Assembly: GCF_900111025.1 (NCBI RefSeq)
Contig: NZ_FOFN01000002.1
Span: 62,001 to 126,000 of the forward strand
Reading direction: 5' to 3'
Length of the DNA stretch: 64,000 nt
Source: Hyunsoonleella jejuensis
GTDB taxonomy: Bacteria > Bacteroidota > Bacteroidia > Flavobacteriales > Flavobacteriaceae
Positions 1 through 64,000 of this stretch are shown here, one piece after another. Every line of letters begins with the position of its first letter. The first letter of the stretch is position 1. The position numbers and the translations under genes were made by a program. The notes below the pieces were generated by a model. That model had not been told where the DNA came from. It saw nothing but the letters and a program-made list of their open reading frames with translations, and made no database searches.

Positions 1-326
1 GACAGCAGTTTATCTACTTGATTTTTGATATCTTTCTCCGTTTGCTTAGAATCAACAAATGATTTTTCAAAAACTACAGAACTTTGTAAAGCTTTTATGT
101 TTCTGGAATTCAAGGCTTTGACCAACTGAAATTCATAAGTTTTACGGGCGTCATAATTTTGTGTCACACCAACAACCAATATTTTTTCAGGAATAAATGT
201 TTGGAAATCAGGATTTTTCCAAGTTGTATTTAATTTTGTTGAAGAACAGCTTAGTGCTATTACCATTAAAATAAAGATAAATACATTATTGGTTATTATT
301 AGTAAATAATTAAATAGCGTTTTCAT
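1..326 (-). CDS. Lipoprotein, 3' part missing (runs off the window)
   Basis: The reading frame is open from an ATG at 326 down to base 1, about 108 residues. It starts with a hydrophobic signal segment ending in a lipobox (ALSC, Cys near residue 27), so it is predicted to be a membrane-anchored lipoprotein. The mature start (WKNPDFQTF, then KILVVGVTQN and ARKTYEFQL) closely parallels the neighbouring lipoprotein at 310-975 (WKNPDILSY, KVLLVGMTSN, ARQKFEKQL), so the two are tandem paralogues. Its start codon lies inside the end of the upstream gene in another frame (17-nt overlap), which suggests translational coupling. The function is unknown, and the C-terminus lies outside the window. Confidence 0.75.
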   Translation of the reverse strand, partial: MKTLFNYLLIITNNVFIFILMVIALSCSSTKLNTTWKNPDFQTFIPEKILVVGVTQNYDARKTYEFQLVKALNSRNIKALQSSVVFEKSFVDSKQTEKDIKNQVDKLL

Positions 327-975
327 TTAGATTATGCTCTAAAAACATTGGACTTATAAGTTGCTGTTCTTCTAAAACTACTATAACAAGCCTTACATAA
401 TCGTTTACGCTTTCAACAACATTTTGTGGATCCATAATATCTATATAACCCTTCCAGATAAGTTCTTTGTCTTTGGTAGGGCAAATACAGTACATGGATG
501 TTTCGGTATGGTAAACAGTATATTCTTCGTAATAATCTGGATTATAATAAGCGTCTTGATGTTTCAAGTAATCTTCATTAAACTTCTTGTATGTTGCATC
601 AAAATCATCAAAATCTTTTTTGTATTGAATTTTATCTTCAACACCAATAACTTTGGTAAACAAAATAGTATCAAAGCCATCATTAATAAGTTTTGCTTCA
701 AGGCTTTTCAATTCTTCTTCAGTCTTTTTTTCAACTACAAATGTCGGTTCAAAAAAGTTTAAACTCATCACAGATGTGATACCCCTTAACGCAAGTTCAT
801 CCTGTAATTGTTTTTCGAATTTTTGTCTAGCTTCAAGGTTCGAAGTCATACCAACCAACAAAACTTTGTTCGGACTATAGGATAGTATATCTGGGTTTTT
901 CCAATAGTCAACCAATTCAGCCGAAGAACAACTAAATAACAGTAAACATACTAATGTTATAGATATTACTTTCAT
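310..975 (-). CDS. Lipoprotein of unknown function (paralogue of the preceding gene)
   Basis: A protein of about 221 residues when started at ATG 975. That start gives a short signal peptide with lipobox LLFSC (Cys16). A longer start at 1029 would add 18 polar residues before the signal peptide and overlap the upstream gene, so I reject it. After the lipobox come WKNP and a VLLVGMTSN strand, an alternating helix/strand pattern, then an acidic Tyr-rich middle section (YYNPDYYEEY). It probably faces the periplasm or the inner side of the outer membrane. It sits at the end of the transcription unit that begins with hsp20. No enzymatic motif is recognised. Confidence 0.8.
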   Translation of the reverse strand: MKVISITLVCLLLFSCSSAELVDYWKNPDILSYSPNKVLLVGMTSNLEARQKFEKQLQDELALRGITSVMSLNFFEPTFVVEKKTEEELKSLEAKLINDGFDTILFTKVIGVEDKIQYKKDFDDFDATYKKFNEDYLKHQDAYYNPDYYEEYTVYHTETSMYCICPTKDKELIWKGYIDIMDPQNVVESVNDYVRLVIVVLEEQQLISPMFLEHNLNENAI

Positions 976-988
976 TTTACTAGCCTGA

Positions 989-1432
989 TTATTGGAGTAG
1001 TTTTTTTTGTTTTTTGTCTTTAATAACACCTTTAACCATGGTAAATAATTCTCGTTTTAAGGTTCTGTAATTGTTTAGAAACTCACCAATAGAAATAATG
1101 AGCTTACTATGTTTTTCTTTGTATGCCTTTTCTAATTCTATTTGGTTAATGCCATCTACCATTATGGTAAGTTCTCTTTCATGTTCCTTAACAGTTTCTA
1201 TTAATTCATTAGTCTGTTTTTCAACCTTACTCAATTGGGTTACTAAATCTTTACTCTTATTAAAATGTTTAGAATCGATAAGCTGAAGTGTGTATGATTT
1301 TATTAAATCGTTAAAAAACAGTTGTTCGTCCTTTGCGAATTCTAGTTCAGACAACCATTTTTTTGAGGCGTTATGCATGGTCTCAGTACTTAACCACGCC
1401 ACGTATTTTTTATTTATTTTTTTTGCTTCCAT
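989..1432 (-). CDS. Hypothetical cytoplasmic coiled-coil protein
   Basis: A protein of 147 residues with no signal peptide or membrane segment. It is rich in Lys and Glu, and heptad-like stretches (residues about 60-125) predict a mostly alpha-helical coiled coil. It lies between hsp20 (stop at 1501) and two lipoprotein genes (next start at 975, 13 nt away), so it is probably co-transcribed with them. A strong stem-loop (1450-1486) separates it from hsp20, which could lower or separately stabilise its part of the message. I do not recognise the family. Confidence 0.65.
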   Translation of the reverse strand: MEAKKINKKYVAWLSTETMHNASKKWLSELEFAKDEQLFFNDLIKSYTLQLIDSKHFNKSKDLVTQLSKVEKQTNELIETVKEHERELTIMVDGINQIELEKAYKEKHSKLIISIGEFLNNYRTLKRELFTMVKGVIKDKKQKKLLQ

Positions 1433-1449
1433 GATTTAAAATTTGAAGA

Positions 1450-1486
1450 GCAGAAAGCGTTACATTATAAGCATAACGCTTTCTGC
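1450..1486 (-). terminator. Intercistronic stem-loop 3' of hsp20
   Basis: A perfect 13-bp inverted repeat (arms GCAGAAAGCGTTA and TAACGCTTTCTGC) with an 11-nt loop sits 15 nt after the hsp20 stop codon and 18 nt before the next start. The sequence after it on the minus strand is only weakly T-rich, so it is more likely an attenuator or 3'-end stabiliser than a full terminator. Confidence 0.6.
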
Positions 1487-1500
1487 CCGAGGGAGATTAA

Positions 1501-2022
1501 TTAATCAATTTTAATGACTTTTTTAGCAGGCTCTTCTAGATTTGCTTCTTCTCTTTTAAGTAATTTCACTTTTAAAATACCGTTTTTGTAAGTTGCTTTT
1601 ACGTCTTGATTTAAATCCACTGAAGGTGGAAGCATCATTGATCTTTTAAAAGATTTATAACTAAATTCCTGTCTAGAATACTCATCTTCACTTTCTTCTT
1701 TTTCTAGTTCTTTTTGTCCGCTAACATGTAAAACATCATCTTCAATAGTTACTTCAAAATCTTTTTTATTAAATCCTGGAGCTGCTAATTCTATTTCAAA
1801 ATCATCTTTGTGTTCTTTTACATTTACAGCAGGCATCAAACTATCGTCCTCAAAGAAATCATCCTTAAAAATATCATCAAACCTTACGATATCATTTAAG
1901 TTAGAAGGGAATAATCTACCACCCCAAGGTCTCAACAAATTGTTGCTCCATGGAGTTAATAATTGGTTCTCAAATGGCAACAAACCATTTCTTTTTCTTC
2001 TGCGTTTTGTTAATGTAGCCAT
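1501..2022 (-). CDS. Hsp20 / alpha-crystallin small heat-shock protein
   Basis: A protein of 173 residues. A basic N-terminal arm (about 1-60) is followed by an alpha-crystallin domain (about 62-155) with the family motif around NGILKV, and a C-terminal extension carrying the I-x-I tail motif (IKI). These proteins are ATP-independent holdases that form oligomers and keep unfolding proteins soluble in the cytoplasm. The gene has its own island-type promoter (operator 2090-2101), and the predicted transcript starts about 32 nt before the ATG. Hsp20 next to universal stress proteins is a common pairing in low-oxygen or dormancy regulons. Confidence 0.95.
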   Translation of the reverse strand: MATLTKRRRKRNGLLPFENQLLTPWSNNLLRPWGGRLFPSNLNDIVRFDDIFKDDFFEDDSLMPAVNVKEHKDDFEIELAAPGFNKKDFEVTIEDDVLHVSGQKELEKEESEDEYSRQEFSYKSFKRSMMLPPSVDLNQDVKATYKNGILKVKLLKREEANLEEPAKKVIKID

Positions 2023-2058
2023 GATACATATTTTTAGGTTAAACTTATTTTTTATTAC

Positions 2059-2101
2059 TAAATATATTTACTTATATAAGTTTCTACAATGATATATATC
2101 A
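2059..2101 (-). promoter_or_regulatory. Island promoter of hsp20 (CRP/FNR-type operator plus -7 box)
   Basis: The perfect palindrome TGATATATATCA (2090-2101) is followed in the direction of transcription by 23 bp and then TATATTTA (2066-2059), a Bacteroidota-type -7 element. The predicted start is near 2054, which puts the operator centre at about -41.5. It has the same layout as 12 other promoters in the island. Confidence 0.78.
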
Positions 2102-2140
2102 GTCTGTTAGCTTCGATGTAAAGTATTTTTTTAAAATTAT

Positions 2141-2557
2141 TTAGTCTGTTATCACACTTTCTAGATACTGAAACAACCTAAATTTTAGATTGTTAATTTC
2201 GCTGTGATGCTTAAACTGTTGGTGTTCCATCTCATCATGTTTTCTTGTAAAAAAAGTGTCGCAGGCCAAGTCATCACATTCCATTTTATTTTGAATATGA
2301 TGCGCATGTGATTTCAATGCGGTAAGTAGGGTATCGGTGTTTTTATTCGCTGTATTTATCTCATGTTTAAACGCAGTAAGTCTTTCATACAGGTTCATTA
2401 TATTGGGCTTAAAAATGGCCCTATCCAGTAAAATATTTAAAAAATCTAGTTCGAATTTTAAATTTTCAAGCTTAGCAATAGCGCTTGCTGTATTATACTG
2501 TAATTCTTCAAACGATTTATCGCGATTGAAGCTTTTATACGTTTCTAGTGTTTCCAT
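2141..2557 (-). CDS. Hypothetical helical protein, last gene of the USP operon
   Basis: A protein of 138 residues, predicted all-helical, with no signal peptide. The C-terminal half is rich in His (AHHIQNK, EHQQFKHHSEI) and has two nearby Cys/Asp positions (MECDDLACD), which might bind metal, though no known motif is complete. The start codon lies 10 nt after the stop of the beta-CASP gene, so it is the last gene of the operon that begins with the universal stress protein at 8715. Function unknown. Confidence 0.7.
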   Translation of the reverse strand: METLETYKSFNRDKSFEELQYNTASAIAKLENLKFELDFLNILLDRAIFKPNIMNLYERLTAFKHEINTANKNTDTLLTALKSHAHHIQNKMECDDLACDTFFTRKHDEMEHQQFKHHSEINNLKFRLFQYLESVITD

Positions 2558-2567
2558 AGTCTTTTTA

Positions 2568-3941
2568 TTAAAGCATTACTTTTTCAATATCGGTGAGTTT
2601 TGGTATGGTTACATTCCAACCAAAAAGGTTTTTTATTTTAGAACGAAAAGCATCTAAAGCCATTGGCTCACCATGAACTAAAAACACCTGTTCTGGAATA
2701 TTCTTAATGTTGCTCATCCAGTTTAGTAGCTCGTTTTGGTCGGCATGCGCCGATAAACTTTCTATATGCTTAATGGTTGCTTTTACGGGATAATATTTAC
2801 CAAAAAAGCGTACTTCATGAGCGCCTTCCTGTAACTGCCTTCCTCTTGTACCCTCGGCTTGATACCCTACCAGTAACACTGTTGTTGAAGGTTCGTCTAT
2901 AAGTTGCTGCAAATAGGTTAATACACGACCGCCAGTTACCATGCCACTTCCCGCAATAATTATTTTACTTCTTTTATCATCAATAGTTTCCCAAGTTTCT
3001 CTATAAGATTCTATAATATTTATATGGTTGCACATGGCATTATAATCTGCCATAGATAATTTGTGCCACTTGGGGAAACGCTGAAACACTTCTAAAACAT
3101 TATTGCCCATAGGGCTATCTATAAAAATAGGGATGTTTGGTATTTTATTCTTTTTATAGAGTTTCCAGAGTAAATACATGAGTGTTTGTAAACGTTCTAC
3201 GGCAAAACTCGGGATGATTAAGTTTCCTTTTTTATGTATGGTTTCCTTAATTAGTTCTGTTAGAACAGCTTCAATATCTTGTTTTGGGTGCAATTTATTG
3301 CCGTAAGTGCTTTCAATACATAAAATATCGGCCCATTCAGGTTTTTTAGGATCTTCTAATAAATAATCGTTTGGCCTGCCAACGTCTCCTGAAAAGACAA
3401 ACCGTTTTCCGTTTATATCCAATTCAATAAACGTAGCACCTATAATATGCCCATTATACTGAAAACGATACGAGATGTTTTCTGAAAGTAAAATCCATTT
3501 ATTAGGCATTTCTACTTGAAATCTATTTACCGTTTTTTCTGCTTCGTACTTGGTGTAAAATGGCAACGCAGGATTATGTTTAGTGTATTTTTCCTTATTC
3601 GCCTTTTTAGCTTCTTCTTCATGGATTTTGGCACTGTCTTTTAAAATAATTTCGGCAATGGCTAGAGTAGGAGCAGTACCTATAATTTTACCAGCGAAGC
3701 CTTGCTTTAGAAGCCTGGGTAAATAACCAACATGATCTAAATGCCCATGCGTTAGCAACACCACATCAACACGCTTTACATCAATAGGTAGATTGCTCCA
3801 ATTAAGTTCGCGTAACTCTTTTAGACCTTGAAACATGCCACAGTCTACCAATATATTTTTTTCTGAAGTTTCTATCAGAAATTTAGAGCCTGTAACAACA
3901 CCAGCAGCTCCCAAAAAATTAATTCTGGCAAAGTTTTCCAT
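2568..3941 (-). CDS. MBL-fold, beta-CASP RNA-specificity metallo-hydrolase
   Basis: A protein of 457 residues. The metallo-beta-lactamase core carries the zinc motif H65-x-H67-x-D69-H70 (HGHLDH), a further metal Asp in FSGDVG, a beta-CASP insertion, and late His motifs in SAHAD and VHGEP near the C-terminus. This is the CPSF-73/YSH1-like group, whose characterised members are RNA endo- or exonucleases acting on single-stranded RNA. It is cytoplasmic. It lies in the universal stress protein operon, 10 nt after the ATP-cone/nuclease gene. In other bacteria the same family is also found beside USPs, which suggests RNA turnover or stasis control under stress. The family is secure; the RNA substrate is inferred. 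Confidence 0.92.
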   Translation of the reverse strand: MENFARINFLGAAGVVTGSKFLIETSEKNILVDCGMFQGLKELRELNWSNLPIDVKRVDVVLLTHGHLDHVGYLPRLLKQGFAGKIIGTAPTLAIAEIILKDSAKIHEEEAKKANKEKYTKHNPALPFYTKYEAEKTVNRFQVEMPNKWILLSENISYRFQYNGHIIGATFIELDINGKRFVFSGDVGRPNDYLLEDPKKPEWADILCIESTYGNKLHPKQDIEAVLTELIKETIHKKGNLIIPSFAVERLQTLMYLLWKLYKKNKIPNIPIFIDSPMGNNVLEVFQRFPKWHKLSMADYNAMCNHINIIESYRETWETIDDKRSKIIIAGSGMVTGGRVLTYLQQLIDEPSTTVLLVGYQAEGTRGRQLQEGAHEVRFFGKYYPVKATIKHIESLSAHADQNELLNWMSNIKNIPEQVFLVHGEPMALDAFRSKIKNLFGWNVTIPKLTDIEKVML

Positions 3942-3951
3942 AAGTGCTTTT

Positions 3952-4794
3952 TTAAGTGTTACATAACATTTTTATCTCGTTCAAAATTCTTTCCTTTCTC
4001 GTTTCAGAAACTCCTAAATGGTCTAGATAAAAAGCATCGCCTATTAATTCTCTGCATAAAACCACATCTCTACTTAACAAAAATTGTTTTTCTCTATTGG
4101 TTAGCAATGTTGACACTGTAATTGGATATAACCCTAGGCGATCTATCCTGTCTTTTAACCCATTATTTTTAGGATGGTCCCAACTTAGTAAATACAGGTC
4201 TACACATGTGCCGTATTGAAGCGCATCTTTGGTGAACCGTGTATTTGTTACAACCCACCCTTTTGTAAGCATTGGTTTGTTTTTTGCGCTTCCGTTCCAT
4301 TGAGATTTTACATCATTGTAGCGCGAGTGTATGTATAGTGGGATTTTAACGTTGCAATTAAGTCCTTCTTCATTATGAAATTTACACTCAACAACAATAG
4401 CTTCGTTGTCTTTTTGTGCTAGAATATCTATTTCGTGTTCTACACAATGGCCTTGTAAAAACTTACCCACTTCGGTTTTATAACCAGAATAATGTAAAAT
4501 AGCACTAATGAAACGTTCAAACGGAAATCCTGTGGGTCCCAACTCATAAATGGCTTTCTTAAGTTTGTATTTTGAAGCTAAATAACTTTTTTGCTTCTTA
4601 AGAAGGGCAAATGCCCTGTTATAGATTTCTTTTGTTGAAATACCATGATATAATTCGTCCCTAACTTTATTTATAATGCTATTTATGGTTTTGCTATCTG
4701 CACCCGTGCGTTTTAAAGATGACTTTAATTTATCCAAAGAAAATTTTACTTTTTTCCCGGATGTTTTAATGATTTCTATAGAATTCGTTTCCAT
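3952..4794 (-). CDS. ATP-cone domain fused to Mrr-type restriction endonuclease fold
   Basis: A protein of 280 residues. The first 90 or so match an ATP-cone, the nucleotide-sensing domain of ribonucleotide reductases and NrdR. The middle (about 100-200) looks like an Mrr-type PD-(D/E)xK nuclease core with D123 (EIDIL) and E136-x-K138 (VECK). The combination suggests a nuclease or DNA-binding effector gated by ATP/dATP level. There is no methyltransferase or specificity subunit nearby, so a classical restriction system is unlikely. It sits inside the USP operon between the eRF1-like gene and the beta-CASP gene with gaps of 23 and 10 nt. Confidence 0.8.
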   Translation of the reverse strand: METNSIEIIKTSGKKVKFSLDKLKSSLKRTGADSKTINSIINKVRDELYHGISTKEIYNRAFALLKKQKSYLASKYKLKKAIYELGPTGFPFERFISAILHYSGYKTEVGKFLQGHCVEHEIDILAQKDNEAIVVECKFHNEEGLNCNVKIPLYIHSRYNDVKSQWNGSAKNKPMLTKGWVVTNTRFTKDALQYGTCVDLYLLSWDHPKNNGLKDRIDRLGLYPITVSTLLTNREKQFLLSRDVVLCRELIGDAFYLDHLGVSETRKERILNEIKMLCNT

Positions 4795-4817
4795 CTTTTG
4801 ATGCTTTCAAATGTCAT

Positions 4818-5237
4818 TTAAGAACTATATATACTATTGACTTTAAAAAAGGTTTCAACCCAAGATTTAATCTGGGGTTTGGTCATACTATCCGATTTTA
4901 CGACATCTTTTACGTTTTCACTTAAATCTTTATAGCGCTTTCCCATATACTTATATAATTTGGAACAGGCTTCCGCAGGGCCAAACAATACTATGGCATT
5001 TGCTTTTTGAATTTCTAGGATTATTGCCTCGAAATATCTTTTAAGCTGATGTTTTTCGCGTTCTAAATATTTGCTGTCTTGAACCACATCTTGAGGCCCT
5101 CCTTTTAATCGTGTGCCTGAGCCGCCATGAATTCGAAAATCTTCTATGTTAGACAATAGGGTACTTACACTTGTTTTTCCGTTATGGATTGTAACTATAA
5201 TAGCCTTTTTTTTATCCAGCCATACACCTGTTTTCAT
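4818..5237 (-). CDS. Small cytoplasmic protein, possibly eRF1-domain-like
   Basis: A protein of 139 residues with no signal peptide. The N-terminal strand GVWLDKKKAIIV, a Gly-rich loop (GGSGTRLKGG), an 'IVLFGPAEA' strand-loop and the end 'SMTKPQIKSWVETFF' resemble the bacterial/archaeal eRF1-domain proteins often labelled host-attachment or translational-machinery protein. This is a tentative match from motif order. It is 13 nt after a universal stress protein gene and 23 nt before the ATP-cone/nuclease gene, so it belongs to the same operon and could act at ribosomes during stress. Confidence 0.55.
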   Translation of the reverse strand: MKTGVWLDKKKAIIVTIHNGKTSVSTLLSNIEDFRIHGGSGTRLKGGPQDVVQDSKYLEREKHQLKRYFEAIILEIQKANAIVLFGPAEACSKLYKYMGKRYKDLSENVKDVVKSDSMTKPQIKSWVETFFKVNSIYSS

Positions 5238-5250
5238 TTTAATGAGTTGT

Positions 5251-6105
5251 TTAATTTTTTAAATCGTGCATTACCAATAGTGGTATTTTAGTATTATAGC
5301 CAATTACTTTTACTAATGGATGCGATAATATGCTACCAAAAAACAGATGCTTTTTATTGATAAAAGCCACCATATCGCTTTCTCTACTTTCTACAAAACA
5401 ATTAATCGCAGTAGGTATATCCATTTGACTTAGGGTATGGAAGGTATGGTTTGTATTTTTTAAATACTCTTCAAGCAGTTTTTTGTGGTTTTGTTGTTTT
5501 TGACTAAGTGCTGTAGTTTTTGAAACATGCAATACTTTAATTGACGCATCACACTTTTTTGCTAAATCGATTAGATGATTTAATTCTCTTCTTTTAAATG
5601 GCGTTTTATAGCCGGTGGGGAAAACAATTTCCTTTGGTAGTTCAAGTTTAGCTGTTTCTGGTACTACAATTACGGGGCAATGCCTTATTTTTTCCATAAC
5701 CTCTATTGCTACTGTACCAAATATTTTATTTCTGGAGGCTGTTTTGCCTTTTGTACCCATAACCACCATTTCTATGTCTTTTGCTTCAACTATGGTTTTT
5801 ATACCCTCAACAATACTGTTAAACGTAGAAATCGTTGTGAAATGGTGTTTTGGGTTTTTATAATCTCTTAAAGCAATCATATCTAAAACTTTAGCCAACC
5901 CATTTTCAGAATCTAATTTTACGGTTTCATACATTTCGCTACCAGGTTGCATGTTCATTAACGATTCCATAATATTAGATGTAGCGCTAAAGACATTAAG
6001 GATATAAAATTCGCACTGTTCTTTTTTATATAATTCTAAGGCATAGGTAATGGCATGCCACGCGTTCTTGGAAAAATCTGTCGGGAATAGTATTTTACGT
6101 TTCAT
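5251..6105 (-). CDS. Universal stress protein, tandem UspA domains
   Basis: A protein of 284 residues with two UspA folds (about 1-150 and 155-284). The first begins with the usual KRKILFPTDFS strand and contains the ATP-binding signature G-x2-G-x9-G-T (GTKGK...FGT) ahead of PVIVVP. The second domain lacks that signature. Family members bind ATP or act as stress scaffolds in the cytoplasm. It is the fourth USP of the operon from 8715. A 60-nt gap separates it from the USP before it, the longest gap in this operon, and I see no island-type operator there. Confidence 0.92.
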   Translation of the reverse strand: MKRKILFPTDFSKNAWHAITYALELYKKEQCEFYILNVFSATSNIMESLMNMQPGSEMYETVKLDSENGLAKVLDMIALRDYKNPKHHFTTISTFNSIVEGIKTIVEAKDIEMVVMGTKGKTASRNKIFGTVAIEVMEKIRHCPVIVVPETAKLELPKEIVFPTGYKTPFKRRELNHLIDLAKKCDASIKVLHVSKTTALSQKQQNHKKLLEEYLKNTNHTFHTLSQMDIPTAINCFVESRESDMVAFINKKHLFFGSILSHPLVKVIGYNTKIPLLVMHDLKN

Positions 6106-6165
6106 GATATTTTGCTAATTCTCTAATTTAACTTACAACTAATAGCGTAATAATTTCCCTTAAAC

Positions 6166-6996
6166 CTATTCTGGTATTACCACAAAAGGCACAATAGGCC
6201 TAAAACCTATTTTTTTAATAATGGGTTCGCGTATTATTTTTTCAATAAAACTACGCTCATAATTTACCATAGCGAGCATGTCTATTTCTAATTCTTCAAT
6301 AAAATCATTTATCTCTTTAGATTTTTTAGCATACTTTGGCATCCAATGCAAACTGTGCTCATAATCTATTAAATGCTCTTGTAATACTTCTAAATTATAC
6401 TCTTGTACATCGTTAAGCTCTTCCTCTTCATTGATGTGTACAATTCTTATTTTAGAGTTGTATAAATCTGCAAATTCTTTCAAGGGCTGTATGTCGTTAT
6501 CGTTATAAAATCTATTAAAATCTGTGGGAAACGCTATTTGCTTCGGCACTACAAAATTGTAATCTTCAGGAACTATTAATATCGGGCAATCTTTTATGTC
6601 GTTTACAATACGCACCGTATTGCTGCCAAAGAAAATCTCTTTAGCACCGGTAGCGCCTTTTGTACCCATAATAATCAAATCAATATTGCATTTTTTAATA
6701 GCAGTTTTTATAGCCTTGTTTAACTCTTCGCCACTTAGTATTATTTCAAAATCATGATTTGCATTGGCATTATTGTTTTCTACAATATCTTTCATTTCCT
6801 CTAACTCCTTTAGAGCATTGGCTTTCATTGTTTTTAACAATTTATTTGAAAGATTAGACATTGCAGATGCCTTTAATGTTGTAGCATTTAAAAGATAAAA
6901 TGAACACTCCTCATCTTTAAAAAGTTTCAATCCGTAACCTATGGAACCCCATGAGTTAGCTGAAAAATCGGTAGGAATTAAAATATGACGTTTCAT
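6166..6996 (-). CDS. Universal stress protein, tandem UspA domains
   Basis: A protein of 276 residues with two UspA-like halves. The first half starts KRHILIPTDFS and keeps the ATP-binding signature G-x2-G-x9-G-S (GTKGA...FGS) around residues 110-125, followed by PILIVP. The second half has an IAFPTDFN strand but no nucleotide loop. It is the third USP of the operon. Its start is 3 nt after the stop of the preceding USP, which suggests tight coupling. It is more diverged and more acidic than its neighbours. Confidence 0.92.
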   Translation of the reverse strand: MKRHILIPTDFSANSWGSIGYGLKLFKDEECSFYLLNATTLKASAMSNLSNKLLKTMKANALKELEEMKDIVENNNANANHDFEIILSGEELNKAIKTAIKKCNIDLIIMGTKGATGAKEIFFGSNTVRIVNDIKDCPILIVPEDYNFVVPKQIAFPTDFNRFYNDNDIQPLKEFADLYNSKIRIVHINEEEELNDVQEYNLEVLQEHLIDYEHSLHWMPKYAKKSKEINDFIEELEIDMLAMVNYERSFIEKIIREPIIKKIGFRPIVPFVVIPE

Positions 6997-6999
6997 TAT

Positions 7000-7851
7000 T
7001 TAAGTTTTAGCCGTTATAGATGGAATAACTAAGAATGGGATATCTAAATGAAATCCTATTTGATTGATTCTTGATTTAAAAAACAGATTTTCAAAAAATG
7101 AATGTTTATTATTTATCATAATCAACAAGTTAATTTTAGCTTTAAGCTGAAAATTTGTGATGGCTGTTGAGACATTCTGATTACGCACGCTATGAAATAT
7201 ATGTGCCGTTTTCTCAAAGCTTTTTTCCAAAATTTGTTTGTGGGCTTTTTGAGCTTCAGACAAATCATAACCATACGAAACATTCAATATATTTATTCTG
7301 GTATTGTAAAGAGAAATCACATCAAAAATAGGTTTTAAGTGATGCTCTTGGTAATGGATCTCATAGTCTGTAGGAAACAAAACCTCATGTGGTTTTTCAA
7401 AACTAAAACCATCTGGAATTGCTATTATGGGGCACTTTACATTTTTAAAAATATGTACAGTGTTTGACCCGAATAAAATCTCTTTCGCGCCAGTAGCGCC
7501 TTTTGTTCCCATTATTATAAAATCAATAACTTTCTCTTGAACAATATCCTTTATTTCAGAAACAAGAGTATTAAAAGCTGCAATGGTTTCTATAGTGTGT
7601 TTTGGGTTATTAAATTCTTTTTGGATGTTAGTTTTAAAATCGTCAAGTTGTTTAAGAGAATTCTCTTTAACGGCATCATATATTCCGAATTGTGCCGGCT
7701 CTACCAACACATATTCTACATGATAAATTGCTGGCGTGTATGTGTTTAAAAGGTAAAACGTACATGTTTCATTCTTAAAAAGTTGTAGCGCATACGTTAT
7801 GGCACACCAAGAATTATCGGAAAAATCGGTAGGAAGAAGTATTTTTTTCAT
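7000..7851 (-). CDS. Universal stress protein, tandem UspA domains
   Basis: A protein of 283 residues, two UspA folds. Domain 1 (KKILLPTDFS ... GTKGA ... FGS ... PIIAIP) has the full G-x2-G-x9-G-S nucleotide signature, while domain 2 (VLFPTDYE) does not. It is the second gene of the operon, 15 nt after the first USP, and is followed after 3 nt by the next one. Domain-1 similarity to the copy at 6166-6996 (both GTKGATGAKEI) suggests these two are the most recent duplicates of the group. Confidence 0.93.
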   Translation of the reverse strand: MKKILLPTDFSDNSWCAITYALQLFKNETCTFYLLNTYTPAIYHVEYVLVEPAQFGIYDAVKENSLKQLDDFKTNIQKEFNNPKHTIETIAAFNTLVSEIKDIVQEKVIDFIIMGTKGATGAKEILFGSNTVHIFKNVKCPIIAIPDGFSFEKPHEVLFPTDYEIHYQEHHLKPIFDVISLYNTRINILNVSYGYDLSEAQKAHKQILEKSFEKTAHIFHSVRNQNVSTAITNFQLKAKINLLIMINNKHSFFENLFFKSRINQIGFHLDIPFLVIPSITAKT

Positions 7852-7866
7852 GGTGTTAAATTTTAT

Positions 7867-8715
7867 CTATTTGCGTTTCAAATTCTGTAAGGATAAAAAT
7901 GGAATATCCAGGTTTAAACTCAACTCATCCAGAGGAGATTGAAAAAGGATATTTTCTAAAAAAGAATGTGTTGTGTTTACCATTACAAGCATATCTATAT
8001 CTTTTTCCTTGATGTACTTATATATTGAATTAATAATGTGATTACTGCTTTCTATTTTAAAATTCACATTGGTTTTATAGAGCTCTGCCTTAATAAAATC
8101 CATATTTTCTTGCTGTCTACGAGACAGTGTGCTACTTTTTGAAATATAAAGCATGTCTATCGTAGATCTGTAAGAAGAGGCCATTTCGCAAAGTAGCTTT
8201 AGTTCTCGTCTTTTATAAGGTATCATGTAGTTGGTTGGAAAAAGAATATGCTTGGGTTGTGTATATTTATAATTTTGGGGTATAGACAATACAGGACATT
8301 GCACATATTTTAAAACCTGTAATGTGTTACTGCCAAAGGTGATGTTTTTGTCGTTGGTTTTTCCTCTGGTGCCCATAACTATGACGTCGATATTATGTTT
8401 ATCCACAATTTTATCTGCTTCATCTAAAAGCAAATTATTGGCAGAAATAATATTAAATGTGTGTTTGGGGTTGGATTTGTCGCTCTCAATGGACGATTTA
8501 ATCTTTTTAAGTTCACTAAGTGATGTTTTGTGAACTGCATTAGTAACTTCATCTAATGTTTCCCTATTTAGTATAACCTCATCAGAATAAATCTCATTTT
8601 GGAAAGCATGCATGATGTAAAATTCGCTTACCTCGTATTTAAATAACTCAGTAGCGTATTGTATAGCGTTCATAGCATTTTTAGAGAAATCGGTAGGAAT
8701 CAATATTTTTCTCAT
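7867..8715 (-). CDS. Universal stress protein, first gene of the long stress operon
   Basis: A protein of about 282 residues with two UspA folds. Domain 1 carries GTRGK...FGS (G-x2-G-x9-G-S), while domain 2 (ILFPTNYM) lacks it. Two in-frame ATGs exist, at 8721 and 8715. I prefer 8715 (MRKILIPTDFS), because it puts the first residue directly before the conserved strand and leaves a 13-nt leader from the predicted transcription start near 8729. It heads an eight-gene operon: four USPs, the eRF1-like protein, ATP-cone nuclease, beta-CASP hydrolase and a helical protein. Confidence 0.92.
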   Translation of the reverse strand: MRKILIPTDFSKNAMNAIQYATELFKYEVSEFYIMHAFQNEIYSDEVILNRETLDEVTNAVHKTSLSELKKIKSSIESDKSNPKHTFNIISANNLLLDEADKIVDKHNIDVIVMGTRGKTNDKNITFGSNTLQVLKYVQCPVLSIPQNYKYTQPKHILFPTNYMIPYKRRELKLLCEMASSYRSTIDMLYISKSSTLSRRQQENMDFIKAELYKTNVNFKIESSNHIINSIYKYIKEKDIDMLVMVNTTHSFLENILFQSPLDELSLNLDIPFLSLQNLKRK

Positions 8716-8733
8716 GGCCATAGGTATTATCTC

Positions 8734-8776
8734 TAAATTTAAACATCTGAGCAGACCGATACAATGATATATATCA
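8734..8776 (-). promoter_or_regulatory. Island promoter of the eight-gene USP operon
   Basis: TGATATATATCA (8765-8776), the same 12-mer as at hsp20 and also followed by TTGT, then 23 bp and TAAATTTA (8741-8734). The predicted start near 8729 leaves a very short leader before ATG 8715. Confidence 0.78.
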
Positions 8777-8833
8777 GAATTAGGGATTAAGAATAGGAAT
8801 TTACTAGTGCTGAATTATATGGTATGTTTAAAA

Positions 8834-8867
8834 AAAAAAGGAATGCCTTGTTTAGCATTCCTTTTTT
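8834..8867 (-). terminator. Intrinsic terminator of the candidate ncRNA
   Basis: GGAATGC/GCATTCC stem extended by six A-U pairs with an 8-nt loop. On the minus strand it is followed by an uninterrupted run of ten T (8839-8830). On the plus strand the T-run is only six. It lies upstream of the 8765-8776 operator, so it insulates the USP operon from the transcript before it. Confidence 0.8.
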
Positions 8868-8916
8868 CTCTCATTACTTAATTATGTAAATTGATTAATA
8901 GCCAAAATTAAATAGA

Positions 8917-8944
8917 GAAACAGGAAGTTTACACTTCCTGTTTC
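8917..8944 (-). repeat. 28-bp perfect hairpin, copy 2
   Basis: Arms GAAACAGGAAGT and ACTTCCTGTTTC (12 bp, no mismatch) around a 4-nt loop that reads GTAA on the minus strand. Identical over all 28 bp to 9094-9121, 177 bp away, while the flanks differ. Confidence 0.9.
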
Positions 8945-9093
8945 CCTTCATGGAAATACTTGATTTTATTAATTAACCTTCTCTAATCATTAATATCCCT
9001 TATGAAAGCCATATTAAATTTTCAGTTAACTAATAGCTTCAAATACTTGCAGTACAGCACCATACATTTGTAATGTAAAACACTGTGTTTTTA

Positions 9094-9121
9094 GAAACAG
9101 GAAGTTTACACTTCCTGTTTC
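9094..9121 (-). repeat. 28-bp perfect hairpin, copy 1
   Basis: Same 28 bp as 8917-8944: a 12-bp perfect stem and a GTAA loop on the minus strand. It lies about 170 nt after the predicted start of the candidate ncRNA. Confidence 0.9.
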
Positions 9122-9297
9122 ATTTAGGAGTTTAATTTTATTACCTGATCATCAGTATAATTATTAAGCTATTGTCAAAACAATTAAAAACCAAAGCTAA
9201 CCAGTTGCCAAAAGATTAATAAAACTGATTAAACAGGTGATGTACTAAACTCAAAGATTTTAAACTGCTAATATGCAAAGAACGTAGTAATATGATG

Positions 9298-9340
9298 CTA
9301 ATTTATATCACCAAAACGAATGGGTAAATGATATTCATCA
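9298..9340 (-). promoter_or_regulatory. Island promoter with no protein gene downstream
   Basis: On the minus strand: TGATGAATATCA (9340-9329), 23 bp, then TAAATTAG (9305-9298), the same -7 box as the promoter at 10610-10652. The predicted start is near 9293. It lies just after the stop of the membrane protein gene (9350) and drives the candidate ncRNA. Confidence 0.7.
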
Positions 9341-9349
9341 GTTTTGATG

Positions 9350-9736
9350 TTAAATTGGTACAATGCCATAAACTATATTAAGCAAAAACAAACCAGTAAG
9401 AAAAAGTAAGGTATATATAAGTTGTACCAATTTTACATTAACAAATTTTAGTAAAGCAACCGTACGCTTTGGAAAAATGAAAAGTGAAAGGCCAATGAAT
9501 AAAGATATCCATCCAATAAATGTGATAAAAATTCTCCAATTAGATTCCCATATATTATGAAATAAAATATTTAGCAAACCAACAATTATTGCTAAAAACG
9601 AAGCTAATATTAAAAATTTCTCATCATGTAAGTCGTTAAAAATTTGTTTAATGCGTTTTGGATTGAAACTTAGTATAACAAAGAATATAATAAGATACCA
9701 ACCCCAAAATTTTGCTAGAAATATTGAACTATCCAT
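9350..9736 (-). CDS. Small integral membrane protein, four predicted TM helices
   Basis: A protein of 128 residues with four hydrophobic stretches (about 8-25, 42-60, 68-87 and 100-125) separated by short charged loops. No conserved catalytic motif is recognised. The start is 7 nt after the stop of a universal stress protein gene, so the two are co-transcribed from the promoter at 10610-10652. A membrane partner for that USP is a reasonable guess but is not shown by the sequence. Confidence 0.75.
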   Translation of the reverse strand: MDSSIFLAKFWGWYLIIFFVILSFNPKRIKQIFNDLHDEKFLILASFLAIIVGLLNILFHNIWESNWRIFITFIGWISLFIGLSLFIFPKRTVALLKFVNVKLVQLIYTLLFLTGLFLLNIVYGIVPI

Positions 9737-9742
9737 AATGCA

Positions 9743-10588
9743 TTAATTTTTTTCGTGTAATACTAAAAAAGGAATTTCGATATGATAACTTATTTCTTCA
9801 ACTTTTGAATGAAATAAAATTTGTTGAAAATAATTTAGGTTTTTAGCAACCATACATATCATATTAATGTTTCTACTTTCTACAAAACATTGTATAGCAT
9901 CTTCTACTTTTTTATTTGTTAAATAATGAAAGCTATGTGTTAAATGATCAAAATAATTATCTAAAAGTTCCCTGTTTTTAGTTTGATCGTAGTTTAGCTG
10001 TGCATTCTTTTTTTTAATATGAAGAATTCTTAAAGCAGAATTATTGGTTTCTATAATTTCAGAAAGAGGCCTTAATATTTGTGTTTCATAAGCTAATAAA
10101 AAATCGGTTGGAAATGCAATTTCCTTAAGTTTTGTAAACTTAGCACTTTCGGGTACTGCTAAAGTAGTGCACTTAACTTTGGTAATAACGTCTCCCGTAT
10201 TGCTCCCCATTATTTTTTTTAAACCAGAGGCGCCTTTTGTGCCCATAACAACACAATCTATATTTTTATCTTCTACATGTTTTCTAATAGATTCTATAAA
10301 AAACCCAAAGGCAGAAATGGTGTAGAACTTATGTTGTTTGTTCTGTGAAAACCGTTGAGCGATGCGTTTCAACAATTTACGCAGCTGTAATTTTGCAGGT
10401 TTTGTATAAACAACTTCTATGGTTTCCTCTGGTGCAATGTATGGAGATTCGTTAATCATTACGTCATCAAATCTATTTACATGCATTAGGTAAAAATTGC
10501 AGTTTTCGTTTGCGAAAAAGTCAATAGCATACGTAATGGCATTCCAGGAATTTTCTGAAAAGTCGGTGGGTAGTAATATATTTTTCAT
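9743..10588 (-). CDS. Universal stress protein, tandem UspA domains
   Basis: A protein of 281 residues with two UspA folds. Domain 1 starts MKNILLPTDFS. Its nucleotide loop reads GTKGASGLKKIMGS, one residue shorter between the second and third Gly than the canonical G-x2-G-x9-G-S, so ATP binding may be altered. Domain 2 (IAFPTDFL) has no loop. It forms a two-gene operon with the membrane protein at 9350, separate from the long USP operon, with its own island-type promoter and a leader of about 17 nt. Confidence 0.92.
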   Translation of the reverse strand: MKNILLPTDFSENSWNAITYAIDFFANENCNFYLMHVNRFDDVMINESPYIAPEETIEVVYTKPAKLQLRKLLKRIAQRFSQNKQHKFYTISAFGFFIESIRKHVEDKNIDCVVMGTKGASGLKKIMGSNTGDVITKVKCTTLAVPESAKFTKLKEIAFPTDFLLAYETQILRPLSEIIETNNSALRILHIKKKNAQLNYDQTKNRELLDNYFDHLTHSFHYLTNKKVEDAIQCFVESRNINMICMVAKNLNYFQQILFHSKVEEISYHIEIPFLVLHEKN

Positions 10589-10609
10589 TTGTTAGCATAT
10601 TTACACCCA

Positions 10610-10652
10610 CTAATTTACAGTGTTGTTACCGCTGGTAAAATGATATTGGTCA
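10610..10652 (-). promoter_or_regulatory. Island promoter of the USP/membrane protein operon
   Basis: On the minus strand: TGACCAATATCA (10652-10641), 23 bp, TAAATTAG (10617-10610). Predicted start near 10605. The TTTT after the operator fits the island consensus ATCATT(T/G). Confidence 0.72.
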
Positions 10653-10676
10653 ATTTACAACCACCAGTATTCCTAA

Positions 10677-11729
10677 CTAAGTTACCTGTTTTAGTTTTTC
10701 AATATCAATTACCTTAATGTTTCTACCGTCTGCTTTTATAATTCCCTGTTTTTTAAATTCGGTTAGTGCCCTAATTAGGGTTTCTGTTGCAATACCCGCT
10801 ACGCTGGCCAAATCGTTCCTAGAAATTTTTATGGGATCATCTGGTTTACGGTTCATCTTTTCAGCAAACTTTAAAATGGTGGCAGCGGTTTTTTGAGATA
10901 CAGTGCCATAAGCCATTTGTAAAAGCTGTGTCTTAACATTCGATATATCGTCGGTTAGCAGTTCTATAAGTTCTATAACCAATTTGTGGTTTTTATTTAG
11001 AATACTTTTAAAGTCTATAATTGATAACCCTATTAGTTTAGTATCTGCAATAGCTGCGGCAGTTTCCTTGTAAGTGGTGTTTTGGGTAAACGATGTATAA
11101 CCAAATAAATCATCTTCTTTGTAAAGTGCCGTAACCAATTCTTTACCTTTTTCATCTCTTCTAAAACATTTTACAGCGCCTTTGCTAATTAGGTAAATAT
11201 AGTTCGAATGGTCGCCTTCATTATAAATAACCGCTTCATTTTTAAATACAGATGCTTCACCATAATCATCAAAAAAAATCTTTAAATCGTTTAGTGTTTT
11301 TAGCTCATCATCTGGTTTGGGAGTTTCAATATTATCATTTTGTTTTATATCTTTAAGTATAGATACTTTGGCTAAACGACTTTCTATGGCTGTTACCAAG
11401 TCTTCTTCGGTAAAGGGTTTAGTTATATAATCGTCTGCACCTAAATTCATCCCTTTTCTAACATCACTACGTTCTGTTTTAGCAGATAAAAATATAAAAG
11501 GTATGTGCTTTGTTAATTTGTTTTTAGAAAGGATTTTAAGCGCAGCATAACCATCAAGTTCTGGCATCATAATATCGCATATTATAATATCCGGATATTG
11601 CTTTTTAGCAAGTGATACACCTATTTTTCCGTTAGAAGCTGTTAAAACTTTATAGCCAGATAGTTCTAAAAGTTCTGCAGTATTTTCTCTTAAAACAGTA
11701 TCATCTTCTATAAGTAAAACAGTTGTCAT
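10677..11729 (-). CDS. Response regulator fused to a CRP/FNR-type transcription factor
   Basis: A protein of 350 residues in three parts. The receiver domain (about 1-120) has acidic residues E8-D9-D10, phospho-acceptor D52 and K104 in TKPF. The cNMP-binding-like fold (about 150-265) comes next, then a Crp-type winged HTH (about 270-345). The recognition helix reads GIATETLIRALTEF and keeps the Glu and Arg that contact the TGA half-site in CRP and FNR. The four Fe-S cysteines of FNR are absent, so direct oxygen sensing is unlikely. Its start overlaps the kinase stop by 4 nt. It is the obvious candidate to bind the TGA-N6-TCA operators of this island, including the one before its own operon. 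Confidence 0.93.
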   Translation of the reverse strand: MTTVLLIEDDTVLRENTAELLELSGYKVLTASNGKIGVSLAKKQYPDIIICDIMMPELDGYAALKILSKNKLTKHIPFIFLSAKTERSDVRKGMNLGADDYITKPFTEEDLVTAIESRLAKVSILKDIKQNDNIETPKPDDELKTLNDLKIFFDDYGEASVFKNEAVIYNEGDHSNYIYLISKGAVKCFRRDEKGKELVTALYKEDDLFGYTSFTQNTTYKETAAAIADTKLIGLSIIDFKSILNKNHKLVIELIELLTDDISNVKTQLLQMAYGTVSQKTAATILKFAEKMNRKPDDPIKISRNDLASVAGIATETLIRALTEFKKQGIIKADGRNIKVIDIEKLKQVT

Positions 11730-13606
11730 TTTTCTATCGTGTTTGGAAATTTAATACTAAAGGTAGTTCCCTTATGTTCTTCACTTTCAAAGCAAATAGT
11801 TCCACCCAAATTCTCTAAATGATTTTTGGCAATATTCAAGCCAATACCTGTGCCTTGCGTATTGATAACATTTTTTGCTCTAAAATACCGTTCAAAAATA
11901 CTGTTTTGGTCTTTTTGGGGTATGCCTATACCTTCATCCTTAACTTTTATTGTTGTAAAGCTAGTATCTTGATCTATTTTTAAATAAATAGCGGTGTTTT
12001 CGGGTGAATATTTAATGGCGTTATGTAATAAATTTGATAAAATTAATTGAAGGATTTTTTCATCTTGATAAAGTGATATGTCATCAATATTTTCAGGGTA
12101 TTTTATCTGTTGGCCTTCTTTTAAAAGCATATTGGCGTTGTAAACTACCTCATTAATTACTTTACTTAGTTTAAAATGAGTGAATTTGTAGGTTACTTTT
12201 CCAGTTTCTATTTTTTCAACCGAAAGGAAATCGTTTAATATATTATTTAAAAAATGAACCTTTTCGGATATGGTTTTTAAGTGTTTGTCTCGTTTTTCTT
12301 GGTGTTCGGTTAATTGGTATTTACCTAATAATTGCGTAGACGTTAAGATACCGCTTAAAGGCGTTTTAAACTCGTGCGATACTAAGGATAAAAAATTTGT
12401 CTTTAAATCGCTGAGCTCTTTTTCTTTGCTCAGTGCTATTTTAAGCTGTTGGGTTCTTTCTTCAACTTTATTTTCGAGTTTGGTGGTATAGTTTTTTCGT
12501 TCGGTAATATCTAGTATTATAGCAACAAACACCTCTTTTTCACCTAAATTTGAAAGCTGCAAATGTACTTCCACCGGATATGTTGTGCCATCCTTACGCT
12601 GGTGTACGGTTTCAAACTCTAATTTTTCATCTACCTTGCTTAATAGAACACCAATGGTTTTTTTAAATTCAGCTTTATTATCATTAGGCACAATATCCAA
12701 TGGTGTCATTTTCCTTAGCTCTTCGAAACTGTAACCAAGGTTTTTTTGTGCGCCATGGTTTACGTTAATAAATTTTAATGTTGCTACATCATAAACATAT
12801 ATTTCGTTTAACGATTCATTAAAAATAGTGGCAAGATGGTGGCGTTCTTCCTCTGAGTTTTTTCGTAATGTCACATCATTTTGAATGCCAATAAAATTTG
12901 TAACAATTCCATTTGTATCCATTATAGGAAACACATACAAATCGTTCCAAAACATGGTACCATCCTTTTTGTAATTTCGTAGGGTAGCTTGACAACTCTC
13001 CCCATTTTTTATAGCTTCCCTTAATCTTTTTAAATCTGCTTGGTTTCTATCCTTACCCTGTAAAAACCTACAGTTATGGTTTAAAATTTCAGTATCAGAA
13101 TATCCAGTAAGTTTTTGAAATGCTGAATTGAAATAAATAATGGGATTATCCCTTTTTAAGGCATCTGTAATAATAACACCGTTTTTAGCCGATTGTAATG
13201 CCTGGGTTCTAAGCATTAATTTTTTCTCAATGGTTTTCTTTTCTGAAACATCCCTAACCAATACCAATACATAAATTTTGTTATAAATGGTAAATGGGTT
13301 CAGTTCAACTTCAACGAGAAAAATACTACCATCTTTTTTTAGGCCGTAAATATCATTTGCTACTCCTAATTTTCGTCGCTTTCCTTTTTTTATAAATTTT
13401 TTGAAATATACCGATAGGTTTTCGTGATAACTAGAAGGCATTAATACATTTAAATTCTTATTGACTAACTCATCTTTCGGATACGCAAAAATAGTTTCAG
13501 CCGATTTATTCACCTCCATGATTATTTGCTGACAATCCAATATAATCACGCCCTCCGAAACGGTTTCTAATAGAATATTAAATATTTCTTGGTCTTGCGG
13601 AAACAT
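11726..13606 (-). CDS. Soluble LOV-domain hybrid PAS histidine kinase
   Basis: A protein of 626 residues without TM segments. Order: PAS (about 10-123), LOV-type PAS (about 135-247), PAS (about 255-370), HisKA with H411 in SHEFKTPL, and HATPase with N525/N529, DEGIGIP and GTGIGL. The second PAS has NCRFLQ with Cys179 at the photo-adduct position, plus the flavin-contact residues N211 (NYKKDG), N221 (FWN) and Q242 (GIQND), all as in bacterial LOV photosensors such as YtvA. The first PAS resembles FixL, but the residue aligned with the FixL heme-binding His appears to be Leu, so heme sensing is not supported. It is paired with the REC-CRP regulator downstream. Confidence 0.93.
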   Translation of the reverse strand: MFPQDQEIFNILLETVSEGVIILDCQQIIMEVNKSAETIFAYPKDELVNKNLNVLMPSSYHENLSVYFKKFIKKGKRRKLGVANDIYGLKKDGSIFLVEVELNPFTIYNKIYVLVLVRDVSEKKTIEKKLMLRTQALQSAKNGVIITDALKRDNPIIYFNSAFQKLTGYSDTEILNHNCRFLQGKDRNQADLKRLREAIKNGESCQATLRNYKKDGTMFWNDLYVFPIMDTNGIVTNFIGIQNDVTLRKNSEEERHHLATIFNESLNEIYVYDVATLKFINVNHGAQKNLGYSFEELRKMTPLDIVPNDNKAEFKKTIGVLLSKVDEKLEFETVHQRKDGTTYPVEVHLQLSNLGEKEVFVAIILDITERKNYTTKLENKVEERTQQLKIALSKEKELSDLKTNFLSLVSHEFKTPLSGILTSTQLLGKYQLTEHQEKRDKHLKTISEKVHFLNNILNDFLSVEKIETGKVTYKFTHFKLSKVINEVVYNANMLLKEGQQIKYPENIDDISLYQDEKILQLILSNLLHNAIKYSPENTAIYLKIDQDTSFTTIKVKDEGIGIPQKDQNSIFERYFRAKNVINTQGTGIGLNIAKNHLENLGGTICFESEEHKGTTFSIKFPNTIEK

Positions 13607-13632
13607 AAAGCAATAAGCTTTTGGTAGTATCT

Positions 13633-13676
13633 TAAAAATACAAAAAAATGGGGTTATAGTTTACTGATTTTTATCA
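13633..13676 (-). promoter_or_regulatory. Divergent arm of a shared operator, toward the kinase/regulator operon
   Basis: The palindromic operator 13665-13676 also faces the kinase gene. The minus-strand -7 box TATTTTTA (13640-13633) follows after 24 bp instead of 23. The predicted start near 13628 lies 22 nt before ATG 13606. This suggests autoregulation, with slightly different activation geometry. Confidence 0.55.
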
Positions 13677-13707
13677 TATATTTTTAAACTATAAGCCGTT
13701 ATATTTA
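13665..13707 (+). promoter_or_regulatory. Island promoter of the TerB-like/trx/PNP operon
   Basis: TGATTTTTATCA (13665-13676), 23 bp, TATATTTA (13700-13707). Predicted start near 13712, leaving 12-13 nt before ATG 13725. Confidence 0.78.
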
Positions 13708-13724
13708 AAGGTAAATTTGTGAAA

Positions 13725-14132
13725 ATGAAAACTGTAGCAGATGAAATGGCAAAATTCTATCAAAATTTGGGTAAGCTGTTTTATGCCGTTGCTGCAACTG
13801 ATAAAACCGTAGAGGTTACCGAATTCAATACGCTAAAAGACCTGGTAAGGCAGCAGTGGCTGAATACCAATCTGGTTACAGAAAGTACACATACCGATGC
13901 TGTATATCAAATTCTAAATGTTTTTGAATGGTTATATAAGAATGAACGACTGAATGCTGAGATGTATTTTGATGATTTTGTAAAGTATAAAAATGACCAT
14001 AAACACTTATTTACCAACGACATAAAAAAGCTTATTATGCAAACTGCGCACAAAATAGCCTATGCATTCTCTAGAGTGAATAAGTCAGAGCTCATTATGC
14101 TAGCGAAATTAGATATGGAATTAAAAAAATAA
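13725..14132 (+). CDS. TerB-like helical protein
   Basis: A protein of about 135 residues from ATG 13725; a GTG at 13719 is also in frame, but the ATG fits the predicted transcription start better. It is all-helical, with a pattern (KLFYAVAATDKTVEVTEF near the N-terminus, then FEWL, and AFSRVNKSELIMLAKL at the end) resembling the TerB/tellurite-resistance fold, whose paired acidic residues can bind metal. The match is from pattern only. It is the first gene of an operon with thioredoxin (6 nt gap) and a purine nucleoside phosphorylase. Confidence 0.7.
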   Translation: MKTVADEMAKFYQNLGKLFYAVAATDKTVEVTEFNTLKDLVRQQWLNTNLVTESTHTDAVYQILNVFEWLYKNERLNAEMYFDDFVKYKNDHKHLFTNDIKKLIMQTAHKIAYAFSRVNKSELIMLAKLDMELKK

Positions 14133-14138
14133 CAAGAA

Positions 14139-14438
14139 ATGAAAGATAATTTTAACGCAATTATAAATTCTACCACACCTGTGTTGATAGATTTTTATGC
14201 AGATTGGTGTGGGCCGTGTAAAATGTTAGCTCCAATTTTAAAGGACGTTAAGAAAGAACTTGGAGATAACATAAAAATAATTAAAATTGATGTAGACAAG
14301 AACCAACCTCTGGCGGCTGTTTATCAGGTACGTGGTGTACCCACGATGTTACTCTTTAAAAACGGAAAGCAAGTATGGCGACAATCTGGTGTGCTTCAAA
14401 AGCATGAAATTATCAATATTATAAAATCTAATTTATGA
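14139..14438 (+). CDS. trxA: Thioredoxin
   Basis: A protein of 99 residues, close to the usual 105. It has the WCGPC active site (C24, C27) and the cis-proline motif RGVPT (about residue 69). It is a cytoplasmic dithiol-disulfide reductase that would restore oxidised proteins. The stop overlaps the start of the nucleoside phosphorylase gene (ATGA). It is probably an accessory, stress-induced thioredoxin rather than the main housekeeping one, given its operon and promoter; that part is inference. Confidence 0.93.
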   Translation: MKDNFNAIINSTTPVLIDFYADWCGPCKMLAPILKDVKKELGDNIKIIKIDVDKNQPLAAVYQVRGVPTMLLFKNGKQVWRQSGVLQKHEIINIIKSNL

Positions 14439-15133
14439 GCATCCACCTAGAAGCAAAAAAGGGAGATATTGCAGAAACTGTTTTGCTTCCAGGAGATCCT
14501 ATGCGTGCAAAATGGATTGCTGAAACATTTTTAAAAGATTACGTATGTTATAATGAAATACGTGGAATGCTCGGTTATACGGGACTTTACAATGGCAAGC
14601 AAGTATCTGTTCAAGGTACCGGAATGGGCATTCCTTCTACACTAATATATTGTCATGAGCTTATAAACGAGTATGGCGTAAAAAATCTTATTAGAGTAGG
14701 TTCTGCGGGCTCATATCAAAAACAAATTAAAATACGCGATATAATCATTGCAATGGCGGCATCATCAACTTCTGGCATTAATAACTCTCGTTTTATTAAT
14801 GCCGATTATTCTCCAACTGCAAATTTTGAGTTATTCATGAAAGCTGCACTTTATGCTAAAAAAAACAATATCCCTATTAAAGCTGGAAACGTTTTATCTG
14901 CTGATGAATTTTATGAAGATGATTTCGAGTCGTATAAAAAGTGGGCGAAATTTGGGGTTCTATGCGTTGAAATGGAAACTGCAGGCTTATATACCATTGC
15001 CGCAAAATTTAATGTAAACGCCTTGTCAATTTTAACGATTTCAGATTCTTTGGTATCTAAAAAAAGTATGACTGCAAAAGACCGGGAAAGTAGTTTTAAC
15101 CCCATGATTAAAATAGCTTTAAGTACCTTGTAA
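14435..15133 (+). CDS. deoD: Purine nucleoside phosphorylase (DeoD type)
   Basis: A protein of 232 residues, the usual length of the hexameric DeoD family. It keeps the phosphate-binding GDPMRAK (about 20-26), MGIPS, the RVGSAGS loop, VEMETAG (ribose contact) and the catalytic Asp in ISDSL. It splits purine (deoxy)nucleosides with phosphate to give a base and (deoxy)ribose-1-phosphate, which supports purine salvage. It overlaps trxA by 4 nt. Its presence in a stress operon suggests nucleotide recycling when RNA is being degraded. Confidence 0.93.
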   Translation: MSIHLEAKKGDIAETVLLPGDPMRAKWIAETFLKDYVCYNEIRGMLGYTGLYNGKQVSVQGTGMGIPSTLIYCHELINEYGVKNLIRVGSAGSYQKQIKIRDIIIAMAASSTSGINNSRFINADYSPTANFELFMKAALYAKKNNIPIKAGNVLSADEFYEDDFESYKKWAKFGVLCVEMETAGLYTIAAKFNVNALSILTISDSLVSKKSMTAKDRESSFNPMIKIALSTL

Positions 15134-15158
15134 ATTAATGTATAGGATGTTTGATCAC

Positions 15159-15201
15159 TGAGCAATATCATTTCTTTTAGGTTATAAATACAATACTTTT
15201 A
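15159..15201 (+). promoter_or_regulatory. Island promoter of the efflux operon
   Basis: TGAGCAATATCA (15159-15170), 23 bp, TACTTTTA (15194-15201). Predicted start near 15206, which leaves an unusually long leader of about 76 nt before ATG 15282. Confidence 0.68.
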
Positions 15202-15281
15202 AAACCATATAATTCTGGGATATATATAAAATTTATGTATTTAGTTTGAAGTACTTTTTCACATAAAACTGGCATATTAAT

Positions 15282-16361
15282 ATGAGGCTATTTAATTTTT
15301 TTTGTGTTGCAATAATCTTAATTTCTTGTTCTGAAAATAAAGACAAAATATTTCCTTCGGAACGACATTTAACAGAGTCTGTGTATTCATCAGTTACTAT
15401 TCAACCTGATAGTTTGTACCAAGCTTTTGCTATCGTAGCGGGTATCTTAGACAAAACCTTGGTAGAAGAGGGCGACCATGTTTTAAAAGATGATATTTTA
15501 CTGCAAATTATAAATAAAACACCGGAGCTAAACGCTCAAAATGCTAAATTGGCTTTGAACTTAGCACAGGGAAATTATAATGGAAGTACTACAGTATTAC
15601 ATGGAATAGAAAATGAAATTAGTGCTGCAAAACTGAAATACAAACACGATTCTATTAACTATTTCAGGCAAAAAAATCTATGGAAACAAGGTATTGGTTC
15701 TAAAGTTGATTATGATACAAAAAAGCTTAATTACGAACTGGCATCAAATAATTTAAGATTATTACAAAATAAGTACCATAGAACAAAAAATGAGCTTATA
15801 ACCCAAGTTAGGCAAGCACAAAACAACTACCAAACATCATTAATAGCCACTAAGGATTTTGCAATAAAAAGTAAAATTAACGGCAAAGTATATGCGCTTT
15901 ACAAGGAGCCTGGTGAAATAGTCACAACCATGGAACCCTTAGCTTCTATTGGAAGTGCTAAACGTTTTGTTGTTGAAATGTTGATTGACGAGGTTGATAT
16001 TGTTCGTATATCCAAAAACCAAGAAGTACTTATTCATCTAGATGCATATAGCGGAAAGGTTTTTAAAGGAAAAGTATCAAAGATTTTTCCACAAAAAGAT
16101 GAACGCAACCAAACTTTTAAAGTAGAAGCTGTTTTTGTAAACCCACCAAATGTTTTATATCCTGGGCTTTCTGGAGAGGCCAATATTGTAATAGCCAAAA
16201 GAGATAGTGTGTTAACCATACCAAAAGCCTACTTGATAGATGCTGATAAAGTAAAAACTGATGACGGACTGGTAACTATACAAACTGGAGCACAAAATTT
16301 AGAATATATCGAAGTGGTATCTGGTATAAATAAAGACACCTACATTTATAAACCAAAATAA
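15282..16361 (+). CDS. Efflux periplasmic adaptor lipoprotein (HlyD/MacA type)
   Basis: A protein of 359 residues. The signal peptide ends in a lipobox (LISC), so it is anchored to the inner membrane from outside. A biotinyl-lipoyl-like strand pair, a coiled-coil hairpin (about 85-195) and a beta-barrel section (KINGKVYALYKEPGE, then VEMLIDEVDI) follow the membrane-fusion-protein order. It overlaps the permease gene (ATGA, 1 nt shared at 16361). With the next two genes it forms a MacAB-like tripartite pump lacking a local outer-membrane TolC. The substrate is unknown. Confidence 0.88.
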   Translation: MRLFNFFCVAIILISCSENKDKIFPSERHLTESVYSSVTIQPDSLYQAFAIVAGILDKTLVEEGDHVLKDDILLQIINKTPELNAQNAKLALNLAQGNYNGSTTVLHGIENEISAAKLKYKHDSINYFRQKNLWKQGIGSKVDYDTKKLNYELASNNLRLLQNKYHRTKNELITQVRQAQNNYQTSLIATKDFAIKSKINGKVYALYKEPGEIVTTMEPLASIGSAKRFVVEMLIDEVDIVRISKNQEVLIHLDAYSGKVFKGKVSKIFPQKDERNQTFKVEAVFVNPPNVLYPGLSGEANIVIAKRDSVLTIPKAYLIDADKVKTDDGLVTIQTGAQNLEYIEVVSGINKDTYIYKPK

Positions 16362-17623
16362 TGACAAACTGGAAGGTAATACTAAACATTGCCAAAACAC
16401 ATTTGCTTACTAAAATTAAGCAAACAGCAACGGCCGCCCTGGGTGTAACTTTTGGTATAGGGTCTTACATTACATTAGTTTGTTTTATGACAGGATTAAA
16501 CGCAATGCTGGACGATTTAATTCTAAACCAAACACCCCATATTCATATTTATAATGAAATTCAACCCTCTAAAGAGCAACCTATTTCTTTGTACGACAAT
16601 GTAAAGGGAAGTTTTAATATTATACATTCCGTTAAGCCCAAACTCACCCAAAAGAAAATACACAATGCATTACCAATTATTAAATATTTAGAAGAAAACG
16701 AAGATGTTCAAGGGGCCCTTCCGCAGGTAAAAGCACAAATATTCTACATTGCTGGTTCTATTGAGCTTACAGGTAACCTAACAGGCATCAACCCTATGGC
16801 CGAAGCACGATTATTTAATATTGATGATTATATCGTTGAAGGATCTGCAGAAGCCTTGCAAAACACTAATAATGGTATTTTATTAGGAATAGGTATTGCC
16901 AAAAAAATGTCCTTAAAAATTGGAGATAGGGTACAGGTAAGCCCAATTAATGGCGGGGTTTTTCCATTAAAAATAGTAGGTTTTTATCAAAGTGGTGTGG
17001 CCGATATTGATGCTATTCAAAGTTTTACCAATGTAAAAACCGTACAGCGCATTTTAAGTAAGGCCAATAATTACATTACCGACATTAATGTAAAGTTGTA
17101 CGACATAGAAAAAGCAGTACCATTATCACAAAAAATAGAACAACAATTTAAACTTACTGCTGTAGATATTAAAACAGCGAATGCCCAGTTTGAAACAGGA
17201 ACAACCATACGAAACCTCATTACATATGCCGTTTCTATAACATTGCTTATTGTAGCGGGGTTTGGCATTTATAATATTTTAAACATGCTTATTTATGAAA
17301 AAATGAATGATATAGCCATATTAAAAGCTACAGGATTCTCTGGTAAGGATGTGCAGCTTATTTTTATGAGTCAAGCCATGATAATTGGGTTTGTAGGTGG
17401 CATATTAGGTTTATTAATTGGTTTGGGGTTAACAAGTTTAATTGATATTACCCCCTTTAAAACGGATGCTTTACCTACAGTAGACACTTACCCCATAAAT
17501 TTTAATCCCATGTTTTTTGTAATCGGCTTTTCGTTTGCAATGGTTTCCACATTTTTGGCAGGCTATTTACCGTCAAAAAAAGCAAAAAAGATTGATCCCG
17601 TAACAATTATAAGAGGCCAGTAA
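16361..17623 (+). CDS. ABC transporter permease, FtsX/MacB-LolC type
   Basis: A protein of 420 residues. One N-terminal TM helix (about 20-45), a large periplasmic MacB_PCD-like domain, then three TM helices in the C-terminal FtsX domain (about 285-310, 330-355 and 385-410). The end 'SKKAKKIDPVTIIRGQ' is typical of the family. It uses energy from the ATPase encoded next to move a substrate or pull a lipoprotein at the inner membrane face. Starts at the last base of the adaptor gene. Confidence 0.9.
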   Translation: MTNWKVILNIAKTHLLTKIKQTATAALGVTFGIGSYITLVCFMTGLNAMLDDLILNQTPHIHIYNEIQPSKEQPISLYDNVKGSFNIIHSVKPKLTQKKIHNALPIIKYLEENEDVQGALPQVKAQIFYIAGSIELTGNLTGINPMAEARLFNIDDYIVEGSAEALQNTNNGILLGIGIAKKMSLKIGDRVQVSPINGGVFPLKIVGFYQSGVADIDAIQSFTNVKTVQRILSKANNYITDINVKLYDIEKAVPLSQKIEQQFKLTAVDIKTANAQFETGTTIRNLITYAVSITLLIVAGFGIYNILNMLIYEKMNDIAILKATGFSGKDVQLIFMSQAMIIGFVGGILGLLIGLGLTSLIDITPFKTDALPTVDTYPINFNPMFFVIGFSFAMVSTFLAGYLPSKKAKKIDPVTIIRGQ

Positions 17624-17624
17624 C

Positions 17625-18299
17625 ATGAGTATCGTACTAGAAGCAAAACACATCAATAAGTATTTTAAGAAACCTGTATTATTTCATGTTTTAAAGGATA
17701 TCAATTTCAAAATAAAAAAAGGCGAGTTTACTTCGATAATGGGAAAATCAGGTTGCGGAAAATCCACCTTACTTTATATTTTATCTACTATGGATACCGA
17801 TTACGAAGGCGAACTTTTTTTAAATAATAAGCTTATAACAAATCAAAATAGAGACCATCTTTCATACATAAGAAACAAGCACATTGGTTTTGTGTTTCAG
17901 TTTCATTATTTATTATCTGAATTTTCGGTGATTGAAAACGTTATGCTGCCGGCAAAAAAACTAGCCGAAAAATCGCATCAGGAAATTGAACACGATGCCA
18001 TTGAAAAATTAAAAATGTTGAATATTGAACATTTGGCAAATAAACGGGCATCGAGAGTTTCTGGAGGCGAAAAACAGCGCATCGCTATTGCAAGGGCCTT
18101 AATAAACAATCCTTCTATAATAATGGGCGATGAGCCTACAGGGAATTTAGATAGTTATAACGCCACAAACGTGTTTAATATTTTTAAACAATTAAGTCAT
18201 GAACAGGGGCTATCACTTCTAATTGTAACCCATGATGAGGATTTTGCTAAAAAAACCGACCGGATTATTCAAATGGCAGATGGCAGAATCGTCTCTTAG
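17625..18299 (+). CDS. ABC transporter ATP-binding protein (MacB/LolD type)
   Basis: A protein of 224 residues with Walker A GKSGCGKST, Q-loop FQFHYLL, signature VSGGEKQR, Walker B IIMGDEPTG and switch His in VTHDEDF. It belongs to the LolD/MacB subfamily. It lies 1 nt after the permease stop and completes the adaptor-permease-ATPase set. No terminator is obvious before the next promoter at 18349. Confidence 0.94.
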   Translation: MSIVLEAKHINKYFKKPVLFHVLKDINFKIKKGEFTSIMGKSGCGKSTLLYILSTMDTDYEGELFLNNKLITNQNRDHLSYIRNKHIGFVFQFHYLLSEFSVIENVMLPAKKLAEKSHQEIEHDAIEKLKMLNIEHLANKRASRVSGGEKQRIAIARALINNPSIIMGDEPTGNLDSYNATNVFNIFKQLSHEQGLSLLIVTHDEDFAKKTDRIIQMADGRIVS

Positions 18300-18348
18300 T
18301 GGCTTTAAATTTCGTTAATTTTTAGTATTTTTTCTTATGATAAACAGC

Positions 18349-18391
18349 TGACATTTATCATTTTTAATTCATGTGATATAAATTAATTTTA
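18349..18391 (+). promoter_or_regulatory. Island promoter of the cbpA operon
   Basis: TGACATTTATCA (18349-18360), 23 bp, TAATTTTA (18384-18391). Predicted start near 18396, leader about 31 nt. Confidence 0.75.
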
Positions 18392-18426
18392 ATGGATAAA
18401 CCTGAATTTCTCTAAAACCTTATTAG

Positions 18427-19320
18427 ATGTCATTTATAGATTACTATAAAATATTAGGCATTCCAAAAACTGCATCTGAGGCAGATATTAAAAAGGCCTA
18501 CAGGAAATTGGCTCGTAAATACCATCCTGATTTAAATCCTAATGATAAAGTAGCCGAAAAAAAATTCAAAGAAATAAATGAGGCCAATGAAGTACTAAGC
18601 AACGCTGAAAACCGTAAAAAATATGACCAATATGGAGAGCACTGGCAACATGCAGAGGAATATGAAAAAGCAAAAAAACAACAGCAACACTATCAAACAA
18701 GTTATAATGACGCTTCTGGAGGATATTCAGAACAGGATTTTTCAGATTTTTTCGAGAACATGTTTGGCAGTAGTGCCTACTCAGGATCAAGAGGAAGACA
18801 AGTAAAATTTAGGGGTGAGGATTATAATGCAGAATTACAACTAGATTTATTAGACGTTTACACTACACATAAACGTACCCTAACGGTAAACAATAAAAAT
18901 ATAAGAATTACCATTCCAGCAGGGGTAGAGAACGGACAAGTTATTAAAATTAAGGGTCATGGAGGTAAAGGTGTTAATGGTGGGCCAAATGGTGATTTAT
19001 ATATCCAGTTTTCAATAGTAAACCATTCAAAATTTAAAAGAGATAAAGATAACTTACACCTTACTGTAGATTTAGATTTGTACAAAGCTTTACTTGGCGG
19101 GGAGCTAACAATAAACACTTTTGATGGTAAGGTGAAGCTTAATGTAAAGCCAGAAACCCAAAATGGTACTAGAGTAAAACTTAAGGGCAAAGGATTCCCT
19201 AGATACAAAAAAGATGGACAGTTTGGAGATTTGTATATTACGTATGAAATAAAACTCCCTACCAAACTTTCAACAAAGGAAAAAGCGCTTATTAAAGAAT
19301 TACAAAAACTGCGAGACTAA
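18427..19320 (+). CDS. cbpA: DnaJ-class co-chaperone CbpA
   Basis: A protein of 297 residues. An N-terminal J domain (1-68, HPD in YHPDLNPND) is followed by a Gln/Tyr-rich linker and the two C-terminal substrate-binding domains. The zinc-finger Cys repeats of DnaJ are absent, so it is the CbpA type. It stimulates the DnaK ATPase and delivers substrates during stress. Its stop TAA and the ATG of the next gene share one base (19320), as in cbpA-cbpM pairs elsewhere. Confidence 0.93.
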
Positions 19321-19616
19321 TGGAGACAAGAGATGTAATATCCATACAAACCCTTTGCAAACGTTACAATGTTCCTGTATCGTTTATAAATACATTGCAA
19401 GAATTTGAGTTTATTGAACTTATTGTTGAAAATAACAATCGTTTTTTAAAAACCTCGCACATTAAGGACGTTGAAAAAATAATGCGTTTGCACTATGATT
19501 TAGATATAAACTTGGAAGGCGTAGATGTGATTTATAACCTACTAAAACAGGTACATACTTTAAAAAGGGAGATAACCGAATTAAATAACAGGTTGCGATT
19601 GTATGAAGATTTTTAA
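19320..19616 (+). CDS. CbpM-like chaperone modulator (MerR-type fold)
   Basis: A protein of 98 residues: an N-terminal MerR-like HTH (ISIQTLCKRYNVPVSFINTL) and a helical tail. Small MerR-like proteins immediately after cbpA are CbpM, which binds the J domain and inhibits CbpA. The position (1-nt overlap) and size fit. DNA binding is not implied. Confidence 0.8.
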   Translation: METRDVISIQTLCKRYNVPVSFINTLQEFEFIELIVENNNRFLKTSHIKDVEKIMRLHYDLDINLEGVDVIYNLLKQVHTLKREITELNNRLRLYEDF

Positions 19617-19625
19617 AACTATAAA

Positions 19626-20531
19626 ATGGAACAAATAAAACGTTGGATTGTTGATAACCCAACCGCGTATAGTATATTAAAATATATTTTACTGGTTGCA
19701 TTTGTTCTTGTTTTAATTCAGCTTGTTCGACGTTTTTTAAGAAAGCAAATCCCAGATAGTTCAGCACGTTACAAATCTCAAAAAGGTATCGAAATTGTGG
19801 GGTATGTTATTTTAATTATCCTATCATTTTCATATTTCACGGGCAATATTAAAGACTTTACACTAGTTATTGGCTTATTTACCGCAGGTATTGCTTTTAC
19901 GCTTCAAGAGCTAATTTTAAGTATCGCGGGTTCACTCTATATATTTTTGGTTAAGGTGTATAAACCTGGTGATCGCATAGAAATTAATGGCATAAAAGGA
20001 GATGTAATTGATGTGGATAGTATTTACACTACCATGATGGAAATAGGGCAATGGGTAAGCAGTGACAATTATAGTGGACGCATTGTAAAACTAAGCAACG
20101 CCTTTGTATTTAAAGGCCCTATTTATAATTATTCACAAGATTTTCCTTTTATATGGGATGAATTTAACTTGCCTATTAGATATGGTTCAGATATTGAATT
20201 AGCAAAAACAATTATTATTAAAATTGCTTCTGAAACCCTTTCTGACTACACAAAGAATTCAAAGTCGCAATGGCATGACGTGGTTAATAAATATTACATT
20301 GAAGATGCTATGGTAGAGCCATCTCTAGCAATAAGCCTAACCGATAATTGGATTCAATTTAACGTAAGATATATTGTTGACTACAAAAAACGGAGATATA
20401 CAAAGCATTTATTAAATGATAAAATTAGGGAAGAAATTGGAAATACTGAAGGCAAGATTATTTTGGCATCAACTACTATAGAAGTAATTAAAATACCAGA
20501 AGTAAAAATTAAAATGAATGATGCTCATTGA
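19626..20531 (+). CDS. MscS-family mechanosensitive ion channel
   Basis: A protein of 301 residues with TM segments near 17-37, 55-70 and 74-100; the last is the pore-like helix. The MscS beta domain follows (YKPGDRIEINGIKGDV). The C-terminal part is longer than in E. coli MscS. It would release solutes when membrane tension rises. It is 10 nt after the CbpM-like gene and 17 nt before the metal ATPase, within one operon. Confidence 0.88.
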   Translation: MEQIKRWIVDNPTAYSILKYILLVAFVLVLIQLVRRFLRKQIPDSSARYKSQKGIEIVGYVILIILSFSYFTGNIKDFTLVIGLFTAGIAFTLQELILSIAGSLYIFLVKVYKPGDRIEINGIKGDVIDVDSIYTTMMEIGQWVSSDNYSGRIVKLSNAFVFKGPIYNYSQDFPFIWDEFNLPIRYGSDIELAKTIIIKIASETLSDYTKNSKSQWHDVVNKYYIEDAMVEPSLAISLTDNWIQFNVRYIVDYKKRRYTKHLLNDKIREEIGNTEGKIILASTTIEVIKIPEVKIKMNDAH

Positions 20532-20547
20532 ATATTTACATTATTAA

Positions 20548-22506
20548 ATGAAAAATAAATCGCTTAGGTCTCAAGATCACTCAAGTAATAAAACCGAACT
20601 AATTTTTGCAATATTGTGTGGTATATTTCTACTAACAGGTTTTCTAGTCCAAAAATTAGCGCAGTTCCCAAACTGGATTTATTTAACAATCTACATAGCA
20701 TCATGCGTTTTTGGAAGCTATTTTATAATTATTGAAGCCTTCAAAAAAGCGCTGAAAGGCATATTTGATATTGACTTTTTGATGATTGCTGCTGCAATAG
20801 GGGCAATCTATATAAATAGATGGGCAGAAGGGGCACTACTTTTATTCTTGTTTAGCCTTGGGCATGCTTTGGAACATTATGCCATGAACAAAGCTAAAAA
20901 GTCCATTGAAGCTTTACATAAGCTTTCTCCAAAAACAGCACTTTTAAAAACCGGTAATAAGATTGAAGAAATACCAATTGCAAACTTACGCATCAAAGAT
21001 ATCATTGTAGTAAAACCTAATACTAAAATTTCTGCAGATGGGGTAGTAATTAGGGGCAGTGGCAGTATTAATGAAGCTCCAATAACTGGAGAGAGTATTC
21101 CAGTAGATAAGATAGCTCTAGAAAATAGTAATGATTTGCCCAATTTTAAGGATATCGATAAAAAGCATGTGGTTTACACAGGAACAATTAATGGGGATAG
21201 CAGCCTTGAAGTTTTAGTTCTTAAACTAAGTAAAGATTCTACAGTTTCAAGATTGATAAAAATGGTAAGTGAAATAGAAACCCAAAAATCGCCAACACAG
21301 CGGCTTACCAAAAAGTTTGAAAAATGGTATGTCCCGATAGTAATATTGGTTGTTGTGCTATTATGCTTTGCGCATTTACTAATTGATGAAGATTTTAGCC
21401 AAAGCTTATATCGTGCTATTACCGTATTGGTAGCTGCAAGCCCATGTGCATTGGCAATTTCAACACCTAGCGCGGTATTAAGCGGCATTGCAAGAGCTGC
21501 TCAAAAAGGAGTACTTATAAAAGGAGGGAAGGCACTAGAGGATTTGGGTGAAATCACCACTATAGCGTTTGATAAAACCGGAACCTTAACCGAGGGTAAA
21601 CCCAAACTCACCAATGTAATACCGTTAAATAGCTTTGATAAAAAAGCATTCTTAGAAATAGTCCTAGAAGTTGAAAGTTTGAGTAGCCACCCGTTAGCAA
21701 AGGCAATTGCAAATGATATAAAGACAGATTATAAAATAGAAAATAAAAACAGAGCTTCTAATATTAATGCCATTCATGGAAAAGGCATATCAGCTAGTTT
21801 TAATAACGAAACAGTTTTTATTGGAAATTTAGAAATGATAAAGGAAGCTGGAATATCTATAGACAACTTAATCACGTCAAAATTGGAATCTCTGTCAAAA
21901 GAGGGACATACAGTTATGATTGTTGCCTTTAAGAAAGAAATTATTGGCCTAATTAGTGTTATGGATTTACCCAGAAAAACGTCTGCTTCTACCTTGAAAA
22001 GATTGAAAGCTATTGGAATTAAACAAATGATTATGCTTACCGGTGATCATCAAAATGTTGGTAATGCAATAGCGAAACAAATCGGTCTAACTGGTGTTAA
22101 AGGAAATTTACTTCCTGAAGATAAAGTATCAGAAATAAAAAAATTAATCAAATTAAATAATAAAATTGCAATGGTTGGGGATGGTGTTAATGATGCTCCT
22201 GCAATGGCAATAAGTACTGTAAGTATTGCAATGGGTGCAGCAGGTAGTGATGTTGCGTTAGAAACTGCCGATGTAGCATTAATGTCTGATAAAATTGAAA
22301 ACTTACCATTTGTTATTGGTTTAAGTAGGGCATCAAAACGAATTATAAAACAAAATATCTTTATTAGTATGGGCGTTGTGTGCATACTGGTACCCGCAAC
22401 AATTCTAGATCTCACTAACATAGGCTTAGCAGTTATATTTCATGAGGGCTCAACATTAGTTGTCGTTCTCAATGCCTTGAGATTACTTCGTTTTAGAAAA
22501 GAATAA
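20548..22506 (+). CDS. P1B-4-type heavy-metal exporting ATPase (Co/Fe/Zn)
   Basis: A protein of 652 residues without an N-terminal metal-binding domain. It shows TGES (about 180), the membrane SPC motif (S298-P299-C300) instead of CPC, phosphorylation site D342 in DKTGTLT, SSHPLA, GDGVNDAP and HEGST in the last membrane pair. SPC with HEGxT is the signature of P1B-4 ATPases (CtpD, CoaT, PfeT), which export cobalt, ferrous iron or zinc from the cytoplasm. Copper export is therefore unlikely. It is the last gene of the cbpA operon. Confidence 0.92.
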   Translation: MKNKSLRSQDHSSNKTELIFAILCGIFLLTGFLVQKLAQFPNWIYLTIYIASCVFGSYFIIIEAFKKALKGIFDIDFLMIAAAIGAIYINRWAEGALLLFLFSLGHALEHYAMNKAKKSIEALHKLSPKTALLKTGNKIEEIPIANLRIKDIIVVKPNTKISADGVVIRGSGSINEAPITGESIPVDKIALENSNDLPNFKDIDKKHVVYTGTINGDSSLEVLVLKLSKDSTVSRLIKMVSEIETQKSPTQRLTKKFEKWYVPIVILVVVLLCFAHLLIDEDFSQSLYRAITVLVAASPCALAISTPSAVLSGIARAAQKGVLIKGGKALEDLGEITTIAFDKTGTLTEGKPKLTNVIPLNSFDKKAFLEIVLEVESLSSHPLAKAIANDIKTDYKIENKNRASNINAIHGKGISASFNNETVFIGNLEMIKEAGISIDNLITSKLESLSKEGHTVMIVAFKKEIIGLISVMDLPRKTSASTLKRLKAIGIKQMIMLTGDHQNVGNAIAKQIGLTGVKGNLLPEDKVSEIKKLIKLNNKIAMVGDGVNDAPAMAISTVSIAMGAAGSDVALETADVALMSDKIENLPFVIGLSRASKRIIKQNIFISMGVVCILVPATILDLTNIGLAVIFHEGSTLVVVLNALRLLRFRKE

Positions 22507-22545
22507 TTTAAATATTCGGAAATCATATCTGCCATGATTTAAAAC

Positions 22546-22588
22546 TGATTTTTGTCATTTATAAATTTAAATACAACTCATATTTTTA
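22546..22588 (+). promoter_or_regulatory. Island promoter of the CDP-alcohol phosphatidyltransferase gene
   Basis: TGATTTTTGTCA (22546-22557), 23 bp, TATTTTTA (22581-22588). Predicted start near 22593, leader about 15 nt. Confidence 0.75.
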
Positions 22589-22607
22589 TAAAAATCAGAA
22601 AACAGGC

Positions 22608-23195
22608 ATGCTTACATTTAAAAACTTCAATATTGCCGATTGGTTTTCATTTTATAGAATATTTATCGCACCATTTTTACTAGTTTTAATATGGTTTGAT
22701 TTACGTTGTCTTTTTACATGGCTTTTATTAATAAGTTATGCTACAGATGCTATTGATGGTTTTTTAGCAAGAAGATTAAATATAGCAAGCCCCAGAGGCT
22801 CACAACTCGATTCTTTTGGAGACCAAATCACACTTATTATTGGGTTAATTGGATTGTTTTATTTTGAAACTGAATTTATTAAAACAAATCTTGTTTTAAT
22901 ACTTGTTGCATTTATACCTTACATCGTCCAAATGCTTATCGCTTATTTTAAATATGGCAAAGCCACAGCATTTCATACCTATTTGGCGAAATTTTCTGCA
23001 ATATTACAGAGTGTTTTTATCCTATGGTCGCTTTTCTTTTCACCGCAATATGTCTTGTTTTATGCAATGATTATAATAGGCTTATTAGAGACTTTTGAAG
23101 AGATTATACTAATTTTTATGTATGATAATTGGGCTTCAGATGTTAAAGGCATTTATTGGGCTTTACGAGATAAACGCAGGTTGAAAAAACTTTAA
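22608..23195 (+). CDS. CDP-alcohol phosphatidyltransferase family protein
   Basis: A protein of 195 residues with about five hydrophobic helices. It has the family motif DG-x2-AR-x8-G-x3-D-x3-D (DGFLARRLN...GSQLDSFGD), which binds the CDP moiety and metal. Such enzymes join a CDP-linked lipid to an alcohol in the inner membrane (for example PgsA or PssA). The substrate cannot be told from sequence. Induction with the MlaEFD and patatin genes would fit membrane lipid remodelling under stress. Confidence 0.88.
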   Translation: MLTFKNFNIADWFSFYRIFIAPFLLVLIWFDLRCLFTWLLLISYATDAIDGFLARRLNIASPRGSQLDSFGDQITLIIGLIGLFYFETEFIKTNLVLILVAFIPYIVQMLIAYFKYGKATAFHTYLAKFSAILQSVFILWSLFFSPQYVLFYAMIIIGLLETFEEIILIFMYDNWASDVKGIYWALRDKRRLKKL

Positions 23196-23199
23196 TGTT

Positions 23200-23307
23200 A
23201 TGACAAACCGCATTGATGAAACTCTTGCTGAGTACACTATAATATCCATTGGGTACCTAATAACCCACCACAATAAATCCAAAAAAAAAGGAAAAGCTTC
23301 AACTTAA
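23200..23307 (+). CDS. Possible small protein, 35 residues
   Basis: An ATG 4 nt after the previous stop opens a 35-codon frame (starts MTNRIDETLAEY, ends in a Lys-rich tail). The tight spacing would allow translational coupling. There is no recognised family, and coding bias cannot be judged at this length. Confidence 0.3.
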   Translation: MTNRIDETLAEYTIISIGYLITHHNKSKKKGKAST

Positions 23308-23347
23308 GACTGCGTAGGTTTTAAAACAATTTAAAAAATAATACAAC

Positions 23348-23390
23348 TGATGAGCGTCATTTTTAAACTTATGTAAAAGACTTAGCTTTA
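23348..23390 (+). promoter_or_regulatory. Island promoter of the secreted PepSY-like protein gene
   Basis: TGATGAGCGTCA (23348-23359), 23 bp, TAGCTTTA (23383-23390). Predicted start near 23395, leader about 23 nt. Confidence 0.73.
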
Positions 23391-23417
23391 TTACATCCTA
23401 CCGTAAAGACTTCAATC

Positions 23418-23915
23418 ATGAGAACACTAATTATTGGTTTATTGATATTGGGATTAACCACCCAAGTTTATGCTCAAAAAACTGAGATGTTTCCAGCAGT
23501 TCATATTGTTCATAATTACAAATATTTAAGTGAGGTAAACGCAGCCGAAACAGCAATACCTGTTGAGGAACTTCACCTAAAAGTAAGTGATTTTGATGTA
23601 AAAAAATTAGATATTTATACAGACGAGTACGAATATTACAATGTCCATTTTATAATTCCCGAAGGAAAAATATTGGCATCCTATGATAAGGATAGTAATT
23701 TAGTAAGAACTATAGAAAGATATAAAAATGTTGATTTACCACTATCGGTTATGGAATCGGTGGCCAAAAGATTCCCAAATTGGACTATTTCAAATACTAT
23801 TTATTTAGTGAGTTACCATAACACGGGTAATCTAAAAAAACTTTACAAACTCAGGCTTGAGAATAACGATAAACATATTAATGTGAAAGTTAATGAATTT
23901 GGAATTTTTCAATAA
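23418..23915 (+). CDS. Secreted protein of unknown function, PepSY-like repeats
   Basis: A protein of 165 residues with a cleavable signal peptide (ends TQVYAQ). The mature part has repeated 'VVKRFPNW-like' and 'YKLRLEN' elements (SVAKRFPNWTISN...YKLRLENNDK) resembling small PepSY-like periplasmic proteins of Bacteroidota. The match is by eye only. It is a single-gene unit with its own island promoter, so it is a candidate periplasmic member of the stress regulon. Confidence 0.7.
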   Translation: MRTLIIGLLILGLTTQVYAQKTEMFPAVHIVHNYKYLSEVNAAETAIPVEELHLKVSDFDVKKLDIYTDEYEYYNVHFIIPEGKILASYDKDSNLVRTIERYKNVDLPLSVMESVAKRFPNWTISNTIYLVSYHNTGNLKKLYKLRLENNDKHINVKVNEFGIFQ

Positions 23916-24031
23916 CACTAGTTTTTAAACCTGTATTAAACGAGCAACTATTTAAGAAGTATCACAAGAGAAAGTACTTCAAATAATTTTGAATGTACCT
24001 TTCTTATTAATAAATATTAAGGCATATAGTA

Positions 24032-24481
24032 ATGAAAGATTTGAAAAAATTTGAGGCAATTTATATTCTAAAAAACAATTACATAGGTAATCTGTCATAT
24101 GTCTGGCAAAACAAACCTTATGTGGTACCAATTACGTTTTATTATGATGAAGAGGAACACAGCATTTTAAGTTATGCAGGTGAGGGGCATAAAATAAAGG
24201 CTATGCGCATAAATAAATACGTGTCTATGGGCGTCGCCCAAATAGAATCTGTGAATAAATGGCAATCCATATTAGTACATGGCACGTTTGAAGAGCTAAG
24301 TGGCGCCTATGCGAAACAAGAATTGCATGAGTTTGTTAACGGCGTAAAAAAAACAATGTTTATAAGAGATGATAAATATCCAGATTTGATTAGTGAATTT
24401 TCAAGTAAAATAAACTTTGGAAAGCCCATTGTTTATCGCATAAGAATATCTGATATTACAGGAAAAAGCAGAAAGTATTAA
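24032..24481 (+). CDS. Pyridoxamine 5'-phosphate oxidase-like flavin-binding protein
   Basis: A protein of 149 residues with the split-barrel pattern of the PPOx/FMN-binding family: GNLSYVWQNKPYVVPITFYYD, then YAGEGHKIKAMRINKYVSMGV, and a W-x-S-I-L-V-H-G strand. Members bind FMN or F420 and reduce or sense small molecules. Similar genes sit among USPs in dormancy regulons. A TAnnTTTG box (23984-23991) is present upstream, but only a degenerate operator at the wrong spacing, so it may be regulated differently from its neighbours. Confidence 0.85.
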   Translation: MKDLKKFEAIYILKNNYIGNLSYVWQNKPYVVPITFYYDEEEHSILSYAGEGHKIKAMRINKYVSMGVAQIESVNKWQSILVHGTFEELSGAYAKQELHEFVNGVKKTMFIRDDKYPDLISEFSSKINFGKPIVYRIRISDITGKSRKY

Positions 24482-24494
24482 TTTTTTTTATCCT

Positions 24495-24806
24495 ATGAGG
24501 TTAGCCTTTGGAATCTTGTTGTCACTTCATGGTGCAATTCACTTAATAGGACATCAGTTTCTAGAGTTTTTAAATTTAATACAGAGGGCGACCTTATAAG
24601 TTTTGACACCTATCCGTTTCTTTGGAGGTAGTCCAGATGCTAAGGAAGCAAAATGGATTGTTGATGTTGTTGTCTACAAAACGTTTGACAACTACAGAAT
24701 TCCCAATAAATTCAAAGTAAATTGGCAGCTACAGGAAGCCGATTTTAATTGGTTACAGCTTGAGGTAACAGACATAACATGTAATACAAAAAGCATTTAT
24801 AGATAA
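24495..24806 (+). pseudogene. Remnant of a DUF6544-like membrane protein gene
   Basis: A 34-codon frame from ATG 24495 encodes a typical N-terminal helix (MRLAFGILLSLHGAIHLIG) and stops at 24599. Immediately after it, 24603-24806 is open without a good start (first codon TTG) and resembles the C-terminal end of the same kind of protein (YKTFDNYRIPNKF, WQLQEADFNWLQLEVTDI). The large middle part of the usual protein of 250 or more residues is missing. This looks like a gene reduced by an internal deletion. The family name is from memory of the motif pattern. Confidence 0.6.
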
Positions 24807-24839
24807 CAAAAGAGTGTATTATAGTAATTTTTTGTTTCC

Positions 24840-24882
24840 TGATAAATATCATTTAAAAAAAAAAAGTGTCGTATTACATTTG
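24840..24882 (+). promoter_or_regulatory. Island promoter of the USP gene at 24903
   Basis: TGATAAATATCA (24840-24851), 23 bp, TACATTTG (24875-24882), the only one of the set with the exact Bacteroidota TAnnTTTG. Predicted start near 24887, leader about 16 nt. Confidence 0.8.
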
Positions 24883-24902
24883 TTAGGTAACAACGCTCCA
24901 TT

Positions 24903-25802
24903 ATGAAAACAATTCTCTACGCTACAGACTGTACTAATAACGATGCCTCATCATTAAAATATGCTTATAGATTCAGTTGTATAATGAATGCCAATTTACA
25001 CGTTCTGCATGTATATAATCTTCCTCCAATTTTATTTTCAACAATAAAACCTTCAGAATTATTAAAACGAAGAATGCGCGAAGAACGTGTAGAGCTTTTA
25101 GAAAAATATTGCAAAAAACACCTTAAAAATGAGTTTCATAAAGAACCAATTACTACTCATGCTGTTGAGAATGACTCTGTCTCTGAAACTATTTTGCGCC
25201 TTTCAAAACACATTGCGCCAGATTTGGTTATTATAGGAATGAAAGATAGGCATAGTATGAGAGGTTATTTTTCTGGTAATATTGCAAATACACTTCTAGA
25301 TGTAATAGAGTTGCCTCTGTTAATAGTACCAAATAGTTTAGTTTATGATACCATATCTACGATTATATATGCTACAGATTTTGAAGAGGATGACATTTTA
25401 TATTTAAAAAAAATCATTGAAATTGCCAAACCTTTTTCTGCCCTAGTAGAAGTTATTCATGTCTACGAATCTGATGAATATCCTGCCAAAAAATATATGC
25501 AACAGTTTAAGCATGCACTGCAGCAAGAAGTATCTTATCCAGAAATTGTTTTTAAAACTATAGCTTCAACCAGTGTAAAATCTGGAATATTAAGTGTTTT
25601 AAATAATGAGGATGCCGATATGTTGGTTATGCTAGAGCGTAAACACGAGTGGAGTTTTTCTAACATATTTCAGAAGGATTTAGTAAAGGATATAGAAATC
25701 TCGTTAAAAATTCCATTGCTGGCATTTAGTAAGCAGCGTAAGAAACTACAAAATGCCAATGCCAAGTGTAAGAACGAAAATGGCATATTAAGCTTTGGTT
25801 AA
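24903..25802 (+). CDS. Universal stress protein, diverged tandem UspA domains
   Basis: A protein of 299 residues with two UspA folds. Domain 1 starts MKTILYATDCT and domain 2 IIYATDFE. The nucleotide loop of domain 1 reads GMKDRHSMRGYFSGN, losing the second Gly and the final Ser/Thr position, so ATP binding is doubtful. It is more distant from the five other USPs of the window than they are from each other. It is a monocistronic unit with an island promoter, convergent with the mlaD gene. Confidence 0.9.
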   Translation: MKTILYATDCTNNDASSLKYAYRFSCIMNANLHVLHVYNLPPILFSTIKPSELLKRRMREERVELLEKYCKKHLKNEFHKEPITTHAVENDSVSETILRLSKHIAPDLVIIGMKDRHSMRGYFSGNIANTLLDVIELPLLIVPNSLVYDTISTIIYATDFEEDDILYLKKIIEIAKPFSALVEVIHVYESDEYPAKKYMQQFKHALQQEVSYPEIVFKTIASTSVKSGILSVLNNEDADMLVMLERKHEWSFSNIFQKDLVKDIEISLKIPLLAFSKQRKKLQNANAKCKNENGILSFG

Positions 25803-25817
25803 ATAAGCATCAAAATC

Positions 25818-25857
25818 AAGGCTATTTAAATTGTAAATCATTTTTTTAAATGGCCTT
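25818..25857. terminator. Bidirectional terminator between convergent USP and mlaD
   Basis: A 13-bp stem with one G-U pair (arms starting AAGGC and ending GCCTT) and a T-rich loop and flank, located between stops at 25802 (+) and 25861 (-). Confidence 0.5.
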
Positions 25858-25860
25858 AAT

Positions 25861-26856
25861 TTATTTATTTTTTGAATCAGATTTTTGATTTCTTTCTTGT
25901 CGTTCTAATTTTCTAAAATAGCTTCGGGTTAAAAAATTGTGTTTTAGAGCTTCCATGTTTTGGTTAAATTTTTCAGTTCCCTCATTTATGTTTTTAATAG
26001 ATTGCTCAAGGTTTTTTACGAACTCTTTATCATTAGACAAATAATTGAAAGTGCCGTTACCATCCTTTAAATTCAACAGTGCTTCATCTAAATTTTTGAT
26101 AACCTTTTTTATGTCTTGACTACTTTCGTCCAAGTTTGCAATAATATTTTTTACTTTTTGAGCCTCAATAGAATCATTAAATAAAACACTTGCGACACTC
26201 TCATTTAAATCAAAAGAATTAATAAGTGTATGAATATCTTCAATAGTTTTTTTGGTTTCAATACTAGCTGTTTTTAAATTAAAAATAGTTTGCTTTACAT
26301 TTTTTGCAGTAACCGAATCATTTATCAACATCCCTATAGTGCCCTCCCCGTTGGTAATTGTATTAGTAATATCTAATAGTTTTGCTGTTAGTAATGCTGC
26401 ATTTTCATTGGTAACGTTTAAGGTATTAAGCATATCATCCGTTCCTATTTTAGTGTAGGACTTTATTATATCACCCTGGGAAACAACCGGTGTATTTCCA
26501 TTTCCTGGAATAATATTTACAATCATATTTCCTACTAAACCATCGGTTCCAATTGTGGCAATTGCATCCTTTTTAATATGTTTCACCATTTTCTCTTCAA
26601 TGACCATTTTCACGTTAATGGTAGAATCGTTAAGCATTGTAATTGCTTTTACAGTACCGACATTTATACCAGAATATCTAACATTATTACCTTTTAATAG
26701 GCCATTAACATTATTAAAGTTTGTACTAATTGTAAATGTTTTAGCAAACATGTTTTGGCGATTACCTATTAAATAAATAGCAACTACAAATAGTAGCAAT
26801 CCTGTGATCACAAAAATGCCTAGTTTTAGTTTTTCGTTAGTTGTTTTTTGCATCAT
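25861..26856 (-). CDS. mlaD: MlaD-like MCE-domain substrate-binding protein
   Basis: A protein of 331 residues. One N-terminal TM helix (about 13-30) and an MCE domain (FNNVNGLLKGNNVRYSGINVGTV, about 40-115), then a long helical tail with repeated 'I/L-N-D-S-x-x-A-x-x-V-K' units. MCE proteins form hexameric tunnels in the periplasm that carry phospholipids between membranes. It is the third gene of the mlaEFD operon (14 nt after mlaF). The tail is longer than in E. coli MlaD, as in other Bacteroidota. Confidence 0.9.
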   Translation of the reverse strand: MMQKTTNEKLKLGIFVITGLLLFVVAIYLIGNRQNMFAKTFTISTNFNNVNGLLKGNNVRYSGINVGTVKAITMLNDSTINVKMVIEEKMVKHIKKDAIATIGTDGLVGNMIVNIIPGNGNTPVVSQGDIIKSYTKIGTDDMLNTLNVTNENAALLTAKLLDITNTITNGEGTIGMLINDSVTAKNVKQTIFNLKTASIETKKTIEDIHTLINSFDLNESVASVLFNDSIEAQKVKNIIANLDESSQDIKKVIKNLDEALLNLKDGNGTFNYLSNDKEFVKNLEQSIKNINEGTEKFNQNMEALKHNFLTRSYFRKLERQERNQKSDSKNK

Positions 26857-26870
26857 TGCTAAATTTTAAA

Positions 26871-27650
26871 TTATTTAAAAAACGCTCTTACCTTTTCATC
26901 ACTTGATGCCTTTAATTCTTCAAAAGTTCCTTCTGCGTAATTAACACCATCAACTAATAAAATCATCCGCTCAGATACAACGCGTGCACAATCTACATCA
27001 TGAGTAATAATCAAAGATGATGTTTTGTATTGCTTTTGTATATTGCGCATAAGTTCTATAATTTCTTTTGCGGTTATAGGGTCTAAACCACTTGTGGGTT
27101 CATCATATAATATAATTTTTGGCTTTAAAATGAGGGTTCTGGCTAAAGCCACACGCCGTTTCATACCTCCAGAAAGTTCAGATGGCATTAAATCTATAGC
27201 ATGAACTAATCCAACACTTTCTAGTGCTTCTTTTACAAGTTGGGTTGTATCAGTTATATTGCCAAATTTGTGCTCGTGTCTTCGTAACGGAAACTCTAAA
27301 TTCTCTCTCACCGTCATAGAATCGTATAAAGCACTTCCTTGAAACAAAAAGCCAATTTCTGTACGCAATTCATCCAGTTCAGTTCGGTTGAGTTCTAATA
27401 GATTTTTATCCATAATCTTTATGCTTCCAGAATCTGGTTCCATCAGGCCTACCAAGCATTTTATCATTACCGACTTTCCTGAACCAGATTTCCCCATAAT
27501 AACAAGGTTTTCACCCTCGTATAGTGTTAAATGAAATCCGTTTAATACATGATTATCACCAAAAGCTTTTTTTAAATCTTTAATTTCCAACATGCGCTTT
27601 TTTGAAATTAAAGTTTCCGTTTTTGTTTGTATGTGTTTTGTACTATTCAT
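26871..27650 (-). CDS. mlaF: ABC transporter ATPase MlaF
   Basis: A protein of 259 residues. Walker A GKSGSGKSV, signature ELSGGMKRR, Walker B IILYDEPTSGLDP and switch His in ITHDVD. The SGGMKRR signature is characteristic of MlaF/Mkl ATPases that pair with MlaE permeases. An in-frame ATG 19 codons downstream (MLEIKDL) could be the true start, since the first residues are polar and not conserved in the family. It lies 3 nt after mlaE. Confidence 0.93.
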   Translation of the reverse strand: MNSTKHIQTKTETLISKKRMLEIKDLKKAFGDNHVLNGFHLTLYEGENLVIMGKSGSGKSVMIKCLVGLMEPDSGSIKIMDKNLLELNRTELDELRTEIGFLFQGSALYDSMTVRENLEFPLRRHEHKFGNITDTTQLVKEALESVGLVHAIDLMPSELSGGMKRRVALARTLILKPKIILYDEPTSGLDPITAKEIIELMRNIQKQYKTSSLIITHDVDCARVVSERMILLVDGVNYAEGTFEELKASSDEKVRAFFK

Positions 27651-27653
27651 CTT

Positions 27654-28424
27654 TTAAATTTCAAAAAATATATCGGTTACAAAAACAGCTATAAAGTCGA
27701 TTACAAAAAGTAGCATTGAAGAAAAAACAACTGCCGAATTTGCAGCTAAACCCACGCCAACAGTTCCTTTTTTGCAATAATAACCTTTAAAACAGCCCAC
27801 TAATCCAATAGCAAATCCAAAGAAATACGTTTTAATAGTTGCTGGAATAATATCTCCAAATTCAAGTGAATTAAATACCTTGTTGAAATAAAGTAAAAAC
27901 GACACATCGCCTTTGGCATTTTCAACTAAATAAGAACCGTAAAGTGCAATGGTATCTCCCAAAATAACCAAAATAGGAAGCATAAGTGTTGCCGCCAATA
28001 TTCGGGTAACCACCAAATATTTAAAGGGGTTTGTACCTGAAACTTCCATGGCATCAATTTGCTCTGTAACCCTCATAGAACCTAGTTCTGCACCAATACC
28101 AGAAGCAATGCGTCCTGCAAAAGTAAGAGCAATAATTACGGGGCCAATTTCTCGTATTATGGAAATACTAACCATAGAGGGCATCCACGATTCTGCACCA
28201 AATTCCTCTAATGTTGGTCTGGTCTGTAAAGTTATGACCAAACCAATAATAAATCCCGTAACCCCAACTAATAAAACCGATTTATTACCTATATAGTAGC
28301 ATTGCCTTAAAAGTTCTTTAAACTCGAAAGGTTTTGAAAAAAGCTCTTTAAAAAACCGACGTGCAAAAAAAGTAAGTTCGCCAATTTCTATAAAGAATGA
28401 CTTTATTTTATTTGTCCTTACCAT
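27654..28424 (-). CDS. mlaE: MlaE-family lipid ABC transporter permease
   Basis: A protein of about 256 residues when started at ATG 28424, which leaves a 13-nt leader; an ATG at 28430 is also in frame. It has about five hydrophobic helices and the MlaE hallmarks (GASWMPS-like SWMPSMVSISIIREIGP, EQIDAMEVSGTNPFKYLV). With MlaF and MlaD it moves phospholipids across the periplasm to maintain outer-membrane asymmetry. It is the first gene of the operon, with its own island promoter divergent from the patatin gene. Confidence 0.93.
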   Translation of the reverse strand: MVRTNKIKSFFIEIGELTFFARRFFKELFSKPFEFKELLRQCYYIGNKSVLLVGVTGFIIGLVITLQTRPTLEEFGAESWMPSMVSISIIREIGPVIIALTFAGRIASGIGAELGSMRVTEQIDAMEVSGTNPFKYLVVTRILAATLMLPILVILGDTIALYGSYLVENAKGDVSFLLYFNKVFNSLEFGDIIPATIKTYFFGFAIGLVGCFKGYYCKKGTVGVGLAANSAVVFSSMLLFVIDFIAVFVTDIFFEI

Positions 28425-28441
28425 AAGCATTGATGCATCTT

Positions 28442-28484
28442 TAAAGTTATTGCATTCATCATATATATAAAATGATTAAAATCA
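28442..28484 (-). promoter_or_regulatory. Island promoter of mlaEFD
   Basis: On the minus strand: TGATTTTAATCA (28484-28473), 23 bp, TAACTTTA (28449-28442). Predicted start near 28437. Only 9 bp separate this operator from the one used by the divergent patatin gene. Confidence 0.75.
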
Positions 28485-28493
28485 TGTGGACGC

Positions 28494-28536
28494 TGATGTA
28501 TATCATTGTATTAGCAATTGGTTTTTTCTAAGTTTA
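28494..28536 (+). promoter_or_regulatory. Island promoter of the patatin gene
   Basis: TGATGTATATCA (28494-28505), 23 bp, TAAGTTTA (28529-28536). Predicted start near 28541, leader about 18 nt. Confidence 0.75.
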
Positions 28537-28558
28537 TTTTATTTTATTTAATTTAAAG

Positions 28559-29338
28559 ATGAAATTAGGTTTAGTATTGTCTGGAGGCGGCATGCGAGGT
28601 GCTGCACATATTGGAGCTATAAAGGCTTTAGAAGAGCACAATTTGCAACCAACACATATAGCTGGAACAAGTGCAGGAGCAATAGTTGGTGCCCTATATG
28701 CATATGGCTACAGTTGGGAGCATATTTTAAATTTTTTTAAAAACATTCAGATACTAAATATTAAAAATTATGCCCTTAATAAACCTGGATTTATAGATAC
28801 CGATAAGTTTTACCCCAATTTTAAAAGCTACATTAAGAATGATGATTTTTCATTTCTTAAAAAACAATTGAGTTTTACAGCAACTAATATTTTAGATGGA
28901 AATTTGGTTGTTTTTAATAAAGGAGAATTAATTAAACCTATTTTGGCTTCAGCCGCAATTCCAGGAATATTTGCTCCCATAAAAATTGGAGATTCATACT
29001 ATGTTGATGGCGGCTCTCTTAACAATTTTCCTGTTGAATTATTACAAACAACATGCGATAAGATTATTGGTGTTTATGTAAATAGTTTTGATGTTATAGA
29101 GATTGATGATTTAAAACATTCTTATAACGTTATTGAACGAGCATTTAGGTTGAAATCGGTTCACGAAGATCGAGTAAAATTCAAAGATTGCGATTTGATT
29201 ATATCTCCAAAGGAACTAAGCAAATACGGCACCTTTGATAAAAAGCATCTTAATGCTATTTTTAATATTGGCTACGCAGCTACTACCAAAGCTTTGGCAG
29301 TAAATAACAAACTTTCAACAAAGACTCTCAATGATTAA
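28559..29338 (+). CDS. Patatin-like phospholipase (RssA type)
   Basis: A protein of 259 residues with no signal peptide. The oxyanion motif SGGGMRGAAH (residues about 8-17), the nucleophile elbow GTSAG (Ser near 39) and the catalytic Asp in DGG (about 151) are all present, so an active Ser-Asp lipid acyl hydrolase is expected in the cytoplasm. It is divergent from the phospholipid transporter mlaEFD, with paired operators between them, which suggests a joint role in turnover of membrane lipid under stress. Confidence 0.93.
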   Translation: MKLGLVLSGGGMRGAAHIGAIKALEEHNLQPTHIAGTSAGAIVGALYAYGYSWEHILNFFKNIQILNIKNYALNKPGFIDTDKFYPNFKSYIKNDDFSFLKKQLSFTATNILDGNLVVFNKGELIKPILASAAIPGIFAPIKIGDSYYVDGGSLNNFPVELLQTTCDKIIGVYVNSFDVIEIDDLKHSYNVIERAFRLKSVHEDRVKFKDCDLIISPKELSKYGTFDKKHLNAIFNIGYAATTKALAVNNKLSTKTLND

Positions 29339-29354
29339 TTTTTATCATTAAAGT

Positions 29355-29397
29355 TGAGCAATATCATTGTATGAATAACTACGGTTAAATACATTCA
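29355..29397 (+). promoter_or_regulatory. Island promoter of the DUF2953-like/GerW operon
   Basis: TGAGCAATATCA (29355-29366, same 12-mer as at 15159), 23 bp, TACATTCA (29390-29397). Predicted start near 29402, leader about 11 nt. Confidence 0.7.
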
Positions 29398-29412
29398 TGG
29401 AAAATTAAGGAT

Positions 29413-29913
29413 ATGATATTTTTTATAAGTATCGCTTTAGTTTCACTCCTAATTTTTGGTGTGTTATTCGTACCAGTTACAGGCTGTATCGATACAATTT
29501 CAAACCAATATTACATAAGAATTCATGGATTGGCAAAAGCGAATTTAGAAGGACATAAGACCGAAATAGTTAGAATACGGTTGGTAGTTTTATTTTTTCA
29601 GTTTTATCTATATCCTTTAAGAAAAAGGAGAGTAAAACAAGAAGAAGCTAAAAAAAGCAAGGGTAAATTGAAGTTGAAAAAGCGGATGTCTTTTAAAAAA
29701 ATGTTCAGAATAATTAGAACATTCAAAATAACACGTTTTTTGTTAGATATAGATACTGATGATACCATTTTAAACGCCAAATTATATCCATTATTCAGTT
29801 TATTGAAGTATAACGGTGCTAATTGTAATATTAATTTTCAAGGACGAAACCAATTGGTTCTATACGTTAGAAATAGGCCAATTCATATTATAAAATCAAT
29901 TATTAACTTTTAA
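29413..29913 (+). CDS. DUF2953-like membrane-anchored protein
   Basis: A protein of 166 residues with one N-terminal TM helix (about 3-24), a Lys-rich cytosolic stretch (about 75-100) and a beta-rich end. DUF2953-like proteins are found next to ytfJ/gerW in endospore formers, and here too the next gene is GerW-like (10 nt gap), so position supports the weak sequence resemblance. Function unknown. Confidence 0.7.
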   Translation: MIFFISIALVSLLIFGVLFVPVTGCIDTISNQYYIRIHGLAKANLEGHKTEIVRIRLVVLFFQFYLYPLRKRRVKQEEAKKSKGKLKLKKRMSFKKMFRIIRTFKITRFLLDIDTDDTILNAKLYPLFSLLKYNGANCNINFQGRNQLVLYVRNRPIHIIKSIINF

Positions 29914-29923
29914 AAATAATATT

Positions 29924-30298
29924 ATGGACTTACATTTTGAAGAATTAATAGGTCAGATTACTGACTTCATTAAAACAGAAGCCAAAACAGAAACTGTTGT
30001 TGGAGAACAATTTGAACTAGGACAATTTAAATGCGTACCCGTAATTAAAGTAGGTATGGGATTTGGATCTGGTGGAGGAGAAGGTGTTGAAACTAAGTCT
30101 AAAGCTAGAAAAGGTCAAGGTGCTGGAGCAGGAGCGGGTATAGGTATTGAACCAATAGGGTTCTTAGTAACGAAAAATGATGAAATCTCATTTATTGAAG
30201 CAGGAAAAGCGCATGGACTTGCTGCAGCTTTCGAAAAAGTACCTGACATGATTGAGAAAATTGTAGAAAAAAAATCTAAGGAAGAAATTGTCAACTAA
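29924..30298 (+). CDS. GerW/YtfJ-family protein
   Basis: A protein of 124 residues. The N-terminal helix is followed by the family pattern 'VVGEQFELGQFKCVPVIKVGMGFGSGGGEG', here seen as separate elements, and a Gly/Ala-rich segment (GAGAGAGIGIEPIGFL). In Bacillus this family is a spore protein needed for germination of some spores. Flavobacteria do not make spores, so the role must differ. A terminator follows at 30317-30352. Confidence 0.85.
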   Translation: MDLHFEELIGQITDFIKTEAKTETVVGEQFELGQFKCVPVIKVGMGFGSGGGEGVETKSKARKGQGAGAGAGIGIEPIGFLVTKNDEISFIEAGKAHGLAAAFEKVPDMIEKIVEKKSKEEIVN

Positions 30299-30316
30299 AA
30301 CAAATTTAGCAGATTA

Positions 30317-30352
30317 AAAAAAGCCTTAAAACAAAAATTTTAAGGCTTTTTT
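30317..30352. terminator. Bidirectional terminator
   Basis: A 15-bp perfect stem (AAAAAAGCCTTAAAA with TTTTAAGGCTTTTTT), loop 6 nt, A-tract before and T-tract after, between convergent genes ending at 30298 (+) and 30377 (-). Confidence 0.88.
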
Positions 30353-30376
30353 GATTTTTATCAGAAAAACAGGTTA

Positions 30377-30712
30377 CTATTCGCCAATTCCAAGCTGTCT
30401 AAATGCTTCTTGTTGTTGTTCTTGATAAGCTTCCCAACCACCAGCAGAAATTATTTGGAAAATAGATGCGCCTAAAGCAATAACTCCTAAAACCAATCCA
30501 ATAATTGCTATGATTTTAGCTGTTTTTACCTGCCCAAAATTACTATATAATTCAGGGTTCTCTTTATATAAATTGGTGTCCTTGTTTACTAAATATAAAG
30601 CAATGCCAGAAAAGAGTAATCCTCCAATACCCATGCTGCAGCAACATGCTATGTAAGAAATAATTCCAAGAATTAAGGCAATAGTTGCATTAGGTAATTT
30701 TTGTTGTTCCAT
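30377..30712 (-). CDS. CCC-motif small membrane protein (DUF4190-like)
   Basis: A protein of 111 residues. Two or three TM helices and the motif YIACCCSMGIGG near residue 18, typical of a Bacteroidota 'CCC motif' family. The C-terminus is Gln/Glu-rich. It is 12 nt after the DUF2752-like gene and probably co-transcribed. Function unknown. Confidence 0.8.
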   Translation of the reverse strand: MEQQKLPNATIALILGIISYIACCCSMGIGGLLFSGIALYLVNKDTNLYKENPELYSNFGQVKTAKIIAIIGLVLGVIALGASIFQIISAGGWEAYQEQQQEAFRQLGIGE

Positions 30713-30724
30713 AATGTGTGTGTA

Positions 30725-31018
30725 TTAAGTTAAATTTTTAAAAGCAAAGCTTCCTATGATAAGGGCAACGTTAAGAATTGCCAATGTTATAATGATTTTA
30801 TTTGAAAATTTAAACGGCTTGAAAGCATTAATACCAACAATTAGAAAAAGAAGTATAAGCGTGTAAATTGCAGGATACATTTTTAAAGCCGCAATAAACT
30901 CGCCATGCAGCAATAAAGAAAAACTGCGCTGTAAACCACAACCCATGCACTCCACACCTAATAACTTTTTGTTTAAACAGGGTAGCATGAATTTTTCAAG
31001 ATCGTTTATTAATAGCAC
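30725..31018 (-). CDS. DUF2752 family membrane protein
   Basis: A protein of 97 residues. The N-terminal CMGCGLQRSF motif (Cys-x2-Cys-Gly) and two TM helices are diagnostic of DUF2752, a common partner of CCC-motif proteins in Bacteroidota. First gene of a two-gene unit. Function unknown. Confidence 0.85.
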   Translation of the reverse strand: MLLINDLEKFMLPCLNKKLLGVECMGCGLQRSFSLLLHGEFIAALKMYPAIYTLILLFLIVGINAFKPFKFSNKIIITLAILNVALIIGSFAFKNLT

Positions 31019-31092
31019 TTTAATATTATTTTGTGCTAAATATAATGAAAATGAATAAAAATAGAAGGTGCAGCCAGTTAAGAAATTACAAA

Positions 31093-33060
31093 TTAATTAC
31101 CAGATATTATCATCTTTTTATGAACTACTTGGTTATTTTGTAATTTTAATGATAGAATGTAAACCCCTGAATTTAATAGCTTGGAACTAATAATATTCTT
31201 TCTTTTGTTAGAAAATAAACTATTTGTTAAAACTCGCTTTCCAGTGATATCATAAACTATTACTTGTTGAATTTGGAAACGCTGCGGATTAATAATTTCT
31301 ATTTCCGAAGTTGTCGTGTTTTCAAAAAATTTAAAATCAGAAATACTTATGATGTCTTTGCTTAAAGTACTTTGTTTACTAAAAGAAATTTCAAATCTTT
31401 CATTATGTATACCTTCTCCTAAAACGATGCTAAATGTATTGTTTTTTATGTTCGTGTAGCTACCGCTAAGTTTATCATGAAGATAAATAGGTATATTTTC
31501 TGGTATTGCTGTCAAATTATATACCGAAATATCAAAAGGCGTATTGTCTTTGTTTGCTTTTAAGCCTAAAGCTATTTTTACATCTTCATTGTATTTTATA
31601 GATTTTAATACTAATTCTTTGTCTTCTGAAAGCAAATATGCATCCCTAGTTAAACCACCTTCATAATTTCTACCATCAAAAAACCTATTGTAGGTGTTAT
31701 TATTGGGCGTGCCATTTCTAAAAGCTATAACACTTTCTCTATAAAAGGTATTATCAATTTTAGTATGAATTCTTATCTCGGGAATAACTATTGGATTGTT
31801 AATTATATTTAGATAATCAATGCCGTTGTGGGACATGGCTATGACTTCCTGCTTTTCATTTTCTTCACTTTTACCTTTCGTTTGGTTTTTTGCAAAAACA
31901 GAACCATTACCGCCAGTTGTAGAATCTTCGGCAAAATATAATCGCATGGCATTAGTAAACACCGCAGTACCACCTCCGGGTGCGCCGCCATTATCTATGC
32001 TACTTACTATAAAGCCTTGGCCTATTGCAGCATATCGTCTCGCATTGTTTGTTGTAAAATCTTGGGTATTACCTGTTGTAGTGCCATTTACACTACCATC
32101 TAAATTGTAGTTTTCAAAAGGCGCTGTAACGTAAGACCCATTATCAGCTAGATTTGTAGGATCCCCAGGAACATAAACGCTATAGCCACCTTCATAGTCT
32201 GCCAAGTTGTGGGAATTAATGTTTTTTTGCTCCCAGAAGAATGCTTCACCATTAAGAATATTTCTATTATTTGTACCCGTAAACGAAGTAGAACCAAAAC
32301 CGTCGGTTAAAAATAATTTTAAATCTAAAGCGGAAGGATAAGGGTTACCGGTAAGCGTTTCTACTTGGGTTGTGGGTCCAGAACTTGGATCTGCATCAAC
32401 CCCCGTAAATGTGCAATCTATTGAAATATCTCCAGTATTAGGTCGCCCTCTTAGGTCTAAAACATTATTAGCATTTGGGCTACCTTTTAAAGTAAAACCG
32501 TATCCTGAAGGAATGTTTCCTGTATTACCTTGAAAACTCCAACCATTATAACCGCCTGCAGATATTAAGGTGTAAATCCATTGTCTAGACAATCGAGTTG
32601 CAGTACCATTATAAGATCCCGTATATGCATAGTTTGTAGAGTTTATATTGGTTAAATCGGTATGATCCAACGGGTCGTGAATAGTTGTTCCATCAAAATC
32701 CACATTAGCATTGGTAGTGCCATCTATACTTACGCCAACAGGGGAACACCAGAAATTATACTCATAAATTCCTGTGGTTTGATTTTGATATATTGAAAGT
32801 TCACCTGCATCAGAATTTTTAATATCAGTATTTTGAATGAGTTGCGCATCGCCTCTCATGTATATAGTTGATGTTGGCGTCTCTAACCTAATATCATCAT
32901 TTACAAAAAGCACTACGTCTCTTGCATAAAGATAAGCATCGTTATCTACATATAAATCTTGGGCAAAACCAAAACTTAAAATAAATACAGAAATAACAAA
33001 AAGAAGATATCTTCTAATGTTTTTTGAAAAACCAAGTGGTTTTAACGTGAGAAAAATCAT
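31093..33060 (-). CDS. Large secreted protein with type IX secretion sorting domain
   Basis: A protein of 655 residues. The signal peptide ends FGFAQ. The mature part is rich in Asn, Thr, Gly and Tyr, typical of surface beta-structure. The last 80 or so residues form a T9SS type A sorting domain (VIVYDITGKRV, SGVYILSLKLQNNQVVHKKMI) that directs export across the outer membrane and attachment to the surface. No enzymatic domain is recognised. Monocistronic. Confidence 0.88.
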   Translation of the reverse strand: MIFLTLKPLGFSKNIRRYLLFVISVFILSFGFAQDLYVDNDAYLYARDVVLFVNDDIRLETPTSTIYMRGDAQLIQNTDIKNSDAGELSIYQNQTTGIYEYNFWCSPVGVSIDGTTNANVDFDGTTIHDPLDHTDLTNINSTNYAYTGSYNGTATRLSRQWIYTLISAGGYNGWSFQGNTGNIPSGYGFTLKGSPNANNVLDLRGRPNTGDISIDCTFTGVDADPSSGPTTQVETLTGNPYPSALDLKLFLTDGFGSTSFTGTNNRNILNGEAFFWEQKNINSHNLADYEGGYSVYVPGDPTNLADNGSYVTAPFENYNLDGSVNGTTTGNTQDFTTNNARRYAAIGQGFIVSSIDNGGAPGGGTAVFTNAMRLYFAEDSTTGGNGSVFAKNQTKGKSEENEKQEVIAMSHNGIDYLNIINNPIVIPEIRIHTKIDNTFYRESVIAFRNGTPNNNTYNRFFDGRNYEGGLTRDAYLLSEDKELVLKSIKYNEDVKIALGLKANKDNTPFDISVYNLTAIPENIPIYLHDKLSGSYTNIKNNTFSIVLGEGIHNERFEISFSKQSTLSKDIISISDFKFFENTTTSEIEIINPQRFQIQQVIVYDITGKRVLTNSLFSNKRKNIISSKLLNSGVYILSLKLQNNQVVHKKMIISGN

Positions 33061-33214
33061 TTAATTATAGCAATTTACAGCGCTAATATATAAAAAAATA
33101 TCTTTATAACTGGTTTTTTGAGCATTTCGTCGATTTTTTATATAATATAATAAGATTAGGTTTTTTTAGAGGTCTGAATATTTTCATATAAATTTGTGAC
33201 TTATCAGATACGTT

Positions 33215-33400
33215 ATGAAATACTTCAATTATTCGCTTATTCTTCTAGGGGCTATAGTAGCCATGTATGCTAAAGCGGGTGAGCAACAAAACCAGTTACT
33301 CTTAATTTCCGGTATTATAATATTAATGGTTGGGGTTTACAGGATATCAAGAACAATTCCGAGTAAAAGAGATAATAATCAGGATGAAGAAAACAGATAA
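33215..33400 (+). CDS. Small membrane protein, two TM helices
   Basis: A protein of 61 residues with hydrophobic segments about 5-20 and 29-45 and a charged tail. It is preceded by TAAATTTG (33189-33196) as a likely -7 box. The next gene (Smr protein) starts 7 nt after its stop, so the two are an operon. Function unknown. Confidence 0.65.
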   Translation: MKYFNYSLILLGAIVAMYAKAGEQQNQLLLISGIIILMVGVYRISRTIPSKRDNNQDEENR

Positions 33401-33406
33401 GATAAT

Positions 33407-33955
33407 ATGACACTTAAGATTGGTGATAGCGTTTCTGTTTTAGATGAGGATTTATCCGGTGTTATCAAAACGCTTGATGATCATGCGGTAACCATAGAAA
33501 CTAAAGATGGATTTTTATTGAATTTTGATAAAAGCGAATTGATTTTAAATCAAAATTCTATAATAGACCATGCTGTTGAACGTTCTCAAATTCATGAGGT
33601 AATTGCTGAGAAAGAAACCAGAAAGCGAAAGCCGTCTGTAAAAGTGAAACCTAAAGAGCGTGCTCAAGCCGCTATGGAGGTAGATTTACATATTCACCAT
33701 TTGGTGACATCTTCTCGAGGTATGACTAATTTTGAGATACTGAATTTACAAATGCAAACTGCAAAACGCCAATTGGAATTTGCAATGAAAAAACGCATAC
33801 AGCGCGTAGTTTTTATTCATGGCGTAGGCGAAGGGGTACTAAAGGAAGAATTAAAAACACTTTTTAGGCGTTATGATAACCTAAAATTCTACGATGCAAA
33901 TTATCAAAAATATGGTTTAGGTGCTACTGAAGTCTATATTTTTCAGAATAGCTAA
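33407..33955 (+). CDS. DUF2027/Smr-domain protein
   Basis: A protein of 182 residues. The N-terminal beta part (KIGDSVSVLDEDLSGVI) resembles DUF2027. The C-terminal half is an Smr domain with EVDLHIHHL and the HGVGEGVLKEEL nucleotide/nuclease loop. Smr domains nick or bind DNA/RNA. Its stop directly abuts the convergent lipoprotein gene, with no gap. Confidence 0.87.
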   Translation: MTLKIGDSVSVLDEDLSGVIKTLDDHAVTIETKDGFLLNFDKSELILNQNSIIDHAVERSQIHEVIAEKETRKRKPSVKVKPKERAQAAMEVDLHIHHLVTSSRGMTNFEILNLQMQTAKRQLEFAMKKRIQRVVFIHGVGEGVLKEELKTLFRRYDNLKFYDANYQKYGLGATEVYIFQNS

Positions 33956-34960
33956 TTAAGGGAAGTCGGGTGTTATTTTTCTGTCGTCACTTAAACCTGA
34001 AACTCCAGTTAATGTCCCAAAATTAAACTCTTGCTGTGAAACAAAACTTATACTTATTTCTGAAACTATTAACCTTACTCTTAAGGATTTAGAAATAGTA
34101 TGTTCTCTATATTTAGTAGCAGGTGTAGTTATTGCTACATTAGGATTAAGATAATCTGCACCAACATCACTATTGGTTATATCGTTTACCGGTCTTTGGT
34201 CTTGGGTATCATTTTCCTCATCTCTTGTTAAAACATCATCGCCGTCATCATCATCGTCTAAATAATCAGGTGTACCATCTCCATCTGTATCTTGGGCATC
34301 CGATAGGTCGCCATTGCCATCAGGATCTGGTTTTTCAGTTGTAGTTAATACGTTGTCACCATCATCATCCTGATCAATAAAATTTGGCAATCCATCATTG
34401 TCAGTATCAAACCCATCTTCAATCATGCCATTGCTATCACCAATATTAGCATCGTTAGGGGCATCGTCTAAATAATTTAACACACCGTCATTGTCATCAT
34501 CCGCAATTGGGTTAATACCGTTGGTACTTTCTAATTCGGCAGGAATCCCGTCATTATCATCCTCAGTAAAAACCCTGATAATAGTAGCAGTAGTAGAATC
34601 ATCACTTTCATCTTTATCAATGTTTAAATCAGCAGGTGGGATATCTTTACAAAATATACCTTCTGTTGGAAAGTCTGCTCTATTATAAGTCCTATAGGTA
34701 AAGGTGGCGTTAGCCTTTGGGATAACTAAAGAGTCATTTTCTGGTTCATCCTCAAAAATATCTTTTAGGGTAAAATTTTCAATTAAAACAGAAACCGTTT
34801 CAGAAGGGTCTTCCTTTGTTTTATAAAAAAGCAAGTTTTCTGATCCACAAGCTTCAAATTCATCATCAAAATCGAACTCAAAATCGATTACATCTCCATC
34901 ACTACATGCAAAAACAACAAGAAGGCCACATGACAAAAACAAAAGAAAGCGATTCCTCAT
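33956..34960 (-). CDS. Lipoprotein with thrombospondin type 3-like Asp repeats
   Basis: A protein of 334 residues. The lipobox VVFACS (Cys19) makes it a lipoprotein. The middle has repeated Ca-binding Asp-rich units (DTDNDGLPNFIDQDDDGDN and similar, about four copies over residues 140-245). Such repeats stiffen surface proteins by binding Ca2+. It is transcribed toward the Smr gene. Function unknown; probably surface-exposed or at the outer membrane. Confidence 0.82.
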   Translation of the reverse strand: MRNRFLLFLSCGLLVVFACSDGDVIDFEFDFDDEFEACGSENLLFYKTKEDPSETVSVLIENFTLKDIFEDEPENDSLVIPKANATFTYRTYNRADFPTEGIFCKDIPPADLNIDKDESDDSTTATIIRVFTEDDNDGIPAELESTNGINPIADDDNDGVLNYLDDAPNDANIGDSNGMIEDGFDTDNDGLPNFIDQDDDGDNVLTTTEKPDPDGNGDLSDAQDTDGDGTPDYLDDDDDGDDVLTRDEENDTQDQRPVNDITNSDVGADYLNPNVAITTPATKYREHTISKSLRVRLIVSEISISFVSQQEFNFGTLTGVSGLSDDRKITPDFP

Positions 34961-35058
34961 AGAATTTTATTTTAAGCAAAAATAAAAGAATTGACTTTAT
35001 AACGCGGCGATTTAGTAATAATTTTATTTAGAGTATTTTTGTTGGAAATTTAACAAAA

Positions 35059-36198
35059 ATGCAACAGGTGTATTTTGATAATGCAGCTACCACACAACTG
35101 CGAGAAGATGTTGTTACAGCGATTACTGAAACTTTAAAAAATAACTATGGAAATGCCTCATCTTCATATAGTTTAGGTAGATTGTCTAAATCTTTAATTG
35201 AGAATTCTAGAAAAACTATTGCAAAAATTTTAAATACCTCAGCAAGCGAAATAATTTTTACTTCTGGAGGCACAGAGGCCGATAATTTGGTGCTGTATAG
35301 CACGGTAAAGGACCTTGGCGTAAAACATATTATCTCAACTAAAATAGAACACCATGCTGTCTTACATACCATAAACGATTTGAAGCTTACCCATAAAATA
35401 CGCGTTAGTTTTTTAAATTTGGACAAGTTTGGCAGGATTAATTTGGAAGAATTAGAACAGTTGCTAATTGATAGCCCAAAAGCTCTTGTGAGCTTAATGC
35501 TGGTAAATAATGAAATAGGTAATATTTTAGATATTAAGGCTATTGGAGAAATGTGTAAAAAATATAATGCGCTATTTCATTCTGATGCAGTTCAGGCAGT
35601 CGGCCATTACACGTTAGACCTGCAGGATATAAACATTGACTTTTTAGCTGCAAGCGCCCATAAATTCCATGGACCTAAAGGTGTAGGTTTTGCATTCATT
35701 AGAAAAAATACAGGAATAAAACCTTTAATTCTCGGTGGAGAGCAGGAGAGAGGCTTACGCGCAGGAACGGAAAGCGTGCATAATATTGTAGGTTTAGAAA
35801 AAGCGATGCTGTTGGCTTATGAGAATTTAGAAAAAGAGACAGTGTATATTAAGTCCTTGAAGTCGTATTTTATTTCTAAACTTAGAAAAGAGATACCGAA
35901 CGTGGGTTTCAATGGGCTTTCAGAAGATATGGAACAAAGCACCTATACGCTGGTTAATGTGCGTTTACCCATTCCTGCAAATAAATCAGCAATGTTTTTA
36001 TTTCAACTAGATTTAAAAGGTATAGCCTGTTCTAAGGGTAGCGCTTGTCAAAGCGGAAGCAACCAAAAGTCTCATGTATTAAGTGAAATTTTAAATGATG
36101 ACGATTTAGAGAAACCTTCGGTGAGGTTTTCGTTTAGTGCATTTAACACCAAAGCAGAAATCGATTATGTTATTGAGGTTTTGAAAAGCCTGATTTAA
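35059..36198 (+). CDS. Cysteine desulfurase
   Basis: A protein of 379 residues, PLP-dependent aminotransferase class V. PLP lysine K202 in SAHKFHGPKG, catalytic Cys in SKGSAC (about C330), substrate motif GTEADN and ATTQLR near the N-terminus. It removes sulfur from cysteine for Fe-S clusters or tRNA thiolation (NifS/IscS-like). No isc or suf genes are adjacent. The stop overlaps the convergent PH-like gene by 4 nt. Confidence 0.93.
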   Translation: MQQVYFDNAATTQLREDVVTAITETLKNNYGNASSSYSLGRLSKSLIENSRKTIAKILNTSASEIIFTSGGTEADNLVLYSTVKDLGVKHIISTKIEHHAVLHTINDLKLTHKIRVSFLNLDKFGRINLEELEQLLIDSPKALVSLMLVNNEIGNILDIKAIGEMCKKYNALFHSDAVQAVGHYTLDLQDINIDFLAASAHKFHGPKGVGFAFIRKNTGIKPLILGGEQERGLRAGTESVHNIVGLEKAMLLAYENLEKETVYIKSLKSYFISKLRKEIPNVGFNGLSEDMEQSTYTLVNVRLPIPANKSAMFLFQLDLKGIACSKGSACQSGSNQKSHVLSEILNDDDLEKPSVRFSFSAFNTKAEIDYVIEVLKSLI

Positions 36199-36728
36199 AG
36201 GTTCTGTCCTTTTTTTATATCAAGTAGAATTAGCTTAATCTCCTCTAAAAGTAGTTCTGTTTTATTGATAGTGCTTGTTTCTGAAGTCTCAGGTTTAGAT
36301 TGCAATAATTCTCTTTGTTCCAATACTTTAGATTTGAAATTATGGGAATCGACAATGCCAATAAGCTTCATGTCACTTCCTTTAGGATTACTATTTCCGG
36401 CAGTTTCAATTTTTAGAATCCTTAAATCTAAATATTTCAAAATAGGGTTCTCAATAAAAGTTAAATCCTGAATATTCTCTAACGGAATCGTTTTTTCAAC
36501 TCTAAAAAACACACCTTTCTTAAACTCTAGGTGTTTTGTGGTAAGTTGGCACTCCAAACTCTCATAATATCTTTTTCCAACATACCGACCTAACCCTAAT
36601 AACCAAATGATTAATATAGGTATACCAATAAAAGAAATTAACAGGAAGAAAGAAACCACCAAGACGACATAGGTTTTGATGTTTCTATTAAATGTTGCTT
36701 GTTGTATAATTTCTATTTTGGCTGCCAT
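36195..36728 (-). CDS. Membrane protein with bacterial PH-like (bPH2/DUF304) domain
   Basis: A protein of 177 residues. Two hydrophobic stretches near the N-terminus (about 20-50), then a bPH2-like beta domain (LECQLTTKHLEFKKGVFFRVEKTIPLENIQDL). It is 6 nt after the PDZ/protease gene and so belongs to that operon. Function unknown. Confidence 0.82.
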   Translation of the reverse strand: MAAKIEIIQQATFNRNIKTYVVLVVSFFLLISFIGIPILIIWLLGLGRYVGKRYYESLECQLTTKHLEFKKGVFFRVEKTIPLENIQDLTFIENPILKYLDLRILKIETAGNSNPKGSDMKLIGIVDSHNFKSKVLEQRELLQSKPETSETSTINKTELLLEEIKLILLDIKKGQNL

Positions 36729-36734
36729 ATATGT

Positions 36735-37931
36735 TTAATCCTGAAATTCTCGTTTTATGGTATAGGTATTGGTCTGGTTATCCTTATTCTTAAACGTAAT
36801 TTCTAATACGTCTGAAGACTTAAAAGGTGATTTCTTAGAAATCATGTCACATATATTAGTAGTTGTTAAATCAATATCGTTTATGCCTAGAATTTCGTCG
36901 CCGTAGCTTATTTTATCCTTTAGTTCTTCATCCCAAACTACACCTACAATTAGTTTATTGTTTTCTAGAACAGGGGTAAAGCCTAATAATTTTTCCTTTA
37001 AATCATTGGTTTCATTAAAACCATTAAAATAAAATCTTTTCTTTTTAAAATCTAGGGTTACTACGCCGTATTTTAAGATGTCGGAACCGATTCTTGAATG
37101 GTCATCGTCTGTGGTGAACGTCGAAACATTCTTAAAAAGACTACTGTTAATTAAAATCTCAGGAATTTTTAATCTATATTTCGTATTAGTTTCAGACGCT
37201 CCGAAAAGCCCCATGCCCGAAACACCTTCGTTACTTAACACTGATGCTGCCACTTTGTGTTTATTAAATAAATCTAACCTTCGTTTACTCATATCGTAAA
37301 ACCCGCTGGCTCCAGTATCAAATAATAGTTTTTCAGTAACTGTAACGTCTCCCTTAAGCTTAATTTCAATATATGGGCTACCTTGAGCGTTTACAATAAA
37401 CAACTTCGTAGGTGCTTCATCTCCTAATCTTAAGTTTTTAAGTGAATTTGTAAGTACTAATTCCTTTGTTTCGGGATTTATTTGAACAATTGATTTTTGA
37501 AGTAAATTGCTTCCTATGATGCCATCTATTTCAAAACAATCAAATAGTATATTTTCAGATTTGTCAAACACCAAAGCACTTGTATTACTAAATGTTATAT
37601 CTCCAACTGTAATTTCTTTAAGCGTAATTAAATTCATTTTTTGCTTTCTATCATTAGAATCTGATATTGTCAAAGCTCTTCCAGAAGAATATTTCACAAC
37701 ACTCAACAAGCTTGTTGATATTACATTTGGTGCACCTGTATCAAACAAAAATTGATAGGTACTGTCTTTAATTGTTACAGGTATGATGATTTTATCATTT
37801 ACATTTTTATACGTTATGCTTGTGAAGTATTTTTTGGTATTAGTATCGCCGGTTTTAAACTTTGTTTTTTGCGCAAACCCTGCTGATATGCACAGAAAAA
37901 ACAGACAGAATTTAAATAGGCTTTTGTTCAT
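36735..37931 (-). CDS. Retropepsin-like aspartyl protease with PDZ domain
   Basis: A protein of 398 residues with a signal peptide (ends GFAQ). Two Asp-Thr-Gly motifs (DTGAP near 69, DTGAS near 205) with flanking GIIGSNLL/IGSDIL elements match pepsin-like bilobed proteases of Bacteroidota. The C-terminal 90 residues are PDZ-like (GDEILGIND). Periplasmic or outer-membrane. 2 nt after the TonB receptor gene, so co-transcribed with it. Confidence 0.87.
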   Translation of the reverse strand: MNKSLFKFCLFFLCISAGFAQKTKFKTGDTNTKKYFTSITYKNVNDKIIIPVTIKDSTYQFLFDTGAPNVISTSLLSVVKYSSGRALTISDSNDRKQKMNLITLKEITVGDITFSNTSALVFDKSENILFDCFEIDGIIGSNLLQKSIVQINPETKELVLTNSLKNLRLGDEAPTKLFIVNAQGSPYIEIKLKGDVTVTEKLLFDTGASGFYDMSKRRLDLFNKHKVAASVLSNEGVSGMGLFGASETNTKYRLKIPEILINSSLFKNVSTFTTDDDHSRIGSDILKYGVVTLDFKKKRFYFNGFNETNDLKEKLLGFTPVLENNKLIVGVVWDEELKDKISYGDEILGINDIDLTTTNICDMISKKSPFKSSDVLEITFKNKDNQTNTYTIKREFQD

Positions 37932-37933
37932 AT

Positions 37934-40396
37934 CTAAAACTTCATTGTGGTTCTAACATTAAAAACTCGCGGTGTTAAAAAGTTGGGAATGGAATATTGA
38001 CGCTTACTGTACACATCGCGCACCCAAGTATTAGTAATAGAGTTTTGAACATCAAAAATATTGAAAATCTCAAAACCGAAAGCCAATTCTTTAAAAGGCT
38101 TTTTCCAACCGCTTTTGAATTGCTTGTCTTGATCTACTAGAACAAATTGAAACCCAACATCGGCACGTTTATAATCAGGCAATCTTAATTGAAAATCATA
38201 AGGGTTGGCATAACTAGGTGAGCCCCCAGGCAATCCAGTGTTATAAACCAAATTTAAATATACCCGCATGTTTGGAATATTTGGCACATAATCTTGAAAT
38301 AATGCTGCAAATTTTAAACGCTGATCGGTTGGTCTTGAAATATAACCCTGATTATCAATATTTTCTTCGGTCTTTAAATACCCAAAACTAAACCATGATT
38401 CTGTTCCAGGAACAAACTCACCATTTAACCGCATATCTAAGCCATAGGCGTAAGCTTTGGCATTGTTTCTAGCGCGATACCTAATGCGCACATTCTCTAA
38501 AGTATAAGGATTTACATTTGTAAGATTTTTATAATATACTTCTGAAGTCAATTTAAAAGGTCTGTCCCACATTTTAAAACTATAATCATTTCCTAAAACC
38601 AAATGAACCGATTTTTGGGCTTTCACATTTGGTCTTACTGTGCCTGTAGAATCTCTTAACTCGCGATAGAAAGGTGGTTGATAATACAAACCCGCTGCTG
38701 CTCTAAACAACATATCTTTCTTCCAGTTGGGTTTTATCGCAAATTGTCCTCTTGGGCTAAACACGGTTTGGTTTGATGAAGTGACACCTTCACCTTTAAC
38801 CCCCCAGTTATGGGCTCGTATTCCTGCATTATACCAAACATCACTTTCGCCTAGAGTAGAGCGTTTGCTCCATTGTACGTAAGCTTGTAAGCGGTTAATC
38901 TGCGTATTATTTCTTGCTCTAACATTGGTAAAGAGCGTTATGGGGCCTTCATAAGCAATATAGGGTTGCTCGTTTCTGGGAATGGTTCTTGGCGGTCTTA
39001 TGGAAAACCCTGCAGAGTCAATAACCTCCCATTCTACAAGGCGATCGCGTATGTCTTCGTGTGTATATTTAACAGACCACTCAAATCTATTATCATTAAT
39101 CTTTAAATCACCTTTGGTTTGAATAGTAGAAATCAAGGCGTCCAAATCGTTCCTACCATGATTTAGTTGACTGCCTATCCCTTCACTAAATTCTACTTCA
39201 CCTAAATTTTCATCACCAATATTCCCATTTACTTCGCCTAAATTATACTGTGCCAAAATATCAAAGTACTCTTCTTCTGTGGTATGGTAGGTTGATGCCG
39301 TAAGATTTAACGTTAAATCTTCATTAGCGAAATACGTGCCCTGAAATGCACCAAAATACGTTTGGTATTCTGTTTTTTCCTGTCCTTCGTAAAATACAAT
39401 AAGCGCCACAGGATCAGCAAGTGTTCCAAAGTTCGTTTGCCTTGTAAGAGGCTCGTAATCATATTTATTTAGTGAAGCATTTCCTAAAAAGCTTAAATGA
39501 AATTTATTTGTTAATTTATAGGTAAAATACCCTTGTAAGTCAGCAAAAACAGGACGGAAGTTAGTTTGTGTTTGTTTGGCATCAACAAATAAATTATTAT
39601 TTCTGTATCTCGCACCAACAATACTGGTGAATTTAGAGTCTTTATTAATATTTTCAACAGAGACAGCTGCCCCCAAAAGACTTAAATCGGCATTTACCTC
39701 AAACTGATAAGGCGTTTTGTATGTTATATCCAGTACTGAAGACAACTTATCCCCATACTTAGCCTGAAAACCACCGGCCGAAAAATCTACATTCTGTACC
39801 AAATCACTATTTACAAAACTCAACCCTTCTTGCTGGCCAGAACGCACCAAAAAAGGACGATACACTTCAATACCGTTAATGTAAACCAAGTTTTCATCGT
39901 AATTCCCGCCCCTTACCGAATACTGTGTGCTTAGTTCATTATTATTACTAACACCAGGCAATGTAAGTAGTAAATTCTCCACACCAGCGTTTGCGCCAGG
40001 TATTTTTCTTATGGTTTCTGGTTGTAACGTTATAATGCCTTCAACTTCTTTTCGTCGGTCTCCAGAAATTACAACTGCCGCAATTTGTTGTATTGTCTCA
40101 CTTAAAACTGGATTAAACTCTTTAATTACTCCATTTTTCAAATTAAAAGTAACCACTACTTTTTTATGTGAAATATGAGTAAATTCAATGGTTACATCTT
40201 GATTGGCAGGAATATTTAAGGAGTAAAATCCGTTTTCGTTAGTTGTAGTGCCTATAGTATCGGCCTTAACTGACACATTTTGAAGCGGTAAATTGTTCTC
40301 ATCAAGAATAACCCCTTTTATGGTAGCTTCTTGAGCAAAACCAATTAGGAATGAAAAAAACAAAAGTAATGTGGCTAGTTTATAATGCGTTTTCAA
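37934..40396 (-). CDS. TonB-dependent outer-membrane receptor
   Basis: A protein of 820 residues. Signal peptide (GFAQ), CarboxypepD_reg-like domain (about 22-105, ATIKGVILDENNLPLQNV), plug domain (about 115-220) and a beta-barrel ending in Phe (TTMKF). It takes up or signals with large substrates across the outer membrane using TonB. There is no SusD partner, so it is not a classical polysaccharide locus. Same operon as the M23 peptidase (12 nt) and the PDZ protease. Confidence 0.92.
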   Translation of the reverse strand: MKTHYKLATLLLFFSFLIGFAQEATIKGVILDENNLPLQNVSVKADTIGTTTNENGFYSLNIPANQDVTIEFTHISHKKVVVTFNLKNGVIKEFNPVLSETIQQIAAVVISGDRRKEVEGIITLQPETIRKIPGANAGVENLLLTLPGVSNNNELSTQYSVRGGNYDENLVYINGIEVYRPFLVRSGQQEGLSFVNSDLVQNVDFSAGGFQAKYGDKLSSVLDITYKTPYQFEVNADLSLLGAAVSVENINKDSKFTSIVGARYRNNNLFVDAKQTQTNFRPVFADLQGYFTYKLTNKFHLSFLGNASLNKYDYEPLTRQTNFGTLADPVALIVFYEGQEKTEYQTYFGAFQGTYFANEDLTLNLTASTYHTTEEEYFDILAQYNLGEVNGNIGDENLGEVEFSEGIGSQLNHGRNDLDALISTIQTKGDLKINDNRFEWSVKYTHEDIRDRLVEWEVIDSAGFSIRPPRTIPRNEQPYIAYEGPITLFTNVRARNNTQINRLQAYVQWSKRSTLGESDVWYNAGIRAHNWGVKGEGVTSSNQTVFSPRGQFAIKPNWKKDMLFRAAAGLYYQPPFYRELRDSTGTVRPNVKAQKSVHLVLGNDYSFKMWDRPFKLTSEVYYKNLTNVNPYTLENVRIRYRARNNAKAYAYGLDMRLNGEFVPGTESWFSFGYLKTEENIDNQGYISRPTDQRLKFAALFQDYVPNIPNMRVYLNLVYNTGLPGGSPSYANPYDFQLRLPDYKRADVGFQFVLVDQDKQFKSGWKKPFKELAFGFEIFNIFDVQNSITNTWVRDVYSKRQYSIPNFLTPRVFNVRTTMKF

Positions 40397-40408
40397 AGGT
40401 GTTTTAGT

Positions 40409-42094
40409 TTATTTTCTATAAAATGTAGTTTCAAAAGTAGAACTATTTCCAACATTATCCGTAACAATCAGCTTCAAATTATTTTTAGTATCAGTGATAA
40501 CACCATCATTAAAATCATGAGTAAGAGTTTTGGTTTTATAATCATAAGCCATTAAAATCCATTTTCCATTTACCATAGCCCTATAATTTGAAATACCAGA
40601 GATTTTATCGTCTATTTTAATTTTTAAGTAGCGGTATTTACTTAACCATTGCCCTCTTTTAAAATTGATAGGAGTGATGGTAGGTTTTTCATCATCAGAG
40701 GCCAAAGTGAATGTTCCCAAAGTTTTAGTTAAGGTTGTTAATGTGTCTCCTTCGCGCTTTGTAAACGAATAATACGGTGTTTTCTTGTACCCGGATAACC
40801 TTGCGATAAACAATTTGCTTTTATCTTCAGGTTTGTATTTACTGATGTCGTATGCAATTTTAACGCTCTTCTTTAGCGGTATAACATCTTTATGAAGTGT
40901 TAAGGTATCTGCCTTTACATTAAAATCCATATAAAAGTCTTCATAGAATGTATCCGAAAAAATATCCACGTTTATACCTTTTTCTTTTAAAGTTGTGCTT
41001 TTGTCGGCATAAATATAATATGGTGTTTCGGTTTTTGATTGCGCTTTAAAGCTCTTACTTATTTCACCTTTAATAGATAGTGTCACCCATGTTGTATTGT
41101 TTTCAAAATCGCTAACTTTTATTTTATATACTGAATAAGTGCTATCTTCTATAGTTAGAGCACCTTCTTTATAAACGTCTTTATAAATACTCAAAGGGTT
41201 GTTAATCCTAAATAATTTTTGAATACGTTGTTTACTGGTTTTAAAGTGGTTATAATCTATTAATTGATTAATATGTTTAGTCTCATCAAATGAAAACCTT
41301 TTAAAGTCTAATTCGAAATTCTTACTACCATTTACAAAAGTTTGGATGTTATAAACGCCATTTTTATTTGCCGCTAAATCTTGTCTGTCCCAAGTGGTAA
41401 TTCCGAAACCTATATTTCCAAATGCTTTAATATTTTCAACGGTATAATCGCCGTTTTTTAGAGGAATCAATCTTAAGTCTTGTTTTTTGTTAGAATTATT
41501 AACGTATGAGTTTTCATCTAGTGGATACACGTAAATGGATGTTATGGTAGGTAATTTAGAATCCTTAATATCTATACCAAAAAGCATAGGGTTTATGGGG
41601 CGTTCTGCATTATCACGAATTTCAAAATGTAAATGTGGGCCACCTGACCCCCCGGAGTTACCACTGTAGGCCACTAAATCTCCCTTTTTAATTAATAACT
41701 CCTCGGGATTTGGAAAAGTTTCCACCTCATAAGATTCTTTTTTGTACTGCAATGTTTTAATGTAACTTTCAATTTCTGGGGCGAACCTATTTAAATGCGC
41801 ATAAACGGTCGTGTAACCATTTGGATGCGTTATATATAGCGCTTTTCCGTAGCCATAATGCGAAATTTTTATTCTGCTTACATAACCATCAGCTGCTGCT
41901 TTTACTTTTAGTCCAATACGCTGTTGGGTTTTTATGTCCATTCCTGAATGAAAATGATTAGAACGTAATTCGGCAAAAGTACCCGAAAGCACAAGAGGAA
42001 TATCGAGCGGACTGGAAAAATAATCCTGCGGATATATGTTTTGAGCGTTTAACGAAACTGAGAAAAATAGTAAAAGGGCAAGAAGTATTCTCAT
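40409..42094 (-). CDS. M23-family metallopeptidase (cell-wall endopeptidase)
   Basis: A protein of 561 residues with a signal peptide (SLNAQ). The LytM/M23 core is N-terminal (about 40-170) with zinc ligands HSGMD and HLHFE both intact, so catalytic activity is expected. A long beta-rich C-terminal region follows. It probably trims peptidoglycan or controls another hydrolase in the periplasm. It is the first gene of the M23/TonB/protease/bPH2 operon. Confidence 0.92.
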   Translation of the reverse strand: MRILLALLLFFSVSLNAQNIYPQDYFSSPLDIPLVLSGTFAELRSNHFHSGMDIKTQQRIGLKVKAAADGYVSRIKISHYGYGKALYITHPNGYTTVYAHLNRFAPEIESYIKTLQYKKESYEVETFPNPEELLIKKGDLVAYSGNSGGSGGPHLHFEIRDNAERPINPMLFGIDIKDSKLPTITSIYVYPLDENSYVNNSNKKQDLRLIPLKNGDYTVENIKAFGNIGFGITTWDRQDLAANKNGVYNIQTFVNGSKNFELDFKRFSFDETKHINQLIDYNHFKTSKQRIQKLFRINNPLSIYKDVYKEGALTIEDSTYSVYKIKVSDFENNTTWVTLSIKGEISKSFKAQSKTETPYYIYADKSTTLKEKGINVDIFSDTFYEDFYMDFNVKADTLTLHKDVIPLKKSVKIAYDISKYKPEDKSKLFIARLSGYKKTPYYSFTKREGDTLTTLTKTLGTFTLASDDEKPTITPINFKRGQWLSKYRYLKIKIDDKISGISNYRAMVNGKWILMAYDYKTKTLTHDFNDGVITDTKNNLKLIVTDNVGNSSTFETTFYRK

Positions 42095-42499
42095 AGTGAT
42101 GTATTGGGCTAAAATATTAATTTGTCATCAATCGGCAAAGAACGAAACAAAAATCACGCCATGGGCATGTAACATATAGGTTTTAATGGATAATAATGCA
42201 AAAAACGTTAAAGGAATAAGAAACTGCTTTGGCCGGCACACAAGCGTTAGCAATTGAATGACCGTTTGAAATCCCCGACTCGGGTGGAATTCTGCAGTGA
42301 AATATTTATATTCATGAATTCACCGGTATAAAGTAGAAATCAATGAGTAAAGGTCGCCTCATCTGCACTGAGCCTGTCGAAGTGTTGTAGGGAGCCCCAT
42401 AAATAAAGGCCACAAGCGTGTTAAAAAAAATTATGAAAAAACAATTGCTATTTAGCCTTAGGTATGTTAACTTTGTTTACGAAGTATTGATTTTTGTAA
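42095..42499. other. Intergenic region of about 400 bp without a recognisable gene
   Basis: No ORF with a known pattern on either strand. It contains a locally GC-richer segment (about 42220-42420) and the 19-mer CACTGAGCCTGTCGAAGTG (42366-42384), a word familiar as a dispersed intergenic repeat in Bacteroidota. A promoter for the next gene lies at its right end. Confidence 0.5.
42445..42475 (+). promoter_or_regulatory. Likely housekeeping promoter of the zapA operon
   Basis: TTG (42445-42447), 20 bp, TAACTTTG (42468-42475), which matches the Bacteroidota TTG/TAnnTTTG consensus. It lies 25 nt before ATG 42500. Unlike the island promoters it has a -33 TTG and no TGA-N6-TCA. Confidence 0.6.
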
Positions 42500-42790
42500 A
42501 TGAGTAATATTGAAGGAATTGTCGATTCTTTAGAATATAAAATTAGTAAGGTGCTGCTTAGGGTAGATCATCTAAAACAAGCTAATTTGAAATTAACTGA
42601 AGATTTAGCCAAGGCAAGACAACAAATTCAATCCCAAGAACGTTTAAATAAGGATTGGGAGGAGAAATATGAAGCTCTAAAAATTGCGAATTCAATGCTT
42701 GGTAGTGACGATAATAAAAGAGAAACTAAGCTTAAAATAAATGCATTAATTAGAGATATTGACCATTGTATAGCGCAATTATCAGATTAA
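42500..42790 (+). CDS. Small coiled-coil protein upstream of zapA
   Basis: A protein of 96 residues, almost entirely coiled coil with no signal peptide (VDSLEYKISKVLLRVDHLKQANLKL...). 15 nt before zapA. Its size, structure and position suggest a cell-division accessory factor, possibly of the ZapB kind, but no sequence match is claimed. Confidence 0.75.
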   Translation: MSNIEGIVDSLEYKISKVLLRVDHLKQANLKLTEDLAKARQQIQSQERLNKDWEEKYEALKIANSMLGSDDNKRETKLKINALIRDIDHCIAQLSD

Positions 42791-42805
42791 TGTAATGTAG
42801 AATCA

Positions 42806-43099
42806 ATGTCAGAAAAGCTTAAAATAAAGCTATCAATAGCAAATAGAGTATATCCATTAACTATTGATGCAAAGCAGGAAGAAGGGTTGCGAAAGGCAGC
42901 GAAGAATATTGAGACAATGATTAAACAGTTTGAGCAAAGTTATTCCGTTAGAGATAAACAAGATGTGCTCGCCATGTGCGCTTTACAATTTGCATCTCAA
43001 GTGGAACAAAAAACTATAGATAAAGAAGTGCGAAATGAGGTTGTTGAGGAAAAGCTTGATGCTATCAACAAAATGTTAGAAGCTCATTTAAGTGCTTAA
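42806..43099 (+). CDS. zapA: Cell-division protein ZapA
   Basis: A protein of 97 residues with the ZapA pattern: KLKIKLSIANRVYPL at the start, EEGLRKAAKNIE, and a C-terminal coiled coil. It bundles FtsZ filaments at the division site. The 6S RNA candidate lies directly downstream, a placement also known in Proteobacteria (zapA-ssrS). Confidence 0.88.
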   Translation: MSEKLKIKLSIANRVYPLTIDAKQEEGLRKAAKNIETMIKQFEQSYSVRDKQDVLAMCALQFASQVEQKTIDKEVRNEVVEEKLDAINKMLEAHLSA

Positions 43100-43124
43100 C
43101 GTTCTTTAAAATAAAAAGTAGAAG

Positions 43125-43308
43125 TTACTACCTACATCGGTTATTTTTTTTGATAAACTCAACGTTAATTCTTTAAAAAGGGTGAGTTGAAGTTGTAAAA
43201 GCATGCTGCTAGTACTTAGGTGCTTGGGCAGACCCTTGATCAGCTTGTTAGCCCTAAACTTGTTTTTAAGGAGTTTATACAAAACACTATACTGATGTAG
43301 GTTTTTTT
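43125..43308 (+). ncRNA. ssrS: 6S RNA candidate
   Basis: The 234-nt gap between zapA and rny contains a probable structured RNA. A 12-bp closing stem joins ACCTACATCGGT (43130-43141) to ACTGATGTAGGT (43291-43302) with one G-U pair. A second helix joins ATAAACTC to GAGTTTAT inside it, leaving a central internal loop and an apical hairpin region, and a T-run follows the closing stem. This long-rod shape of about 180 nt and the position next to zapA fit 6S RNA, which mimics an open promoter and sequesters RNA polymerase in stationary phase. No covariance model was run. Confidence 0.72.
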
Positions 43309-43333
43309 ATATATATAAATCAACTAAATAAAA

Positions 43334-44908
43334 ATGGATAATCCAATTATATTAATTATAGGAGGTGTAATTGTTGGGCTTGTAATAGGATTTATTATAG
43401 CCAAGGCAATAGAAAAAAATAACGCATCAAAACTTATTAAAAATGCTAAAAAGAATGCGGCAGCAATATTAAAGGAAGCCAATAGTGAAGGTGAGTCTAT
43501 AAAAAAGGACAAAATTCTGCAGGCTAAGGAAAAATTTATCGAGCTAAAAGCGGAGCATGAAAAAGTAATTTTATCGCGTGACAAAAAAATGGCTGAAGCT
43601 GAAAAGCGCACACGCGATAAAGAGTCTCAGGTTTCTAACGAACTTTCAAGAAACAAAAAACTTAACGCCGATATTGAAAACAAAATAAAAGATTACAACC
43701 ACCGATTGGACGTTTTAGAAAAGAAACAATCGGAGTTGGATAAGCTGCATAAAAGCCAAGTGCAACAATTAGAGGTTATCTCCAGTTTGTCTGCCGAAGA
43801 AGCTAAAGAGCAATTGGTAGAATCCTTAAAGGGTGAAGCTAAGAATGATGCCATGGCCTATATACAAGGCGCGTTAGAAGAAGCAAAATTAACGGCTGAA
43901 CAGGAGGCTAAAAAATTAATTATTAATACTATTCAACGTATAGGAACGGAAGAAGCGGTTGATAATTGTGTCTCAGTTTTCAATATTGAATCTGATGATG
44001 TTAAAGGGCGCATCATTGGGCGAGAGGGTAGAAACATTAGAGCGATAGAAGCAGCCACTGGCGTTGAAATAATCGTAGATGATACGCCTGAAGCTATTAT
44101 TTTATCTTGTTTTGATTCGGTACGTCGTGAGATTGCAAGACTATCACTCCATAAATTAGTGACCGATGGTAGAATTCACCCAGCTAGAATTGAAGAAATT
44201 GTAAAGAAAACTAAGAAGCAAATAGAGCAAGAGATTATAGAAGTTGGAAAACGTACTGTAATCGATTTAGGGATTCATAACCTGCATCCAGAATTAATTA
44301 AGACCGTTGGTAGAATGAAATACCGTTCGTCTTACGGACAAAACCTATTGCAGCACTCTAGAGAAGTAGCTAAACTTTGTGGTGTTATGGCTGCTGAGTT
44401 AGGATTAAATCCAAAGTTAGCTAAACGCGCAGGGTTACTTCATGATATTGGAAAAGTGCCAGATGCTGAAACCGATATGGAAACACCACATGCCATCTTA
44501 GGAATGCAATGGGCAGAAAAATATGGCGAAAAAGATGATGTATGTAATGCCATAGGCGCTCACCATGATGAAATTGAAATGAAATCGTTATTAGCGCCAA
44601 TTATTCAAGTATGTGATGCTATTTCTGGTGCACGTCCAGGAGCACGCCGCCAGGTACTGGATAGCTATATTCAACGATTGAAGGATTTAGAGGATATTGC
44701 TTTTGGTTTTAACGGTGTTAAAAAGGCTTATGCTATTCAGGCGGGTAGGGAACTACGCGTTATTGTTGAAAGTGAAAAAGTTAATGATGAAAGAGCATCT
44801 GAATTATCATTTAATATATCACAAAAAATTCAAACGGACATGACGTATCCTGGTCAGGTAAAAGTAACCGTAATTAGAGAAACAAGAGCTGTAAATATTG
44901 CGAAGTAA
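43334..44908 (+). CDS. rny: Ribonuclease Y
   Basis: A protein of 524 residues. N-terminal TM helix (about 5-25), long coiled coil (25-200), KH domain with [10 protein letters not shown] (about 220) and HD domain with LLHDIGK (about 375). It is a membrane-tethered endoribonuclease that starts mRNA decay. Terminator at 44943-44970. Confidence 0.96.
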
Positions 44909-44942
44909 TACATTTACTTTAAATACGGAAGTTCAACAAGTT

Positions 44943-44970
44943 AAAAAAACCGGCATCTGCCGGTTTTTTT
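44943..44970. terminator. Terminator after rny
   Basis: CCGGC/GCCGG stem flanked by seven A and seven T, 35 nt after the rny stop and 23 nt before the convergent xerD stop. Symmetrical, so it can serve both. Confidence 0.9.
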
Positions 44971-44992
44971 GTTGTTATACTAAACTTTAAAT

Positions 44993-45889
44993 CTATCTTC
45001 TAGGATGATATTTCTCAACAACTTGGGCTAGATGGCTTTTGTCTATATGTACATATATTTCGGTTGTTGTAATGCTTTCATGCCCAAGCATGAGCTGAAT
45101 AGCCCTCAAATCTGCATTATTCTGCAGTAGGTGTGTTGCAAAAGAATGACGAAAAGTATGTGGGGATACATTTTTTTTTAGTCCTATTTTTTCAACCAAT
45201 TGTTTAATAATTGTAAATATCATAGCACGCGTTAACTGCTTACCTCTTCGATTTAAAAACAAGGTATCCTCAAAGCCTGCTTGAATATTCATATGATTTC
45301 TCACCTCGTTCCTATAAATATTAATATACTTTATCGTTGTATCAACTATAGGCACAAAACGTTCTTTGTCTCCTTTACCTGTTATCTTGATAAAACCTTC
45401 CTCAAAAAATAAATCCGATAGTTTTAAATTTATCAATTCGCTTACACGTAAACCACAACCATATAAAGTTTCCAACATTGCTCTATTGCGCTCACCTTCG
45501 GGCTTGCTTAAATCTATAGCCTGTATAATTTGGTCAATTTCATCTTCAGAAAGCGTATCTGGAAGTTTCCTTCCTATTTTAGGCGATTCAATTAACTCTA
45601 GAGGATTATCTTTTCTATAATCTTCAAAGATTAAATAACTGAAAAAACTTCGCAATCCTGAAATTAACCTAGATTGAGATCTTGCGTTTAATTGTTTGGC
45701 AGAATTATATATAAACTGTTGAATAGTTTGCGATGAAATAGCAATAGGAGAAACAGACATTTCATTTTCTTCTAAAAAAAGTATCAATCTATTAATATCG
45801 AGGCAATAACTATCAATCGAATTTTGGGACAAGCCACGTTCAATTCTTAAATACAGCTGATAATCTTTTAGTGCGTTGTGCCATTTCAT
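44993..45889 (-). CDS. xerD: Tyrosine recombinase XerD
   Basis: A protein of 298 residues, the normal Xer length. SAM-like N-terminal domain (1-90) and catalytic domain with Arg in GCGLRVSEL, HTFRHSFATH (His-x2-Arg), LGHESI and nucleophile Tyr in EIYVH. It resolves chromosome dimers at dif. There is no integrase-type neighbour, so it is the housekeeping enzyme. Confidence 0.93.
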   Translation of the reverse strand: MKWHNALKDYQLYLRIERGLSQNSIDSYCLDINRLILFLEENEMSVSPIAISSQTIQQFIYNSAKQLNARSQSRLISGLRSFFSYLIFEDYRKDNPLELIESPKIGRKLPDTLSEDEIDQIIQAIDLSKPEGERNRAMLETLYGCGLRVSELINLKLSDLFFEEGFIKITGKGDKERFVPIVDTTIKYINIYRNEVRNHMNIQAGFEDTLFLNRRGKQLTRAMIFTIIKQLVEKIGLKKNVSPHTFRHSFATHLLQNNADLRAIQLMLGHESITTTEIYVHIDKSHLAQVVEKYHPRR

Positions 45890-45906
45890 GCCTTAAATTT
45901 AAGCAT

Positions 45907-45936
45907 AAAAAAAACTACCAATTGGTAGTTTTTTTT
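45907..45936 (-). terminator. Terminator after the TM2-domain gene
   Basis: A palindrome of AAAAAAAACTACCA and its complement around AATT; T8 on both strands. It lies between the stop of the TM2-domain gene (45953) and the start of xerD. Confidence 0.82.
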
Positions 45937-45952
45937 ATTATAAATTTTACTC

Positions 45953-46297
45953 TTACAACCCTGGGTAAGAATCGGTAAGAATTTGTACAATATCAATTAT
46001 GTGACCCACTATGAAATATCCAAATGTAATAATATACAATACATTCCAATACCAAGGGCTACCAATGTACCATCTGTGAGCAGCAAATCCACCTAAAACA
46101 AGCCATAATGCAGCAGCTACCCATTTATCTTTAGCTTTAACAGCTACCGCAGGAGCATAAATCTCTTCTGGTTCAATATTAGTTGAGATTTCAGTATTTG
46201 CCGGTGTAGTTTTAACTCTTTTTACAGGAAAAGAGGCATAACAAGTAGAGTAGCTTAGCATTAGAACTAAGAAAGATAATAATAATTTAATTTTCAT
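45953..46297 (-). CDS. TM2-domain protein with signal peptide
   Basis: A protein of 114 residues. Signal peptide (ends CYASF), a linker rich in Pro/Thr/Glu, then a TM2-like pair of helices (AALWLVLGGFAAHRWYIGSPWYWNVLYI) with the 'G-x-x-G-x-HRWYIG' hallmark. Function unknown. Confidence 0.82.
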   Translation of the reverse strand: MKIKLLLSFLVLMLSYSTCYASFPVKRVKTTPANTEISTNIEPEEIYAPAVAVKAKDKWVAAALWLVLGGFAAHRWYIGSPWYWNVLYIITFGYFIVGHIIDIVQILTDSYPGL

Positions 46298-46346
46298 AAT
46301 TAATTGGTTTATGTTTGTTCTGCTAATTTAAACAAAAAACAATTTC

Positions 46347-47222
46347 ATGTTGAGAATAAGACTACTTTTTTTTATGACTTTTTTTGTTTCCTCAGTTGTG
46401 AATACTCAAAACAAATTTGACTATGTAGGTGGAGTAAAATTAAATGATTCATTAATCATAACTTACAAAGTTAATTTTGAGGAGAATAAAGGTCAGGTTA
46501 AAGGGTATTCAATAACTGACATTGGCGGTGAACATGAAACTAGATCTAATATATTTGGAGAATACAACAAGGATGAAAAGACTTTGAGTTTTAGAGAAAT
46601 TGGTATTGTTTACACTAAATCTCCAATTTCTCAAAATGATTTTTGTTTTTTGAACACAACTCTAAAGAATTTTGTATTTGGTAAGACCAAAAAAGTTAGA
46701 GCTAATTTTATTGGCCTATTTTCAGATAATACTGAATGTATAAATGGTGAACTTATTCTAAGCACACAGGAAAAAGCAGAACAAAGAGTGCAAAAAGTGG
46801 TGAATAAAATTAATAATTCTAAAAAAATTACTGATAGTGTAAAACAAAAATTAAATGAATTTAATTTAATGAATGTTTTAAAAATGAATATTTTGAAGAA
46901 GGACCAGACTCTAAGCATTTTTTCTAAATCTAGCTCAATAAAACTTATAGTATTTGATGGCGGCAAATTAGATGGGGATGAAATAAATATTATGATTAAT
47001 GGTGAAACTATCTTGAATAATTACAGAGCAAATAAATCAGAAAAAATAATAGTATTAGAATTAAAAAATAAAAAAACATCTATAGTTATTAAGGCAAATA
47101 ATGAAGGGGAAATAGCACCTAATACTGTTGTTGTTAAGCTTGATGATGGCACTAATGAAATAAAGGCTCTGTCTAATTTACAAACCGGGGAAACTACGCA
47201 AATAGATATTTTAAGAAACTAA
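46347..47222 (+). CDS. Secreted hypothetical protein
   Basis: A protein of 291 residues with a short signal peptide. The mature protein is beta-rich with a helical Lys-rich middle (about 140-185), then IVFDGGKLDGDEINIMINGETIL, a beta-sandwich-like strand set. No family is recognised. It is divergent from the TM2-domain gene and monocistronic. Confidence 0.7.
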   Translation: MLRIRLLFFMTFFVSSVVNTQNKFDYVGGVKLNDSLIITYKVNFEENKGQVKGYSITDIGGEHETRSNIFGEYNKDEKTLSFREIGIVYTKSPISQNDFCFLNTTLKNFVFGKTKKVRANFIGLFSDNTECINGELILSTQEKAEQRVQKVVNKINNSKKITDSVKQKLNEFNLMNVLKMNILKKDQTLSIFSKSSSIKLIVFDGGKLDGDEINIMINGETILNNYRANKSEKIIVLELKNKKTSIVIKANNEGEIAPNTVVVKLDDGTNEIKALSNLQTGETTQIDILRN

Positions 47223-47382
47223 TATGATACTTGAACCTCTAATGTTTATTACTAATTTACTTGTCAATGAAGTATTAAAATTACTTTATTGTTAATTACA
47301 TTGTTAATAAACACAGAGGGGTTATAAAATGACTGTAAAAAAATTCGTAAATTTAAATATTAATTAATTTAAAATTTTAACC

Positions 47383-47880
47383 ATGAGAATTAAACTTTTT
47401 ATTGCTGTATTACTTTTTTCAGGATCCCTGTGCTTAAATGCACAAACGTTTAAGATTGGTGCTTCTGCCGGTCTTCCAACTGCAGATGCTTCAGATATTT
47501 CATCTTTCGTTCTTGGCGTTGACGCTTATTACTTTTTTACCGATGTAGATGCATTGATAGAAATTGGACTAAATGCTGGATATAGAAACTATTTTGGAAA
47601 GGAATACGAATTTGGCAACGTTACTGTTGAAGCCGAAGATGTTGGGTTTTTACCGTTGGCACTGGCTGCTAGACTAAAATTATTCGGACTTATCTCTGGA
47701 GGTGCCGATGCTGGATATGCTGTAGCCTTAGAGGATGGTCTTGATGGAGGCCTTTATTTTAAACCTGTTGCAGGTTTGGATATTGCAGATACTATTGAGC
47801 TTAATCTAGGACATGAATTTATATTTGCAGATGGTGCTACTTGGGGCAATTTTTGCCTCGGTCTTCTATTTGAGTTTTAA
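47383..47880 (+). CDS. Outer-membrane beta-barrel protein
   Basis: A protein of 165 residues, signal peptide (LNAQ), alternating polar/hydrophobic strands (about eight) and a C-terminal Phe (LLFEF). Probably a small OmpW/OmpX-like barrel. Terminator at 47897-47933. Confidence 0.8.
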   Translation: MRIKLFIAVLLFSGSLCLNAQTFKIGASAGLPTADASDISSFVLGVDAYYFFTDVDALIEIGLNAGYRNYFGKEYEFGNVTVEAEDVGFLPLALAARLKLFGLISGGADAGYAVALEDGLDGGLYFKPVAGLDIADTIELNLGHEFIFADGATWGNFCLGLLFEF

Positions 47881-47896
47881 ATCTTAATAACGATAA

Positions 47897-47933
47897 ACAA
47901 AAAAAAGGAAGCTAATGGTTTCCTTTTTTTTGT
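47897..47933. terminator. Terminator between barrel gene and aroQ
   Basis: 14-bp perfect stem (ACAAAAAAAAGGAA with its complement), loop 9 nt. Confidence 0.82.
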
Positions 47934-47952
47934 TTTATTTATTTTTACTGTT

Positions 47953-48369
47953 ATGAAAAAACTAATGATTATTAACGGTCCAAATCTCAACCTATTAGGA
48001 AAGCGAGAACCAAATATATATGGAAGCCTAAGTTTTACAGAATTTTTAGATGAAGTTAAAGAAAAATATCCGGAAGTTCATTTAGAATACTACCAATCAA
48101 ATATAGAAGGTGAACTCATAAATAAACTGCACGACGTTGGATTTAGTTATGATGGTATTATTTTAAACGCTGCTGCATACACACATACTTCGGTTGGTAT
48201 TGGCGATGCCATTAAAGGTATCGAAACACCCGTTGTAGAGGTTCATATATCAAATACTTTCGCAAGAGAAGAGTTCAGGCATCAATCTTTTATTTCACCA
48301 AATGCCAAAGGTGTTATTCTCGGTTTTGGTTTACAAAGCTATGAGCTAGCCATACAGAGTTTTTTATAG
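47953..48369 (+). CDS. aroQ: 3-Dehydroquinate dehydratase, type II
   Basis: A protein of 138 residues, standard for type II. GPNLNLLGKREPNIYG at the start (catalytic Tyr, Arg), YQSNIEGELI, NAAAYTHTSV and VEVHISN. It catalyses the third step of the shikimate pathway in the cytoplasm. Confidence 0.94.
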   Translation: MKKLMIINGPNLNLLGKREPNIYGSLSFTEFLDEVKEKYPEVHLEYYQSNIEGELINKLHDVGFSYDGIILNAAAYTHTSVGIGDAIKGIETPVVEVHISNTFAREEFRHQSFISPNAKGVILGFGLQSYELAIQSFL

Positions 48370-48382
48370 TTAATATTAATTT

Positions 48383-48874
48383 ATGAAAGAGAGAGTTTCA
48401 TTTTTAATCATTCTATTTGTTATTGGAATTGGAGCTCATCAACTAAAAGCACAATCTCAAGTTGATTTTGGAGTAAAAGGCGGACTTAATTTAACCTTTT
48501 TCAAAGTAGCTGAAGGTAATTTTGGTGATAATCCCGAAACTGCTACTGGCTTTTATGGCGGACTCTTTACGGATTTTAATATTGATAACAATTTTTCAAT
48601 ACAACCAGAAATTTTATATATCGTTCTAAACGATTTCAATTTTATGAATGCGCCAATTTATGCAAAATATCAAGTGGGGGATAACCTTTACTTATCGGTT
48701 GGCCCTAGTTTAAATTACTTCTTTGATTTTTTTACAAACAAATTTAAAATACGAGGAGATATTGCTACATCATATAATATCACTTCTAAAATAGATTTGC
48801 ATGTGAAATATACTTTGAGATTTCAAGAAATTACGCCAAATGGTTTATTTGTAGGTGTAGGGTTGAAACTCTAA
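48383..48874 (+). CDS. PorT-like outer-membrane beta-barrel protein
   Basis: A protein of 163 residues, signal peptide (LKAQ), then GVKGGLNLTFF, a typical start of PorT-family barrels, and eight strands ending LKL. 13 nt after aroQ, so probably co-transcribed. Function unknown. Confidence 0.83.
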   Translation: MKERVSFLIILFVIGIGAHQLKAQSQVDFGVKGGLNLTFFKVAEGNFGDNPETATGFYGGLFTDFNIDNNFSIQPEILYIVLNDFNFMNAPIYAKYQVGDNLYLSVGPSLNYFFDFFTNKFKIRGDIATSYNITSKIDLHVKYTLRFQEITPNGLFVGVGLKL

Positions 48875-48900
48875 CCTTTAGTCAAATTATCCATAAAACA

Positions 48901-48932
48901 AAAAAAGTTCCAGTTTTGACTGGAACTTTTTT
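48901..48932. terminator. Bidirectional terminator
   Basis: 14-bp perfect stem (AAAAAAGTTCCAGT with complement), TTTG loop, between convergent genes ending at 48874 and 48953. Confidence 0.9.
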
Positions 48933-48952
48933 AATATATATATTCTAATTAT

Positions 48953-50329
48953 CTATATATGAATCACCTCATCATAGGCTGCAGCTACAGCTTCCATAAC
49001 AGCTTCACTCATTGTTGGATGAGGATGAATCGCCTTTAAAACCTCATGCCCCGTAGTTTCCAATTTTCTACCTAAAACAGCTTCGGCTATCATATCTGTA
49101 ACACCGGCACCAATCATGTGGCACCCTAACCATTCCCCATATTTAGCATCAAAAATCACCTTTACGAATCCTTCTTTATTTCCGCCGGCACTAGCTTTAC
49201 CAGAGGCAGAGAAGGGGAATTTCCCAACCTTAATATCCAAGCCTTTTTCTTTGGCTTGTTTTTCCGTTAAACCTACACTAGCAATTTCTGGTGAACAATA
49301 GGTGCATCCTGGAATATTGCCGTAATCAATTGGTTCAACATGATGACCAGCAAGTTTTTCAACACATAAAATACCTTCTGCTGATGCCACGTGCGCTAAA
49401 GCTTGTCCTGGTGTAACATCACCAATTGCATAGTATCCTGGAATATTGGTTTGATAAAAATCATTTACCAAGATTTTATCCCTATCTACAACGATACCAA
49501 CATCTTCTAATCCAATATTTTCAATGTTAGTTTTTATACCAACGGCAGATAAAATAATGTCCGCTTCTAAAACTTCTTCACCTTTGCTAGTCTTTACTGT
49601 AGCTTTAACTCCTTTTCCTGACGTATCAACAGATGTTACTTCGGCAGATGTCTTAATTAAAATACCGTTTTTCTTGAAAGAACGTTCTAGCTGTTTCGAT
49701 ACCTCTTCGTCTTCAACAGGAACTATATTTGGTAAATATTCAACAATGGTGACTTCCGTACCCATTGAGTTATAGAAATATGCGAATTCAACGCCAATAG
49801 CTCCAGAACCAACAACAATCATTTTCTTTGGTTGTTTTTCTAAAGTCATGGCTTGTCTATATCCTATTACCTTTTCGCCATCTTGTGGTAAGCTAGGTAA
49901 CTCACGAGACCTTGCTCCAGTAGCAATAATAATATGGTCTGCACTATATTCAGTGCCATCAACATCAACTTTTTTACCAGGTTTTAGTTTGCCATAACCT
50001 TCAATAATATCTATCTTGTTCTTCTTCATTAAAAATTGAACACCTTTACTCATACCATCAGCAACACCGCGGCTTCGTTTTACAACAGCATCAAAATCAT
50101 GTTCCGCATCCTTAACTTTTAAACCGTAATCTTCTGCATGTTTAAGATATTCAAATACTTGGGCAGATTTTAATAAGGCTTTTGTTGGGATACAACCCCA
50201 ATTTAAACAAACCCCACCAAGGTTTTCTTTTTCAATAATAGCGGTTTTAAAACCCAATTGCGATGCTCTAATTGCTGTAACATATCCACCAGGACCACTT
50301 CCAAGAACTATAATATCGTATTTACTCAT
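48953..50329 (-). CDS. lpdA: Dihydrolipoyl dehydrogenase
   Basis: A protein of 458 residues. FAD-binding GSGPGGY (about 10-16), redox pair C41/C46 in GGVCLNWGCIP, NAD domain GSGAIGVEF, and active-site His in HPHPTMSEA near the C-terminus. E3 component of 2-oxoacid dehydrogenases and the glycine cleavage system. E1/E2 genes are not adjacent. Confidence 0.95.
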   Translation of the reverse strand: MSKYDIIVLGSGPGGYVTAIRASQLGFKTAIIEKENLGGVCLNWGCIPTKALLKSAQVFEYLKHAEDYGLKVKDAEHDFDAVVKRSRGVADGMSKGVQFLMKKNKIDIIEGYGKLKPGKKVDVDGTEYSADHIIIATGARSRELPSLPQDGEKVIGYRQAMTLEKQPKKMIVVGSGAIGVEFAYFYNSMGTEVTIVEYLPNIVPVEDEEVSKQLERSFKKNGILIKTSAEVTSVDTSGKGVKATVKTSKGEEVLEADIILSAVGIKTNIENIGLEDVGIVVDRDKILVNDFYQTNIPGYYAIGDVTPGQALAHVASAEGILCVEKLAGHHVEPIDYGNIPGCTYCSPEIASVGLTEKQAKEKGLDIKVGKFPFSASGKASAGGNKEGFVKVIFDAKYGEWLGCHMIGAGVTDMIAEAVLGRKLETTGHEVLKAIHPHPTMSEAVMEAVAAAYDEVIHI

Positions 50330-50436
50330 GTGTTAAATTTTAAGATGCAAATTTACAAAATCGGATTTTAAAAAGTTATATACGGCGCTACTAATTTGTA
50401 TCTTTTGCTACCTTTGTGTTTGAATTTTTGAAGATT

Positions 50437-51711
50437 ATGAATATACCTAGAACTAGTTTTCCTCGCGTAGTTATTATAGGCGGTGGTTTTGCAGGAGTAG
50501 CATTAGCAAAAAAACTATCAAAGCAAGAGGTTCAGGTAGTATTAATAGACAAGCACAACTATCATACATTCCAACCACTTTTATATCAGGTATCTACAGG
50601 CGGCTTGGAGCCAGATTCGATCGCCTATCCGATAAGAAAAATTTTAAAGGATTTCCCTAATTTTTATTTTCGATTAGCTTCAGTTCAAGAAATTGACACA
50701 AAAAAAAATAAAGTAAAAACCAATATAGGCGATTTAAAGTTTGATTATTTGGTGGTAGCCTCTGGTTCCAAAACTAATTATTTTGGAAATTCTGAAATAG
50801 AGAAATACAGTATGGCCATGAAAACCATACCGCAATCTCTTAATCTGCGTAGCCTAATTCTTGAGAATTTTGAGGACGCGTTGCTAACTTCAGATTTAAA
50901 CGAGCGAAATGCTCTAATGAACTTTGTAATAGTTGGAGGAGGACCAACCGGTGTGGAATTGGCAGGAGCTTTGGCAGAAATTAAAAAAGGTATCTTACCT
51001 AAAGATTACCCGGATTTAGATACCCGTTTAGCGCAAATTCACATTGTGCAATCTGGAGATTGTATATTAAAGGGAATGAGCGAAAAGGCATCACGAAAAG
51101 CTGAGGATTTTTTAGAAAAACTAGGAGTTAATATTTGGAAAAATGTACGCGTTACAAATTATGATGGCAAGACAGTTACGACAGATACGGATTTAACTTT
51201 TGAAACAGCTACACTAGTTTGGGCAGCCGGCGTTAAAGGTGCAACCATAAAAGGGTTGGATTCTGAAGGTTTTATTACACGTGGTAATAGAATTTTGGTT
51301 AATGAATTCAATCAAGTTAAAGGCTTCGAACACATTTTTGCTATTGGCGATATTGCCTGTATGGTTTCGGAAGAACACCCCTATGGTTTCCCTATGATGG
51401 CGCAACCTGCAATACAACAAGGGAGTCAACTCGGTAGTAATTTAATAAGGATTATTGAAGAAAAACCAATGCAATCGTTTAAATACACTGATAAAGGTGC
51501 TATGGCTACAATTGGTAGGAATAAAGCTGTTGTAGACTTAAAAAAATGGAAGTTTCAAGGTGTTTTTGCTTGGTATATTTGGATGTTTGTTCACCTCTTC
51601 TTTCTTATTGGTTTTAGAAATCGCATGGTGGTTTTCGTAAATTGGGTTTATAATTATGTGCGCTTTGATAGGGAAGCACGTTTGATTATTCGTCCTTTTA
51701 AAAGAAATTAG
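50437..51711 (+). CDS. ndh: Type II NADH dehydrogenase (NAD(P)/FAD oxidoreductase)
   Basis: A protein of about 424 residues from ATG 50437 (MNIPRTSFPRVVIIGGGFAG). A longer start at 50416 would add seven residues before it. Two dinucleotide folds (GGGFAG, VGGGPTGVELAG), AIGDIA for FAD, and a C-terminal membrane-binding hydrophobic segment (about 370-400). It passes electrons from NADH to quinone without pumping protons. Confidence 0.9.
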   Translation: MNIPRTSFPRVVIIGGGFAGVALAKKLSKQEVQVVLIDKHNYHTFQPLLYQVSTGGLEPDSIAYPIRKILKDFPNFYFRLASVQEIDTKKNKVKTNIGDLKFDYLVVASGSKTNYFGNSEIEKYSMAMKTIPQSLNLRSLILENFEDALLTSDLNERNALMNFVIVGGGPTGVELAGALAEIKKGILPKDYPDLDTRLAQIHIVQSGDCILKGMSEKASRKAEDFLEKLGVNIWKNVRVTNYDGKTVTTDTDLTFETATLVWAAGVKGATIKGLDSEGFITRGNRILVNEFNQVKGFEHIFAIGDIACMVSEEHPYGFPMMAQPAIQQGSQLGSNLIRIIEEKPMQSFKYTDKGAMATIGRNKAVVDLKKWKFQGVFAWYIWMFVHLFFLIGFRNRMVVFVNWVYNYVRFDREARLIIRPFKRN

Positions 51712-51804
51712 TATTCTTTTTTCACTCTCTTAACATAGTATAAGATACGATGTCAGTTTTTTAATTACATTGAAGAACTATTAACAATCAAATTTTTATT
51801 AAAA

Positions 51805-52746
51805 ATGAAAAAATTAACTATCATCACCATGATACTGTTGTCAGGTATCATCTACTCTCAAACCAAAAAAAATGGTACAATCTATGAAGAGCATCCAGCT
51901 ATTGAAATTGCTGAACAAGCACAACAGGCTTTTATAAAAGGGGACACCACTAAGCTTAAAAGTCTTTTAGCAGATGATTTTAAATCATATAATGGTATGA
52001 ATACAAATCCTGATAATAAAGGTACTGACAAGTCAACGCTGCTAAGACAATCTATTTTTTGGAAAAACAATGCATCTTATTTGAGTATTGAAAGATGGCC
52101 GGGAGCATATCCAGATGCTCTAGAATATAAAAAGGATAACAAAGAAAAAGATGTTTGGGTGCAAACCTGGGATATGCTGAAAGGCGTTCATAATGAAACA
52201 GGAGTGAAGCTAAATATGCCACTACATAGACTTTTTGTGGTAAATAAAGACAATAAAATTAAAACGATGATAACCTATGATGACGGTAGGGTTTTTCAAA
52301 CTTTAAGATCTAGCTTTACGCCAAGAACTAATGGTACAATATATAATCATCATGACAATATTAATACCGTTAGAAATATGGTAGCCGCCTTAGAACATGG
52401 GGATGCTGATAAAGCCTTTGGTTATTTTACTGAAAACGCAAGATTTTCTAATCTCGATATGCCACGTGGTGAAACAAATTCTTTAGAAGAAGAAAAAGAA
52501 GCTTTTTTAAAAATGCTAGAGTCTTGGGATATTGAACGTATTGATGTCGTAGGTTACCCAGATTATTTAGAATATGAAATAGGTAACGGAAAAGTTGTGC
52601 AATCTTGGTGGGACTTTAGAGTGAAAAGAAAATCAGATAATAAGAGAGTTACTATTCCTGTATTATTGATTCATGATTTTAATGATGACGGTGAAATTAC
52701 AAGAGAAGCCGGTTATTACACAGTAGCTGCGATGATGGAAAAATAG
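51805..52746 (+). CDS. Secreted SnoaL/NTF2-like protein, two repeats
   Basis: A protein of 313 residues with signal peptide (IIYSQ). Two NTF2/SnoaL-like folds (about 25-165 and 180-310), each starting with an alpha-helix such as 'AQQAFIKGDTTKLKSLLADDF' and 'MVAALEHGDADKAFGYFTENA'. Binding pocket unknown. Terminator at 52767-52798. Confidence 0.85.
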   Translation: MKKLTIITMILLSGIIYSQTKKNGTIYEEHPAIEIAEQAQQAFIKGDTTKLKSLLADDFKSYNGMNTNPDNKGTDKSTLLRQSIFWKNNASYLSIERWPGAYPDALEYKKDNKEKDVWVQTWDMLKGVHNETGVKLNMPLHRLFVVNKDNKIKTMITYDDGRVFQTLRSSFTPRTNGTIYNHHDNINTVRNMVAALEHGDADKAFGYFTENARFSNLDMPRGETNSLEEEKEAFLKMLESWDIERIDVVGYPDYLEYEIGNGKVVQSWWDFRVKRKSDNKRVTIPVLLIHDFNDDGEITREAGYYTVAAMMEK

Positions 52747-52766
52747 TTTATAAATCCTTATAATTT

Positions 52767-52798
52767 AAAACCCTCAATTTAAAGTTGAGGGTTTTTTT
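52767..52798. terminator. Bidirectional terminator
   Basis: AAAACCCTCAA with TTGAGGGTTTT, 7-nt loop, followed by T-run. It lies between convergent genes and touches the stop codon at 52797. Confidence 0.85.
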
Positions 52799-53348
52799 AT
52801 AAATCATCGGTGAAATGTTTTCTTTCTTTTTTATTGCCAAACTTGTCTTTATTATAACTGGAAGAATTCCCTTTTGGAATAGACAAGGACGTCCACTGTT
52901 CTCCTTTGATCAACTTACCTAAAAATACAATTTGTCCCACATGGTAAGAGTAATGCGCTAGTTGCCTATTAATGGCTTCCGTAACTGTATGACCTTGATT
53001 TCTTATATAAACAATATATTCCAAATCTTTTTCCTCCAAAGATGTAATCGCTTCGAAGAGGCATTTCCATCCTTTATTCCAATATTCAACTATATCATCT
53101 TTAGAGGTAAAGCTATCGACAAATTCCATATCTCGATGTCGCCACTCTTTTTCACCATCCTCAGTTAAAAAATTAGTCCAACGACTTAACATATTGCCGG
53201 CTAAATGCTTTACAATTATTGAAATAGAATTGGAATCCTTAGCGAACTCCTTTTGCATTTCTTCAAAGCTTAAATTCTTAAAGGTTTTATCTCCTAAAGA
53301 TTTATAATATTGAAACTGCTTGATAATACTTGTTAAGTAACTTTCCAT
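52797..53348 (-). CDS. DinB/DUF1572-like protein
   Basis: A protein of 183 residues. It has the four-helix DinB pattern with three metal His: SIIVKHLAGNM, then HYSYHVGQIVFLGK at the end. Members may be thiol-dependent transferases. Cytoplasmic. Confidence 0.87.
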   Translation of the reverse strand: MESYLTSIIKQFQYYKSLGDKTFKNLSFEEMQKEFAKDSNSISIIVKHLAGNMLSRWTNFLTEDGEKEWRHRDMEFVDSFTSKDDIVEYWNKGWKCLFEAITSLEEKDLEYIVYIRNQGHTVTEAINRQLAHYSYHVGQIVFLGKLIKGEQWTSLSIPKGNSSSYNKDKFGNKKERKHFTDDL

Positions 53349-53413
53349 TTCGCTAAAAACTTCAAAATATAATTACCTGCTCTTATTTTTGGAACCTTAT
53401 AGTTACCTTTTGA

Positions 53414-53899
53414 TTATTCTTTTGGTATAAACTTAAGAGCCACTCCGTTTATACAATGCCTTTTTCCAGTAGTTTCTCTAGGGCCGTCATTAAAAACATG
53501 TCCTAAATGTCCACCACAAGTAGCACAATGCTCCTCAGTTCTAGCATACCCTAAATTATAGTCGGTAGAAAAAGCCACGTTGCCTTTTATTTCCCTATCA
53601 AAACTAGGCCATCCACTGCCGGAATCGTATTTATGTTTACTTTTAAAAAGCGGGGTATCGCAACCTTTGCAAACGTAAATTCCCTCTTTATAGTTTTTAT
53701 TTAGCGGACTCGAAAAAGCACGCTCGGTGCCTTCTTTTCGCAATACGTAATATTCCATATCCGTAAGTTGTTCTTTCCATTCCTCATCAGTTTTAGAAAC
53801 CTCATAAGTTTTTTCCTTATCTTTTTTTGCGTCTTTTTGGGCATTAGAATTACAATTGAAAAAAAAGGAAAATAGAATTAGTAACAAAAATTTATTCAT
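53414..53899 (-). CDS. msrB: Methionine-R-sulfoxide reductase MsrB, lipoprotein form
   Basis: A protein of 161 residues. A lipobox (FFFNC, Cys16) anchors it, then a charged linker and an SelR domain with zinc pairs C77-x2-C80 and C125-x2-C128 and catalytic C149 (RHCINGVALKF). It repairs oxidised methionine in envelope proteins. Confidence 0.94.
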   Translation of the reverse strand: MNKFLLLILFSFFFNCNSNAQKDAKKDKEKTYEVSKTDEEWKEQLTDMEYYVLRKEGTERAFSSPLNKNYKEGIYVCKGCDTPLFKSKHKYDSGSGWPSFDREIKGNVAFSTDYNLGYARTEEHCATCGGHLGHVFNDGPRETTGKRHCINGVALKFIPKE

Positions 53900-54112
53900 A
53901 GCATTGTTTTTTTATTGTTAAGTCGATAAAAGCCACTTTTAATAACACATAGTATTTTTTGAATGCGTCAAATAATATTCAGAAAACATTAATTTATATT
54001 TATTAATTAAATTATGTTTGTAACAAATACCTTGAGTGACCAATAAATATAATACGTGTCTTAAAATTATAAGTATTGATTTTGTATTTTTAACTTTAAA
54101 TTTAACGTTATC

Positions 54113-54934
54113 ATGAAACAACATAAGTTTTTTATAGGATTTGTTATGGCGCTAATGCTTATCGCATGTGCCACAAACCCTTTCACAGGTAAAAAAACAA
54201 TGGCATTAGTGTCTAATTCCCAGCTATTCCCTACGTCATTTTCACAGTATAATCAATTTCTAAACGAAAATAACGTCGTTACGGGAACTAAAGATGCAGA
54301 AATGATAAAACGTGTTGGACAACGTATTGCTGTAGCTGCAGAACGCTACCTAAACGCAAACGGGCATCATGGCTATTTAAAAGACTATAAATGGGAGTAT
54401 AACTTAGTACAAGATGAAACAGTGAATGCTTGGTGCATGCCAGGTGGCAAAATTGTGTTTTACACTGGTATTTTACCAATCGCAGAAAATGAAGCCGGTG
54501 TTGCCGCTATTATGGGGCATGAAGTGGCCCATGCTTTGGCAAATCATGGTCAGCAGCGCATGAGTGCAGGCATATTGCAACAAGTAGGAGCAGTTGCAGG
54601 GAATGTAGCCATTCAGGATGATCAAACTAGGGCAATATTTAATCAAGCTTATGGTATTGGATCTCAAGTAGGAGTGATGCTTCCTTTTAGTAGAAGCCAT
54701 GAAACAGAAGCCGACTTAATAGGCACTTACCTTATGGCAATTGCTGGTTATAATCCATCGGAGGCTGCTGAATTATGGAAGCGTATGAAGAGTAAAAGTG
54801 GTGGGCAAGCACCACCAGAATTTATGAGCACACATCCATCAAATGATACCAGAATTGCAAATTTAACGAAGTGGGCGCCTAAAGCTAAGGAAGAGGCCAA
54901 AAAGTATGGTGTTACAACATTTAGGAATTATTAA
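54113..54934 (+). CDS. M48-family metalloprotease lipoprotein
   Basis: A protein of 273 residues. Lipobox LIAC (Cys19) and zinc motif HEVAH (136-140) with the third ligand Glu in SHETEAD. It resembles BepA/LoiP, which degrade misassembled outer-membrane proteins. Terminator at 54965-54994. Confidence 0.93.
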   Translation: MKQHKFFIGFVMALMLIACATNPFTGKKTMALVSNSQLFPTSFSQYNQFLNENNVVTGTKDAEMIKRVGQRIAVAAERYLNANGHHGYLKDYKWEYNLVQDETVNAWCMPGGKIVFYTGILPIAENEAGVAAIMGHEVAHALANHGQQRMSAGILQQVGAVAGNVAIQDDQTRAIFNQAYGIGSQVGVMLPFSRSHETEADLIGTYLMAIAGYNPSEAAELWKRMKSKSGGQAPPEFMSTHPSNDTRIANLTKWAPKAKEEAKKYGVTTFRNY

Positions 54935-54964
54935 GATATAGAATAAAATAATTGTTTATTTTCG

Positions 54965-54994
54965 AAGTCACGCAACTAATGCGTGACTTTTTTT
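54965..54994 (+). terminator. Terminator after the M48 gene
   Basis: AAGTCACGCA and TGCGTGACTT stem, loop 5 nt, then T7. It ends at the base before the MFS start codon (54995), which also shows that the in-frame GTG at 54983 is not the start. Confidence 0.85.
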
Positions 54995-56371
54995 ATGATT
55001 CAACTTGAAAAGGGAAGCAAAAAACTTTTAAATGCATGGGCATTTTACGATTGGGCAAATTCTGTATATACGTTAACAATTGCATCTTCCATTTTTCCAC
55101 TGTTTTATTCTAGCCTTTTTGATACTAAAGAACAATTAGTATCAGCTTTTGGTTTTGAAATGAAACAAACTGTTCTTATATCAATAGTTACGGCGTTCAC
55201 CTTTTTGGTGGTTGCATTTTTGTCACCTTTATTGTCTGGTATTGCAGATTATGTAGGCAACAAGAAGAACTTCATGAAATTCTTTTGTTATTTAGGAGGT
55301 TTAGGGTGTATTGGCTTATACTTTTTTAATTTAGATCATATACATATCAGCATCCTATTTTATTTTATGGGATTGTTAGGGTATTGGGGGAGTTTGGTGT
55401 TTTATAATTCCTATTTACCAGATATAGCTTATCCTGAACAACAGGATGCCATTAGTGCGAAAGGTTTTTCTTGGGGATATATTGGAAGTGTTATATTGTT
55501 GATTTTCAATTTAGTAATGGTACTGTTTCCTAATTGGTTTGGTTTTGACATTAGTATTTCTGAGGATATCAAATTAAATGGAAACGAGACCGAAATTGCA
55601 GAAGCGTTAGAAAAAGCAAAAAACGTAGCTTCGCTTCAGGCTATGAAAATTTCGTTTATCACTGTTGGTTTATGGTGGATTCTATTTAGTCAGTATACAT
55701 TTTATTATTTGCCAAAAGGAAGTTCAAAGGGGCATAAAGTAACCAAAGCGGTCGTGTTTAATGGCTTTCGTGAATTAAAATCTGTTTGGGCTGAATTAAA
55801 AGGAAATTTAAGGTTAAAGCGCTATTTAAATGCGTTTTTTGTATTTAGTATGGCGGTACAAACTATAATGCTCATGGCTGTTTACTTCGGTGAAAAGGAG
55901 ATTTTATGGGAAAGTGATGGAGAAAAAACTATTGGTTTAATAGGAAGCATTTTGGCAATTCAGCTTGTTGCAGTTTTAGGCGCTATATTAACCTCTAAAC
56001 TATCTGAAAGGTTTGGAAATATTAAAGCTTTAATTGTTATTAATTTTATTTGGATGGCATTATGCTTTTATGCCTACTTTATGAAAACACCAGTTCAATT
56101 TTATATCGCAGCTACGATGGTTGGGTTTGTAATGGGTGGCGTGCAATCCTTAGGAAGATCTACATATTCTAAATTTTTACCTGATACTACTGACACAGCC
56201 TCATATTTTAGTTTTTATGATGTTGCGGAAAAAATCGGTATCGTTATTGGTATGTCCATTTTTGCAGTGGTAGATGAGCTATACACCATGCGCTCCGCAA
56301 TTTTATTTTTGTTTGTATTCTTCTTAATGGGAATCGTTTTATTATTTCGAGTACCAAAATCAACGTCATAA
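54995..56371 (+). CDS. UMF1-type MFS transporter
   Basis: A protein of about 458 residues with 12 predicted TM helices and the UMF1 (Atg22-like) start NAWAFYDWANSVYTLTI. The start ATG 54995 is chosen because an in-frame GTG at 54983 lies inside the preceding terminator. Substrate unknown. Confidence 0.88.
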   Translation: MIQLEKGSKKLLNAWAFYDWANSVYTLTIASSIFPLFYSSLFDTKEQLVSAFGFEMKQTVLISIVTAFTFLVVAFLSPLLSGIADYVGNKKNFMKFFCYLGGLGCIGLYFFNLDHIHISILFYFMGLLGYWGSLVFYNSYLPDIAYPEQQDAISAKGFSWGYIGSVILLIFNLVMVLFPNWFGFDISISEDIKLNGNETEIAEALEKAKNVASLQAMKISFITVGLWWILFSQYTFYYLPKGSSKGHKVTKAVVFNGFRELKSVWAELKGNLRLKRYLNAFFVFSMAVQTIMLMAVYFGEKEILWESDGEKTIGLIGSILAIQLVAVLGAILTSKLSERFGNIKALIVINFIWMALCFYAYFMKTPVQFYIAATMVGFVMGGVQSLGRSTYSKFLPDTTDTASYFSFYDVAEKIGIVIGMSIFAVVDELYTMRSAILFLFVFFLMGIVLLFRVPKSTS

Positions 56372-56405
56372 AAAAAGCCCTTCTGCATAGACAAAAGGAC
56401 TTTTT
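56371..56405. terminator. Imperfect bidirectional terminator
   Basis: AAAAAAG / CTTTTT ends with a mismatched middle stem (CCCTT against AAGGA), between convergent MFS and clpC stops. Confidence 0.6.
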
Positions 56406-56422
56406 CAAACTCAATATTATTT

Positions 56423-58975
56423 TTAAGATTCGGTAGTATTTTCAGCCTTCTCAATCTCTATACTTAATTCATCCGTTTTCTTATCTAAATCGATAATAAT
56501 CTTATCGCCTTCACGTAAATTAGATGCCACAATCTCTTCTGCTAAAGCGTCTTCAATATATTTCTGAATAGCCCGCTTTAGTGGTCTTGCACCGTATTGT
56601 TTATCAAACCCTTTATCGGCAATATAATTTTTAGCCGGCTTAGTTAATTTTAAATCATATCCCAAACCTTTAATTCTTGCTAAGAGCTTTTCTAATTCAA
56701 TATCAATAATTAAATTGATGTCTTCTTTTTCAAGCGGATTAAACACTACCACGTCATCAATTCTATTTAGGAATTCAGGAGCAAACGATTTTTTAAGTGC
56801 ATTTTCAATAACTTTAACTGCATTAGCATCTTCTTGTGCTTTTTGAGAAGCTGTACCAAAACCAATCCCAGTACCGAAATCTTTTAATTTTCTAGCACCA
56901 ATGTTAGACGTCATAATGATGATTGTATTTCTAAAATCAATCTTTCTGCCCAAACTATCAGTTAAATGTCCATCGTCAAGTACTTGAAGCAACATGTTAA
57001 ACACATCTGGATGTGCTTTTTCAATTTCGTCTAAAAGAATTACAGAATATGGTTTTCTGCGAACTTTTTCGGTTAACTGTCCACCTTCTTCATAGCCAAC
57101 ATATCCTGGAGGTGCTCCCACTAAACGCGAAATGGCAAACTTCTCCATATACTCACTCATATCAATTCTAATTAAAGAATCTTCGCTATCAAATAATTCA
57201 CGAGACAATACTTTGGCTAGCTGCGTTTTACCAACACCTGTTTGCCCTAAGAAAATAAACGAACCAATGGGTTTGTTAGGATCTTTTAAGCCAGCGCGAT
57301 TACGCTGAATAGCTTTTACCACTTTAGCAACAGCCTCGTCTTGACCTATAACCTTACCTTTTATTAAGTTGGGTAATTCGGCTAGTTTATTAATCTCGGT
57401 TTGTGCAATTCTATTTACAGGTATTCCCGTCATCATAGAAACCACGTCAGCTACATTGTCTTCGGTAACAATCTCCCGATGCAATTTGGTTTCTTCTTCC
57501 CACTTTTCTTGGGCAATAGCTAAATCTTTCTCCAAACGCTTTTCATCGTCCCTAAGTTTAGCAGCCTCTTCATATTTCTGTTTTTTAACCACAGAATTTT
57601 TAGTTTCCCTTACTTGCTCAAGTTGCTTTTCAAGCTCTAAGATTTGTTGAGGCACATCAATATTGGTAATATGAACACGCGATCCAGCTTCATCTAACGC
57701 ATCAATAGCTTTATCTGGAAGAAACCTGTCCGTCATATACCTATTGGTTAGTTTCACACAAGCTTCAACAGCCTCAGGCGTAAAATCTACATTATGATGT
57801 TCTTCGTATTTTCCTTTTATGTTGTTTAATATTTCAATGGTTTCCTCAACAGTTGTAGGTTGTACAATTACTTTTTGGAAACGGCGCTCTAGAGCACCAT
57901 CTTTTTCAATATACTGTCTATATTCATCAAGAGTTGTAGCGCCTATACATTGAATTTCCCCACGTGCCAAAGCTGGTTTAAACATGTTTGAAGCATCTAA
58001 ACTCCCTGTAGCGCCACCAGCACCAACTATGGTGTGAATTTCATCTATAAATAAAATAACATCATCATTCTTTTCGAGCTCGTTCATAACAGCTTTCATC
58101 CGCTCTTCAAATTGTCCACGATATTTTGTACCAGCTACTAAACTTGCTAAATCGAGAGTTACAACGCGCTTGTTGAAAAGAATTCGTGATACCTTTCGCT
58201 TTACAATTCTTAGCGCTAAACCTTCAGCAATGGCAGATTTACCAACACCAGGTTCACCTATTAAAAGTGGGTTATTTTTCTTTCTTCTGCTTAAAATCTG
58301 TGACACGCGCTGTATTTCGGCTTCTCTACCTACAACAGGGTCAAGCTTACCTTCTTCAGCTAAAACCGTTAAATCACGTCCAAAATTATCCAAAACAGGT
58401 GTTTTAGACTTTTTGTTGGACTTACCTGAAGGCGTGTTAAATATATTGTCCTTTTGAGATTCCTCGCCTAAATTTGAATCGTCATCTTGAAAAGATTCAG
58501 CTTTAGGTTCTATATACTCATCATTTTCGTTTGTAATCATTTGTTTAAATTGTTCTTTAACATTATCGTAGTCAACTTTTAATTTATTAAGTAGTTTGGT
58601 TGTTGGATCATTTTCGTTTCTAAGAATACACAACAGCAAGTGCGCCGTATTTATAGAAGTGCTTTGAAATAACTTCGCTTCCAAAAACGTGGTTTTTAAA
58701 GCACGTTCTGCTTGTCGCGTCAAATGCAAGTTTTTCTTTTGGTTGGAAGCTACACTTATATTTGGATTTGCAGGACTTAAAATTTCAACCTTTCGGCGCA
58801 AATGGTTTAAATCCACATCCAATGCATTTAATATATCAATAGCCTTACCGTTTCCATCACGCAACAATCCAAGCATGAGATGCTCGGTACCAATAAAATC
58901 ATGGCCTAAGCGCAATGCTTCCTCTTTGCTATATGCAATTACATCTTTTACTCTAGGGGAAAAATTATCATCCAT
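56423..58975 (-). CDS. clpC: ClpC AAA+ chaperone-protease subunit
   Basis: A protein of 850 residues. N-domain repeats (1-145), AAA+ 1 with Walker A GEPGVGKS, a middle coiled-coil with a UVR-like segment (about 420-475), AAA+ 2 with GQTGVGKT and the VGF/P-loop end. It unfolds substrates for ClpP. No clpP nearby. The gyrA gene is divergent, 262 nt away. Confidence 0.95.
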   Translation of the reverse strand: MDDNFSPRVKDVIAYSKEEALRLGHDFIGTEHLMLGLLRDGNGKAIDILNALDVDLNHLRRKVEILSPANPNISVASNQKKNLHLTRQAERALKTTFLEAKLFQSTSINTAHLLLCILRNENDPTTKLLNKLKVDYDNVKEQFKQMITNENDEYIEPKAESFQDDDSNLGEESQKDNIFNTPSGKSNKKSKTPVLDNFGRDLTVLAEEGKLDPVVGREAEIQRVSQILSRRKKNNPLLIGEPGVGKSAIAEGLALRIVKRKVSRILFNKRVVTLDLASLVAGTKYRGQFEERMKAVMNELEKNDDVILFIDEIHTIVGAGGATGSLDASNMFKPALARGEIQCIGATTLDEYRQYIEKDGALERRFQKVIVQPTTVEETIEILNNIKGKYEEHHNVDFTPEAVEACVKLTNRYMTDRFLPDKAIDALDEAGSRVHITNIDVPQQILELEKQLEQVRETKNSVVKKQKYEEAAKLRDDEKRLEKDLAIAQEKWEEETKLHREIVTEDNVADVVSMMTGIPVNRIAQTEINKLAELPNLIKGKVIGQDEAVAKVVKAIQRNRAGLKDPNKPIGSFIFLGQTGVGKTQLAKVLSRELFDSEDSLIRIDMSEYMEKFAISRLVGAPPGYVGYEEGGQLTEKVRRKPYSVILLDEIEKAHPDVFNMLLQVLDDGHLTDSLGRKIDFRNTIIIMTSNIGARKLKDFGTGIGFGTASQKAQEDANAVKVIENALKKSFAPEFLNRIDDVVVFNPLEKEDINLIIDIELEKLLARIKGLGYDLKLTKPAKNYIADKGFDKQYGARPLKRAIQKYIEDALAEEIVASNLREGDKIIIDLDKKTDELSIEIEKAENTTES

Positions 58976-59237
58976 ATCTAAATTCCTTTCTGCACTAAAA
59001 ATACTAAATTACTTTTACTAATGGCAAAAACCATACCTGAAAATAAAGTAGTGGTGCTAATTGACGAAAAAATAATCAAAAAATCAAAGTTTCCAGGCTC
59101 ATAGTTATTAACGAAAAAAAGGGGTTAAATTGTTAATAAAAAGTCCTAAATTGAAAGAGCAAAACACTTATTCTCACTGATGAAATTCGTATATTAGCAT
59201 GTTTTGAAAAATTCGTAAAAACTAAATTAAATTATAT

Positions 59238-61772
59238 ATGGCAGAAGGAGAAAAACTGATACCTATTAACATTGAGGATGAAATGAAATCTGCGTACATT
59301 GATTACTCAATGTCGGTCATTGTGTCACGTGCGTTACCAGATGTAAGAGATGGCTTAAAACCGGTTCATAGACGCGTATTATATGGTATGCACGAACTTG
59401 GGGTTAGAGCCAATTCGGCACACAAGAAATCTGCAAGAATAGTAGGTGAGGTTTTAGGTAAATATCACCCTCATGGTGATACATCGGTTTATGATACTAT
59501 GGTGCGTATGGCTCAAGAATGGAGCTTGCGTTACATGTTGGTCGATGGCCAGGGTAATTTTGGTTCTGTGGATGGTGATAGTCCTGCAGCAATGCGTTAT
59601 ACAGAAGCAAGAATGCAAAAGATTTCGGAAGAAATGTTGGCGGATATCGACAAGGAAACCGTAGATCATAAGTTAAATTTTGATGATACACTACACGAGC
59701 CAACCGTTTTGCCTACAAGAATACCAGGGCTTTTAGTAAACGGCGCTTCTGGAATTGCCGTAGGTATGGCTACAAATATGCCCCCTCACAATCTAACAGA
59801 GGTTATTAATGGCATTATTGCTTATATCGATAATACTGATATTGATATTGACGCGCTAATGCAGCACGTTAAAGCTCCGGATTTTCCAACAGGCGGTACT
59901 ATTTATGGATATGACGGTGTTAGGGATGCATTTCATACCGGTCGAGGAAGAATTGTACTTCGAGGTAAAGCAAATATTGAGGAAGTTAACGGGCGAGAAT
60001 GTATAATTGTCGACGAAATTCCATACCAAGTTAATAAGGCAGAAATGATTAAAAAAACTGCCGATTTGGTTAATGAGAAAAAGTTGGAAGGTATCTCTAC
60101 AATTCGTGACGAATCTGATAGAAAAGGGATGCGCATCGTGTACGTTTTAAAGCGTGATGCCATTCCAAATATTGTATTAAACAAATTATACAAGTACACA
60201 GCTCTACAGTCCTCATTTAGTGTTAACAACATTGCTTTAGTTAATGGAAGACCACAGCTTTTAAATCTGAAGGATTTAATACATTATTTTGTTGAACATC
60301 GGCATGAAGTAGTAGTTAGAAGAACCACCTACGAATTGCGAAAAGCAGAAGAACGCGCTCACATTTTAGAAGGCTTAATTATTGCCTCTGATAATATAGA
60401 TGAAGTGATTCAAATTATACGGGCATCGTCAAATGCAGATGAAGCACGTACAAACTTAATCAAGCGTTTTGAACTTTCAGAAATTCAGGCACGCGCCATC
60501 GTAGAGATGCGTTTACGCCAGTTGACAGGACTGGAACAAGATAAGCTGCGTTCAGAGTACGATGAAATTATTAAAACTATTGCCGAATTAAAGGATATTC
60601 TTGATAAGAAAGAACGTAGAATGGCTATCATTAAAGACGAATTAGAAGTAATTCGTGATAAATACGGTGACGAAAGACGTTCTGTAATAGAATATGCTGG
60701 TGGTGATTTGAGTATTGAGGACATGATTCCTAATGAAAAAGTGGTGATTACCATCTCACATGCAGGTTATATCAAACGCACATCGCTTAACGAGTACAAA
60801 ACACAAAATAGAGGTGGTGTAGGACAAAAAGCATCCACTACACGGAATGAAGATTTCTTAGAGCATTTATTCGTTGGCACCAACCATCAATATATGTTAT
60901 TCTTTACGCAAAAAGGAAAATGTTTCTGGATGCGCGTATATGAAATTCCTGAAGGCGCAAAAACATCTAAAGGTAGAGCAATTCAAAACCTTATAAATAT
61001 TGAGCAAGATGATAAAGTAATGGCTTTCATCTGTACACAAGATTTAAAAGATGACGATTATATCAATAGTCACTATGTGATTATGGCAACTAAAAAAGGG
61101 CAAGTTAAAAAGACATCTTTAGAGCAGTATTCCCGTCCTAGAACTAATGGTATTAATGCCATTACGATAAAAGAGGACGATGAATTACTAGAAGCCAAAT
61201 TAACAACTGGTGAAAGCCAAGTAATGTTAGCGTTAAAATCCGGTAAGGCAATACGTTTTGAAGAGGCTAAAACAAGGCCTATGGGCAGGAACGCCTCAGG
61301 AGTTCGTGGAATTACCCTTGCCAATGATAACGATGAAGTTATTGGAATGATAGCTGTTGATGATATGGAAAGCAATATTCTTGTAGTTTCTGAAAATGGC
61401 TATGGTAAGCGTTCTAGTTTAGATGATTATCGCATTACAAATAGAGGTGGTAAAGGTGTAAAAACCATTTCAATAACTGATAAAACTGGCAATTTAGTAT
61501 CTATTAAAAATGTAACAGATAACGATGACCTAATGATTATCAACAAATCGGGTATTGCTATAAGAATGGCAGTTGAGGATTTACGGGTTATGGGACGCGC
61601 CACTCAGGGAGTAAAACTAATCAATCTTAAAGGTCAAGATTCCATTGCGGCCGTAGCAAAAGTAATGCACGATGAGGATGATGTTGATGATACAGAAAGT
61701 ATTGAGAATACTGAACCTACAAACGATGGCACAACTGTTGATAATAATAACGAGAACAACAATAATGAATAA
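59238..61772 (+). CDS. gyrA: DNA gyrase subunit A
   Basis: A protein of 844 residues. Catalytic Tyr121 in [13 protein letters not shown] positions Thr82 and Asp86 (E. coli 83/87). Thr82 is the wild-type residue in flavobacteria and does not show quinolone resistance by itself. Beta-pinwheel CTD with GQKAST-like boxes, then an acidic, Asn-rich tail. Confidence 0.97.
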
Positions 61773-61788
61773 CAAATTAAATTAAAAA

Positions 61789-63045
61789 ATGAAAAAACAA
61801 TTTATTATAGCTTTGGCTATTTCTATAAGTGCATTTTCTTTTGCCCAAAAGAAAGAGTTAAAAGCTGTCGAGAAAGCTATTAAGAATAATAATTTTGCTG
61901 AGGCTAAAGCTGCTTTAGCAGTTGTAGAACCAATGCTTGCCTCATTAGATGAGAAACTAATGAGCAAATACAATTATTTAAAAGGTGTTACCTTATATGC
62001 TAATGGTAATGGCACCAACGCAGATCTGGATGCTGCAATAGATTACCTAGATAAAGCTGAAAGCGGATACAAGGTTGAAGTTACCCAATTAAAAAATGAT
62101 ATGGTTAACAAAATACTGGAAAAAGGCAACAAGGCTTATGAAGGTAAAAAATATGGTGCAGCTTCAGAATATTTTGAAAAGGTGTATAATATGAGAAAGC
62201 AAGATACCGCATATCTTTATTATGCTGCCGCAACTGCTGTAAATGCTCCAGATTACGACAGAGCATTAGTGCTTTACCAAAAGTTGAAAGATTTAAATTA
62301 TACAGGTATTGAGACTAAATACTATGCTGTAAACAAGGGGACTAATGAAAAAGACGCTTTTCCTAACAAACAACTTAGAGATGTAGCTGTTAAAACATCT
62401 AAAACCCACTCTAACCCTACCGATGAAAAATCGGATTCAAAACGAGGAGAAATTGTTAAGAATGTTGCATTAATTTACATATCTAAAGGTGATAACGATA
62501 AAGCAATTCAAGCAATTAAAGATGCTAAAGCAGAAGCTCCCAATGACATAAATTTAATTCTTTCAGAAGCAAATATCTACTATAAAATGGGAGATACTGA
62601 AAAGTTTAAAGAACTTATGGAAGTTGCTACGACAATGGATCCAGGTAATGCTGAATTACAATATAATTTAGGTGTAATTTCTGCAGAATCAGATCAACCC
62701 GATCAAGCACTCGCTTACTATAAAAAAGCTATCGAACTAAATCCAAATTACACTAATGCTTACATTAACAGCGCCGCAGTGGTATTAGGAAGAGAAGAAG
62801 GCATAATTAAGGAGATGAATAGCTTAGGCACCTCTGTAGCTGATGATAAACGCTATGAAGAATTGCGTAAACAGCGTCAAGAATTATATAAAGAGGCCAT
62901 CCCTTTTTTAACAAAAGCTTTAGAAATGAACCCAAAAAGCACAAGTGCTGCAACCACTTTAATGAATATTTATAGCGTTATTGGAGAAACCGATAAGTAT
63001 AAGGCTATGAAAGCTAAAGTTGAAGAAATGGGAGGGGGACAGTAA
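61789..63045 (+). CDS. Secreted TPR-repeat protein
   Basis: A protein of 418 residues with signal peptide (SFAQ). At least six TPR-like helix pairs (for example PDQALAYYKKAIELNPNYTNA), so a protein-protein scaffold in the periplasm. 16 nt after gyrA, so partly co-transcribed. Terminator at 63065-63094. Confidence 0.9.
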   Translation: MKKQFIIALAISISAFSFAQKKELKAVEKAIKNNNFAEAKAALAVVEPMLASLDEKLMSKYNYLKGVTLYANGNGTNADLDAAIDYLDKAESGYKVEVTQLKNDMVNKILEKGNKAYEGKKYGAASEYFEKVYNMRKQDTAYLYYAAATAVNAPDYDRALVLYQKLKDLNYTGIETKYYAVNKGTNEKDAFPNKQLRDVAVKTSKTHSNPTDEKSDSKRGEIVKNVALIYISKGDNDKAIQAIKDAKAEAPNDINLILSEANIYYKMGDTEKFKELMEVATTMDPGNAELQYNLGVISAESDQPDQALAYYKKAIELNPNYTNAYINSAAVVLGREEGIIKEMNSLGTSVADDKRYEELRKQRQELYKEAIPFLTKALEMNPKSTSAATTLMNIYSVIGETDKYKAMKAKVEEMGGGQ

Positions 63046-63064
63046 ATTATCTCTTCTAATAAAT

Positions 63065-63094
63065 AAAAAACCAGAGCATCTGCTCTGGTTTTTT
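63065..63094. terminator. Bidirectional terminator
   Basis: CCAGAGCA/TGCTCTGG stem within A6/T6, between stops at 63045 (+) and 63103 (-). Confidence 0.92.
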
Positions 63095-63102
63095 ATTGTA
63101 AA

Positions 63103-64000
63103 TTAATTTTCAAAAGCTTGTAATGTTTTAGTAATAATAGATACACAATCTAATAATTGTTCATTAGTCATTACCAATGGAGGAGCAAACCGAATGATGT
63201 TTCCGTGTGTGGGTTTTGCTAATAAGCCATTATCTCTAAGTGCTAAGCATATGTCCCAAGCTTTGTTGCTTTTTTCGTCGTCGTTAATAACAATGGCATT
63301 AAGCAAACCTTTTCCTCTTACCAAATTAACTACATTGCTATTTGTAATGTATTTATTTAGTTCATCCCTAAAAAGTTGTCCCAAATTATAGGCGTTTTCA
63401 GCTAAATTTTCATTTTGTACAACATCCAGAGCCGCCATGGCGACGGCAGCAGCAACAGGATTACCGCCAAAAGTACTGCCATGATTTCCAGGCTTAATCA
63501 CATTCATAATATCATTATTAGCCAAGACGGCACTTACCGGATAAGCACCCCCGCTCAACGCTTTCCCAAGAATTAAAATATCCGGTTTTACATCTGGGCT
63601 ACTACTACAGTTTTTATCTGCGCAATTACAATTACCGCAAGTTGCCAATAATCTTCCAGTTCTCGCGATACCTGTTTGTACTTCGTCGGCAATAAACAAT
63701 ACACTGTATTTTTCACATAAGGCCTTCGCTTTAATTAAGTAATCTTCGCTAGGTACATAAACGCCTGCCTCGCCTTGAATAGGCTCTACTAAAAATGCTG
63801 CAATATTAGAATTGCTTTTCAAAACATTTTCTAGAGCTTGTAAATTATCGTATTCAATTTTAATAAAACCTTTGGTATAAGGTCCAAAATTTTTTCGAGC
63901 TACAGGATCGTTTGAAAACGAAATAATAGTTGTAGTCCGTCCATGAAAGTTGTTTTCACAAACAATTATCTCAGCTTCATTTTCATCTATACCCTTTACT
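63103..64000 (-). CDS. rocD: Ornithine--oxo-acid transaminase, 5' part missing
   Basis: The frame is open through the window edge at 64000 (about 298 codons present). It contains the PLP lysine in LILGKALSGG, GNHGSTFGGNP, and the class III transaminase order. Between TGRLLA and VKPD it has a Cys-rich insertion (CGNCNCADKNC) seen in Bacteroidota enzymes. It converts ornithine to glutamate semialdehyde. The N-terminus is outside the window. Confidence 0.93.
   Translation of the reverse strand, partial: VKGIDENEAEIIVCENNFHGRTTTIISFSNDPVARKNFGPYTKGFIKIEYDNLQALENVLKSNSNIAAFLVEPIQGEAGVYVPSEDYLIKAKALCEKYSVLFIADEVQTGIARTGRLLATCGNCNCADKNCSSSPDVKPDILILGKALSGGAYPVSAVLANNDIMNVIKPGNHGSTFGGNPVAAAVAMAALDVVQNENLAENAYNLGQLFRDELNKYITNSNVVNLVRGKGLLNAIVINDDEKSNKAWDICLALRDNGLLAKPTHGNIIRFAPPLVMTNEQLLDCVSIITKTLQAFEN

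Follow-up and report, generated by a model that had tools for sequence, protein, structure and literature searches.

The rhizobial FixLJ-FixK system, which is linked to cbb3 genes, is among the closest described relatives of the gene pair analyzed here. It shares with the flavobacterial family a kinase of the heme-PAS type, FNR-like sites and, next to some relatives without a LOV domain, cbb3/FixI genes. It differs in that a single REC-CRP protein takes the place of FixJ plus FixK, and in that the kinase in our window (the whole 64,000-nucleotide stretch of Hyunsoonleella jejuensis DNA that was analyzed) lacks the heme residues of FixL and carries a LOV domain. A LOV domain also drives a FixL-type kinase in YF1, engineered from YtvA-LOV and FixL, and among PDB sequences the window kinase matches YF1 (entry 4gcz) best. 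In contrast to YF1, the window kinase is natural, its LOV domain follows another domain (PAS1), LOV and kinase are separated by an extra PAS domain, and it is paired with REC-CRP. The same LOV-PAS-kinase order is seen in bacterial LOV kinases such as Brucella LOV-HK, with 6ph4 as structural match. The kinase core of Brucella LOV-HK is of another type than HisKA/HATPase_c, whereas the window kinase has a HisKA/HATPase_c core, a FixL-like PAS1 in front and an overlapping gene for a CRP-type partner. E. coli DosP is a cyclic-di-GMP phosphodiesterase and not a kinase, but its heme PAS scores highest against the PAS1 profile of the family. In the mycobacterial DosR dormancy regulon, heme-sensor kinases control USP and Hsp20-type genes by means of GAF sensors and a NarL-type regulator; the analogy would lie in heme-sensor kinases with such targets, and the differences in the types of sensor and regulator. 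We consider it moderately probable that the window pair is the light-input form of a two-component system that, in Flavobacteriaceae, is FixL-like and responds to oxygen.

Both genes lie on the minus strand. The kinase gene (11726–13606) encodes 626 residues arranged as PAS1-LOV-PAS3-HisKA-HATPase with the phospho-acceptor His411, and the REC-CRP gene (10677–11729) encodes a response regulator of 350 residues with Asp52 and a CRP-type HTH (residues 279–348). Both reading frames and their 4-nt overlap are present as an earlier, sequence-only reading of this DNA had described them, and the phospho-site residues are in place in both proteins. Pfam finds PAS stretches, HisKA and HATPase_c in the kinase, and Response_reg, cNMP_binding and HTH_Crp_2 in the regulator. 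The latter two give REC-CRP the cNMP-binding fold and the Crp-type HTH of a CRP/FNR factor, in agreement with the earlier assignment, which had set it apart from the OmpR and NarL types. A FixJ-type LuxR/NarL HTH is absent from this output part. The Fe-S cysteine cluster of the FNR subgroup is absent from REC-CRP, which has two cysteines only (Cys51 and Cys188). Since PAS1 begins at residue 5 of the kinase, a soluble protein is plausible.

REC-CRP is carried by 138 of the 299 Flavobacteriaceae genomes surveyed. From 216 non-redundant REC-CRP places, 12 were dropped where no kinase was found upstream (several at contig ends). A search for LOV kinases beside REC-CRP, proposed with the earlier reading, succeeded: 43 of the 204 kinases directly upstream of REC-CRP contain a LOV domain, and 161 do not. 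At least one USP gene lies near 191 of the 204 pairs (149 of the 161 non-LOV pairs). The window pair has the arrangement that defines the family: REC-CRP follows a PAS1 kinase immediately downstream, and USP genes are nearby. The sequence-only reading had seen the novelty in the pairing and its target set. We reject such a light-specific operon, because the same pair, the USP neighbors and an FNR-like dyad are common at loci without LOV. A genus-mate (G132, locus L152) has a very similar island, in which the kinase is of the PAS1-only type and keeps the heme-ligand His and Arg. Judged by sequence, the specialty of the pair is an exchange of sensors: a LOV domain sits within an otherwise FixL-like kinase family, and the heme-ligand residues of the window protein are gone. 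Genes of the cbb3 system (FixI-like ATPase or ccoN, at least 40% identity) adjoin 27 of 161 non-LOV loci versus 0 of 43 LOV loci (Fisher p 0.002, kinship ignored); this cut-off leaves out two matches of 25–27%, at L119 (LOV) and L157 (non-LOV).

The LOV domain comprises residues 134–250 (12857–13207, minus strand). Cys179 (in the motif NCRFLQ), Asn211, Asn221 and Gln242, from which it had been recognized, are all found at these positions. A phmmer search with residues 131–267 bears out the assignment, with matches to chains of YtvA (1e-30), PpSB1 (2e-28) and phototropin (5e-29). NCBIfam models for the YtvA family and for a blue-light histidine kinase are listed for the kinase, both under their full-length cut-offs. 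Among the 43 LOV relatives the photoactive Cys is retained in 41, across 14 pure-LOV groups of the kinase tree, Asn211 in 42, Asn221 in 43 and Gln242 in 33. We infer that the window domain binds flavin. LOV flavins are able to respond to redox state, and a flavin redox sensor in place of a light sensor would suit both the setting of a stress and respiration regulon and the two relatives that miss the Cys. We regard this as very unlikely, since redox sensing alone would not demand the cysteine that is kept throughout those 14 groups. A rhodopsin search of the organism's own genome gave no match, and no control matched either.

PAS1 (residues 5–122; 13241–13594, minus strand) is the shared sensor of the kinase family and had been passed over in the sequence-only reading; an HMM finds it in 201 of the 204 kinases upstream of REC-CRP. 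The best 14 PDB sequences of a profile built from 30 non-LOV PAS1 domains are all heme domains (DosP, FixL, FG214). Thirteen DosP/FixL sequences score from 2e-23 to 4e-17, followed by 10jx at 4e-16, and the first LOV domain appears at 7e-10. The title of entry 10jx names a heme-binding PAS. Window PAS1 itself is homologous in sequence to the FixL/DosP heme-PAS group: the best 13 among 22 PDB sequences are FixL/DosP, the top one at 1.4e-11. In the predicted fold of PAS1 from L152 the conserved His lies on a helix of residues 57–72, and Foldseek ranks a FixL heme PAS first.

Both heme-ligand positions are changed in window PAS1. The proximal His on F-alpha is replaced by Leu64 and the distal Arg by Asn84, and because of these two residues the window kinase probably binds no heme. 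A histidine (His61) is present three residues ahead of Leu64. Among non-LOV kinases 155 of 160 retain the proximal His, among LOV kinases 34 of 41, the window protein being one of only seven LOV kinases without it. For the distal Arg the numbers are 125 of 160 versus 8 of 41, and for both residues together 123 of 160 versus 8 of 41. In the LOV clade of the window kinase just 2 of 23 members keep the Arg. The changes there are local, at G83, R84 and L86 around the distal Arg and at G101, which is Glu in 22 of 23. A general decay of PAS1 in this clade is unsupported: when kinases of equal divergence are compared, PAS1 identity exceeds that of non-LOV kinases in two of three bins and falls below it in one. 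For the other LOV rows it is below in both of two bins.

The His in 34 of 41 LOV kinases also means that most of them may still bind heme. They could then be dual sensors that join heme (for oxygen or another gas) with light, as would suit the eight with both residues (e.g. L060, L071 and L245), and the window kinase would be a member with weakened heme input. We find this doubtful in view of Leu64 and Asn84 and of the rarity of the Arg throughout its clade. It is also conceivable, though unlikely, that PAS1 resembles heme PAS domains but senses a non-oxygen signal or nothing, that the LOV domain gave its kinase light as an additional input, and that oxygen was never exchanged for light. The absence of the distal Arg from 35 of the 160 non-LOV kinases counts for this alternative and against our preferred one, and the good conservation of PAS1 in the window LOV clade also favors it. 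In the same direction, a published study (PMC10468136) gives the His as kept in only 60% of the FixL/DosP PAS cluster and allows that the remainder may differ in specificity. An oxygen-sensing ancestry of PAS1 agrees better with the heme PAS domains that fill the top of the profile search, with the His of nearly all non-LOV kinases and with the confinement of cbb3/FixI neighbors to the non-LOV group.

The kinase tree comprises 203 rows, one bare HK row being left out. LOV requires at least 14 changes on it, so that gain and loss of the domain are indistinguishable. One clade of 24 supplies most of the association of LOV with loss of the Arg; in a tree-based paired test it has the expected direction and is not significant (0 versus ~2.3 of 7 pairs), and for loss of the His there is no association (0.2 versus 0.1). 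Of 12 non-LOV neighbors of the window LOV clade, picked by visual inspection of how the leaves are ordered in the tree, 11 keep both heme residues. Two further non-LOV rows nearby, L182 and L184, lie outside that pick and have Met at the Arg position, with which the count becomes 11 of 14.

PAS3 comprises residues 258–378 (12473–12835, minus strand) and the HisKA-HATPase core residues 395–624 (11735–12424, minus strand). Asp366 of PAS3 stands 45 residues before His411 and 122 after Asp244 of the LOV domain. The heptad register is kept in the family. Asp and His are 45, 52, 73 or 80 residues apart, distances that all equal 3 mod 7, in 114 of the 117 PAS1-HK proteins measured, 32 of 33 PAS1-PAS3-HK and 38 of 39 PAS1-LOV-PAS3-HK proteins.

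The surroundings of the pair match the stress island described earlier, with five USP genes, Hsp20, a beta-CASP/MBL protein and a thioredoxin nearby, and a light-sensing LOV kinase acting on a CRP-type regulator within such an island is well supported at the sequence level. The probable target cluster (5251–10588, minus strand) holds the five USP genes (at 5251, 6166, 7000, 7867 and 9743) and a gene for a 128-residue membrane protein (9350–9736). An FNR-like dyad, TGAY-N4-RTCA, lies ~58 bp before stress genes at LOV and non-LOV loci alike. In the window, all on the plus strand, it occurs as TGATTTTTATCA (13665–13676) in the divergent promoter region between the kinase gene and a 137-residue gene at 13719, as TGATATTGGTCA (10641–10652) with its center 58 bp upstream of the USP gene 9743–10588, and as TGATATATATCA upstream of both the USP gene 7867–8721 (8765–8776) and the Hsp20 gene 1501–2022 (2090–2101). 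Further copies lie upstream of a DnaJ-type gene (dyad 18349–18360, gene 18427–19320) and, centered 57 bp upstream, before a sixth USP gene (dyad 24840–24851, gene 24903–25802). The copy TGATATTCATCA (9329–9340) directly follows the membrane protein gene and precedes a stretch without long reading frames, a position that recurs in relatives. An Rfam search of 8600–9800 gave nine weak matches, none above gathering.

REC-CRP is our candidate for the protein that binds these dyads. TGAT-N4-ATCA is an FNR-like site, and the dyads could belong to the single-domain FNR of the same genomes, with REC-CRP binding other sites. The recognition helix of FNR is similar (ATESAIR versus ATETLIR), and a dyad stands ahead of the FNR gene itself. 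What makes FNR a rather improbable owner is the distribution of the site in Hsp20 promoters: it is present in 22 of 24 near REC-CRP, but in 0 of 11 from genomes that have FNR and no REC-CRP match, with the proviso that the Hsp20 genes of the two sets may not be orthologous. The second set came from 18 of 161 genomes, taken from the top of the survey's no-match list.

Based on these data we propose the following scheme for a light-input version of the FixL-like system. The common form would use a soluble kinase, equipped with a single heme PAS of the FixL/DosP type, to signal low oxygen to REC-CRP, which would bind TGAY-N4-RTCA ~58 bp before USP and Hsp20 genes, with cbb3 oxidase genes adjoining some loci. 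In the window's own lineage a LOV domain separates PAS1 from PAS3, and the spacing is preserved. As both heme-ligand residues of PAS1 are lost in the window kinase, blue light and not oxygen would set the phosphorylation of Asp52 in REC-CRP. By analogy with FixL and YF1 the regulon is expected to be on in darkness and off in light.

We read the window system as a putative natural counterpart of the engineered YF1. In the open-access literature, a scope outside of which most subscription journals fall, we found no description of the pairing of a LOV kinase with REC-CRP, and nothing on point for heme-PAS kinases of Bacteroidetes or for a natural exchange between FixL and LOV. For a YF1-like swap in nature, the arguments appear to us evenly balanced. 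By such a swap, blue light (LOV) would have replaced oxygen (heme PAS) as the input within one two-component family with operator and stress regulon kept, lineages having LOV would have lost the heme residues, and some genomes would split the inputs between paralogues, with the oxygen copy by cbb3 genes and the light copy in the stress island.

The comparison provides a natural series on one kinase-regulator family and one operator, from heme residues only, over heme residues plus LOV, to LOV with the heme residues lost. Through such a series, a change of signal in a sensor kinase without loss of output becomes directly testable, and REC-CRP and its dyad are parts for optogenetics. The sequences suggest that evolution swapped the signal from oxygen to light and kept the response, and that, as cues for a dormancy-like stress program, light and oxygen may be interchangeable to these flavobacteria.

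The window encodes the pair on the reverse strand. The REC-CRP regulator occupies positions 10677–11729 (Pfam Response_reg, cNMP_binding and HTH_Crp_2) and the sensor kinase positions 11726–13606 (Pfam PAS stretches, HisKA and HATPase_c); both frames and their 4-nt overlap lie where the sequence-only reading had placed them. Its identification of the second (middle) PAS domain as a LOV domain was borne out by comparison with the solved structures of YtvA, PpSB1 and phototropin, and Cys179, Asn211, Asn221 and Gln242 are found at the positions it had named. The setting is indeed a stress-protein island, with five universal stress protein (USP) genes and an Hsp20 gene nearby. Further neighbours are a β-CASP/MBL protein, an ATP-cone/Mrr protein and a thioredoxin. 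The H. jejuensis genome contains one full-length REC-CRP copy.

REC-CRP (E ≤ 1e-40) was present in 138 of 299 Flavobacteriaceae genomes surveyed. From 80 named loci and 148 survey places among the matches listed we compiled 216 non-redundant REC-CRP loci; 204 of these have a kinase directly upstream, comprising 126 PAS1-HK, 34 PAS1-PAS3-HK and 40 PAS1-LOV-PAS3-HK proteins together with one PAS1-LOV-HK, LOV-PAS3-HK, LOV-HK and HK each (among the matches listed). LOV is thus present in 43 of these 204 kinases. The pairing and its target set had been taken for the new, light-specific part, but both are common without LOV: 161 of the 204 kinases lack the domain, and at least one USP gene lies near 149 of the 161 non-LOV pairs compared with 42 of the 43 LOV pairs (among the matches listed). 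The pairing and the stress neighbours are therefore independent of the light sensor. In the LOV domains of loci L051 and L080 the photoactive cysteine is replaced (by Ile and Leu), and the glutamine is absent in 10 of 43; these proteins are naturally occurring candidates for LOV signalling without the Cys or the Gln. A 128-aa protein with no Pfam match (window 9350–9736) occurs near 26 of 43 LOV pairs and only 16 of 161 non-LOV pairs, an enrichment that may be related to clade or to light.

PAS1 was detected in 201 of the 204 upstream kinases among the matches listed. Compared with the PDB, the window PAS1 matched FixL (1.4e-11) and DosP at the top, and heme oxygen sensors were the best 13 of 22 sequences. 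When 30 non-LOV PAS1 domains, in whose alignment a histidine is invariant (30/30), were combined into a profile, its first 13 matches were DosP/FixL (2e-23 to 4e-17), followed by 10jx, titled a heme-binding PAS (4e-16), and then LOV (7e-10). Genome G132, from the same genus as the window, shares most of the island; its kinase (L152) has PAS1 as the only PAS domain and carries both His and Arg. In the predicted model of its PAS1 (pLDDT 86.7) the conserved histidine is His63, on helix 57–72. Foldseek ranked the FixL heme PAS first, with LOV domains so close behind that the fold alone is not decisive. On its sequence matches we assign PAS1 as a heme-type sensor domain homologous to FixL/DosP.

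At the FixL/DosP ligand columns, the proximal His is present in 155/160 non-LOV and 34/41 LOV kinases, the distal Arg in 125/160 and 8/41, and both in 123/160 and 8/41 (Fisher p = 2e-11 for both residues and 0.003 for His, without correction for kinship). In the window kinase the His column holds Leu64 and the Arg column Asn84. Among the 24 LOV rows of its clade (23 with PAS1), 2 retain Arg and 6 lack His. Both residues occur in 11 of 12 hand-picked non-LOV rows adjoining this clade, and in 11 of 14 once the nearby L182 and L184, which carry His/Met, are counted. Other strongly altered PAS1 columns in the clade are G83 and L86, beside the Arg, and G101, in the strand after it, which is Glu in 22/23. 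In 2 of 3 bins overall PAS1 identity in the clade is no lower than among non-LOV kinases; for the remaining LOV rows it is lower in 2 of 2. The domain is thus retained for some purpose, which counts against reading the changes as a loss of the heme residues. A paired tree test (203 rows) gave the expected direction for LOV and Arg without significance, and no association for LOV and His. On this tree LOV requires at least 14 changes and forms 14 pure groups, so the domain has repeatedly been gained, lost or transferred. The best explanation, which we hold to be somewhat favoured, is that the window pair is a light-input version of a FixL-like oxygen two-component system. It is held slightly less firmly because the non-LOV rows L182 and L184 also lack Arg and because the paired test links LOV to no change in His.

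LOV and non-LOV copies occur together in at least five surveyed genomes (G061, G121, G133, G111 and G212); G220 has a second REC-CRP match and G061 a third beyond the copies compared here. All five non-LOV copies have both heme residues. The LOV copies of G121 and G133 have lost both, that of G111 retains both, and that of G212 is a distant 917-aa protein. The G061 LOV copy has PAS1 in its own overlapping frame. At L146:3125-5004, PAS1 and LOV-PAS3-HK lie in two overlapping frames, either a real split gene or a sequencing slip. A FixI-like ATPase and ccoN adjoin the non-LOV copy in G061 and G121. Such neighbours (≥40% identity) accompany 27/161 non-LOV pairs versus 0/43 LOV pairs, although the loci of the two groups are on average about equally long (13.8 and 14.3 kb). 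In the window's genome (L279:4020-7177) the FixI-like ATPase and FNR genes are divergent with no kinase, REC-CRP or USP genes between them, whereas L161 has all three there; the oxygen-type copy has either been lost from this genome or was never there.

The Asp at the end of the last PAS domain lies 45, 52, 73 or 80 residues from the phospho-acceptor His in nearly all kinases measured, a distance of 3 mod 7 in 114/117 PAS1-HK (of 126), 32/33 PAS1-PAS3-HK (of 34) and 38/39 PAS1-LOV-PAS3-HK (of 40). With the PAS3 Asp defined as residue 45 before the His, LOV-to-PAS3 spacing is 122 in 36/39, the value of PAS1-to-PAS3 in 32/33 two-PAS kinases; PAS1-to-LOV is 125 in 39/39. LOV thus occupies the slot of PAS1 in two-PAS kinases, with the register preserved. 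This agrees with the published heptad dependence of YF1, an engineered YtvA-LOV/FixL kinase (PMC6798134). The model of the window kinase (pLDDT 79, pTM 0.38; low confidence for the overall arrangement) has three PAS domains connected by helices that lead into the DHp. Ranked by E-value, its top structural matches include YF1 (4gcz) and the Brucella LOV-PAS-HK.

Of 817 regions upstream of island genes, 351 contain TGAT-N4-ATCA, versus 3.3 expected from shuffles. The relaxed dyad TGAY-N4-RTCA precedes USP genes (79/106 LOV, 271/307 non-LOV), Hsp20 (9/9, 13/15) and a 137-aa gene (29/30, 72/73), its centre a median 58 bp from the gene start. The window copy of this last gene (13719–14132, no Pfam match) is divergent from the kinase; its relatives have the dyad in 101/103, the top rate among larger gene groups. 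The dyad is mostly absent before ATP-cone/Mrr (2/37) and β-CASP (0/4) genes and before REC-CRP genes (0/39), as would be expected for genes within operons. The window holds 13 dyads versus 3.5 expected (0/100 shuffles reach 13), preceding Hsp20, two cluster USP genes, the kinase, a DnaJ-type gene and a sixth USP gene, among others; one, at 49452, lies inside an ORF. No Hsp20 promoter with the dyad was found in 11 genomes with FNR but no REC-CRP match (18 genomes searched). We infer that REC-CRP reads the dyad, and FNR may share it. The stretch at 8722–9349, flanked by the 128-aa membrane gene and a USP gene, has no long ORFs. A 27-bp palindrome occurs in it twice, along with a third hairpin, and a dyad stands at its upstream end. 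In relatives a dyad follows the 128-aa gene within 60 nt in 20 of 22 loci with 200–1300-nt intergenic regions (28 loci examined). The stretch, for which Rfam gave no match above gathering, may encode a small RNA controlled by the regulator, comparable to FnrS.

LOV kinases, heme PAS kinases and CRP-type regulators are already known. The open-access literature searched yielded no description of REC-CRP paired with such kinases, and none of a single family in which LOV and heme sensors have been exchanged naturally. In the proposed mechanism, illumination of LOV would alter the coiled coil by way of PAS3 as far as the DHp, and thereby the phosphorylation of REC-CRP at D52. FixL is inhibited by oxygen. 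YF1 is a kinase in the dark and a phosphatase in light (PMC6798134). Because of these two precedents, our guess at the sign of the response is that darkness would be equivalent to low oxygen and the stress regulon would be on in the dark.
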